Shown in pieces: positions 1 through 34,130 of a stretch of DNA of 34,130 nucleotides (position 1 is its first letter; every line of letters starts with the position of its first letter). A model generated the notes under the pieces. The model searched no databases and was not told the origin of the DNA. It saw only the letters and a list, made by a program, of their open reading frames with translations. Both the position numbers and the translations under genes were made by a program. Source of the stretch: a virus; the IMG/VR virus record IMGVR_UViG_3300021379_001127, positions 1 through 34,130 of that record; one strand, 5' to 3'.

Positions 1-11
1 AGGAGGGGTAC
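1..11. repeat. Left copy of 11-bp terminal direct repeat (candidate cos end)
   Basis: The window begins with AGGAGGGGTAC and ends with the same 11 bases (34120-34130). The repeat is G-rich in an otherwise AT-rich genome. It lies about 170 bp upstream of the first gene of the packaging block once the ends are joined, which is where cos sites of lambdoid phages sit. An overlap left by contig circularisation is the alternative, although 11 bp is shorter than usual assembly overlaps. Confidence 0.55.
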
Positions 12-38
12 GGCAATCAGCATGGTACTATGGAAGAA

Positions 39-58
39 CCTAAAACGCTGTTTTTAGG
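39..58 (-). terminator. Hairpin at the left end, possible end-of-operon terminator
   Basis: CCTAAAA (39-45) and TTTTAGG (52-58) are complementary arms around a short loop. The hairpin lies beyond the last recognisable leftward gene, so it could end the long leftward transcript. The stem is AT-rich and the U-run on the exit side is poor, so this is a weak call. A role in cos/packaging is equally possible. Confidence 0.25.
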
Positions 59-99
59 CTAAAAAAGGCAATTATGCATATATTCGCATACATGCACTA

Positions 100-207
100 C
101 TACTTACTTCCTCTCTTGCCTCGTTTGCTTTTGACATTATGGCAATGGTTCTGTCTTCTGTATCTGTCAATAGATGTGAGCAGATTGTGAATAGATATAT
201 AAACCAT
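100..207 (-). CDS. Possible 35-residue basic peptide
   Basis: This small ORF begins at an ATG that overlaps the stop of a 12-codon ORF (207-245) in a TAATG junction. That 12-codon ORF itself begins in a TAATG junction with the stop of the MazG-like gene. Two successive TAATG junctions are the main support, because the phage uses this junction repeatedly between real genes. The peptide is rich in Arg and Lys towards its end and has no recognisable domain. It could be chance, and no function is proposed. Confidence 0.3.
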   Translation of the reverse strand: MVYISIHNLLTSIDRYRRQNHCHNVKSKRGKRGSK

Positions 208-244
208 TAAGCAGCATAGTACATAACCCAGCCACCAAGAGACA

Positions 245-601
245 TTACTCTTCATTGTTTAGTTTCTTATCTAGCTCAATTTGGTCGGCTCTTGATAGAT
301 CGCTATACTTTACAAATAATCCATCCTTTAGCATACCTTTGCGATCTTTGATCTCTTCATAGGCATAATGTAGGCACTCCCCTAGAGTCATGTTCTTTGA
401 TGCTGCCAGGCCCACCAAACAAACTAATGTGTCACCTATGGCATCCATCAATAATTCATCGTTCTGTTTGTTTAATGCTTGAGCTATCTCACCAAACTCT
501 TCTGCTGTTTTCATAAAGGCATCTTTAGAAGTCGATTGATCCAGGCCTCTAACCTTTCGCCAAGTGATTACATTCTTTTCTAATTGATTTAAATCGTACA
601 T
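245..601 (-). CDS. MazG-like nucleotide pyrophosphohydrolase
   Basis: The 118-residue product carries the all-alpha NTP pyrophosphohydrolase signature: EEFGE at residues 34-38 and DAIGD at 53-57, the ExxE and ExxD pairs that bind Mg2+ in MazG/dUTPase-type enzymes. Such enzymes hydrolyse NTPs or dNTPs to the monophosphate and PPi. Phage versions can alter nucleotide pools or (p)ppGpp-linked signalling in the infected cell. The start at 601 is chosen over an upstream ATG at 640 because it follows a perfect AAAGGACTAAT site and because the upstream codons fall in a long hairpin (624-683). It is the last substantial gene of the leftward transcript. The family call is firm; the substrate is unknown. 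Confidence 0.8.
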   Translation of the reverse strand: MYDLNQLEKNVITWRKVRGLDQSTSKDAFMKTAEEFGEIAQALNKQNDELLMDAIGDTLVCLVGLAASKNMTLGECLHYAYEEIKDRKGMLKDGLFVKYSDLSRADQIELDKKLNNEE

Positions 602-623
602 ATTAGTCCTTTGTTTAAAATAA

Positions 624-683
624 TAACCCTTGACTGCCATTTATTTAATTAGAGAGAGGGCATATGTCGGCAGCCAAGGGTTA
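624..683 (-). terminator. Long-stem intergenic hairpin between endolysin and MazG genes
   Basis: Arms 669-683 and 624-638 are complementary over 15 positions; the single difference is a G-U wobble in the minus-strand RNA. They enclose a 30-nt loop and are followed by a U-rich run. The hairpin lies directly after the endolysin gene stop and before the MazG-like ribosome binding site. It could be a leaky terminator or an RNase III-type processing site. The loop is long for an intrinsic terminator. Confidence 0.55.
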
Positions 684-686
684 AAA

Positions 687-1124
687 CTATGGGTTAAAAT
701 AAGTTGTTTTGTTCACATAATAATCCGAATGAATCTCAATGTGACACCAGGATGGTGTATAATCAAAGTTTTCCACCCTGGAAAGATTAAAATCTGAATC
801 AAACCTTTTGATGATCTCTTGAAGGTTCTCTATATCACCACTCCAAGGCTTTAAATCAAAAGCAAACCATTGTTTGTGCCTTGATCTTTTAGCGCCAATG
901 GGGCAGTTATAAGGACGTACACCAGAGTATTTGTAATTTCCACCCATGTGCCAATCATTGATTCTGATTGCATCATCATAGGCGCTTGAGTATTCTTCTC
1001 TTATTCTATCAAGATTATACTTGACTATCTCTGGTAACAATGCCCAACATTTATCTTCTCCAATGATCTCAAATAGCTCTGGAGATACTAGCTCTTCAAT
1101 ACTGAAATATTTGCATTTATACAT
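687..1124 (-). CDS. M15-family (Hedgehog/DD-peptidase fold) peptidase, probable endolysin
   Basis: The 145-residue protein shows the zinc-peptidase signature of the M15 family: S81-x-H83-x6-D90 (the SxHxxGxAxD block, with Trp where Gly is usual) and a C-terminal W126-C-H128-I-E block. H83, D90 and H128 would be the Zn2+ ligands. M15 enzymes such as VanY and phage L-alanyl-D-glutamate peptidases cut cross-link or stem peptides of peptidoglycan, so this is the best lysis-enzyme candidate in the window. There is no signal peptide, so export would need a holin; two tiny membrane proteins lie immediately upstream. A good AAAGGACTATA site precedes the ATG. The odd Trp in the signature and the lack of any other lysin support a diverged but functional enzyme. 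Confidence 0.7.
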   Translation of the reverse strand: MYKCKYFSIEELVSPELFEIIGEDKCWALLPEIVKYNLDRIREEYSSAYDDAIRINDWHMGGNYKYSGVRPYNCPIGAKRSRHKQWFAFDLKPWSGDIENLQEIIKRFDSDFNLSRVENFDYTPSWCHIEIHSDYYVNKTTYFNP

Positions 1125-1147
1125 TATAGTCCTTTATTTTTTATTCT

Positions 1148-1264
1148 CTATTTTCTTTTTTCTTCAAATTGTCTATAATCTGTATTTTGATGGATCTTGT
1201 AAAAACCAAACAACCATACAGATGATAATAAGGCCAATGAAATCGAGCAAATTATATAAATCAT
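1148..1264 (-). CDS. 38-residue single-span membrane protein (holin-type candidate)
   Basis: This very small ORF starts at an ATG preceded by two purine-rich sites (AAAGGACTAA and AAAGGAC). Residues 2-21 form a hydrophobic segment (IYIICSISLALLSSVWLFGF) followed by a charged cytoplasmic-type tail rich in Lys, Arg, Gln and Glu. The stop lies about 20 nt before the endolysin start, inside the same transcript. Position next to a lysin without a signal peptide makes a holin or lysis-accessory role plausible. No family is recognised, so this remains inference. Confidence 0.6.
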   Translation of the reverse strand: MIYIICSISLALLSSVWLFGFYKIHQNTDYRQFEEKRK

Positions 1265-1296
1265 GATTTTGTCCTTTTTAGTCCTTTATAAAAAAT

Positions 1297-1348
1297 GGCG
1301 GCCTGCTTAACAAAAGGACTAAGTAAAATTAAGCACATTAAGGCCGCC
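1297..1348 (-). terminator. GC-rich hairpin with U-run and an anti-RBS loop
   Basis: In the minus-strand RNA, GGCGGCCU (1348-1341) pairs with AGGCCGCC (1304-1297) and GCUUAA (1334-1329) with UUAAGC (1310-1305), with a 6-nt bulge on one side. AUUUUUUAU follows, as in an intrinsic terminator. The loop contains CUUAGUCCUUU, the exact complement of the AAAGGACUAA ribosome binding site that begins about 10 nt after the stem. The hairpin therefore could both terminate and mask translation of the downstream 38-residue membrane protein. Confidence 0.75.
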
Positions 1349-1363
1349 ACCCCTAAAAATAGT

Positions 1364-1471
1364 TTATTTTGAGCCTAATTGTAAAAAAATTGGAATTAAA
1401 AATATACCCAAAAAAATAAAAAAAGCAATTGCATCTATTAGATCTTTTTTATCATCTTCTTCTTCATTCAT
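1364..1471 (-). CDS. 35-residue single-span membrane protein
   Basis: The ORF begins in an ATGA overlap with the stop of the upstream 134-residue gene, the commonest junction type here. The first 11 residues are acidic and charged (MNEEEDDKKDL). The rest is a hydrophobic helix rich in Phe, Ile and Leu ending in GSK. It is a convincing small membrane protein by composition and by translational coupling. It lies just before the strong hairpin at 1297-1348, and with the next small membrane ORF and the endolysin it could form the lysis cassette. No homologue is recognised. Confidence 0.6.
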   Translation of the reverse strand: MNEEEDDKKDLIDAIAFFIFLGIFLIPIFLQLGSK

Positions 1472-1872
1472 TTATTATAACCCTGCTTTTTAAATGCTCC
1501 AATAGTTCCAAATTTCAAATTAGCTATATTTGGCCCACCTTGCAAATAAATTGTTGGCCTGCTGTCTTCTGTCGATTCGTCACGCTTCCAACTTCCATAA
1601 TTATTCATGAAGTAATCATCATGCTGCGCTTTGGTAATGGCTTCTTCTAAGGTGATCTGTGGCATAATTCCATTCTTACTGTGATAACTCATGCAGGTAG
1701 TTTGAAGGCCTTGAGCTACAAATTGCTTGAGATCCATATCTCTAGTGTATTTAGGTCGCTGAGATCCTGCTTTACGCTCACCTTTCCCCTGGCCTGCTAA
1801 ATTAATCTCTCCAAGTAATGCGATGATCTGATCTAGCTTTTCTAATAGCTGTTCCTCTCTATATCCAATCAT
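1468..1872 (-). CDS. Hypothetical protein, paralogue of the gene at 4719-5159
   Basis: The 134-residue protein has an N-terminal helical segment (REEQLLEKLDQIIALLGE), a basic linker, and a C-terminal domain containing LEEAITKAQHDDYFMNNY, RPTIYLQGG and LKFGTIGAFKKQG. The same blocks occur in the same order in the 146-residue product of 4719-5159 (FKEAFEKAKSDKTFMENY, RPTMFFEGH, LEFGTNGEFMKRFKKG), so the two genes are paralogues. They bracket the IbrA/IbrB-like cassette. The start overlaps the stop of the previous gene (ATGA). I do not recognise the family and give no function. Confidence 0.85.
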   Translation of the reverse strand: MIGYREEQLLEKLDQIIALLGEINLAGQGKGERKAGSQRPKYTRDMDLKQFVAQGLQTTCMSYHSKNGIMPQITLEEAITKAQHDDYFMNNYGSWKRDESTEDSRPTIYLQGGPNIANLKFGTIGAFKKQGYNK

Positions 1873-2177
1873 GCTAACTCCGTAAGTAAATAATGAACAG
1901 AAAAAGGTAAATCATCAGAGCTTAATGGATAATTATAATGTTCAATATCATAAATGGATAATGATACATTTTCCCCATTAATCAACGGTTTCTCTTTTAG
2001 TTGATAAGCTACTATTTTTGATGATTCAATAGTTTGATTTTGGATATTTTTTGTTGAATCTTTTTGTAGAATCCAGAAGGTTAATTGTTCTTTGAATTCA
2101 CCAAAAACGAAAGTTTTGCATTCAAAACTCCCATATGCTGTATATTGCCCTTCCATTGCAAATTTAACTTTATACAT
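1869..2177 (-). CDS. Hypothetical protein, tandem paralogue of the next gene
   Basis: This 102-residue protein starts MYKVKF and has GSFE at residues 17-20. Its upstream neighbour (2170-2505) starts MYKVNY and has GSFE at the same position, followed by similar beta-strand-like blocks ending in a segment on Tyr/Phe-Pro. The two are probably an old tandem duplication. The start at 2177 lies within the last codons of the upstream gene, preceded by AAAAAGGATTAAATC. No known domain is seen. Confidence 0.8.
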   Translation of the reverse strand: MYKVKFAMEGQYTAYGSFECKTFVFGEFKEQLTFWILQKDSTKNIQNQTIESSKIVAYQLKEKPLINGENVSLSIYDIEHYNYPLSSDDLPFSVHYLLTELA

Positions 2178-2505
2178 GATTTAATCCTTTTTGTCTAAAA
2201 GCGCTTAACAAATCAAAAGCTTCTTCATAGCGCCTAACTGTCTCATCATTTCCATTTCTGTTTGCGATCACTTCGAAATCAATACAATCCCTTTCGATTG
2301 GGAAATCAAATTCTTTCACATTTAGGTAGATTGTTTTACCATAAACCTCTGGGGCTTTGGATAAATGCAAAATAGATAAAGATTTCTCACCACAAAAATC
2401 CACTATTGTAAAAAACTCATTTTCATTAAATGAGCAGTTTTCTACTTCAAAAGATCCCATTTGAGTAATGTTGTTTTGTCTGAATGTGTAATTAACTTTA
2501 TACAT
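2170..2505 (-). CDS. Hypothetical protein, tandem paralogue of the previous gene
   Basis: The 111-residue product shares the MYKV start, the GSFE block near residue 18 and a late strand-proline pattern with the product of 1869-2177. It has an extra C-terminal helical segment (RRYEEAFDLLSAFRQKG). The ribosome binding site GAGGACTAA is built from the last codons and stop of the IbrB-like gene, so translation of the two is coupled. Its place directly behind ibrB suggests it belongs to the same functional cassette. Function unknown. Confidence 0.8.
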   Translation of the reverse strand: MYKVNYTFRQNNITQMGSFEVENCSFNENEFFTIVDFCGEKSLSILHLSKAPEVYGKTIYLNVKEFDFPIERDCIDFEVIANRNGNDETVRRYEEAFDLLSAFRQKGLNHV

Positions 2506-2508
2506 AAT

Positions 2509-3138
2509 TTAGTCCTCTTTATCATCCCAAGCTTTTGAAAATTCGTGATCTTTGAATAATTCTTGCAATCCCGATATCTGAGCTAATCTCAAAACTTCAT
2601 CTGGATCCATTCCTAATTCTTTGCCAATTTTTTTGTTACTCCAATTGCGTTTTTTTAAATCTACTACAATGTCACTCATCGATTCAACTTTGTGTTTTCC
2701 TCTAGCTCTATTATGCCTTATAGTTGAAGCTACTCTATCATTAATACCTTCTTGAGATTCTCTTATGGTAACAACAGGTAAATAACCATAAACTCTTTTT
2801 TGAATATCTTTACATTCTTTACCTACTCTATTCCTATGGAATCCATCTATTACTTCTCTTGAAGTATCACCATCAATCATTGAAACAATTGGCTGCGTAT
2901 ATCCATCTTGAGAAATTGAATGCCTTAATAATTCCATTTCTGGAGGCGCTACTGAATTTGGATTATAATCATTTGCATGAACTGTCTCATTTTTAACCCA
3001 TAAAACACAATCGACTGGTTCTGTATTAAATGGACTTACTTCATGTAATCCCATTTTTAATTCATTTATAAAATCAACTTTTTCATCAAGTTCTAAATTT
3101 AAAATATGTTCTTGTATTGATTTGATTAGCTCTTTCAT
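2509..3138 (-). CDS. ibrB: IbrB-like ParB-domain protein
   Basis: The 209-residue protein has the ParB/sulfiredoxin-fold core: VHANDYNPN at residues 53-61, SISQDGYTQPIV at 74-85, and the nucleotide/Mg-binding box DGFHRNRVG at 98-106 with RHNRARGKH at 141-149. A C-terminal helix-turn-helix-like stretch (IGKELGMDPDEVLRLAQISGL) follows. This is the architecture of IbrB, described as a co-activator of prophage gene expression in E. coli and always paired with IbrA. The partner gene is directly upstream and overlaps it by 4 nt (ATGA), so the two are co-translated. Whether this copy acts as a CTPase, nuclease or transcription factor cannot be told from sequence. Confidence 0.85.
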   Translation of the reverse strand: MKELIKSIQEHILNLELDEKVDFINELKMGLHEVSPFNTEPVDCVLWVKNETVHANDYNPNSVAPPEMELLRHSISQDGYTQPIVSMIDGDTSREVIDGFHRNRVGKECKDIQKRVYGYLPVVTIRESQEGINDRVASTIRHNRARGKHKVESMSDIVVDLKKRNWSNKKIGKELGMDPDEVLRLAQISGLQELFKDHEFSKAWDDKED

Positions 3139-4361
3139 TTTTTGTCCTTTTGTAGATATTTTTCTTCTTGTCTTTTTTTCTTTTTAAACTCTAAATATTT
3201 CTTATATGCAGTTGTTTTTTGTTGAGTAAAACCTAATCCTTTACACCAATAATCATTCCTTAATAACGATTTACAAACCCTTTTCCATGATGGAGCCAAT
3301 TTTTTTGATTCTAAAACTTGCGGAGCCTCATCTGGTATCCCATTTGGATAACCTCTAGATTCCCACCATTTTTCAAATGTGTAAATTTTATTCAAATAAT
3401 GTTCTTTTGTAACATCTGGAATTGAATTTAAAAACAATTCAGCAAAAGATCGCCAAGTATGGCCTTCTGGTTTTTTTATAGAATTATAACCTGTTATTGA
3501 TCCAGATTCGTTTATATATAAAGCGCCCGAATTTGCTCCATTTACTCTTGCTACTACTTTGGCCCATGTCTCTGGTTCTATTAAATGAAACAACCACAAA
3601 CCTCTTCTTTGATCATCTCCATATGGTTGGCAGATTCTTTGTTGGTGAATCGAAAGACCTGCTTTGTGCATCATGTCATACAATTTATTATATGACTTAT
3701 CTGTGAATTTCGCATGATAAATCCATATGTCTTCTGTTCTCCAATCATATATGGGATAAAAATTATAAACACTATCAGTAACTTTTGTTGTGTAACATAG
3801 GTCATCTTTTCTTTCTTTTACTTTACTTGTAATAGTCCTATATCGATTTAAAGATTCATCACTTCTTATACCAACAAAGCAAGCAGTTTCTTTGCCATTT
3901 GCGTACCATTCTCCGAATTCTGGTACAAATTCTTCAAACTCCATCCCTTTTTGAAAAAATGGAAAATAATTTAAATCTGTAATAGCCCATTCTGGAGGCT
4001 GCCTAATCCACTCTTCTTTTACTTTTTCATCCCAACAAATCCAAAAAGGTTCATATACTGATACTGCATTTCTCAAATGTATAGGAAGACAAACCCAATA
4101 TAAATCTATATACTCCTTATATTCATTTAAAATTTCAGTCATGTGTTGAATAGTCAATTTATATTGCCCTTCTAAATCAACTACTAACACTCCAATTTTT
4201 GTGTTTCTTTTTATTGCCTCTTCCATCGTTAAATGGAGCATTGTTGTCGAATCTTTACCACCAGAATATGATAAATAAATTTTCTCAAAATTATCAAAAG
4301 CATATTCAATCCGTTGTTTTGATGCTTCATGTACATTTATTTCTAATCTATTCTTCGGCAT
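3135..4361 (-). CDS. ibrA: IbrA-like PAPS reductase/ATP-pyrophosphatase family protein (DUF3440)
   Basis: The 408-residue protein opens with the PP-loop SGGKDS (residues 33-38) of the adenine nucleotide alpha-hydrolase superfamily, which binds ATP or PAPS and adenylates substrates or handles sulfur. Blocks such as VVDLEGQYKLTIQHM, IRQPPEWAITDLNYFPFF and CQPYGDDQRRGLW match my memory of the E. coli IbrA/DUF3440 family. The full length agrees with that family and the C-terminus is Lys-rich. It overlaps ibrB by 4 nt downstream and the 123-residue gene by 14 nt upstream. Related PP-loop proteins (DndC) work in DNA phosphorothioation, so a DNA-modifying or anti-defence role is possible but is inference. 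Confidence 0.9.
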   Translation of the reverse strand: MPKNRLEINVHEASKQRIEYAFDNFEKIYLSYSGGKDSTTMLHLTMEEAIKRNTKIGVLVVDLEGQYKLTIQHMTEILNEYKEYIDLYWVCLPIHLRNAVSVYEPFWICWDEKVKEEWIRQPPEWAITDLNYFPFFQKGMEFEEFVPEFGEWYANGKETACFVGIRSDESLNRYRTITSKVKERKDDLCYTTKVTDSVYNFYPIYDWRTEDIWIYHAKFTDKSYNKLYDMMHKAGLSIHQQRICQPYGDDQRRGLWLFHLIEPETWAKVVARVNGANSGALYINESGSITGYNSIKKPEGHTWRSFAELFLNSIPDVTKEHYLNKIYTFEKWWESRGYPNGIPDEAPQVLESKKLAPSWKRVCKSLLRNDYWCKGLGFTQQKTTAYKKYLEFKKKKRQEEKYLQKDKK

Positions 4362-4719
4362 ACATTGACTCCCAACATAAAAGCACTTTTTCTGCTATTT
4401 TATTAGCATTCTCTCTAACTTCTTTGTCTAAACTTGACCAACAATCCATTGTAACTGTTGATGGAACACCACCATAAATACAACAAGCTGCTTGACCTAT
4501 ATAAGCTATTCTATTCATTGATTTATTTGATAAATTATGTTCGCAAGAATATCTCCATTCATTTATGACTCTAAACATATAGTCTTCACAAATTCTAGAA
4601 TTCTCAAATAATTCAAATACTTTGTTTTCTAAATCAACTCTATTCTTTCCAGAAATATTGTCATAAAAACCATTTTTATGGTCTTCCCACAAGTTCCAAG
4701 GATGATATACTTGTTCCAT
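4348..4719 (-). CDS. Hypothetical protein of the IbrA/IbrB cassette
   Basis: This 123-residue protein is rich in Trp and Cys. It has a central block MNRIAYIGQAACCIYGGVPS followed by a helix KEVRENANKIAEKVLLCWESM. It is joined to its neighbours by a TAATG junction upstream and a 14-nt overlap with ibrA downstream, which implies obligate co-expression. I associate such a small helical protein with ibrAB-type operons in other phages, but only from memory and without a name. It could be a third subunit or a substrate-side partner. No catalytic motif is seen. Confidence 0.8.
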   Translation of the reverse strand: MEQVYHPWNLWEDHKNGFYDNISGKNRVDLENKVFELFENSRICEDYMFRVINEWRYSCEHNLSNKSMNRIAYIGQAACCIYGGVPSTVTMDCWSSLDKEVRENANKIAEKVLLCWESMYAEE

Positions 4720-5159
4720 TATTTAGCCCCTTTTTTAAATCTTTTCATAAATTCGCCATTAGTTCCAAATTCCAAGTGATTTAATCCCCACTTGTGACCT
4801 TCAAAAAACATTGTAGGCCTTTTAAATTTATCACCCTTAATCCAAAGGTTATAATTCTCCATAAATGTTTTATCTGATTTAGCCTTTTCAAATGCTTCTT
4901 TAAATGTTACCTGGGTTTTATTATCAAATCCCTTTTTCTCTAATTTAGAGTTAATTCCTTTTTCAGCTACTTTCCAAGACTTCTCCATGAAAACTTCAAA
5001 TGAATCCGATGGATCCCACTTTTCTCTTTTTGGTTTACTCGGCGCCAAATTTGATGGATTGTTTTGATTACCTTGTAGCAATGTTATTGCTTCAAATAAT
5101 GTGTTTAGTTTATCATCGAGAGGCAATTCATGCCACTCTTCTTTTTTAATATTAAGCAT
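4719..5159 (-). CDS. Hypothetical protein, paralogue of the gene at 1468-1872
   Basis: This 146-residue protein is the first gene after the structured RNA region. It starts at an ATG preceded by AAAAGGACTAATTA. A helical N-terminus (LDDKLNTLFEAITLLQG) leads through a Pro/Lys linker into a domain shared with the 1468-1872 product (FKEAFEKAKSDKTFMENY, RPTMFFEGH, LEFGTNGEFMKRFKKG). The two paralogues form the first and last parts of the ibrAB cassette, so both may contact the same partner. Function unknown. Confidence 0.85.
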   Translation of the reverse strand: MLNIKKEEWHELPLDDKLNTLFEAITLLQGNQNNPSNLAPSKPKREKWDPSDSFEVFMEKSWKVAEKGINSKLEKKGFDNKTQVTFKEAFEKAKSDKTFMENYNLWIKGDKFKRPTMFFEGHKWGLNHLEFGTNGEFMKRFKKGAK

Positions 5160-5195
5160 TAATTAGTCCTTTTGCTTACATAAATGTTTAGAAGT

Positions 5196-5381
5196 AAATT
5201 TTACCTTACTTAAATCCTAGAAGATACAAACACTGCGAATAAGCTTCGGAAGGGCGCTTGTAAAGCGGCAGCCCTTTCGGAGTTTATACCGTAGTGACTG
5301 TATATTTCTTTCTCGCTACACGAGAAATATCCAGCCCCTGGGCATAAGTCCTAAAGAACTTAAGGATCTTTGGTAAAATTT
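5196..5381 (-). ncRNA. Candidate structured RNA with closing stem and branched interior
   Basis: The 235-nt gap between genes holds nested complementary arms in the minus-strand RNA. P1 pairs 5381-5372 with 5205-5196, 10 of 10. P2 pairs 5369-5363 with 5218-5212, 7 pairs with one G-U. P3 is a 7-pair hairpin (5362-5356 with 5351-5345) with a UUUA loop. P4 is 7 of 7 (5327-5321 with 5315-5309). P5 pairs 5303-5293 with 5234-5224, 10 of 11. P6 is a 5+5 bp hairpin (5276-5272/5254-5250 and 5267-5263/5259-5255) with a UAC loop. All nest without conflict. It is not a tRNA or any class I can name. It lies directly upstream of the ibrAB cassette, so it could be a leader element or a free RNA. Confidence 0.7.
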
Positions 5382-5394
5382 AAATTTTTAAATC

Positions 5395-5778
5395 TCATAT
5401 TTCAAGTCCCCTTTTTGAAAAATCTAATATTCTTGTTTGAGTTACTTTAGCCCATTGATCTACTTGATTTGTGATGCTATAAATTAGGTCATTTCGGCTA
5501 AACTTTGGTTTGTCTAGGTAGCTCAATAATTGGCTTTCCAGGTCGTGAAATTGCTCATCAGTAATGAAAAAATAGTAGCTCATATAGTAAGATCTTAATC
5601 TCAATAAGTAGCTTCTCATCACTTTAAACCATCTATCTGGATGATCATTATAGAGCTTTTCTAGTAAGATTGGATCTCTCGATACTTCCATTTGGAAGGT
5701 GTTATTTGATGTAATTCTGTGGTTCATTTGAAAGATTAATTCTTCAATAATCTCTAAACTTCGGCGCCGATCTTCCAT
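5395..5778 (-). CDS. Hypothetical protein, helical
   Basis: The start at 5778 is chosen because it lies right after the stop of the upstream gene (TAATATG); an ATG-initiated extension to 5844 would overlap that gene by 65 nt. The 127-residue product is helical and rich in Arg, Tyr and Leu (RRRSLEIIEELIFQMNH, YLLRLRSYYMSYYFF). It has no motif I recognise. It is the last gene before the structured RNA at 5196-5381. Confidence 0.7.
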   Translation of the reverse strand: MEDRRRSLEIIEELIFQMNHRITSNNTFQMEVSRDPILLEKLYNDHPDRWFKVMRSYLLRLRSYYMSYYFFITDEQFHDLESQLLSYLDKPKFSRNDLIYSITNQVDQWAKVTQTRILDFSKRGLEI

Positions 5779-5779
5779 A

Positions 5780-6154
5780 TTAATACTCCAAAACCTCACC
5801 TTTGCCAATGTATTTTTTAAAATGTGTCCACTCGCCTCCTTCACCTTTTAGAGCAAACTTAGAGCCTTCTTTGGTGGTCATGCCTACTGTAAATGTAGCT
5901 CCCTGCCAAAGCCAAGCTAATAATAAAGCTAATGGAATCCCTATCATGGTCAAGGCTAAAATAATAATGATCAGCTTTTGTCCAGTTGTTTTGCCATTCT
6001 CTTTATGGATTAATTTGATGCTCTTAAAGTCTTTGGGCATATTATATTTTTCAACTTTTAACAAATTGACTGATATTGATATAGTTGAACCACCTAATAA
6101 ACTTGAGTAAACTATCGCTTTTTTACCTTCGTAAATACCATCTAATACTTTCAT
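5780..6154 (-). CDS. Membrane protein with one or two hydrophobic segments, unknown function
   Basis: The start at 6154 overlaps the upstream stop in an ATGA junction and follows AAAGGAAAAAGAA, so it is preferred over an ATG at 6181. The 124-residue product has a soluble N-terminus of about 60 residues, a long hydrophobic stretch (LIIIILALTMIGIPLALLLA and a following Trp-rich part), then a Gly/Glu-rich C-terminus. This could be one long span or a helical hairpin. It might be a membrane-active moron, a superinfection-exclusion factor or a holin, but nothing decides between these. Confidence 0.75.
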   Translation of the reverse strand: MKVLDGIYEGKKAIVYSSLLGGSTISISVNLLKVEKYNMPKDFKSIKLIHKENGKTTGQKLIIIILALTMIGIPLALLLAWLWQGATFTVGMTTKEGSKFALKGEGGEWTHFKKYIGKGEVLEY

Positions 6155-6462
6155 TTCTTTTTCCTTTGTTCTTTTCTGCACTCTTTGCAGCTTATTCTAT
6201 AATATTTGCCATTTCTATGATAGGCATCTTTTTTCAGCATTTGATTACAAGATGCGCACTTCTTTAGTTTTTCTTTGTTGTTTGCTTTGAATCTGTATCC
6301 TACTAGCTCTAAGGCCCATAATGGCCAGATGGCTTTCAGATCCCAATTATATAACCTGGCAGTTGTTACTCCAATGTGCTTGGCTATTTCTGGTGCTGTT
6401 CTGAATTTTCCATCGTTAATTAGAATAGATAAGATCGAAGTACCTCGCTTGGATAGATTCAT
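6151..6462 (-). CDS. Helix-turn-helix plus zinc-ribbon protein
   Basis: The 103-residue protein has an N-terminal helix-turn-helix-like segment (TAPEIAKHIGVTTARLYNWD). A C-terminal Cys4 motif follows: CASC near residues 69-72 and CKEC near 93-96, ending in a very basic tail. It is probably a DNA-binding protein. The same type of CxxC...CxxC module ends or lies within two nearby proteins (7360-7869 and 7870-8202). ATGA overlaps join it to both neighbours. A transcriptional regulator or a nuclease-less relative of homing endonucleases are both possible. Confidence 0.75.
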   Translation of the reverse strand: MNLSKRGTSILSILINDGKFRTAPEIAKHIGVTTARLYNWDLKAIWPLWALELVGYRFKANNKEKLKKCASCNQMLKKDAYHRNGKYYRISCKECRKEQRKKK

Positions 6463-6656
6463 TCCCCTGCCTCCTCATTTACCTTGTCTCTAAATTCTTT
6501 AACCGATAAATGGTCATTCAAACCATTAAACAAACCTTCAAAGATCTTATGCACTTGATCCTCATTCAATGGATACGCAGAACCAAAAACATTCACATAC
6601 AATTTTGGTTCATAACTAAATGTAACCGATTCGCTTAAATGGGTTATATCTTTCAT
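6459..6656 (-). CDS. Small hypothetical protein
   Basis: The start at 6656 (MKDITHL) overlaps the stop of the pentapeptide gene in an ATGA junction and follows GGAGGCAGGAAA, a strong SD. An in-frame ATG at 6692 lies inside the upstream gene and is less likely. The 65-residue product is acidic with a C-terminal helix ([11 protein letters not shown]). No domain is recognised. Confidence 0.7.
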
Positions 6657-7171
6657 TTTCCTGCCTCCTTTTCCCAAAGTCTCTCTGCCCAATCACAAGC
6701 CATTAAATAATCCCAGTGTGTGTCTTCACTATGCTGTTTAGCTATCTTGTCTTTTAGCTCTTTAATTGTACCCCAAAAACAACCTGCTTGGACTTTAATT
6801 TCATCACCATTTACTATATAAAACATTCTCCCACTTGAATTAGCTTTAAATAGCAAAATGTTTTTAGCTTCTTCAAGATCAGCTCCTCTAAGATTAGCTC
6901 CTCTAAGATAAGCTCCTCTAAGATTAGCTCCTCTAAGATTAGCTCCTCTAAGATTAGCTCCTCTAAGATAAGCTCCTCTAAGATTAGCTCCTCTAAGATA
7001 AGCTCCTCTAAGATAAGCTCCTCTAAGATTAGCTTCTTCAAGATCAGCTCCTCTAAGATCAGCTCCTTCAAGATCAGCTCCTTCGCTAACCGCCTTTTCT
7101 ACCACTTCACTTATGGTGGGTAGATCAGCCTCATAAATTACTTCTTTTGTGTATCTACTAAATATCTTCAT
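6653..7171 (-). CDS. Pentapeptide-repeat protein
   Basis: The start at 7171 is chosen because it forms a TAATG junction with the upstream gene and follows GGGGAGGTAGAG, the strongest SD in the window. The 172-residue product has an N-terminal cap of about 30 residues, then about 14 consecutive A(D/N/Y)L(R/E)(G/E) pentapeptides. These predict a right-handed quadrilateral beta-helix of about three and a half turns. A globular C-terminal domain follows ([20 protein letters not shown]...). Some pentapeptide proteins mimic DNA and protect gyrase (Qnr, MfpA), but this helix is short and no such role can be assigned. The C-terminal domain resembles that of other phage pentapeptide proteins as I remember them. 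Confidence 0.85.
6868..7083. repeat. 15-bp tandem repeats within the pentapeptide gene
   Basis: About 14 tandem copies of a 15-bp unit close to AGCTCCTCTAAGATT (plus strand) encode the pentapeptides. Many copies are identical or differ only at the base that decides Asn versus Tyr. Such near identity points to recent expansion by slippage or unequal recombination and predicts copy-number variation between isolates. Confidence 0.9.
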
Positions 7172-7350
7172 TACTCTACCTCCCCAAAATGCCAAGTATC
7201 TACATCAACGGAATACTCAATGTATTCTTTTTTGAACTTTACCAAATTACCACCACACCAGACCTCTACAAATACATCGTCAATAGAATAGACTTGCTTT
7301 AGCTTTGAAATATCGGCTATTTTTACGAATTGATTTACTTTGATTTCCAT
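7171..7350 (-). CDS. 59-residue hypothetical protein
   Basis: This ORF is open for 59 codons, begins shortly after the stop of the upstream gene and ends in a TAATG junction with the pentapeptide gene. The product looks beta-rich ([29 protein letters not shown]) and ends DTWHFGEVE. No strong SD is seen at its start. It fits the tightly packed gene chain well but its function is unknown. Confidence 0.7.
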
Positions 7351-7359
7351 TTTAAAACT

Positions 7360-7869
7360 CTATCTTTTCCCAGTTAACCTTGATCTTTTGTTATAACATT
7401 TCTTGCATATTTTCTTGTAACATTGTTTTTTATTTTGGATTCCATTTTGTGGGAAATTACCTTTTGTTTTTCCAAAGAATCCACATTCTACGCAAACCTT
7501 ATAGCCTTCTATTCGGCGCCATTCAAAATCATTAATCTTGTGTTTTCTTAGTCTGCTCATTGCTAGTATATCGGATTGTTTAAACCCAGTCTCTTTAGCA
7601 GCATGGAAAGCGCTCTCAAATATCACCTTCTCGCCTGTTTTAATGTTCTTCATCTCGATAGGTTTAACCTTTGGCTGCACTCTATCACGAACAGGAATAA
7701 AGCCTGCTTTTAGCTTTACATTGGCTTTCTTGTAGTATTCAAGATCATCCAGGAGAGTTAATAGATCCTCTTTGAATTCTGGCATTGTATTAATTTTAAA
7801 GATTTCTGCACTATCAAGATGGAATGCTTTGATTAATCTTTTTTCGTCTAGTCCTTTTATATCTTTCAT
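7360..7869 (-). CDS. NUMOD-like DNA-binding protein with zinc motif
   Basis: The 169-residue protein has a helical N-terminus, then a NUMOD1/intron-endonuclease-type helix-turn-helix segment (KVIFESAFHAAKETGFKQSD...FEWRRIEGY). A Cys4 motif follows: CVEC near residues 126-129 and CKKC near 154-157. No nuclease domain is visible. The closest internal comparison is the C-terminal module of the GIY-YIG enzyme at 8298-9095. It starts one base after the upstream stop (TAAATG). It could be a sequence-specific DNA-binding regulator or a homing-endonuclease remnant. Confidence 0.7.
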   Translation of the reverse strand: MKDIKGLDEKRLIKAFHLDSAEIFKINTMPEFKEDLLTLLDDLEYYKKANVKLKAGFIPVRDRVQPKVKPIEMKNIKTGEKVIFESAFHAAKETGFKQSDILAMSRLRKHKINDFEWRRIEGYKVCVECGFFGKTKGNFPQNGIQNKKQCYKKICKKCYNKRSRLTGKR

Positions 7870-8202
7870 TTATTCCCCATTTGCTTGGTACATAATAGTC
7901 GGTGTTTGGAGTAGGCCCATTTTTTCAGATTCAAACATAGGCTTTCCAGTAAGTTCTTCATAGTAGCATTTCGTGCAGTAGTCATCTTTCGGAGTTGCTA
8001 ATACTGTCTCACATGAATTGCATTTTTTAGAGTCGGCTTTCTCGATGGTGAAATACCATCCTTTATGTGGTTTTTTCATATCATGGCTGAATCTAATCGA
8101 GTTTGGATAACAATCAAAAGCATGAGCAGCTTCTTTTATGCTATCAAACTCCATCTTTGCTTTACCTCTTTGTGCTATTACTTTTACTGATTTAACGCTC
8201 AT
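7870..8202 (-). CDS. NUMOD-like DNA-binding protein with zinc motif
   Basis: The 110-residue product has a segment AKMEFDSIKEAAHAFDCYPN followed by KGWYFTIE, the pattern of NUMOD1-type helix-turn-helix modules. A compact Cys4 motif (CNSC...YCTKC) follows near residues 62-80. Together with 7360-7869 and 6151-6462 it forms a family of small DNA-binding-type proteins without nuclease domains next to a true homing endonuclease. It starts within the last codons of the 37-residue ORF 8192-8305. Confidence 0.7.
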   Translation of the reverse strand: MSVKSVKVIAQRGKAKMEFDSIKEAAHAFDCYPNSIRFSHDMKKPHKGWYFTIEKADSKKCNSCETVLATPKDDYCTKCYYEELTGKPMFESEKMGLLQTPTIMYQANGE

Positions 8203-8305
8203 CTTTACGCTCCGTTACGCTAATAAGTTTTGTTTTTTCTCCATCGATAAAAAGGTATCTATATTCGTGGGTTTTTGTTCTTGAAAGTATGATTCTTTTA
8301 GTCAT
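8192..8305 (-). CDS. 37-residue basic peptide overlapping both neighbours
   Basis: This short ORF starts inside the last codons of the homing endonuclease gene (8-nt overlap), with AAAAAGGATTAAACA upstream. It ends 11 nt inside the next gene. It fills a gap that would otherwise be empty in a tightly packed region. The peptide has a beta-like middle (HEYRYLFIDGEKTKLISV) and a charged end. Function unknown. Confidence 0.55.
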   Translation of the reverse strand: MTKRIILSRTKTHEYRYLFIDGEKTKLISVTERKDER

Positions 8306-9095
8306 TGTTTAATCCTTTTTCGTAATCATGTAGGTACATCCATTTAAATCCTTTTGATGTTTTTCCTTCTCCTCTGCAGCAGCTTGAAATACACGCCCTT
8401 CGAAAACCAAAATTTTCTGCATCTGTTGCGCTATCCCAAATCTTTACTTTTAAACCATCCAAAGTCAATTGAATAACTTTTATTTTTCTAGATTCAGATA
8501 TTTTTTTTATAGACTCTTTAGACATTTTTTTGCCTTTATTAGCTTCAGATAATTTTCTTTTAGTTTCTTCTGAATGTTTTTTACCTTTAAAAGCTTCATA
8601 AATTTTCTTTCTATGCTCTTCTGAAACTTTTCTGCCTTTTTGAGCTTCAGACATTTTCTTTTTAGTTTCTTCTGACATGTTTAGGCTTATTTCAGATAAT
8701 TTTCTTTTAGTTTCTTCTGAATGTTTTTTACCTTTATTTGCTTGAGCTATTTTTCTTGAATGTTCTTCTGAACGTTTTTTTCCTTTATGAGCTTTAGATA
8801 ATTTCTTTTTAGTTTCTTCATTAACTTTACCTTTGCCATTTCCTCCATATTCTAAATTGTATCCTATTAATGGATTTGTAGAATCATACCTAGCAATCCA
8901 AATGATTTCTCGTTCATTCATGTGATCAAAATTATCGCAATATTCTAGTATTTCTCTTTTAAAATTTTCTCGACCATACTTCTTTATGGCGGTTTTTAAT
9001 AATTTACCAGAGCCTAGATAAGAAGGTTTTGTTCCACAATGCTGCCCTATATAGATCTTTCCATTAACTAGATTTTTGGTTTTATAAATGTACAT
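8298..9095 (-). CDS. GIY-YIG homing endonuclease with NUMOD3 repeats
   Basis: The 265-residue protein starts with the GIY-YIG core: YIYK at residues 2-5 and KIYIGQ at 13-18, extending to about residue 90. It continues with about six copies of a NUMOD3-type DNA-binding motif (SEETKRKLSEANKGKKHS and variants, residues ~92-205). It ends with a NUMOD1-like module (VIQLTLDGLKVKIWDSATDAENFGF...GFKWMYL). Such enzymes make a site-specific DNA break and spread into rival genomes lacking the gene. No intron or intein is visible around it, so it is free-standing. Its SD (AAGGAG) differs from the AAAGGACTAA used by most genes here, in keeping with separate acquisition. The repeats make the gene internally repetitive at DNA level. 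Confidence 0.92.
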   Translation of the reverse strand: MYIYKTKNLVNGKIYIGQHCGTKPSYLGSGKLLKTAIKKYGRENFKREILEYCDNFDHMNEREIIWIARYDSTNPLIGYNLEYGGNGKGKVNEETKKKLSKAHKGKKRSEEHSRKIAQANKGKKHSEETKRKLSEISLNMSEETKKKMSEAQKGRKVSEEHRKKIYEAFKGKKHSEETKRKLSEANKGKKMSKESIKKISESRKIKVIQLTLDGLKVKIWDSATDAENFGFRRACISSCCRGEGKTSKGFKWMYLHDYEKGLNND

Positions 9096-9107
9096 TCAGA
9101 TGGCTCC

Positions 9108-9314
9108 TTAGTTTAAATGATCCATTGATACTGCCATTACTTTGATGTAATCAAATACACCACCGAAGTGATGTTTAATTAGTTCACGCTTGGCTTTCCT
9201 TACTGCGGCGCCGCTATTCTTTTCTAAGATATTCGCTCGATCTACGCAATCCTGAGCAGATAGTGAAATGATTGAATCGCTCATTGATTTGGTTTTTACT
9301 ATTACTGAATACAT
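9108..9314 (-). CDS. Small hypothetical protein
   Basis: The 68-residue product starts at an ATG after AAAGGACTAAAA. It has a beta-like N-terminus (MYSVIVKTKSMSDSIISLSA) and a basic central helix containing a GGCGCC site in its codons. No family is recognised. It is the gene into whose downstream junction the homing endonuclease appears to have been placed. Confidence 0.7.
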   Translation of the reverse strand: MYSVIVKTKSMSDSIISLSAQDCVDRANILEKNSGAAVRKAKRELIKHHFGGVFDYIKVMAVSMDHLN

Positions 9315-9334
9315 TTTTTAGTCCTTTGTTTTGA

Positions 9335-9448
9335 TTAGTAGCCTACATAAATATCTGTAACATTAAACTCAATCAGATCTTTAAAGTGAACTGAATTTGA
9401 ATATCCATCCATAAGTTTGTCGGAAAATTGAAAGTATGTAAAAATCAT
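9335..9448 (-). CDS. 37-residue peptide, first gene after the replication-block terminator
   Basis: The ORF begins ATGATTTTTACA after a perfect AAAGGACTAAAC site and ends just before the AAAGGACTAA of the next gene. It encodes a small acidic/aromatic peptide (HFKDLIEFNVTDIYVGY at the end). Good SD, tight packing and position behind a promoter-like region support it despite its size. Function unknown. Confidence 0.6.
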   Translation of the reverse strand: MIFTYFQFSDKLMDGYSNSVHFKDLIEFNVTDIYVGY

Positions 9449-9475
9449 TGTTTAGTCCTTTGTGTCAGTTATTGT

Positions 9476-9517
9476 CTTAACTTGTTTTAAATATATATCG
9501 CATTTCTCAAAAATCAA
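9476..9517 (-). promoter_or_regulatory. Candidate sigma70-type promoter for the accessory operon
   Basis: On the minus strand TTGATT (9517-9512) is followed after 16 nt by TATATT (9495-9490). The intergenic motif AAAACAAGTTA, shared with several other gene starts, follows (9486-9476). It lies between the terminator of the replication block and the first small gene, where a new promoter is expected. Confidence 0.5.
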
Positions 9518-9537
9518 AGGGCAATATTAAAATAAAT

Positions 9538-9565
9538 AAAAAAAAGTTCACTATCTCTAGTGAAC
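9538..9565 (-). terminator. Intrinsic terminator ending the replication block
   Basis: GTTCACTA (9565-9558) pairs perfectly with TAGTGAAC (9553-9546) around a GAGA tetraloop and is followed by eight or more T residues on the minus strand. The stop codon of the primase-helicase gene lies in the hairpin (loop/stem edge). This is a textbook rho-independent terminator. Confidence 0.92.
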
Positions 9566-11479
9566 CTCCTTTAATACTACCATTCCTCCATTTAAACTCA
9601 TCTGCAAACCTTCATATGGCTTCATACTCATTATATGCTTTTTCAGCTTTTGTTCTGGTATATCTATACTCTTTTTAAAGTCTTTCCAATATAGGCTTTG
9701 ATTCATATCTCCACCGCTGAGAGTTAAAAAGCTATCGTAGATATCTTGATCATTTATTTTCTTTTTAAGATCTCCATCTACTTGAGCATCTTTTAATGAA
9801 TCATCGATAACATGGATAGGCCAATCAAACCTAATCCCAATAGGATCAAATGCAGGAAATTCACGCAGCACTCCTTCTAATAAATATGCGTTCTGTTCAT
9901 CTTTTATTTCAGACATTGTAATAATAGCGTCTGGATCTCTACCAAAAACACCACTACCACTTATGCGATCAGTTGGCGATTTCTCACCTTGTTTACCTTT
10001 CGAGAAATGCGCTGCAATAATAATAGAACATCCAGTCTGAACAGCTATCTGATCTAAATAATTCATCATGGATGTAATATCGCCTGCATTGTTCTCATCA
10101 CGTTGGCCCATCATCTTATAAGCAGGATCAAGTATTACGGCGCCGTACTTTCTATCTTTAATCTTTCTGATAATCTGAGGCGCAAGCTCTTCAATCCCTG
10201 CACTCTTTCCTCGTAGGTTCCAAACATCTAAATTTGAATAATCGTTTATTCCAAGCTTTTTTCCTACTTCAAGCACTCGATTATAAAAAGATGATCTAGC
10301 AATCTCAAAGTTTACGATTAATACACTTGATTCTTTTACACCAAATCCAAAAAAAGGCCTTCCTGCTTGTAATGATAGAGCCAAGTTAATTAACCAGAAT
10401 GTTTTACCTGCTTTAGATGGCCCACCTATAAGCATTTTGTGGCCTTGCCTAAGCATTCCATCAATGAGAACTGGATCAAGATCTGGATCTTCTGCTTTGA
10501 TGCTATCAAATGATTCTATATCTGGTAAATCTGTGGCTTTCTTTTCCCACCATTGAACCCAAGTTTCAAAGTCTGGCTGTCCACTTCTGTCTGCAATTAA
10601 ATACTGCTGTTGCGTACCACGCATCACTCCAACTAATCTTGAGAGCCTGGATGGATTCTTATTTGAATGGTCAATTTCGAAACCTTGCGTTTCTAAGATC
10701 TCATAAATATAGGCGCATCGTTTTTTATACTGATCAATATTTTCAGCTTCTACTCGTACCCACGCATGGATAGATTTTCCACCAGAATGTATTAAACCAC
10801 TTACAGGCAATTGAAGCTCTCTGTAAATAGATAGCTGCTCTTCCATTGGTAATGTGTCGGATTCTACTAGAACATGTCTAAAAGCAGTTACATTGGCATC
10901 TTTTACATCTTGTCCATCCATCGGATTAATACGCATATAAGCGCCATTATTGTGGCCTATCCATTCATGTAGCTTTTCTGTTGGAGCCTCTAGAAGTTGC
11001 CCCACGCTCATTGTGGTGCCTTTTGATGCAGGTACATGCTTTCCATCTCGTTCCATGAGATCTTTTACAATGCAGATCTTTTCGTTCTCGTTAAATCCAC
11101 TTGAAAGCAATCTTTTTAGATCATGTTCCCATGTACTCGAAGGAGGTGGGATTTCAGCTTTATAAACTTCTATTTTACGTTTTGGAGCATGAAGCATGCC
11201 CCCAAGATCATCATCCCAATCTAGGTTAACTCCAATGTTACCACCTTCTAATCTTGGCGCATCACTGATTGGCCTATCAAAAGCGGATCGAATGGTTTGC
11301 ATGATTTCGCCATAAGGAAGTCCATCACCTTGTGCTTTGTTTAATAATGCCTGTTCTGCTTGTGTTTGTGTATAGCCTTCATCCTTGCAAGCAGCAGCAG
11401 CCTTGAACAGCTCATGATTCCTGCCACCTTTAAAGATAGGTGTGTTTAAATATTCATCAATAATTTTTTGAAAGCTCAT
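9557..11479 (-). CDS. Primase-helicase (AEP-like primase plus RecA/RepA-type ATPase)
   Basis: The 640-residue protein has an N-terminal PriCT-like helical region (residues ~1-70) and a central archaeo-eukaryotic-type primase domain with VESD at 205-208, SGGKSIHAW at 232-240 and EIDHSNKNPSRLSRL near 268-282. A C-terminal RecA-fold helicase follows, with Walker A GPSKAGKT at 353-360 and a Walker B-like VILDP strand. It probably primes and unwinds phage DNA at the replication fork, while the host supplies the polymerase. The ATG follows AAAGGACTAAA. Downstream its stop falls in a strong terminator. Upstream lie two hairpins that may control it or mark the origin. Confidence 0.88.
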   Translation of the reverse strand: MSFQKIIDEYLNTPIFKGGRNHELFKAAAACKDEGYTQTQAEQALLNKAQGDGLPYGEIMQTIRSAFDRPISDAPRLEGGNIGVNLDWDDDLGGMLHAPKRKIEVYKAEIPPPSSTWEHDLKRLLSSGFNENEKICIVKDLMERDGKHVPASKGTTMSVGQLLEAPTEKLHEWIGHNNGAYMRINPMDGQDVKDANVTAFRHVLVESDTLPMEEQLSIYRELQLPVSGLIHSGGKSIHAWVRVEAENIDQYKKRCAYIYEILETQGFEIDHSNKNPSRLSRLVGVMRGTQQQYLIADRSGQPDFETWVQWWEKKATDLPDIESFDSIKAEDPDLDPVLIDGMLRQGHKMLIGGPSKAGKTFWLINLALSLQAGRPFFGFGVKESSVLIVNFEIARSSFYNRVLEVGKKLGINDYSNLDVWNLRGKSAGIEELAPQIIRKIKDRKYGAVILDPAYKMMGQRDENNAGDITSMMNYLDQIAVQTGCSIIIAAHFSKGKQGEKSPTDRISGSGVFGRDPDAIITMSEIKDEQNAYLLEGVLREFPAFDPIGIRFDWPIHVIDDSLKDAQVDGDLKKKINDQDIYDSFLTLSGGDMNQSLYWKDFKKSIDIPEQKLKKHIMSMKPYEGLQMSLNGGMVVLKEVH

Positions 11480-11497
11480 TTTAGTCCTTTAATAAAA

Positions 11498-11529
11498 ATT
11501 ATAAAAGCCATTCACCTGGTTATTGTCAA
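11498..11529 (-). promoter_or_regulatory. Weak promoter candidate before the primase-helicase gene
   Basis: A perfect TTGACA (11529-11524) and a perfect TATAAT (11503-11498) occur in the right order on the minus strand, but 20 nt apart, wider than the ideal 17. The RBS and ATG follow within 25 nt. The TATAAT also lies at the foot of a hairpin, so the match may be fortuitous. Confidence 0.35.
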
Positions 11530-11566
11530 AGTATCTCAAGTTTCAACAGTTATAGTGAATGGCTTT
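11504..11566 (-). other. 12-bp stem, large-loop hairpin upstream of primase-helicase
   Basis: AAAGCCATTCAC (11504-11515) and GTGAATGGCTTT (11555-11566) are perfect complements with a 39-nt loop, followed on the minus strand by a TATAATTTTT run. The loop contains TTGAGATA, also present in the loop of the neighbouring hairpin. It may be a terminator, processing site, protein-binding site or origin element. Confidence 0.65.
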
Positions 11567-11574
11567 AAATTTTA

Positions 11575-11612
11575 TGCCCTAAACTATCTCAATTCTGATA
11601 TAATGTAGGGCA
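11575..11612 (-). other. 7-bp stem hairpin sharing a loop motif with its neighbour
   Basis: TGCCCTA (11575-11581) pairs with TAGGGCA (11606-11612) around a 24-nt AT-rich loop that holds TTGAGATA (minus strand, 11592-11585). It lies just after the stop of the ssDNA-binding protein gene and before the second hairpin. Confidence 0.55.
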
Positions 11613-11627
11613 ATTTTCCAAATATAA

Positions 11628-12191
11628 TTAGAATGGTAAATCATCATTCATTGGTGGAATCGTTTCTTGACTTGCGGCGCCCCCAAATGCTTTAGTTTCT
11701 TTCTTTGGTGTTTCCTTAACTGTTGGGTTATTAATTGGCCCCCACTCATGCTCTAAGGTTTTATCAAGGAAATACTTCACTTCATTCTTTGTGAAATTGA
11801 TCAGCTTGCCTTCATTGTTTGTAAATGAATCTTCAACTTTATCCACATAGATCCCAATTTCTCGGCCTACTAACTGCTCCCAAAAGTTTTGAGGTGGATT
11901 CTCTGCTCCAAATACTGCTTTAAGGAAGGATGCGATCTTTTGCTTGAAATCCATGTTTAAAATCAACCAGGTTTTCATCTTTGTTCCACCTAAAGTAAAC
12001 TCAAGCTCTGCCATCGGCGCCCCTTGATATCTACCGCTCTTTACATTCCTTTTTGCAAAGTTAGAAATGACGAATTTATATCTACCTTCATCTTGGATTT
12101 CTCTTTTTTCGCCACCACTTGAGGCATTTGCTCCGATCCATTCGTTTGTGATTTGTTGATCGAATCCGAAATTTTGTCCAATTTGTTCCAT
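11628..12191 (-). CDS. DUF669-type ssDNA-binding protein
   Basis: The 187-residue protein matches the DUF669 pattern (EGRYKFVISNFAKRN, MAELEFTLGG, WLILNMDFKQKIASFLKAVF, LVGREIGIYVDK), a phage OB-fold-like family found beside Sak-type recombinases. Its C-terminus NDDLPF closely resembles the acidic tip of bacterial SSB, which recruits partner proteins to single-stranded DNA. It is therefore the likely phage SSB, working with the Sak4-like ATPase (one base upstream) and the primase-helicase (downstream). Confidence 0.8.
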   Translation of the reverse strand: MEQIGQNFGFDQQITNEWIGANASSGGEKREIQDEGRYKFVISNFAKRNVKSGRYQGAPMAELEFTLGGTKMKTWLILNMDFKQKIASFLKAVFGAENPPQNFWEQLVGREIGIYVDKVEDSFTNNEGKLINFTKNEVKYFLDKTLEHEWGPINNPTVKETPKKETKAFGGAASQETIPPMNDDLPF

Positions 12192-12192
12192 G

Positions 12193-12897
12193 TTACTTTT
12201 CTCCTTTAAAATATGGTTCTAAAACTTTATAATCTAAATCAAGCATATCTGGTATGCCATATCTGTTTTTCGCATCACGAGCTGCTGTATGTGTGGCCCA
12301 AATCTTTCTTTGGTATCCACCTACTGCTTTCCCTTCGATCACCTGTCGATCATGGTTTGCAAATAAAACCGCATCGGCCCACTCTTTATATAATGGAGTA
12401 GTTCTTTTGTGGCATTTCATTTGCCATCGATCTAATGGCTCTGAAAGTTCTGGATCGTTAAATTTTTCAATCTTCGCATGAGCTAATAAAAAAACTCCGA
12501 TCCCTTTCTCGATTAGCATATCCAAAGCAGAGATAAAAGATTTTGTAAGCTCTTCAAGTTTGACGTAACCCTTGCCAAAGCCAAAGTCTTCTATTGATTT
12601 CTTGCTGTTCTCTTCGCAGATGTTTGCCACCATCATAGATTCAAGCCAATCAACTGTATCAACTACAATAGTCTTGAACTCATGCTGCTCCTTTAATAAA
12701 AAAGAGAACACATCTTTTACATCATGCCATGTGTCGCAATTAACTCTTGGAACTTCAAAGTTATCGGTTCCTCGTTCAGTACAGATGAATAATGGATTGG
12801 GTGTACCTACTCCAAAGGTAGTTTTTCCCACTCCCTCTGGTGCGTATAATACGACACGAGGTGGCTTTATCACCTTATCACGAATGATATTTATCAT
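12193..12897 (-). CDS. Sak4-like RecA-fold ATPase (single-strand annealing recombinase family)
   Basis: The 234-residue protein has Walker A APEGVGKT at residues 19-26 and Walker B TIVVD ending at D80, with a later sensor-type strand GVFLLAHAKIE. This is the layout of the phage AAA_24/Sak4 nucleotide-binding proteins, which resemble a minimal Rad51/RecA core and promote annealing with a cognate SSB. The DUF669 gene directly downstream fits that partnership. Start at an ATG after AAAAGGACTGAAAT. It probably acts in replication-linked recombination. Confidence 0.82.
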   Translation of the reverse strand: MINIIRDKVIKPPRVVLYAPEGVGKTTFGVGTPNPLFICTERGTDNFEVPRVNCDTWHDVKDVFSFLLKEQHEFKTIVVDTVDWLESMMVANICEENSKKSIEDFGFGKGYVKLEELTKSFISALDMLIEKGIGVFLLAHAKIEKFNDPELSEPLDRWQMKCHKRTTPLYKEWADAVLFANHDRQVIEGKAVGGYQRKIWATHTAARDAKNRYGIPDMLDLDYKVLEPYFKGEK

Positions 12898-12925
12898 ATT
12901 TCAGTCCTTTTTATCCTCCACTTAA

Positions 12926-13396
12926 TTATGAAGGTTTCAATAATTTACTTTCAATTGCTGCTTTTAACAAGGGTTCTTTTTCAACTTTTAAATTTTCTGC
13001 CCCTTTTTGAAATAAACTAAGAAGCTCGCCATAAGGATCTATCTCTTCGATTTCAATATATCCAAAGCCTGTTTGACTCTTTTTTTGGAAATAATAACAT
13101 TTAAAAAAGTTTGGATTATCATCTGCAATGTGGCCTGTTTTTACGAAAGCATCTATTAAAATTTTGAATCCACCAATTAAATTAGCCTCATCAAATTGTC
13201 GTTTTCTAGGCCCCCAATGGCGAGTAATCCTAAATGCTTTTCTTTCCTCTTCTTCTCCTGTGCCTAGTAAATTCTCAATGTCATTTATTAGGTCTTCTCT
13301 TAATTTCTTGTATTTCCATCGTTGGCCTCTTTTATTGGCGCCGTAGATTGGACTATTTGCACTTATAGCTTCCCTCTCTATAACCATATGAATCAT
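12926..13396 (-). CDS. RusA-like Holliday junction resolvase
   Basis: The 156-residue product has the RusA signature of spaced acidic residues: D69-E-A-N72 (the D-x-x-N type block), D82 in the following helix, and the GHIADDNPNFF turn with D92 and D93. These residues bind Mg2+ in RusA, which cuts four-way junctions and helps resolve branched DNA before packaging. A Lys/Arg-rich N-terminal part would contact DNA. It is the first gene of the replication/recombination block and starts 3 nt after the stop of the tail-tip gene. Confidence 0.82.
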   Translation of the reverse strand: MIHMVIEREAISANSPIYGANKRGQRWKYKKLREDLINDIENLLGTGEEEERKAFRITRHWGPRKRQFDEANLIGGFKILIDAFVKTGHIADDNPNFFKCYYFQKKSQTGFGYIEIEEIDPYGELLSLFQKGAENLKVEKEPLLKAAIESKLLKPS

Positions 13397-13398
13397 TG

Positions 13399-16080
13399 TT
13401 ATTCTGGGATCTCCGTTAATGTAAAGCTAATTGATGGACTAGATCCATTGAAATTAGGATTAATTGTTTTGCCTGTAATAATATACTGTGCGTTTTTAAC
13501 CTTGTTTGGAATACCATTTACAGTATTGCCTATCACAACCTGCTCTCCTAGTTCCCAATCGTATGTTTCTGGTAAAATGGTATTTACTTTCACAATGGCT
13601 TTTGTTGATGTGTGCCATTTTACAAAATGCTGTAATAATTGCTCTGCTGTTCTTTGGTTTCTGATTGCATCCGCTTCAAAGATAAATTGTTTCTTTTCGC
13701 TATTGTTTAATCCCAAATAGCCAGAAGAAAGAGAACATCTAGAACGAAGATTAGGAGCATCATCTGTATAGAAAACAAGCGGATCCGTACTTTTAATCTC
13801 ATCTTCATTTATGCTCAAAATATTTAAAAATTGTTTATTTGCAGGGTTTCTTCTGAATTTAATAATAAATTCATTGTATAAATCTTCTCGATCTGTGAAG
13901 CTATAAGTAAGCTCTTGTAGATCAGTTTTAAGTTCAATCTGATTTAAGTTTAGTGTTCTATCTGGTGTTTCTTTGGCTTCCAAATCAAAGATTACTTCAT
14001 TGCCAAGATAATCGCTAAAAGATGCAATCCCATTATTTAAACAGAAATCTTTTGCGAATTGTCTCCATTTCGGCTCTTTTCCGTATAATGAAAGAGCATT
14101 TTTCCAATCACTTCTTGAAGTAGTATTATCAATGAAATTTGTAAAATTAAGTTCTTTTTCAAGGATATCACTAAATACAGAAGATGGCGATTCAATCAAA
14201 GCTCCATTTGTGCGGCCTAACCCCTTCCAATACCAAAGGCCATTTTCTGCAAATACTTTGATTCTTGCAGTTGCGTTAAAATAATTCCATTGCAAATAAG
14301 CAGGAAATTCATCGCCAGTTGTAGGACTTACACCATCATTATATCTATTTACAAAAGTTTGTAAAAGGATTCTCATCCCTTGTTTTATTTTATCTGTTGT
14401 ATCATATTGAGCTGCCAAATCGGCGCCAAAATTCCTAAAATCAAAGGTTTCATTTGGATCTACCCAATCTCGGTTAAACCTCTGCTCTAAAAGAATAGTG
14501 AAATCATCAATATTAAAAATCTTTACAAAATTATCATAATACGCATCAAAAGAATAATTTTGAGATCTATATCCTAGAAAAGAAAAGTCAACATCAAACC
14601 TCAAAACCTCACCAGTAAATCCAAAATCTTGGAAGTTCAATCTAAAAATAGAGGAGTTTCTTTTTATTAAACTATCTGCTTCATCTATATCTATTGAATC
14701 AACTCCTACCTTAAAAAAATTATTACTATTTAAAGAATCCTCTAAAACAGAATCATTATTTTTAAGTGTGTTTTCTAGAGATCCAGTAGCTAATTGTGTT
14801 CCTTGCTGTTCTGGAAATGGCCCACCTGGTAAGCCTTCAACTGGCAGATAATTCTCTTCATATGCCAAATCTTCGGGAATTAAAGGGATATCCACTATTG
14901 CTATGGCTTTTTGAATGTTTTTTTCTATTTCGTATAGTTCGCTTGTAGAAATATGAGATTCTAATTCTGAACCTTTCCAGCCTCTCGATGCAGCTCTATT
15001 GTTAGCACTATCAGATGGACTAACCCTGTTTCCATTTTTGAAAGGCTTCCACCAGGTGTGAAAAGCGACAGTTTCCCCATTTAACTGATATAACTTCTGG
15101 CCCTCAGTTGTTGGGAAATAGGTGTTTATTTCATTAGAAAATTCTGAGCCATTATCCCAGTCGTCAGATTCAGATGTGATATTCTTTTGAAGGTTCGCAG
15201 ATGCCTCGTCTGATTGAAAAGTCAATATATTGTTATCATTATTAACTGTTCTTTGGTTTGCAACTCTATAATCTAATTGTGAGATCTTATCATATAATCT
15301 AAGAGTGTTTACTTGCTCTATTGGCTGATTGTCTAGGAAAACTCTCGGAACATCACTAGAATCCCTCTCAAGCACCAATGGAGCTAAATCGCCATCCTGC
15401 GCCCAGTTACCATAGGTGATTGGTATAATTTGGCCTCTAGTTTTAAAGTCTGAATCTACCCCTGCCAAAGTTCCAAAAGCAGTATTAATTTTATCACTAA
15501 CTCCAAGAGCGCTGAAGCTAGTTTTTGAAGGTGTGAAGGTAATATTGTTAATAGTACCTGTAAAAATCCTATAAGAAAAGTCATCATTTGGATAACTAGA
15601 GCCGCCATAACTGTTTGGATCAGCAATCTGCACAGGATATACTTGTCCATCCTCATCTTTCCATTGTGAGGATATATTATCCCAAAACATACCAGGAACA
15701 TAGCCATTACAAATATATACTGTAATTTCGGCGCCATAAAAAACATTGAGATCGCCCCCATTAGCATCTGAAAGCTGATGGTAAATTAATTCTAAATTAT
15801 CAATGGAGAAGTTTACTTTTGGAATTTTAGCTATTGGATCATTTGAAATAATTCCACTAAAAGAATTATCTACGCTACCAATATCAAGGCCCCAATCAAC
15901 TACTGAAACATTAGTTGGTGCAGTTCCATAATAAGAAGAGTTGTTGATTGATGTGATTCTGAAAACATTAGTTTGTGATGGCAGTTGACCTTCTATATTA
16001 TTCCATTGTCCAGAAGGTTTTTTAACCTTGACCATATAATAAAGGTCTGAAAATTTATTTACTTGTCTTGATATTGTCAT
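13399..16080 (-). CDS. Large tail-tip / baseplate-hub type protein
   Basis: The start at 16080 is preferred: an ATG with GGAG 7 nt upstream, 4 codons inside a TTG-started longer frame. The 893-residue beta-rich protein has a C-terminal block DWELGEQVVIGN...AQYIITGKTINPN, typical of tail-tip/hub proteins that end in an OB-like domain. The N-terminal part (FSDLYYMVKVKKPSGQW, SFSALGVSDKI, PITYGNW) also suggests a structural tail protein. It sits at the distal end of the structural block. Placement after DUF1353 and a membrane protein is unusual. It could alternatively carry adsorption functions. No enzymatic motif is visible. Confidence 0.65.
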   Translation of the reverse strand: MTISRQVNKFSDLYYMVKVKKPSGQWNNIEGQLPSQTNVFRITSINNSSYYGTAPTNVSVVDWGLDIGSVDNSFSGIISNDPIAKIPKVNFSIDNLELIYHQLSDANGGDLNVFYGAEITVYICNGYVPGMFWDNISSQWKDEDGQVYPVQIADPNSYGGSSYPNDDFSYRIFTGTINNITFTPSKTSFSALGVSDKINTAFGTLAGVDSDFKTRGQIIPITYGNWAQDGDLAPLVLERDSSDVPRVFLDNQPIEQVNTLRLYDKISQLDYRVANQRTVNNDNNILTFQSDEASANLQKNITSESDDWDNGSEFSNEINTYFPTTEGQKLYQLNGETVAFHTWWKPFKNGNRVSPSDSANNRAASRGWKGSELESHISTSELYEIEKNIQKAIAIVDIPLIPEDLAYEENYLPVEGLPGGPFPEQQGTQLATGSLENTLKNNDSVLEDSLNSNNFFKVGVDSIDIDEADSLIKRNSSIFRLNFQDFGFTGEVLRFDVDFSFLGYRSQNYSFDAYYDNFVKIFNIDDFTILLEQRFNRDWVDPNETFDFRNFGADLAAQYDTTDKIKQGMRILLQTFVNRYNDGVSPTTGDEFPAYLQWNYFNATARIKVFAENGLWYWKGLGRTNGALIESPSSVFSDILEKELNFTNFIDNTTSRSDWKNALSLYGKEPKWRQFAKDFCLNNGIASFSDYLGNEVIFDLEAKETPDRTLNLNQIELKTDLQELTYSFTDREDLYNEFIIKFRRNPANKQFLNILSINEDEIKSTDPLVFYTDDAPNLRSRCSLSSGYLGLNNSEKKQFIFEADAIRNQRTAEQLLQHFVKWHTSTKAIVKVNTILPETYDWELGEQVVIGNTVNGIPNKVKNAQYIITGKTINPNFNGSSPSISFTLTEIPE

Positions 16081-16100
16081 AAAATGCTCCAAGTTATAAG

Positions 16101-16117
16101 TAAAAATAACTTGTTTT
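16101..16117 (-). promoter_or_regulatory. Copy of the intergenic AAAACAAGTTATTTTTA motif
   Basis: The minus strand reads AAAACAAGTTATTTTTA, about 20 nt before the ATG of the tail-tip gene. The same core appears at 31159-31174 and 24455-24470, and in diverged form at 16606-16623 and 9476-9490. It probably is a promoter or activator-bound element. Confidence 0.5.
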
Positions 16118-16649
16118 ACTCAAAGTTTCTTGACAAGGCGCCGAGCATTTTAGCCAAGCTCATCTCCATGTTATTTGACCGCTTTTGGAATTCTTTTACA
16201 TCTCCGATGATGTCTTCTAATATAGATTTTACTGTTGAAACGTCTCTCTCATTCAGTTCTATTTTGTGGGCATTATCTGTAACAAGTCTTTCTTGAGCCT
16301 CCAATTCAATAATCATTTTTTCCAACTCCTGCTCGAATTTATCCAACTGGTTTTTTTTATAGGCCACTTTGACTTCAATGTGATGAATATTTGTAATTGC
16401 ATCTTTGAGATCTCTTTTAATTTTTTCGAACTGCTCTCGATCTCCGCTTTGTTCTTTTTTGATGTTTTTATGTAGTCCATCAAGTTGTTTTTGTATATAC
16501 TTATGATATCCAAAGCCAAGAAGAAGAACGAAACCACCAAAGCCGCTTCCAAGTTTTTCCCAATGATCCATTCCGAATTTAACAATTGATATTGTATCCA
16601 CATAATAAAAAATAGCTTGTTTTATAATATAATTTTTGCATTTGCTCAA
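16116..16649 (-). CDS. Membrane-anchored coiled-coil protein
   Basis: The longest frame begins at a TTG at 16649 overlapping the DUF1353 stop. A better-defined alternative start is the ATG at 16571 (MDHWEKLG), because a promoter-like motif copy (16606-16623) falls in the extra codons. From that start the protein has a short hydrophobic segment (FGGFVLLLGFGYH) followed by about 120 residues of charged heptad-like helix. An N-terminal anchor plus a long coiled coil recalls inner-membrane spanins and some holin-associated proteins, but no lipoprotein partner was found. It could instead be a virion or tail-chaperone component. Its C-terminal codons carry a GGCGCC site. Confidence 0.6.
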   Translation of the reverse strand: MSKCKNYIIKQAIFYYVDTISIVKFGMDHWEKLGSGFGGFVLLLGFGYHKYIQKQLDGLHKNIKKEQSGDREQFEKIKRDLKDAITNIHHIEVKVAYKKNQLDKFEQELEKMIIELEAQERLVTDNAHKIELNERDVSTVKSILEDIIGDVKEFQKRSNNMEMSLAKMLGALSRNFE

Positions 16650-17224
16650 GCCTCTGGGAAAAACTTTTTATAGTCTTCCCAGGGATTATATTTAGTTTCT
16701 TGAGCAAATATAGTTTTACAATACCATAGATTTTTAGTATCAAAGTAGGCTTTTTTTCCTCCAAATCTGACTGCTCGATACATTGCTTTTCGGCGCCACC
16801 ATGAAATATCTAGCTGCTCCATAACTGTGTAAAATAATTCATCCGCTCTTTTTCTGCCTTTGTTGGATTTTCCAAGTATTAAACTTTGGTATAACCAGTC
16901 ATGCAATAAAGCAGCAAGCGCATATTTACCCATCGGTTTGCCGATAATAGCCTGCGCCCATTTTGGAATGGAAGCGCCATCCCATTGGAAGCCTTTTGGA
17001 ATTCTTACTACTCGACCATTAGGCAGAATAAAATCAATGATGGCAGTTGTATCATAAAGATAAAACCCTTCACTGTTTTTAGTTTCTGACTTTTGCCATG
17101 GCCTCTGCTTTTTTGGAAATGGAGATAAATTAAAGCCATGTGATACAAAAAAAGTAAATAGATCTACTTCTTTTATTCTAAATAATTTATTAGCTCTGTA
17201 TTCTTTTGGATTAAAATATTTCAT
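16646..17224 (-). CDS. DUF1353 family protein
   Basis: The 192-residue protein carries the DUF1353 signature: VVRIPKGFQWDGASIPKW, then ALAALLHDWLYQS, then RADELFYTVM and a late AMYRAVRFGG. The conserved His-Asp of LLHDWLY and the Trp-Asp of the first block suggest a possible active or metal site. The family is common in phage late regions near tail-fibre and lysis genes, but its biochemical role is not established to my knowledge. It starts in a TAATG junction with the fibre gene. Confidence 0.85.
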   Translation of the reverse strand: MKYFNPKEYRANKLFRIKEVDLFTFFVSHGFNLSPFPKKQRPWQKSETKNSEGFYLYDTTAIIDFILPNGRVVRIPKGFQWDGASIPKWAQAIIGKPMGKYALAALLHDWLYQSLILGKSNKGRKRADELFYTVMEQLDISWWRRKAMYRAVRFGGKKAYFDTKNLWYCKTIFAQETKYNPWEDYKKFFPEA

Positions 17225-18741
17225 TATCTTTCTTTAACTCTGTAAAAACTTGATCCCTCTAAAGTAACATCTGTTGCATCTGTATTATTTCTAACTTGGA
17301 TTTTTATATAATCGTTTTGATCTATCTGAGCAGAAGTCATAATGCTAAAAAGAGCCACATCTCTACCACCTACAAGTGAGATTACAGTTCTTGTTTGTAT
17401 AGTGTAATCTAAAGGTGTGAAAACTCCTGCTGAATTATCCCATTTGTTAAATCTAACTGATAAAGATTTATTTGCACTCCCTTCAATAACAAAAGAAGCA
17501 TCTATTTCAAAATCTCTTGGCGATATACCATTATGAGTTAATTCCCCTGCTGTGTTTCCTGTAAAATGCTGTAAATCACTACCTAAGAAAGTACCTTCAA
17601 GGTCAGTCCAAGTGTCCACTGCTGAAATAGTTGTTAATGCTTCGCTAATTACTGTGATTGTACCACCTACATAAGTATTCTGCACCCCCACGTTTCGCTT
17701 CCAATAACTAGCTAAATCATTTGCTGATATATTTGGAGTAATATTAGTATCTGTTGGATCTGTAACAAAATCTCTGGTTAAAATCATTTCTTGAAGCTGT
17801 AAAGTAGATGGATTTGTAAAGTTAGAAGGTGAAAAATCAAGTAATGGCTGCAAACTACCTAAATCTACGTTCATATCTGTTGCAAACCTTGAACCCATTG
17901 TAAAACCCGGGCCTGCTTTAAATAATGGTTCTGTTGTAGTATCACTCATTGATCGTACAATAGAGGTAGAAATACGATAGCCACCTATCCAAGTACCTGT
18001 CAAGGTAAGCGATGGAGAACCTGCAAATCTGCCTGTTCCTGTTTCTAAACCTTGACGATAGTTTGTAATTTCACCTAGTGAAGTGCAAGCAGTGTAATTT
18101 ACTCTCGCAAATTCAAAAGCATTAAACCCTGTTGCATCTGTTAAATCATAGACCTGCGAGTTAGTACCAGTTACTCTGATTTCGTAATCTGTACCTAATA
18201 TATTACCACTACCACCCACATCTGATATAAACATTGTATAATTATCCTCAGAAGAATATAGGGCCGAGAGATCAAAATTATAGCCTGTTAAAGTCATACC
18301 ACCTGCAGGGACAGTTATTTGAGTTGTTCCCATATCTATCTGGCCATCAATAAAGTATTCCTTATCTGAGTCAATAGTGCCACCTAATGTACTTTCTACA
18401 TTGTCCTGGCGAACTATTATAATATTATTAAGTCCACCAGAGCCATTGTTTATGAATGCAGTAGTAATATCTTTACCATAAATATATTTTTCGGCGCCAC
18501 TTGTCTGAGCTAAATATTGGCGATACATCGAGTTTATTTGATCTGCTGCGACTATTACTGTATCATCTAATAAGATAAAATCAATTGAGTTAATTCCATT
18601 CTTTTGATCTAGCGCAGTTTCATTTACAAATTCATCCGTTAATAAAGCTTCATCAACTAAAACAAATTGGCCTGCTGTATAAGCTACATTGTCGATGGTA
18701 ACATTTTTGTTAACCTTAAGTTTCTTAATAATAAAGCTCAT
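17224..18741 (-). CDS. Tail fibre / tailspike-like adhesin
   Basis: The 505-residue protein is rich in Thr, Ser, Asn, Gly and Asp with short beta-strand periodicity (repeated LTLTGTWIGG, NYDLTDATGFNAFEF-like stretches), as in trimeric beta-helix fibres. The N-terminus (FIIKKLKVNKNVTIDN) may attach to the tail. It shows no clear catalytic motif. Location after a first fibre gene and before DUF1353 supports receptor binding. Low sequence complexity and lack of recognisable family limit certainty. Confidence 0.6.
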   Translation of the reverse strand: MSFIIKKLKVNKNVTIDNVAYTAGQFVLVDEALLTDEFVNETALDQKNGINSIDFILLDDTVIVAADQINSMYRQYLAQTSGAEKYIYGKDITTAFINNGSGGLNNIIIVRQDNVESTLGGTIDSDKEYFIDGQIDMGTTQITVPAGGMTLTGYNFDLSALYSSEDNYTMFISDVGGSGNILGTDYEIRVTGTNSQVYDLTDATGFNAFEFARVNYTACTSLGEITNYRQGLETGTGRFAGSPSLTLTGTWIGGYRISTSIVRSMSDTTTEPLFKAGPGFTMGSRFATDMNVDLGSLQPLLDFSPSNFTNPSTLQLQEMILTRDFVTDPTDTNITPNISANDLASYWKRNVGVQNTYVGGTITVISEALTTISAVDTWTDLEGTFLGSDLQHFTGNTAGELTHNGISPRDFEIDASFVIEGSANKSLSVRFNKWDNSAGVFTPLDYTIQTRTVISLVGGRDVALFSIMTSAQIDQNDYIKIQVRNNTDATDVTLEGSSFYRVKER

Positions 18742-18755
18742 TTATTCCTCTATAC

Positions 18756-19019
18756 TTAATCTATTAGTTCTAATTTATCTGGATTCTCTGGGTTAAAAGA
18801 ATCACATAAAGTTTGAATATATTCCATAACCGAAGTGAAGCCATCTAAATCTACTTTTGCTAATTTATCAAAGCTAATATTTATAGTTTTGACAAATGCT
18901 ACTGCTACATCATCTTCATATTGTGAGTAGCTAATTTGAGCAGTTTTTTTATCATCGTTGAAGGTTACTTGGTAAGCTCCAACTGATACTGTTTTATTGA
19001 TTTCTTTGTTAAAAGCCAT
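18756..19019 (-). CDS. Small hypothetical protein between fibre genes
   Basis: The 87-residue product is beta-rich at the N-terminus (TVSVGAYQVTFNDDKKTAQISYSQYED) and ends in an acidic helix. An AGGAGATATAAAA site precedes the ATG. Lying between two fibre-type genes, it may be a fibre chaperone or a small virion protein. No family is recognised. Confidence 0.65.
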   Translation of the reverse strand: MAFNKEINKTVSVGAYQVTFNDDKKTAQISYSQYEDDVAVAFVKTINISFDKLAKVDLDGFTSVMEYIQTLCDSFNPENPDKLELID

Positions 19020-19030
19020 TTTTATATCTC

Positions 19031-21046
19031 CTATACGAAGGCTATTGTTTCTGTTACACCATTAGCTCTACATTTGAAAGTTCCACTTGTGGAATTATAC
19101 CAAATATCACCATCAGCAGGACTTGTAGGGTCTGAAGCTCTTGGCACAAGGTTTAAAACATCACCAATGTTTACACTGCCACTAAAATCTCCATCTGTTG
19201 CCCATACTTTTGACCATCTGCGAACACTTATACCTAATTCAGTATCATTATCCACTAAAGGTCTAAGAGCATCGTTTGATCCATCTAAACGAACACCCCA
19301 ACCTGTTTCGTCTTCAAGATCAACATAACTATTTGCGTAGAGTCTACGATTTGAACTTAAGAAAACAGAACCATTTACATCTAGATCACCATTAACAGTA
19401 GTATCACCTTCAATCTCTATTGCTCCACTTGTAGAGTCTCTCCAAATATCGCCTGTTATAGGTGACACATTATTATAGGAAGCTAGATTCACTACTTGTG
19501 AAGCATTTATATCGCCTTGAAAGGCTTGATCTGTACTAAAGTTATTATCTACATCTTTATAAGCTAGTTTACCACTTACACCACCTTCGTGTGCCTTTAT
19601 ATTTGTTCCATCGTACCAAATTTCACCATTAACAGACGAAACAGGACTTACAGTATTAAGTCTAATTGGAACATAAGACTTAATAAAATTTGAATACCAA
19701 TCAAGCACCTCTGTTGTGTAACTTCTTAATTGACCATATTCGCCATCTACTGTACTATCAATAAGTCTTATACTAGCACCACTTATTGAGTCTGATCTAT
19801 TTGTGATATATAAATACTCATCATTACCACCAGTACCATGGATACCTTTGTTAGTTCCTGTAAGGTTTAAACCACTTTCAAAATTGGAATTGGTTCCATC
19901 GTACCAAACATCACCACCACTAGCAGGTGAGTTAGTTGTTGTTCCTAAATTGAGAACATCACCTACATTCACATTACCTAAAACAGTTAAGGAGTCAGTA
20001 GTTTTATTATAAGTCAGTCCAGTATCACCACCAAATGAGCCACCATCGTTAAATTGCAATTGAGTATCTGAACCACTTGGAACTGTATTAACAATAGGAT
20101 TCTGAGGATCTGTATTATCTATGGTAACATTTGTTCCTGCTGCTACTGTATCGAGTTTATCGGCTGCTGAATTTTGCCACCAATCTTGAGCAGTTGTTAC
20201 TGTTACGCTTCCTGGGATCGCAGCTTTTAATAATTCATAAGTTAATGTACTTGATCCATTTACTGATCTGCTCACTTCTGGTGAGATAAAATCAAGATTA
20301 GTCACTTTCCAGGGAATATTAAGAGTATAATCAGAAGTATCGCCAAAAGCAATTACACCATTCAAAAAGAACATTCCTGTTAATGAGGAATCGGCGCCAC
20401 TTTTTAGATTAAAGGTAGCATTAACTGCATTTGAAGACCATTGGAAAGGCTCAGAAGTATTTGCCACAATTATAGAACATGATCCCCATACTTCGAAAGT
20501 TTGCGCATTTGTGAAGTTAAAGTCTTCTCTTGAAATCACAAGAAGCTTTGAATCGTACTCATCACTCAAAGCGATAGTAAGATCCGCAGTTGTTAATATT
20601 TCATAAACAGATTCAAATCCACTAGCTGTAACCGATGCAAGCACATAATCACCATTGGAATCAACTCGAACTACTTTGTTTGCATCTGATCCAGTTGGAG
20701 ATGGAACCGCTACATTTGTAACATTATTCAATGATAAAGTAGTTTTTAATGTAGTTGGATCTTGAAAACTATACTCTGTGGCATCTGATACTGGTACGCT
20801 ATCCGCAGTATTACCTAAAGCTGCTATTTGGCCACTTCCTACTGCTTTGGTCTCACCAGTATCAACACTATCAACAAATACGCTATACTTTCCAGTAGGG
20901 ATGCTATTCATAGAATACCAACCATTACCCACTTCTGTAAGAGTATAGATCATTGCATCTTTTCTTAATTCTACTAATGATCCTGTTAATGGATTTCCAG
21001 AAGAATCACTCACTAATAAACTAAATTTTTCATTTTGAATAGGCAT
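19031..21046 (-). CDS. Tail fibre protein with repeated GDIWY motif
   Basis: The 671-residue protein opens with a carboxypeptidase-regulatory/prealbumin-like beta-sandwich (FSLLVSDSSGNPLTGSLVEL...IPTGKYSVFV, residues ~6-60). The rest is fibrous and contains four copies of a motif running from a Leu/Asn start through Pro/Ser to G-(D/E)-(I/V)-W-(Y/R)-(D/N)-(G/S)-T (GGDVWYDGTN, NGEIWYDGTN, TGDIWRDSTSG, DGDIWYNSTSG). The last copy lies at the C-terminus. Such repeats occur in phage fibres and are probably trimer-forming turns. Likely role: host recognition. TAATG junction with the upstream gene. Confidence 0.75.
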   Translation of the reverse strand: MPIQNEKFSLLVSDSSGNPLTGSLVELRKDAMIYTLTEVGNGWYSMNSIPTGKYSVFVDSVDTGETKAVGSGQIAALGNTADSVPVSDATEYSFQDPTTLKTTLSLNNVTNVAVPSPTGSDANKVVRVDSNGDYVLASVTASGFESVYEILTTADLTIALSDEYDSKLLVISREDFNFTNAQTFEVWGSCSIIVANTSEPFQWSSNAVNATFNLKSGADSSLTGMFFLNGVIAFGDTSDYTLNIPWKVTNLDFISPEVSRSVNGSSTLTYELLKAAIPGSVTVTTAQDWWQNSAADKLDTVAAGTNVTIDNTDPQNPIVNTVPSGSDTQLQFNDGGSFGGDTGLTYNKTTDSLTVLGNVNVGDVLNLGTTTNSPASGGDVWYDGTNSNFESGLNLTGTNKGIHGTGGNDEYLYITNRSDSISGASIRLIDSTVDGEYGQLRSYTTEVLDWYSNFIKSYVPIRLNTVSPVSSVNGEIWYDGTNIKAHEGGVSGKLAYKDVDNNFSTDQAFQGDINASQVVNLASYNNVSPITGDIWRDSTSGAIEIEGDTTVNGDLDVNGSVFLSSNRRLYANSYVDLEDETGWGVRLDGSNDALRPLVDNDTELGISVRRWSKVWATDGDFSGSVNIGDVLNLVPRASDPTSPADGDIWYNSTSGTFKCRANGVTETIAFV

Positions 21047-21483
21047 TAAGATACCACCCCTTCATGATCTACGTTCGCCACTGTTGGATCAATTGCTTTA
21101 TAATAAGGTAAGCTAATGTTGAATTTATTAGCTTTTCCAATTGGTTTTATGATACTTTGAGTTGAAAGATCCCCATCAAACTCTGCATCTGTTAAAGTTA
21201 CTCCAATCCCTGCCCCTACATCATCGTAGGCTTCTGGAATGATATCAAACTTAAACCGAGAGAATCTAACTGTATTTGCTATAAAATCTCTAAAATTATC
21301 CGCTTCTGTCTTTGTGACGTATCTGATTTCAATCACTCCACGCAAAACAGATCTTGAATTATCAAATGTAAATGTATTACCTGCTGCACTTCTTTGGCTC
21401 TTTTGATTGATCCTTTCAATCCAAAATTGAGAAGTATGCTCGATACCTTTATCAATTGTCAATGTTCCGAATGTAATCGCCAT
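21046..21483 (-). CDS. Distal-tail-like / minor tail protein
   Basis: The 145-residue protein follows the tape measure gene with a TAATG junction, the position of distal tail or minor tail proteins in siphophages. It has a strand-rich core (SRSVLRGVIEIRYVTKTEADNFRDFIAN, FSRFKFDIIPEAY) where a protein of this kind would form the tail-end ring. I cannot match it to a named family with confidence. Confidence 0.6.
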   Translation of the reverse strand: MAITFGTLTIDKGIEHTSQFWIERINQKSQRSAAGNTFTFDNSRSVLRGVIEIRYVTKTEADNFRDFIANTVRFSRFKFDIIPEAYDDVGAGIGVTLTDAEFDGDLSTQSIIKPIGKANKFNISLPYYKAIDPTVANVDHEGVVS

Positions 21484-23606
21484 TAAATTCTTCTTTCAAA
21501 TTCTTTTATTCTTGGAATTAATGAATTTTCTAAAAATTGCTCATCAATTATTCCACCATTTATCTGTAATGTAATGCCACCACTAGGCCTGTTTGATTGA
21601 GCTAATAATCTATTTGCTGCATCTTCTAAACGTCCATTGTTGATATCTTGAAGCGCTGCTTCTCCTGCTTGTCTGGTTCCACCTGCTGAGACTACAAACT
21701 CTCGGCCATTCTCACCTACTGAGATGTTCTCTTGGCCACTTTCTCCAGTCATGCCACCTTTGAAGAATTGCTGAGATTCTATGAGAGCCACTTGTGAAGC
21801 CCCTGCAATACCAGTAGCAATAGCCAATGGAGTAATTACCCCTGCTTTTGTGACTGCTGCTGCAGTATTTACAATGGCTTCTAATTGCGCTGCTCTTTTC
21901 CTAAATAATGCTGTCCTCTTTGCAGACCTTTGAAGCTCCTTTTCACGCTTAACATCCAAAGCTTTAAGCTTCTCATCTCTACGTCTTGCAAGTTCTTCTT
22001 CTTTTTTAGCATTTCCCTCTGCCGCCTTGATTTGTTGAGCAAATGATTCTTCTATTTTTTGCTGTCTTTCATCAAATCTACTATTAATATTGTTTTGATC
22101 TTTTTGATAAATATTGTTTAAGGTAGTTGATGCAATACTTGCGAATTCGCCAATTTGATTAAATTGATTTTCCAAATCATTGCGGCGCTGCTGCTCAATT
22201 TCTTTTTGAAGCTCTGCTATTTCCATCATGCGAGCCTTCTCAACTTCTGTTGTAGCTCCCAAGTATTCTACTCTTTTATCATAGGTTTCTTTTATTTCAG
22301 CTAATCTGAGATCATTTTCACTTTTGAAGAAATTGGTTAGATCTCTTTCCATTTCTTTTTGTTTATCAGCAAAAGCTTCTTTCTCAGCTTGCTCTTTATC
22401 TTGCTCTTCCTTTATTTTATTAAAGATCTCATCGAGCATTTTTTCTTGTTCTTGAAGCTGCTTTTCTTCAATCTTAATTAATTCCTTTGCATGGCGCTCG
22501 GCTGCTCGCTCTGCTTCTTTTCTTCTCTTTTCTCGGAATCTTCTAGCATTTATTAACTTTTGCTCTGCTATTCTTTCCGCATTTTTTTCAGCTAATTCAG
22601 CAAGCTTTTTTTCTTCATCATGGGCCTTTTTGTTGGCATCCATCTTTTTCAAAAGATTAGTGATTTCTTTATCTGTTGTTTCCTCATCCCGTTTTTCAAG
22701 CTCTTTTTTGAAGTCTAAGAAATCACCAATTTCTTTTACAATTTGGCTCCAACCTAAAGCAGTATCCACTAATAAACCTAAAGTGTCCTTGAGGACAGGC
22801 TTTAATGCTTCAAATATTTGAATCATACCTGGGCCTGCAATTCCCACCGCAGTTTGAAGCTCCATAAAGGCATTTGTAATTAATGGGATCATTTCGTCTG
22901 CAATTGGCGTTAATGAACCTTGAGCAGCAGTCTCAAGTCTTAATAATTCATCATTAAATGCTTCTGCTTCTTTGCCTGCTTCCTCTGAGAAAGCAATACC
23001 TAATGCTTCGGCTTCTGATATTTGTCTTTTTAAACCTTCTGAGCCTTGATTTAGTGTATTAATTAGATTTTTACCAGATCGCCCAAAGATCTCTTGAGCC
23101 TTTGCAGCTTTCATTACTCCATCTGGCATTTCTTTAAATTTATCTGCCACTTCAAACAAAAGCTGATCATTAGTCTTTAATACACCATTTGAATCTTCTA
23201 TTTGAATTCCTAAATCTGTAAATCCACGTTGAGCAGTTGCTAATCCGCTTTGAGCATCCGCAACAGTTCTTGATAGCTTTGCCATCCCTTTTTCAACAGT
23301 CTTTAAATCGGATCCACCTAATTGAGCAGCATGGCCCATACCACTCAAGAATTCAGTAGTTACTCCAAATTCTCGACCTAGCTTTGTGATCTTGTCTCTT
23401 GAGCCTGCTACTTCTTTGGAGAATGCAAATAAAGCTGCTCCACCTGCTGCGGCTGTGGCTCCAATTGCTGCCAAACCTTTAGATACAGCTATAATTGACT
23501 GAGATGCAGTTAATGAATTTTCACCAGTCTTTTTTACTTCACCTTGGAATTTCCTTAACTTTGGAGTTCCTTTATCATCTATTTCAATGCTAAATTCAAG
23601 AGCCAT
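21483..23606 (-). CDS. Tail tape measure protein
   Basis: The 707-residue protein has an N-terminal Ala/Gly-rich region with hydrophobic helices (GLAAIGATAAAGGAALFAF). It continues with TMP-type blocks (KITKLGREFGVTTEFLSGMGHAAQ, FGRSGKNLINTLNQGSEGL), then a very long charged coiled coil rich in Glu, Lys, Arg and Gln (residues ~290-580), and a hydrophobic Ala-rich stretch near 590. At roughly 1.5 Å per residue it predicts a tail of about 100 nm. It follows the frameshifted assembly-chaperone pair and starts 11 nt inside the second ORF of that pair. No lysozyme or peptidase domain is evident. Confidence 0.88.
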   Translation of the reverse strand: MALEFSIEIDDKGTPKLRKFQGEVKKTGENSLTASQSIIAVSKGLAAIGATAAAGGAALFAFSKEVAGSRDKITKLGREFGVTTEFLSGMGHAAQLGGSDLKTVEKGMAKLSRTVADAQSGLATAQRGFTDLGIQIEDSNGVLKTNDQLLFEVADKFKEMPDGVMKAAKAQEIFGRSGKNLINTLNQGSEGLKRQISEAEALGIAFSEEAGKEAEAFNDELLRLETAAQGSLTPIADEMIPLITNAFMELQTAVGIAGPGMIQIFEALKPVLKDTLGLLVDTALGWSQIVKEIGDFLDFKKELEKRDEETTDKEITNLLKKMDANKKAHDEEKKLAELAEKNAERIAEQKLINARRFREKRRKEAERAAERHAKELIKIEEKQLQEQEKMLDEIFNKIKEEQDKEQAEKEAFADKQKEMERDLTNFFKSENDLRLAEIKETYDKRVEYLGATTEVEKARMMEIAELQKEIEQQRRNDLENQFNQIGEFASIASTTLNNIYQKDQNNINSRFDERQQKIEESFAQQIKAAEGNAKKEEELARRRDEKLKALDVKREKELQRSAKRTALFRKRAAQLEAIVNTAAAVTKAGVITPLAIATGIAGASQVALIESQQFFKGGMTGESGQENISVGENGREFVVSAGGTRQAGEAALQDINNGRLEDAANRLLAQSNRPSGGITLQINGGIIDEQFLENSLIPRIKEFERRI

Positions 23607-24045
23607 TTTTCCTCTGCTGCTTTAGTCTTTCAGTCAAGATACTATTCCTAATATAGCTTGTTTTTAGAGATAGTAACTCCATAAACTCAGAAGCTGAAAG
23701 ATCTACTTCGCCCTCCATATATGGTGTAAACATTGCAGTAGGTAGTTTGATGCCATCGTAAGGACTTAAAGAATAGATTTGCTCACTAATTACTTCAAAC
23801 TTTTCAAGCGCCCCACCTAAAAGAAAGTTTAATGGATTGCCTTCAAGTTGTTCTTTGTGGATGATTGATTTAACATTTTTTAAATGTTTACAATATCCCT
23901 CTTTCAAGCAAAAGGGAACCCCATCTACAAGCTCATCAGCTTCTTCTGGATCTTCCCTACATGAGATACATGAATTTTGCTCGAATCCATATTCTTTAAT
24001 CTTGAGCCATTTCAGTAAATTTTTTTTTAGCTCCGTTTTTAACAG
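23596..24045 (-). CDS. Downstream part of tail assembly chaperone, expressed by frameshift (T-like)
   Basis: This frame is open from 24045 to 23596 and overlaps the end of the preceding gene. It contains no ATG until deep in the product, so an independent start is unlikely; a TTG at 23907 would lose a Cys-rich segment. The region before that TTG encodes a zinc-like motif (CISC...CLKEGYC). The frame is +1 (or -2) relative to the upstream gene, and the two overlap across a run of nine A (24020-24028). This is the gpG-gpGT arrangement found between major tail and tape measure genes in most siphophages. The fusion would bind tail tube and tape measure during tail assembly. Confidence 0.8.
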   Translation of the reverse strand: MLKTELKKNLLKWLKIKEYGFEQNSCISCREDPEEADELVDGVPFCLKEGYCKHLKNVKSIIHKEQLEGNPLNFLLGGALEKFEVISEQIYSLSPYDGIKLPTAMFTPYMEGEVDLSASEFMELLSLKTSYIRNSILTERLKQQRKNGS

Positions 24046-24427
24046 CTATCACAAAATCCCTAAAATCATCATCATTAAAATATAAATCCTCAAAAAATAT
24101 AAGTTTGTGATCTTTTGGAAGTGAATTAAAATCTATCACTGTTCCCTCTTGATCCACCAAATTCTTTACATCTGCAACAAACTCTAAGCAGAATGTACTC
24201 ATTTGAGAGTCTGTTATATACTTTTCATCTGGTGTTAGTTCAATTTCATCAAGCTTTCCATCTGCTATCTTTTTATAGATCTCTTTCCTGTCTTCTGTGG
24301 ATCTATTTTTAAATGGATTATGATCTAAGTTAAATTTATTTAGATCTGCTTGCGATACTCTTTTAAAATGGATCTCAGTACCATCTTCAATAAATACTGG
24401 GCCTTTTGGCTGAAATGATAGCGCCAT
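23996..24427 (-). CDS. Tail assembly chaperone, upstream product (G-like)
   Basis: The start at 24427 follows AAAAAGGAGACTAGA and is preferred over an ATG at 24451 without SD. The 143-residue product (MALSFQPKGPVFIEDGTEIHF...) ends KKKFTEMAQD. It lies between the major tail protein terminator and the tape measure gene, the standard place for gpG-type chaperones. Its last codons contain the nine-A slippery run. It is preceded by a copy of the phage promoter-like motif. Confidence 0.8.
   Translation of the reverse strand: MALSFQPKGPVFIEDGTEIHFKRVSQADLNKFNLDHNPFKNRSTEDRKEIYKKIADGKLDEIELTPDEKYITDSQMSTFCLEFVADVKNLVDQEGTVIDFNSLPKDHKLIFFEDLYFNDDDFRDFVIAVKNGAKKKFTEMAQD
24020..24028 (-). promoter_or_regulatory. 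Slippery nine-A run for programmed frameshift
   Basis: The minus strand reads GCT AAA AAA AAA TTT in the upstream gene. A shift of +1 or -2 on the Lys codons leads into AAT TTA CTG and the long second frame. A -1 shift would meet TGA within three codons, so the canonical -1 event is excluded. Polymerase slippage on nine A could give the same result. Confidence 0.7.
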
Positions 24428-24454
24428 TCTAGTCTCCTTTTTATTCTCCATAAA

Positions 24455-24470
24455 TAAATATAACTTGTTT
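24455..24470 (-). promoter_or_regulatory. Copy of the intergenic AAACAAGTTATATTTA motif
   Basis: The 16 bases are identical to those at 31159-31174. They lie right behind the major tail protein terminator and 28 nt before the ATG of the tail chaperone gene, with a TATATT box inside. No good -35 box is present, so it may need a phage activator. Confidence 0.55.
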
Positions 24471-24480
24471 AAAATAAAAA

Positions 24481-24511
24481 AAGCCCCCTGGTGGAGAATT
24501 CCAGGAGGCTT
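24481..24511 (-). terminator. Intrinsic terminator after the major tail protein gene
   Basis: AAGCCTCCTGG (24511-24501) pairs with CCAGGGGGCTT (24491-24481) with one G-U pair and a 9-nt loop, followed by a run of T on the minus strand. Terminators directly after abundant structural genes are common in phages. Confidence 0.88.
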
Positions 24512-24532
24512 AAGAAGGTTCGAACCTAGTCT

Positions 24533-25708
24533 TTAACCTTCGTAACGAAGTCCATTCTCACTATTTGCATTTGAAAGCATCATATAAAATGGTGTTTCTG
24601 GATACAATAGAGTTTGCTCAGTTCCACTAATCGAACGCTCAGTAGTAAATGGATCTGCTTGGCATGGAATGTGCGCTTCAGCAGTAATATTGATTTTTGA
24701 ACCATCTGATACTTCTGGCTCTGCACTAATAACATTTAATGCAGGGAAAAGAAGATCCAATGATTTATCACCACGAACAAAAGCGATTTTTAGCTGGCAT
24801 TCAGTATCTGTTTGCTCATAGTTTTTATAATCAATAGTATCGTGCTTGTTGATCTGAAATTCAACTTGAACAGTCTGCTCACCAGTTGATACTGGCTCTG
24901 CTCTGCTTAATCCGTTGTTTGAAGTACCAGTAGGGAAAAGATCATCTGCCACCCCTTGAGATACTGTTACAGAAAAGTTAAAAATAGCTTTATCAATAGC
25001 TGAACCAACTGGGCCAAATTCACAAGTAGCATGGCGCATAAAAAACTTATTTTCATCACATCCAACTCGATCAGTCCAGGTAGATGATTCTGTTTTAGCT
25101 GTATCATATGCTGCAATCTCACCCTGCCCACTCATTTCAAGCATTAATGGATTTTTAGATTCGCATGATAGAGTAAATTCAGAAATATTTGCATTTTCGC
25201 AGAATTTATCGTAAGGCCCCATCTCAGTACCTATTTTTAAATAAGTATTGATTTGATCTGCTGCATTATAAGCAGGAGAAAGAGAAAGGTTTGCAGTTGC
25301 CAATGCCGCTTCTGCCGATGTGTAGAGGCGCTGATCTTTACCTTGTGGCTGCAAAGTAATTAAATGAGCATACTTTGTTGTATCATAGTTAATTGGGCCG
25401 CTAAGATCTTCATAACCCATAGCAGATACAAGCTCAGTTAGTGAATTATCAACAAATACAGAAGTCGAACCTGTCCAAGTAACTGGAACATTTGATACTT
25501 CTTTATCTTTTAAAAATTGATTACCAGTAGAAGAAACATCTTGATATTTCTCTGGTGTATCTGTGATGGTTAATTCATTCCATCTTGTTTGTGAATTCGC
25601 TCCAGTAGTTGGATAAGTTCCACCACCATAAAGCTCTGCGCTAGTTGGTGTATTACCTACTGCTTTCTTTAGTCCATGCCTTAAAGCATAATCTTTACTT
25701 TGTGCCAT
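24533..25708 (-). CDS. Major tail (tube) protein
   Basis: The 391-residue protein is beta-rich, Thr/Ser-rich and without coiled coils, and lies between the tail terminator-like gene and the assembly chaperones. A terminator follows it directly, as after the capsid gene. N-terminal MAQSKDYALRHGLKKAVG and middle blocks (SEFTLSCESKNPLMLEMSGQ, EFQINKHDTIDYKNYEQTDTE) are typical of tube proteins of the larger kind that carry an extra Ig-like domain. It is larger than lambda gpV (246 residues). A tail-tube role is inferred from order and composition. Confidence 0.72.
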   Translation of the reverse strand: MAQSKDYALRHGLKKAVGNTPTSAELYGGGTYPTTGANSQTRWNELTITDTPEKYQDVSSTGNQFLKDKEVSNVPVTWTGSTSVFVDNSLTELVSAMGYEDLSGPINYDTTKYAHLITLQPQGKDQRLYTSAEAALATANLSLSPAYNAADQINTYLKIGTEMGPYDKFCENANISEFTLSCESKNPLMLEMSGQGEIAAYDTAKTESSTWTDRVGCDENKFFMRHATCEFGPVGSAIDKAIFNFSVTVSQGVADDLFPTGTSNNGLSRAEPVSTGEQTVQVEFQINKHDTIDYKNYEQTDTECQLKIAFVRGDKSLDLLFPALNVISAEPEVSDGSKINITAEAHIPCQADPFTTERSISGTEQTLLYPETPFYMMLSNANSENGLRYEG

Positions 25709-25713
25709 TTTAT

Positions 25714-26196
25714 TTATACTCCTAGTTTTTCGTCAAAACCTAATGTAAATGATTGAGATACCACAACAGTATTTGTTGAATATCCGATTTGTTGTTGTAA
25801 TTCTGAATTGAGAAGATCTGCATCCACATCGCCGCCATCTTGACCATTTAAGTATGCTCTGAAAGCATCTCTTAGATCTTTTGACCATGCCAATGTAGCT
25901 TGATAACTTGCTAAATCTTCTTCTCTGTTACCTGTTTTCCGCAAGTAACCATGAACTGTAATCTCTATATGCGTTCTTGAGCAGCTTTTAGTTGAAAACT
26001 CTGGAACAATTGTCTGATTAGCAATAATGGTAACTCTTGGATAATCAGCATCTTTTAAACCTCTATCATTAAAAGATTCCACTCCATACTGAACACCATT
26101 AGCCACCACAGTATTATGATAACCGCCCACTGCGCTGATTGCTTGATAATACGATCCAAGCTCTGCTATTAGCTGTCCAGATTTATCGGATGGCAT
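25714..26196 (-). CDS. Tail terminator-like protein
   Basis: The 160-residue protein sits directly upstream of the major tail gene, the position of lambda gpU. It has an alternating strand-helix pattern with a central THIEITVHGYLRKTG strand and a following helix (ASYQATLAWSKDLRDAFRAYL), matching the general fold of tail terminators that cap the tube and join it to the head. The match rests on position and secondary-structure pattern, not on a named family. Confidence 0.6.
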   Translation of the reverse strand: MPSDKSGQLIAELGSYYQAISAVGGYHNTVVANGVQYGVESFNDRGLKDADYPRVTIIANQTIVPEFSTKSCSRTHIEITVHGYLRKTGNREEDLASYQATLAWSKDLRDAFRAYLNGQDGGDVDADLLNSELQQQIGYSTNTVVVSQSFTLGFDEKLGV

Positions 26197-26414
26197 TACT
26201 CGTTAACCTCAATGCAATCTTCGCATTTTCCATCTTGATCCTTGCACTTCGCACACTCTTTAGTTTTCTTTTTTTTCTTTTTTGGTGTTTCAACTACCAA
26301 GCAGCCTTCAAGATGAACACCATTTGGAACGATGCAATCCAAAAGAATACATTCTTTGCAAATATCACCACTCGCAAGAGTTACTTTTTCTAATTTCTGT
26401 TCTCTATAAATCAT
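26196..26414 (-). CDS. Small protein with two Cys4 clusters
   Basis: The 72-residue protein has eight cysteines in two sets of four (CKECILLDC...C near residues 19-38; CAKCKDQDGKCEDC near 54-67) separated by a poly-Lys linker. Each set could bind one Zn2+. It is unusual to find such a protein inside the head-tail joining block. It overlaps its upstream neighbour by 4 nt and meets the next in a 1-nt overlap, so it is clearly part of the operon. No family recognised. Confidence 0.7.
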   Translation of the reverse strand: MIYREQKLEKVTLASGDICKECILLDCIVPNGVHLEGCLVVETPKKKKKKTKECAKCKDQDGKCEDCIEVNE

Positions 26415-27040
26415 ATCTTTGCCAAGCTTCTTTCTTTTAGTGTTCTATCTAAATAAAATTTATTTATTTTACTCCACCTACGCAATGCTTTTCCGAGTCC
26501 TTGCCTAACTATTCTCTTTTGGCCTCTTCTAATGTTTTTAACCTTGCCATTTGGAGATGTAATCTTTTCTTTTTTTCCACCATTTTCAAATATTCCAAAT
26601 ATTCTGTCATACTTTCCTTTTAAGGAATAAATGGCTTTGATTTGTCTATTTGTTTTTATGATTCGTACATCGATACCTTCATTTGAAGCTGAATATAATG
26701 TACTGGATCCTAATGGGCCTTTTGAAAAGTTTAATTCTTGAAATATATTAGGCAATGATCCACCTCGATCCACTAATTTGCTTTTGTGGAAAGTTGGATC
26801 ACCGCCTCTTTTTCTAGTTAAGTTCGCTCCTGGTACTGGAGCATATTGTGGTCTTTTCCCAGATGAAATCCTTGAATTTACACCATTCAAAAAACCTTCT
26901 CTTTTAATAACAATCTGAGCTAAGTTTATAATCTCTGCATGAGCGCCACCAATAGAAGACTGAATCGAATTAATATCCTTTTCAATCTTCTTTAGTGAAG
27001 GCTTCATGTTCACAAATTCAAAACCGCTTTTCTTTGCCAT
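26411..27040 (-). CDS. Virion morphogenesis / head-tail joining protein (gpZ or HK97 gp10-like)
   Basis: The 209-residue basic protein has an N-terminal helical region and a middle block TFHKSKLVDRGGSLPNIFQELNF... that resembles the 'L..SG.L..S' turn of phage tail completion and gp10-type proteins. Arg/Lys-rich C-terminal half (RRGQKRIVRQGLGKALRRW) may touch DNA or the connector. Order (capsid, small gene, this gene, terminator-like gene, tail tube) supports the call. It overlaps both neighbours slightly. Confidence 0.6.
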   Translation of the reverse strand: MAKKSGFEFVNMKPSLKKIEKDINSIQSSIGGAHAEIINLAQIVIKREGFLNGVNSRISSGKRPQYAPVPGANLTRKRGGDPTFHKSKLVDRGGSLPNIFQELNFSKGPLGSSTLYSASNEGIDVRIIKTNRQIKAIYSLKGKYDRIFGIFENGGKKEKITSPNGKVKNIRRGQKRIVRQGLGKALRRWSKINKFYLDRTLKERSLAKI

Positions 27041-27264
27041 TATTCTTCTTCTTTGGGCTTTCTTCCACGTTTAGCTTTTGGCTTTGGTTCAGCGCATCTG
27101 AAAGTCTGTCTTTCTCCATAAATGATCTTTACTTTAGGCCATTTAGTTGGATTGTCGCTTACCATTTTCTTAGCTTGCTTGTTTATCTCCGTAAAGTTGC
27201 CAGTTGCTAAAGCTTCAAATTCTCCAGTTTCTTCATCCACTCCGATTAATACAGAATATTTCAT
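27040..27264 (-). CDS. Small basic protein after the capsid gene
   Basis: The 74-residue product has a beta-like N-terminus (YSVLIGVDEETGEFEALATG) and a very basic Pro/Lys tail (EPKPKAKRGRKPKEEE) like an AT-hook. AAAAGGAGAAAAAT precedes the ATG, immediately downstream of the capsid terminator. It may be a head-associated or DNA-contacting protein. No family recognised. Confidence 0.65.
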   Translation of the reverse strand: MKYSVLIGVDEETGEFEALATGNFTEINKQAKKMVSDNPTKWPKVKIIYGERQTFRCAEPKPKAKRGRKPKEEE

Positions 27265-27280
27265 ATTTTTCTCCTTTTAT

Positions 27281-27308
27281 AAAAAAAGCCCCTCCCATTG
27301 GAGAGGCT
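27281..27308 (-). terminator. Intrinsic terminator after the major capsid gene
   Basis: AGCCTCTCC (27308-27300) pairs with GGAGGGGCT (27295-27287) with one G-U pair around a 4-nt loop and is followed by seven T on the minus strand. It would lower expression of genes downstream relative to the capsid. Confidence 0.9.
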
Positions 27309-27334
27309 CATGTTTTGTTATGATTTGAACTCTA

Positions 27335-28237
27335 TTAAGCAGATATAAGTCTTGCAAGGCGAGTAGCATCGCAAACTTGACGACCAATAAGAAGTTCAAC
27401 AGTACCAAATACTGCACCAGATGCAGGATCTGTATGCTTGCGGAATTGCATAGTAAGACCATTTGGCGCCTGCATAGTTTCAACCATTTGAACTAAAGCA
27501 GTTGATTCTGGATCTTGAATAGCAGGAAGACCAGTAGCCACTGCCATTGCAGATTTATCAGTAATGAAACCAACTAGATTCTCAACACCTACTGCACCAG
27601 CAGAAGTAGCAAGAACATTAGAAGACATAGTATCAAAATCGTATAGTTTACGAACTACTGCATCACGCAAAGTCTCATCAGTTGCTGCTTTATCCCATTC
27701 TGCCAAGTTAGCATCTTTTAGAAGAGAAGCATAGTATGGGTTAGTTAAGATCATTGAACGCTCATCAGCAGCGTATTGGCCATCTTGAGCAGTGTTCCAA
27801 AGATCAGCCACATCAACGTGATCAAATGTAGAAGCTGCGCCAGTGAAACCAACAGTAGTATAGTTTGCAGCAGTGATTAGGTCATAAACGTATTTGTTTG
27901 CGCCTTCTGCAACCGCTACAACAGCACCCTTCATCATGCGAGCCATGTCAAAGTAAGTAGTTTGTGCTGAGATTGTGAAAGTTGACTTGATATGTTTATC
28001 AAGAGTTACATTCACATAAGATACACCACCACCATCTTCTGTTTCGTAGTTGTTAGTAGATACGTTAAAATCTGAACTAGAGTTTTTGGAATAAACTCCA
28101 ACTTTCAGAACATCACCCTCTTCTTTACCTTCGTCTGAAAGTTTAGTTGAGAACGATTCAAGCTCTACAAAAGCAGGGCTTTTTGAATCAATCGCTTCCT
28201 GTGCGATTTCTGTAATTTCTTGACTTGTAACTGCCAT
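27335..28237 (-). CDS. Major capsid protein
   Basis: The 300-residue protein has features of HK97-fold coats: an N-terminal arm (SKSPAFVELESFSTKLSDEG), an extended beta-hairpin region (VGVYSKNSSSDFNVSTNNYETEDGG), an A-domain-like segment (ERSMILTNPYYASLLKDANLAEWDK) and a C-terminal strand (GAVFGTVELLIGRQVCDATRLARLIS). It follows the protease/scaffold gene, is Ala-rich, and is followed by a strong terminator. The exact sub-family cannot be named, but order and length fit. No decoration protein is obvious between it and the protease. Confidence 0.82.
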   Translation of the reverse strand: MAVTSQEITEIAQEAIDSKSPAFVELESFSTKLSDEGKEEGDVLKVGVYSKNSSSDFNVSTNNYETEDGGGVSYVNVTLDKHIKSTFTISAQTTYFDMARMMKGAVVAVAEGANKYVYDLITAANYTTVGFTGAASTFDHVDVADLWNTAQDGQYAADERSMILTNPYYASLLKDANLAEWDKAATDETLRDAVVRKLYDFDTMSSNVLATSAGAVGVENLVGFITDKSAMAVATGLPAIQDPESTALVQMVETMQAPNGLTMQFRKHTDPASGAVFGTVELLIGRQVCDATRLARLISA

Positions 28238-28249
28238 GATAGTAATTCC

Positions 28250-29389
28250 TTATTTTAATTTGTTAATTTTTTTGATGATTTCTCTTTTTGCAGCAGGATT
28301 CTTTTCCTTCGCCGCAAGTTTTCTTAATGATTCAATTGTCTCTTCTTCTGATTCTTTCAAATCTAAAGCTTTTGGAGCATTCGAATTAAGTTTCTTTAAA
28401 ATATCGCCTTTTTCGACTTCTTCACGATTTGCAGTCAATTGAAGTTCTTTAGCATTTTGAATAATTCTTTTTTGAGCATCAACAATAGTTGATTTCTCTT
28501 TAATTAATTCTTCTACTAAATCCTCTTGACCTTTAAAAGCAAGCGCCTTGATCTCAGCTTGGCGAATAAATTCTTCTTCAAGCTTCTCAGCAGCATAAAG
28601 CTCCATCTCTTCCAAAGTGAAATACTCAGATTCCTCTTCTTCTTCTTCGATAGCTGCAAGCTCTTCTTCTAGATCTTCTTCAAGCAAAGCTTCTTCTGCT
28701 TCTGCTATAATTTGAAGATCTTCGAATTCTACTTCTTGCTCAATTTCTTCCTCAACTAAAGCCTCTTCTTGAACCTCAAGCTCAGCTTCAGCCACTTCAT
28801 TATGAATAACTTCTTTTTGATTCATTTCTGTTAGCTCCATTGGTGCGTTTTTATAAAAATATTTTGTTTTTTGATCTTTGGAAACACAAGCTGCAACTTT
28901 ATTGAAAGTCGCTACTGAGTCTGCAAAACCTTTTTCAATTGCATCTGTTGGATTTAACCAGGTTTCTTCATCCATCATTTGACGAATCTCACCTTCATCC
29001 AATCCAGTAGCTTGAACATAAATATTAACAAGTTCATTAGTCATTAAATCTAATAAGTCTGCTTCTTGACGTAGATCTTTGGCTTCTCCCATCATGCCTG
29101 TCCAAGGATTGTGGATCATAATAAATGAGCCTTCATTCATTACTAGCTCATCACCACCCAAAGCAATAATGGAAGCTATTGAAGCCGCCCATCCATCTAC
29201 AATTACCTTGACATTGCCTGCATAAGATTTAAGTAGATTATAAATAGTGATACCCTCTTGGACTTCACCACCTACTGAATTGATTCTTACTTCAATATCT
29301 TCGCCATTTGCGAATTCTAACTCTCTTGCAAACATCTCGGAAGTAGTACCCATTCCACCGATTTCATTGAATACTAAAATGGTTCTCAT
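28250..29389 (-). CDS. ClpP-like prohead protease fused to acidic scaffold-like region
   Basis: Residues 1-190 form a ClpP/S14-type protease: GWAAS with Ser70 as the likely nucleophile and MIHNPW with His93. The remaining ~190 residues are extremely acidic and helical (EEEIEQEVEFEDLQIIAEAEEALLEE...), as in lambda gpC/Nu3, where the scaffold is fused to or nested in the protease gene. The protease cleaves scaffold and itself during prohead maturation. The gene overlaps the portal stop by 4 nt. A nested internal start for a free scaffold (for example a Met near residue 210, MNQKEVIHNE) is possible. Confidence 0.9.
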   Translation of the reverse strand: MRTILVFNEIGGMGTTSEMFARELEFANGEDIEVRINSVGGEVQEGITIYNLLKSYAGNVKVIVDGWAASIASIIALGGDELVMNEGSFIMIHNPWTGMMGEAKDLRQEADLLDLMTNELVNIYVQATGLDEGEIRQMMDEETWLNPTDAIEKGFADSVATFNKVAACVSKDQKTKYFYKNAPMELTEMNQKEVIHNEVAEAELEVQEEALVEEEIEQEVEFEDLQIIAEAEEALLEEDLEEELAAIEEEEEESEYFTLEEMELYAAEKLEEEFIRQAEIKALAFKGQEDLVEELIKEKSTIVDAQKRIIQNAKELQLTANREEVEKGDILKKLNSNAPKALDLKESEEETIESLRKLAAKEKNPAAKREIIKKINKLK

Positions 29390-30912
29390 AATTCTAAACC
29401 TTTAAATTTGTTATTAATTGTCTCTTCTGTAATTGAATCATCTTGTTCAATTTCTTCTTCTACTTCAATCTCAGCATTTGCTTTGCCTTGAGTAGATGAA
29501 TATAAAACCTCTAAAGGTACTCCCCACTCTGCTGCATACTCTTCGGCTTTTAAATACTCTTGGGCCTTTTCCAAATAAATCTGATCAATTTGAACACCCT
29601 TTTGAGCGAGTATTCTAGTTGTTGATGTAATGTTGTTCCCAATTCTTTCAGTCTCTGCTTTTGAGTTCTTAGCAGGATCAGCATCCACATAATTCTGCGA
29701 ACCAATAAACTCTAAAAGAATGTTTTCTGGTGTTAATTCTTCAACTCCAAAGCCTTTTAAAGATGCCTCAATCTGAATCCACTTATTAATCTCTTGGAAT
29801 ACCTTGATTAATTCATCTGTCCAAAATTGAGTCAACCTAAAAAAGCTATCAAATGCAAGTTTACCACCAGAGAAGTTAACTCCACTAAGATCTTTAGCCA
29901 ATATTTCATATGGCACTCCACTCCCCATTGAAACAATTTTTAATGCTCGTAAAATAAGCGCATCTCTATCGATATCGCCACTTGAATTAATTACTGATGC
30001 AGTAGTCCCCTCTGGCGCAGTCATAATGGCACCATCTGGTAACGATCCAACTATCTGAGCCTCACCATTATCATCATTGGCTTCTATTAAAGCTCCTGTG
30101 TCTGGATCTACTGCGCCGATACCACTATAAGCATCGGATGGACTAGAACTGTTTAAAATAACTGATAAAAGAGCTTTATTTCTTGAGCCTTGAACTGCTG
30201 AAACAATTAAATCATCAAGATCCTTGATGGCTGTAAAAACTGGTGTAAGCATAGACAAACCTCTAGTTTGCTCTGCGCTCATACCTGCAGGTCTGCGAAT
30301 TAAACAAGCATTTAATCGACCTGTCTCCGTATCATACTTCTCAATATATCGGAAATTTTTTACATCGTTGCGGCCATTTACTGAATCATTGTTTTTAACA
30401 TAATAACCAACCTCAACACCATCTCGATATGCAACACCAAACTTTACAGTATTGCCATAAATATCTTTTTTGTTCCCATACTCTTTAGGGCTACAAACTC
30501 GGGCGCCGCTTGTTAATTCCAATCTCAATGCGATTGAATCATTGCCTACGTTCGGATCAATTGGAGTAGTTAAAAGAACATCACCTGTTGAGCCAATTTG
30601 ATAAACTATATCTCTAAAAATTTGATTAAATGTTTTGGTTCCTGCAAGATCTACTGTACCAGATGCCCATCTATTCCAAACTTTGCGAGCCGCTTCTGTG
30701 CCTGCGCCTGGCGTTAATCCAGATCCTGCCACATAATCTTCCATAGCTTGAACAATACTCTTAGCTGTTGGACTATTACGGATAAGATCCATGCAATTGT
30801 CAATAATAGTGTAATAATCACCATTTAATAAGCTGTCTTCACCTAATCTTGAATTCGGTACCTGGTACTGATCTAAGGCATTTCTTGTACCTGCTACATA
30901 GGCCTTACTCAT
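29386..30912 (-). CDS. Portal protein, lambda family
   Basis: The 508-residue protein matches lambda-type portals: R-N-S-P-T-A-K-S-I-V early (residues ~44-53), WNRWAS near 84-89, QIGSTGDVLL, and the MSAEQTRGLSMLTPVFTAIKDLDDL segment, with LSGVNFSGGKLAFDSFFR in the stem/clip region. Twelve copies would form the DNA channel at one capsid vertex and dock the terminase. It overlaps the gpW-like gene by 4 nt and the protease by 4 nt. A GGCGCC site lies in its codons for Ser-Gly-Ala-Arg. Confidence 0.93.
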   Translation of the reverse strand: MSKAYVAGTRNALDQYQVPNSRLGEDSLLNGDYYTIIDNCMDLIRNSPTAKSIVQAMEDYVAGSGLTPGAGTEAARKVWNRWASGTVDLAGTKTFNQIFRDIVYQIGSTGDVLLTTPIDPNVGNDSIALRLELTSGARVCSPKEYGNKKDIYGNTVKFGVAYRDGVEVGYYVKNNDSVNGRNDVKNFRYIEKYDTETGRLNACLIRRPAGMSAEQTRGLSMLTPVFTAIKDLDDLIVSAVQGSRNKALLSVILNSSSPSDAYSGIGAVDPDTGALIEANDDNGEAQIVGSLPDGAIMTAPEGTTASVINSSGDIDRDALILRALKIVSMGSGVPYEILAKDLSGVNFSGGKLAFDSFFRLTQFWTDELIKVFQEINKWIQIEASLKGFGVEELTPENILLEFIGSQNYVDADPAKNSKAETERIGNNITSTTRILAQKGVQIDQIYLEKAQEYLKAEEYAAEWGVPLEVLYSSTQGKANAEIEVEEEIEQDDSITEETINNKFKGLEL

Positions 30913-31154
30913 CGTCTAAATCCACTCCTGCGCATAGCTATGGGCCTCCATTTAGGCTTTGTTGCTTCATCCTCTTCGCCTTGAGCATATGAATTTACCT
31001 TATCATAAAAGGCCATAAGCTCTGCCATTGAGTAAAATGTATGGGAGATTCCATCCAAAGAAGTTACGCTTTGAATATTCCACTCACCTGTCTCAGTCAT
31101 CTCTTGAATCTTGAGTTTTATTTCGTCTGCTAAATCATTCCAAGTCGCTGCCAT
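30909..31154 (-). CDS. gpW-like head-tail connector protein
   Basis: The 81-residue product lies between terminase large subunit and portal, exactly where lambda W lies. It has the helix-strand-strand-helix pattern of gpW (LADEIKLKIQEM, NIQSVTSLDGISHTFYSMAELMAFYDKVNSY) followed by a basic tail. gpW closes the portal and forms part of the head-tail junction. No Shine-Dalgarno sequence is visible before its ATG. The identical 16-bp promoter-like motif ends 4 nt upstream, so it may be leaderless or coupled to read-through. Confidence 0.82.
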   Translation of the reverse strand: MAATWNDLADEIKLKIQEMTETGEWNIQSVTSLDGISHTFYSMAELMAFYDKVNSYAQGEEDEATKPKWRPIAMRRSGFRR

Positions 31155-31158
31155 AAGT

Positions 31159-31186
31159 TAAATATAACTTGTTTTTAATTTGTCAA
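31159..31186 (-). promoter_or_regulatory. Promoter candidate with the AAACAAGTTATATTTA motif
   Basis: TTGACA (31186-31181) is followed after 16 nt by TATTTA (31164-31159); the intergenic 16-mer occupies 31174-31159. The ATG of the gpW-like gene begins 4 nt beyond the -10 box, so transcription would start at or in the start codon. The inverted repeat AAGTTA/TAACTT spans the box. Confidence 0.5.
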
Positions 31187-31190
31187 GGGT

Positions 31191-33149
31191 TTATCGTCTA
31201 TTAAATTGTTGGCGCCGATTCATCGTGTTATTTTTGTAACTTGGAATATTTGATCTGCGCTTTTCTGGTGCAGGTTTATCTCGCATTTTATCAAGATCTA
31301 AAGTATATCCTCGAACCATACTATATATAGATGCGTCTCTATAATCGTTCTTGGCTCCCTTATATTTCTTTGTCCATATCTCTTTTTGAAATCCTTTGTT
31401 GTCTTGAACCAATCGCTTTACTTCATTATTTAGCTGATTCACATATCTATCTGTATAATCTGTGGGAATATTCCATGATCCTTCTGTTCCTGCTGCTTTC
31501 TCTAATGCAGTTTGGAATACATCCTGCCAATAGTAAGCTTTTAAATTGTATAGATTTACTCCCTTAGATTGCTTTCCGTATTTCTTCTGTGGATCGGCAG
31601 GCTTTATTAATATTGGCTTTGATAAAGGCTCTTGGCCCATGATTGGAATCCATAATGGATACCTGCGGCAAAAGTCATAAACTAAATTGGATCTGTATCC
31701 TGCATCAAATGCTCCACCAGTAAACATAGGCTTTGGCCCATCACCAAGATATACAAATTCTGTTCTAATATCATCCAATAAATGTAATACCCCACGCTCT
31801 ACCTTGTCCCAGTCTCGATCATCCCAAGCGATCTCTTGCTCATAAATTTTATACTTAATGTTATTCTTTGCCCATCCAGTAACTACACAAGAAGCTAGAT
31901 TCTTTCCAAGATCCACTCCCACAGTAATGGCTTTCACATCTGCAGGAATCTGCTTTCTCTTATAATCACAAGTAAGCTCTTGATATTCTAAATCACCTCC
32001 CATCGATTCTAAGTCTATTGGCCTAGCACATTCCGAGTTATAGAAATCCTTGAAGCTATTTGTTCCCTCTTCTTTTGATTTAAGGCGCTTGGCTGCTATA
32101 CTTGAGAAATCATTGTGTATAGTGTTCCAAGATGCTTTGTGAAAGCCTATATAGGTCATGGGCAGCTCTGGATCTTGATCTTTCCATCTTTGGCTCATTA
32201 CCATTTTTTCATGGTGTTCATCGGTTATTTCGCATCCATTTGAAGGGCAGATAGCATAGCCAAGTCCTTTGGCTTCGATGGCCCTATAATCTGCACCCTC
32301 TTCGGCTTGAATATGTTCCTCCATGAATTCCGACCATTCGCTACAATGTGGACACTGCATCTCAATTGAGAATCTTTTACTATTGTTATAGTAATCTTGG
32401 ATGCCGCCATTACCTGCCAACTTTTTAGGAGTTGATGCAAGTATAAGTTTGAAGTTTGGCTTTGTTCTACCCCTTGAACGTGCCAATTGAATTGGATTAA
32501 TGTCTTGCTCCTTGATCTCATCAATTTCATCGAAATCAACAAAATCAGCAGGCATCTCAGCCAGTGAACTTGGAGAAGTGGCCAACCCCCATGCGATCCT
32601 ATTTGTTCCAAAGCTGCTAAATTCCTTTCCACCTTTTTTTGGTTCAAAGTTAACTATTGGCGATTTCTCCCAAATATTGTGCATCCTCACCTGGAGACGT
32701 TTTATGAGTCTTTCATCTGGCGGAACAAATAAACCATTTACCTTGCGCTCTGCTATAAACCAACTCATAGCGCATATTTGAAATAATGTTTTTGAAGACT
32801 GCGATCCAAATTGTAAATAAATTTCTTTTACGTCTGGATTCTTTAACTGCTCAAATATAAACTCCATCTCTGGCGCCATTGTCCAATCTGGATGCGATAC
32901 TGAGAAGAAACCTTCACCATCGGGAAGAAAGATATTTTGCTCAGTCCAATCTGTGATCTTTTGATCTGTATCTGTATTAAAAATAGAAATCAATTGAGAG
33001 CTAATAAGTTCTTCAAAGCTTTCCGAGATTGTCTCAAGATGGCTCACTTGGCTCTCTTCTTTGATCCTTGCTCTTCTATCTACTTCGTAACAAGCTCGGC
33101 ATCTGCCTGCTTTTACGATTGGCTTTCCGCATCTACATGAAACCGCCAT
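31191..33149 (-). CDS. terL: Terminase large subunit, GpA family
   Basis: The 652-residue protein has a packaging ATPase with a Walker A-like GSQSSKT at residues 115-121 and Walker B DFVDFDE at 202-208. A CPHC...C zinc motif in the middle (from residue 266) is typical of GpA-type terminases. A C-terminal nuclease domain starts near TVGVDLGKN. An extra N-terminal zinc ribbon (CRCGKPIVKAGRCRACYE, residues 5-22) is fused in front, which is unusual. TerL pumps DNA into the prohead and cuts the concatemer; the GpA type usually goes with cos ends. AAGGACTATA lies before the ATG. Confidence 0.93.
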   Translation of the reverse strand: MAVSCRCGKPIVKAGRCRACYEVDRRARIKEESQVSHLETISESFEELISSQLISIFNTDTDQKITDWTEQNIFLPDGEGFFSVSHPDWTMAPEMEFIFEQLKNPDVKEIYLQFGSQSSKTLFQICAMSWFIAERKVNGLFVPPDERLIKRLQVRMHNIWEKSPIVNFEPKKGGKEFSSFGTNRIAWGLATSPSSLAEMPADFVDFDEIDEIKEQDINPIQLARSRGRTKPNFKLILASTPKKLAGNGGIQDYYNNSKRFSIEMQCPHCSEWSEFMEEHIQAEEGADYRAIEAKGLGYAICPSNGCEITDEHHEKMVMSQRWKDQDPELPMTYIGFHKASWNTIHNDFSSIAAKRLKSKEEGTNSFKDFYNSECARPIDLESMGGDLEYQELTCDYKRKQIPADVKAITVGVDLGKNLASCVVTGWAKNNIKYKIYEQEIAWDDRDWDKVERGVLHLLDDIRTEFVYLGDGPKPMFTGGAFDAGYRSNLVYDFCRRYPLWIPIMGQEPLSKPILIKPADPQKKYGKQSKGVNLYNLKAYYWQDVFQTALEKAAGTEGSWNIPTDYTDRYVNQLNNEVKRLVQDNKGFQKEIWTKKYKGAKNDYRDASIYSMVRGYTLDLDKMRDKPAPEKRRSNIPSYKNNTMNRRQQFNRR

Positions 33150-33652
33150 TATAGTCCTTCATTTATAAATTGAATAAAATCAGCTTTCAAGAAATCAAAC
33201 TCTTTAACCATTTTCTCTCTAATCTCTGATTTACTTCTTTTGTGTAATTGTGGTGTTAATTTATCTGGTGTATTATTAAGGCGCTCAACGAACCTTTGAC
33301 AAATACCACTAATTACTCTCATTGCGTGTTCTTTTTCCACCAAACTAGATTCAGCAACTGCATTTAGTCTCTCTTGCTTTTTCGCTTGAGAGTTTCTTGC
33401 TCTGATCATGGCTCGCTTCGCCTCATCATCCAACTCATCAGAAGATAATAGCTCCAAATCTTTCTCGATTGAATCTTGATTCTTTACAATATCATCAATT
33501 AACTCTTCTGATGTCTTTTTAGATTTCTTTGGCTTTGCCTTTTTGGATTCTTCGGAAGCTTTAAATTTCTTTTTAATAATCTTTTTCTTTGCAGCTTTTT
33601 CTTTTGTTGATCCTTTTGGCCTGCCTCGCTTTTTAACTTCTATTCCTTCCAT
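33149..33652 (-). CDS. terS: Probable terminase small subunit
   Basis: The 167-residue protein is directly upstream of terL with a 1-nt overlap. It has a highly Lys-rich N-terminal tail (residues ~5-50), then helical acidic and basic segments ending in a helix EKMVKEFDFLKADFIQFINEG. TerS oligomers recognise the packaging start site. The call rests on position and composition; no helix-turn-helix is obvious, so the HTH-bearing neighbour 33640-33852 may supply site recognition. Confidence 0.6.
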   Translation of the reverse strand: MEGIEVKKRGRPKGSTKEKAAKKKIIKKKFKASEESKKAKPKKSKKTSEELIDDIVKNQDSIEKDLELLSSDELDDEAKRAMIRARNSQAKKQERLNAVAESSLVEKEHAMRVISGICQRFVERLNNTPDKLTPQLHKRSKSEIREKMVKEFDFLKADFIQFINEGL

Positions 33653-33852
33653 AAATCAACCTCTGCATTTTGTTTTGTTTTCCCTTTAAAGAAATAACCC
33701 ACTGCTCGATAGTATGCTCTTTTTTGATTTGGAGTAGAAAAGCCAGTAAGATCTTTAATATCTTGCTTAGTATATCCCATGTGTTCCCAATGATCCACCG
33801 CAAGCTTCAATAAAACCTCACTTGGAGTTAAGTATCTTTTTTGTTTTGGCAT
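33640..33852 (-). CDS. Small helix-turn-helix protein of the packaging block
   Basis: The 70-residue product has LLKLAVDHWEHMGYTKQDIKDLTGFSTPNQKRAYYRAVG, with a helix-turn-helix-like pattern around residues 28-50. It overlaps terS by 13 nt. It may be a DNA-recognition partner of the terminase or an early regulator. No strong SD lies before its ATG, which is inside the end of the previous ORF, suggesting coupling. Confidence 0.6.
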   Translation of the reverse strand: MPKQKRYLTPSEVLLKLAVDHWEHMGYTKQDIKDLTGFSTPNQKRAYYRAVGYFFKGKTKQNAEVDLWKE

Positions 33853-33956
33853 TTCTTTTCATCCTTTTGCATTTCTTTTAGATCTCCACTTCTCCAAGTG
33901 ACCTTCTCCCATTCTCCAGAGTCATCCATTCTAAATATTTTATGCTTATCTTTCAT
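33828..33956 (-). CDS. Small charged protein, first gene of the leftward operon
   Basis: The start at 33956 (MKDKHKIFRMDD) follows AAAAAAGGACTAAA and is chosen over an upstream ATG at 34031 that lies in the operator region. The 42-residue product is very rich in Lys, Asp and Glu. It ends inside the next gene. Function unknown. Confidence 0.6.
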   Translation of the reverse strand: MKDKHKIFRMDDSGEWEKVTWRSGDLKEMQKDEKKCQNKKDT

Positions 33957-33987
33957 TTTAGTCCTTTTTTGTTTTTTGGTTTTTATA

Positions 33988-34016
33988 AAAATTATGTTTT
34001 TGACAAAATTTGTCAA
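33988..34016 (-). promoter_or_regulatory. Main leftward promoter candidate overlapping a 17-bp operator-like palindrome
   Basis: The plus strand reads TTGACAAAATTTGTCAA at 34000-34016, a perfect palindrome about a central A. Its minus-strand end supplies TTGACA, followed after 16 nt by TAATTT (33994-33989). The first RBS and ATG follow about 30 nt later. A repressor or activator bound to the palindrome would cover the -35 box. No obvious repressor gene is seen in the window. Confidence 0.6.
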
Positions 34017-34062
34017 GTCAAAATGTGTCACAAGTTATTCGCAATCTATTAACATCTAACCC

Positions 34063-34075
34063 GACAAAAATTGTC
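34063..34075. promoter_or_regulatory. Second operator-like palindrome GACAAAAATTGTC
   Basis: GACAA (34063-34067) and TTGTC (34071-34075) flank AAA, and match the half sites of the palindrome at 34000-34016. The related element TGTGTCACA lies between them (34024-34032) and a TGTCTCACA further right. Several half-site copies within 100 bp suggest cooperative binding. Confidence 0.45.
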
Positions 34076-34119
34076 ACCTATCCCAAATTCGCTTCGTGTC
34101 TCACAAAAATTTTTTCGAA

Positions 34120-34130
34120 AGGAGGGGTAC
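34120..34130. repeat. Right copy of 11-bp terminal direct repeat (candidate cos end)
   Basis: AGGAGGGGTAC, identical to positions 1-11, about 160 bp from the first ORF of the packaging block. See the left copy for interpretation. Confidence 0.55.

Follow-up and report, generated by a model that had tools for sequence, protein, structure and literature searches.

An orphan structured intergenic element between the replication and lysis genes of an uncultured phage

The locus and its non-coding gap

The window analysed here, a stretch of 34,130 bp, is the record of an uncultured virus of bacteria and carries phage genes, all sizeable ones of which lie on the minus strand. Read in the minus-strand direction, replication genes (primase at 9557-11479) are followed by the small gene g149 (5395-5844), the element described in this study (5196-5381), g146 (4719-5159), a putative cargo and the endolysin gene (687-1124, phrog_894), and then by the terminase and structural genes if the map is closed. 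The cargo comprises g123 (4348-4719), located between ibrA and g146, ibrA (3135-4361), which encodes a PAPS reductase with DUF3440, and the ParB-like ibrB (2509-3138), all on the minus strand. A pentapeptide-repeat-like gene with tandem repeats is present at 6801-7141 (minus strand), in which an alternative frame is likewise open and contains repeats. The motif AAAGGACT was found at 12 sites (1.7 expected), 11 of them on the minus strand and several immediately upstream of start codons; it appears to be the ribosome-binding motif of this phage.

The minus-strand genes g149 and g146 flank a gap of 235 nt (5160-5394), in which ORFs of at least 20 codons are absent, apart from overlaps with the flanking frames. 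The original prediction took this for the only long gap in this part of the genome. Its length was confirmed, and no second long gap lies in the region from about 1.5 to 9.3 kb; the genome has others at 1125-1467, 9315-9556 and 11480-11627. Structure is ordinary in the gaps at 1125-1467 and 9315-9556 (z of 0.25 and 0.93).

The element within the gap folds better than all of 200 dinucleotide shuffles on both strands. For the plus strand of 5196-5381 an energy of −68.3 kcal/mol was calculated (shuffle mean −38.3, z −7.2), and for the minus strand −57.1 kcal/mol (shuffle mean −41.6, z −4.3). When 104 windows of the contig were sampled, the element was the most extreme one (z −7.8/−5.4; background mean −0.4, sd 1.3), and a lower raw energy was seen only in the tandem-repeat gene at ~6.8-7.1 kb. 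Its outermost arms, AAATTTTACC at 5196-5205 and GGTAAAATTT at 5372-5381, form a perfect inverted repeat of 10 bp (11 bp with 5195/5382) across 166 nt, and an outer perfect inverted repeat with arms this long was reached in 1 of 200 shuffles. Self-complementarity of the element is far beyond chance and the structure is real, as had been proposed from its complementary arms and the outermost pair that closes the whole.

Between the closing arms we located a long central hairpin with arms at 5219-5258 and 5267-5309 (37 pairs on the plus strand) and three smaller hairpins seen in the fold: TTCTCG-ctaca-CGAGAA at 5310-5326, the short TCCAG/CTGGG at 5330-5342, and TAAGT/ACTTA at 5345-5362. On the minus strand, the last of these holds a ribosome-site-like AGGACTT followed by an ATG and a mini-ORF of 9 codons, which we rejected as meaningful because it is absent in the relative described below.

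Comparison of the window with the 4227 models of Rfam 15 gave no match above the gathering threshold; the best sub-threshold match of the element reached 21.6 bits against a cut-off of 60. ARAGORN detected neither a tRNA nor a tmRNA in the element. The view that it fits no known RNA class thus held up against these families.

The element in a related phage

A terminase search of viral contigs yielded six contigs, one of which (IMGVR_UViG_3300024346_000333, 31 kb, here L140) covers the region and is syntenic. Identity of the proteins is 69% for the primase, 50% for the endolysin, 35% for the g146 orthologue (12969-13352 in L140) and 25% for the g149 orthologue (12292-12684), in which a central motif is conserved. 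The endolysin gene follows the g146 orthologue as in the window, and an orthologous element sits between the same two neighbour genes, in the gap 12685-12968. It has the same closing arms (TAAATTTTACCT kept in the left arm, GTAAAATTT identical in the right), enclosing ~180 nt versus 186 nt in the window. Position, length and ends of the element are therefore conserved where replication genes give way to lysis genes.

The longest word common to the two gaps has 20 nt, compared to a maximum of 15 nt in 2000 shuffles. This box, TTTAAAAATTTAAATTTTAC, is present once per phage, on the minus strand, at 5373-5392 in the window and at 12721-12740 in L140. The interiors of the two elements cannot be aligned. 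The interior of the relative's element likewise folds better than expected by chance (z −5.0 and −4.2), and this element, too, has no family match in Rfam. A pairwise consensus fold of both elements has only 8-9 pairs, and the closing stem is the only secondary structure that we consider common to both phages; two sequences with unalignable interiors are too few for covariation. As judged from these two sequences, the element is one of fixed ends and length with a divergent structured core.

Searches for further members gave no additional copy. Protein searches of viral contigs with g149 and g146 found no homologues, an exact search for a core word found nothing, and blastn of the element against phage and plasmid records revealed no copies. 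A covariance model of the element gave no credible copy in ~130 viral loci (80 of them with ibrA) and 10 whole records; a weak match in one locus (L100, E 0.31) was dismissed, since it lies inside an ORF of 83 codons. When viral contigs were scanned with a pattern covering the element end to end, 21 loci were returned; one was the known relative, and the other 20 were rejected as unrelated after inspection of their sequence, reading frames and folding. The terminase had no match in bacterial genomes, the endolysin had only distant matches in genomes, and neither terminase nor g149 led to further relatives among the phages with ibrA.

The palindrome GGCGCC is ~18-fold over-represented in the AT-rich window (18 copies versus 0.95 expected, sites from 5041 to 32872) and is absent from positions 1-5040, which include the ibrAB cargo. 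L140 has 31 copies, enrichment was also seen in relatives L139 and L141-L146, and the median in 130 other viral loci is 0.

Strand, neighbourhood and possible functions

The original prediction placed the element directly upstream of ibrAB and suggested a leader or riboregulator of this operon. Both are on the same replicon and the distance to ibrA is ~0.8 kb, but g146 and g123 lie in between. At 80 viral ibrA loci, ibrB was found in 79 cases, g123 in 73 and g146 in none; viral contigs share g123-ibrA-ibrB as a conserved cassette, without g146 and without the element, of which no credible copy was detected at any of the 80 loci. Moreover, the orthologous element is present in L140, in whose 31-kb contig, which may be incomplete, ibrA was not detected. 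These data largely refute a role as ibrAB leader, which we regard as scarcely credible. Separating the structure from ibrAB averts a false riboswitch claim.

The paralogous small genes g146 and 1468-1872 flank the g123-ibrA-ibrB genes (together with 1869-2505), and L140 has a single copy of the paralogue and no detectable ibrA. Since the second paralogue lies beyond the cassette, g123-ibrA-ibrB looks like cargo inserted between the two.

It had also been suggested that the G-U pairs of the stems work in the minus-strand RNA and that this is the transcribed strand. This was not borne out. Allowing either wobble, the element has 78 pairs, and a dynamic programming count that treats both wobble types alike gave 6 G-U pairs for the plus strand and 6 for the minus strand (4 versus 3 between the strands of the relative). 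Most wobbles of the central stem favour the plus strand, and four A-C mismatches are left in its minus-strand fold; the small hairpins near 5310-5362 lean to the minus strand. The energy difference between the strands (−11.2, favouring plus) was reached by none of 400 shuffles (+2.9 ± 3.6), which are a poor null for this comparison as they lack inverted repeats. Composition accounts for the strand preference of the relative (96 of 400 shuffles). A strand call from folding energy is not upheld by the symmetric count, and with the opposing leanings of the hairpins either strand may be the transcribed one.

A stand-alone RNA of ~190 nt from the plus strand would be antisense to all genes. The closing stem would form its ends, with AAATTTTT downstream serving as a weak terminator. 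The RNA could act in trans (as decoy or in counter-defence) or against g149, into the 3′ end of which it would run. Such an RNA would profit from the cleaner plus-strand fold (−68.3 kcal/mol, z −7.2, no 1x1 mismatches) and from the strand difference seen in 0 of 400 shuffles. The T-run past the plus-strand end is identical in both phages, and conserved ends, closing stem and length around a diverged interior would fit an RNA for which shape or a fast-changing target matters. Against it stand the even split of the wobbles and the relative's preference, which reflects composition, and a convincing plus-strand promoter was not found. We rank this possibility second and consider it somewhat unlikely.

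Third in our ranking, and rather unlikely, is a site that functions as DNA and not as RNA, its arms and palindromes serving as protein sites or single-strand hairpins, e.g., in replication or partition, or as a paired operator. Pairing is strand-symmetric (78 pairs with either wobble, 6 to 6), and the arms are conserved base by base, without any compensatory changes, which suits recognition of the sequence. The GC skew does not turn at 5.2 kb, however, the distance between the arms (178 versus 170 bp from centre to centre) differs by 8 bp so that helical phase is not kept, and the unalignable interior is not a conserved set of binding sites.

The terminal inverted repeats are flanked by TA, and on the minus strand short hairpins precede the long one as in retron msr-msd, features that could point to a MITE-like mobile insertion or a degenerate retron or intron. 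Such an origin is very improbable, considering the single copy in the contig, the lack of copies in phage or plasmid records, and the same position in a diverged relative. A reverse transcriptase (PF00078) is absent from both contigs, while the positive control was detected, and no intron match was found.

Our tentatively preferred reading, which ranks first but which we hold as possible rather than probable, is that of a cis-acting control region with a folding transcript at the start of the late unit with its lysis, packaging and structural genes. A minus-strand transcript would begin at the conserved AT-rich box on the g149 side of the element. The first ~170 nt of the transcript would fold into stems, and by analogy to the lambda pR′ leader or HK022 put the fold may govern entry of RNA polymerase into the late genes, with g149 in the role of a regulator. 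Promoter, transcribed strand, action on polymerase and the role of g149 are parts that we infer.

The late-control reading is favoured by the same gene order in window and relative, and by the identical 20-nt box on the g149 side of a gap that otherwise cannot be aligned. The box overlaps a promoter-like TTGAAA-17-TAAATT (5405-5377). In both phages these hexamers match at 9 of 12 positions with 17-nt spacing (TTGAAA or TTTAAA, then TAAATT). A probable intrinsic terminator, a hairpin with a U-tract on the minus strand (1351-1288, −23.9 kcal/mol), separates the 1468-1872 gene from the endolysin gene; polymerase would need to be carried past it, or transcription to restart. In a tblastn search of a phage database, the relative's g149 protein had a single match, an antitermination protein Q (PF06323; E 0.03).

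Several observations disfavour late control. The folding energy in the window favours the plus strand, and candidate promoters occur at chance frequency for AT-rich DNA (41 matches versus 53 expected). A start at the candidate promoter would also place one arm of the closing stem in the −10 region, outside the RNA, and at the element's own end no terminator was found.

Further points against this reading concern g149, which has the position of Q and other late regulators. Its product is a small protein, predicted at low confidence to be all-helical. No match to Pfam, PHROG or NCBIfam was obtained, for Pfam not even at E 10 and with the orthologue included. The similarity of the relative's g149 protein to Q failed in profile comparison (hhalign, probability 4%). 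Genome-wide searches with PF06323 and PF06530 were empty, the PF06323 positive control likewise giving no match. An AlphaFold model of g149 (pLDDT 64, no fold match) was too uncertain to be used as evidence.

Comparison with known systems

The element of this phage clade is real and matches no Rfam family; orphan structured intergenic element is the most fitting label for it. That it represents a new class of phage ncRNA, with fixed ends and closing stem, a fast-evolving core of constant length, a place at the early/late junction and possibly a trans-acting function (on host defence or RNA polymerase), we regard as unlikely. If it is an RNA, it would be a phage element as yet unclassified, its frame constant and its core exchanged, at the point where the phage would switch to late genes. 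Such elements escape family-based annotation because sequence conservation is lacking.

In lambdoid phages gene Q, the late promoter pR′ and a leader lie at the replication/lysis junction, and the late leader of lambda is the 6S RNA. In Q-dependent antitermination, the promoter carries Q-binding repeats, and the earliest transcribed bases contain a −10-like pause element (PMC6606751). The lambdoid late region (gene Q, pR′, leader, tR′; PMC6606751) is located between replication and lysis genes like our element, and the two share a small gene directly upstream, a non-coding stretch of leader size and a terminator before the lysis gene. In contrast to the lambdoid arrangement, g149 is not a detectable Q, the promoter is only a candidate with a chance-level match in AT-rich DNA, the terminator is ~4 kb away, and the degree of structure in the interior goes far beyond what a short leader would require.

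The put RNA of HK022 (~70 nt, two stem-loops) binds the zinc-binding domain of the RNA polymerase beta′ subunit and suppresses termination (PMC9378689). Both are structured phage non-coding elements near a promoter, a proposed one in our case, and before terminators. By size and build the element does not fit put: it has ~186 nt and six helices including a closing stem, and is not at an early promoter; the sequences were compared via Rfam only. The element resembles retron msr-msd in its closing inverted repeat and, on the minus strand, in the order of short hairpins before a long one, but the contig lacks a reverse transcriptase and the element is not a member. Like orphan ncRNA candidates from intergenic screens (PMC6429828), it is long, relatively GC-rich, strongly folding and without a family; it differs from them in having two members with unalignable interiors and no covariation support.
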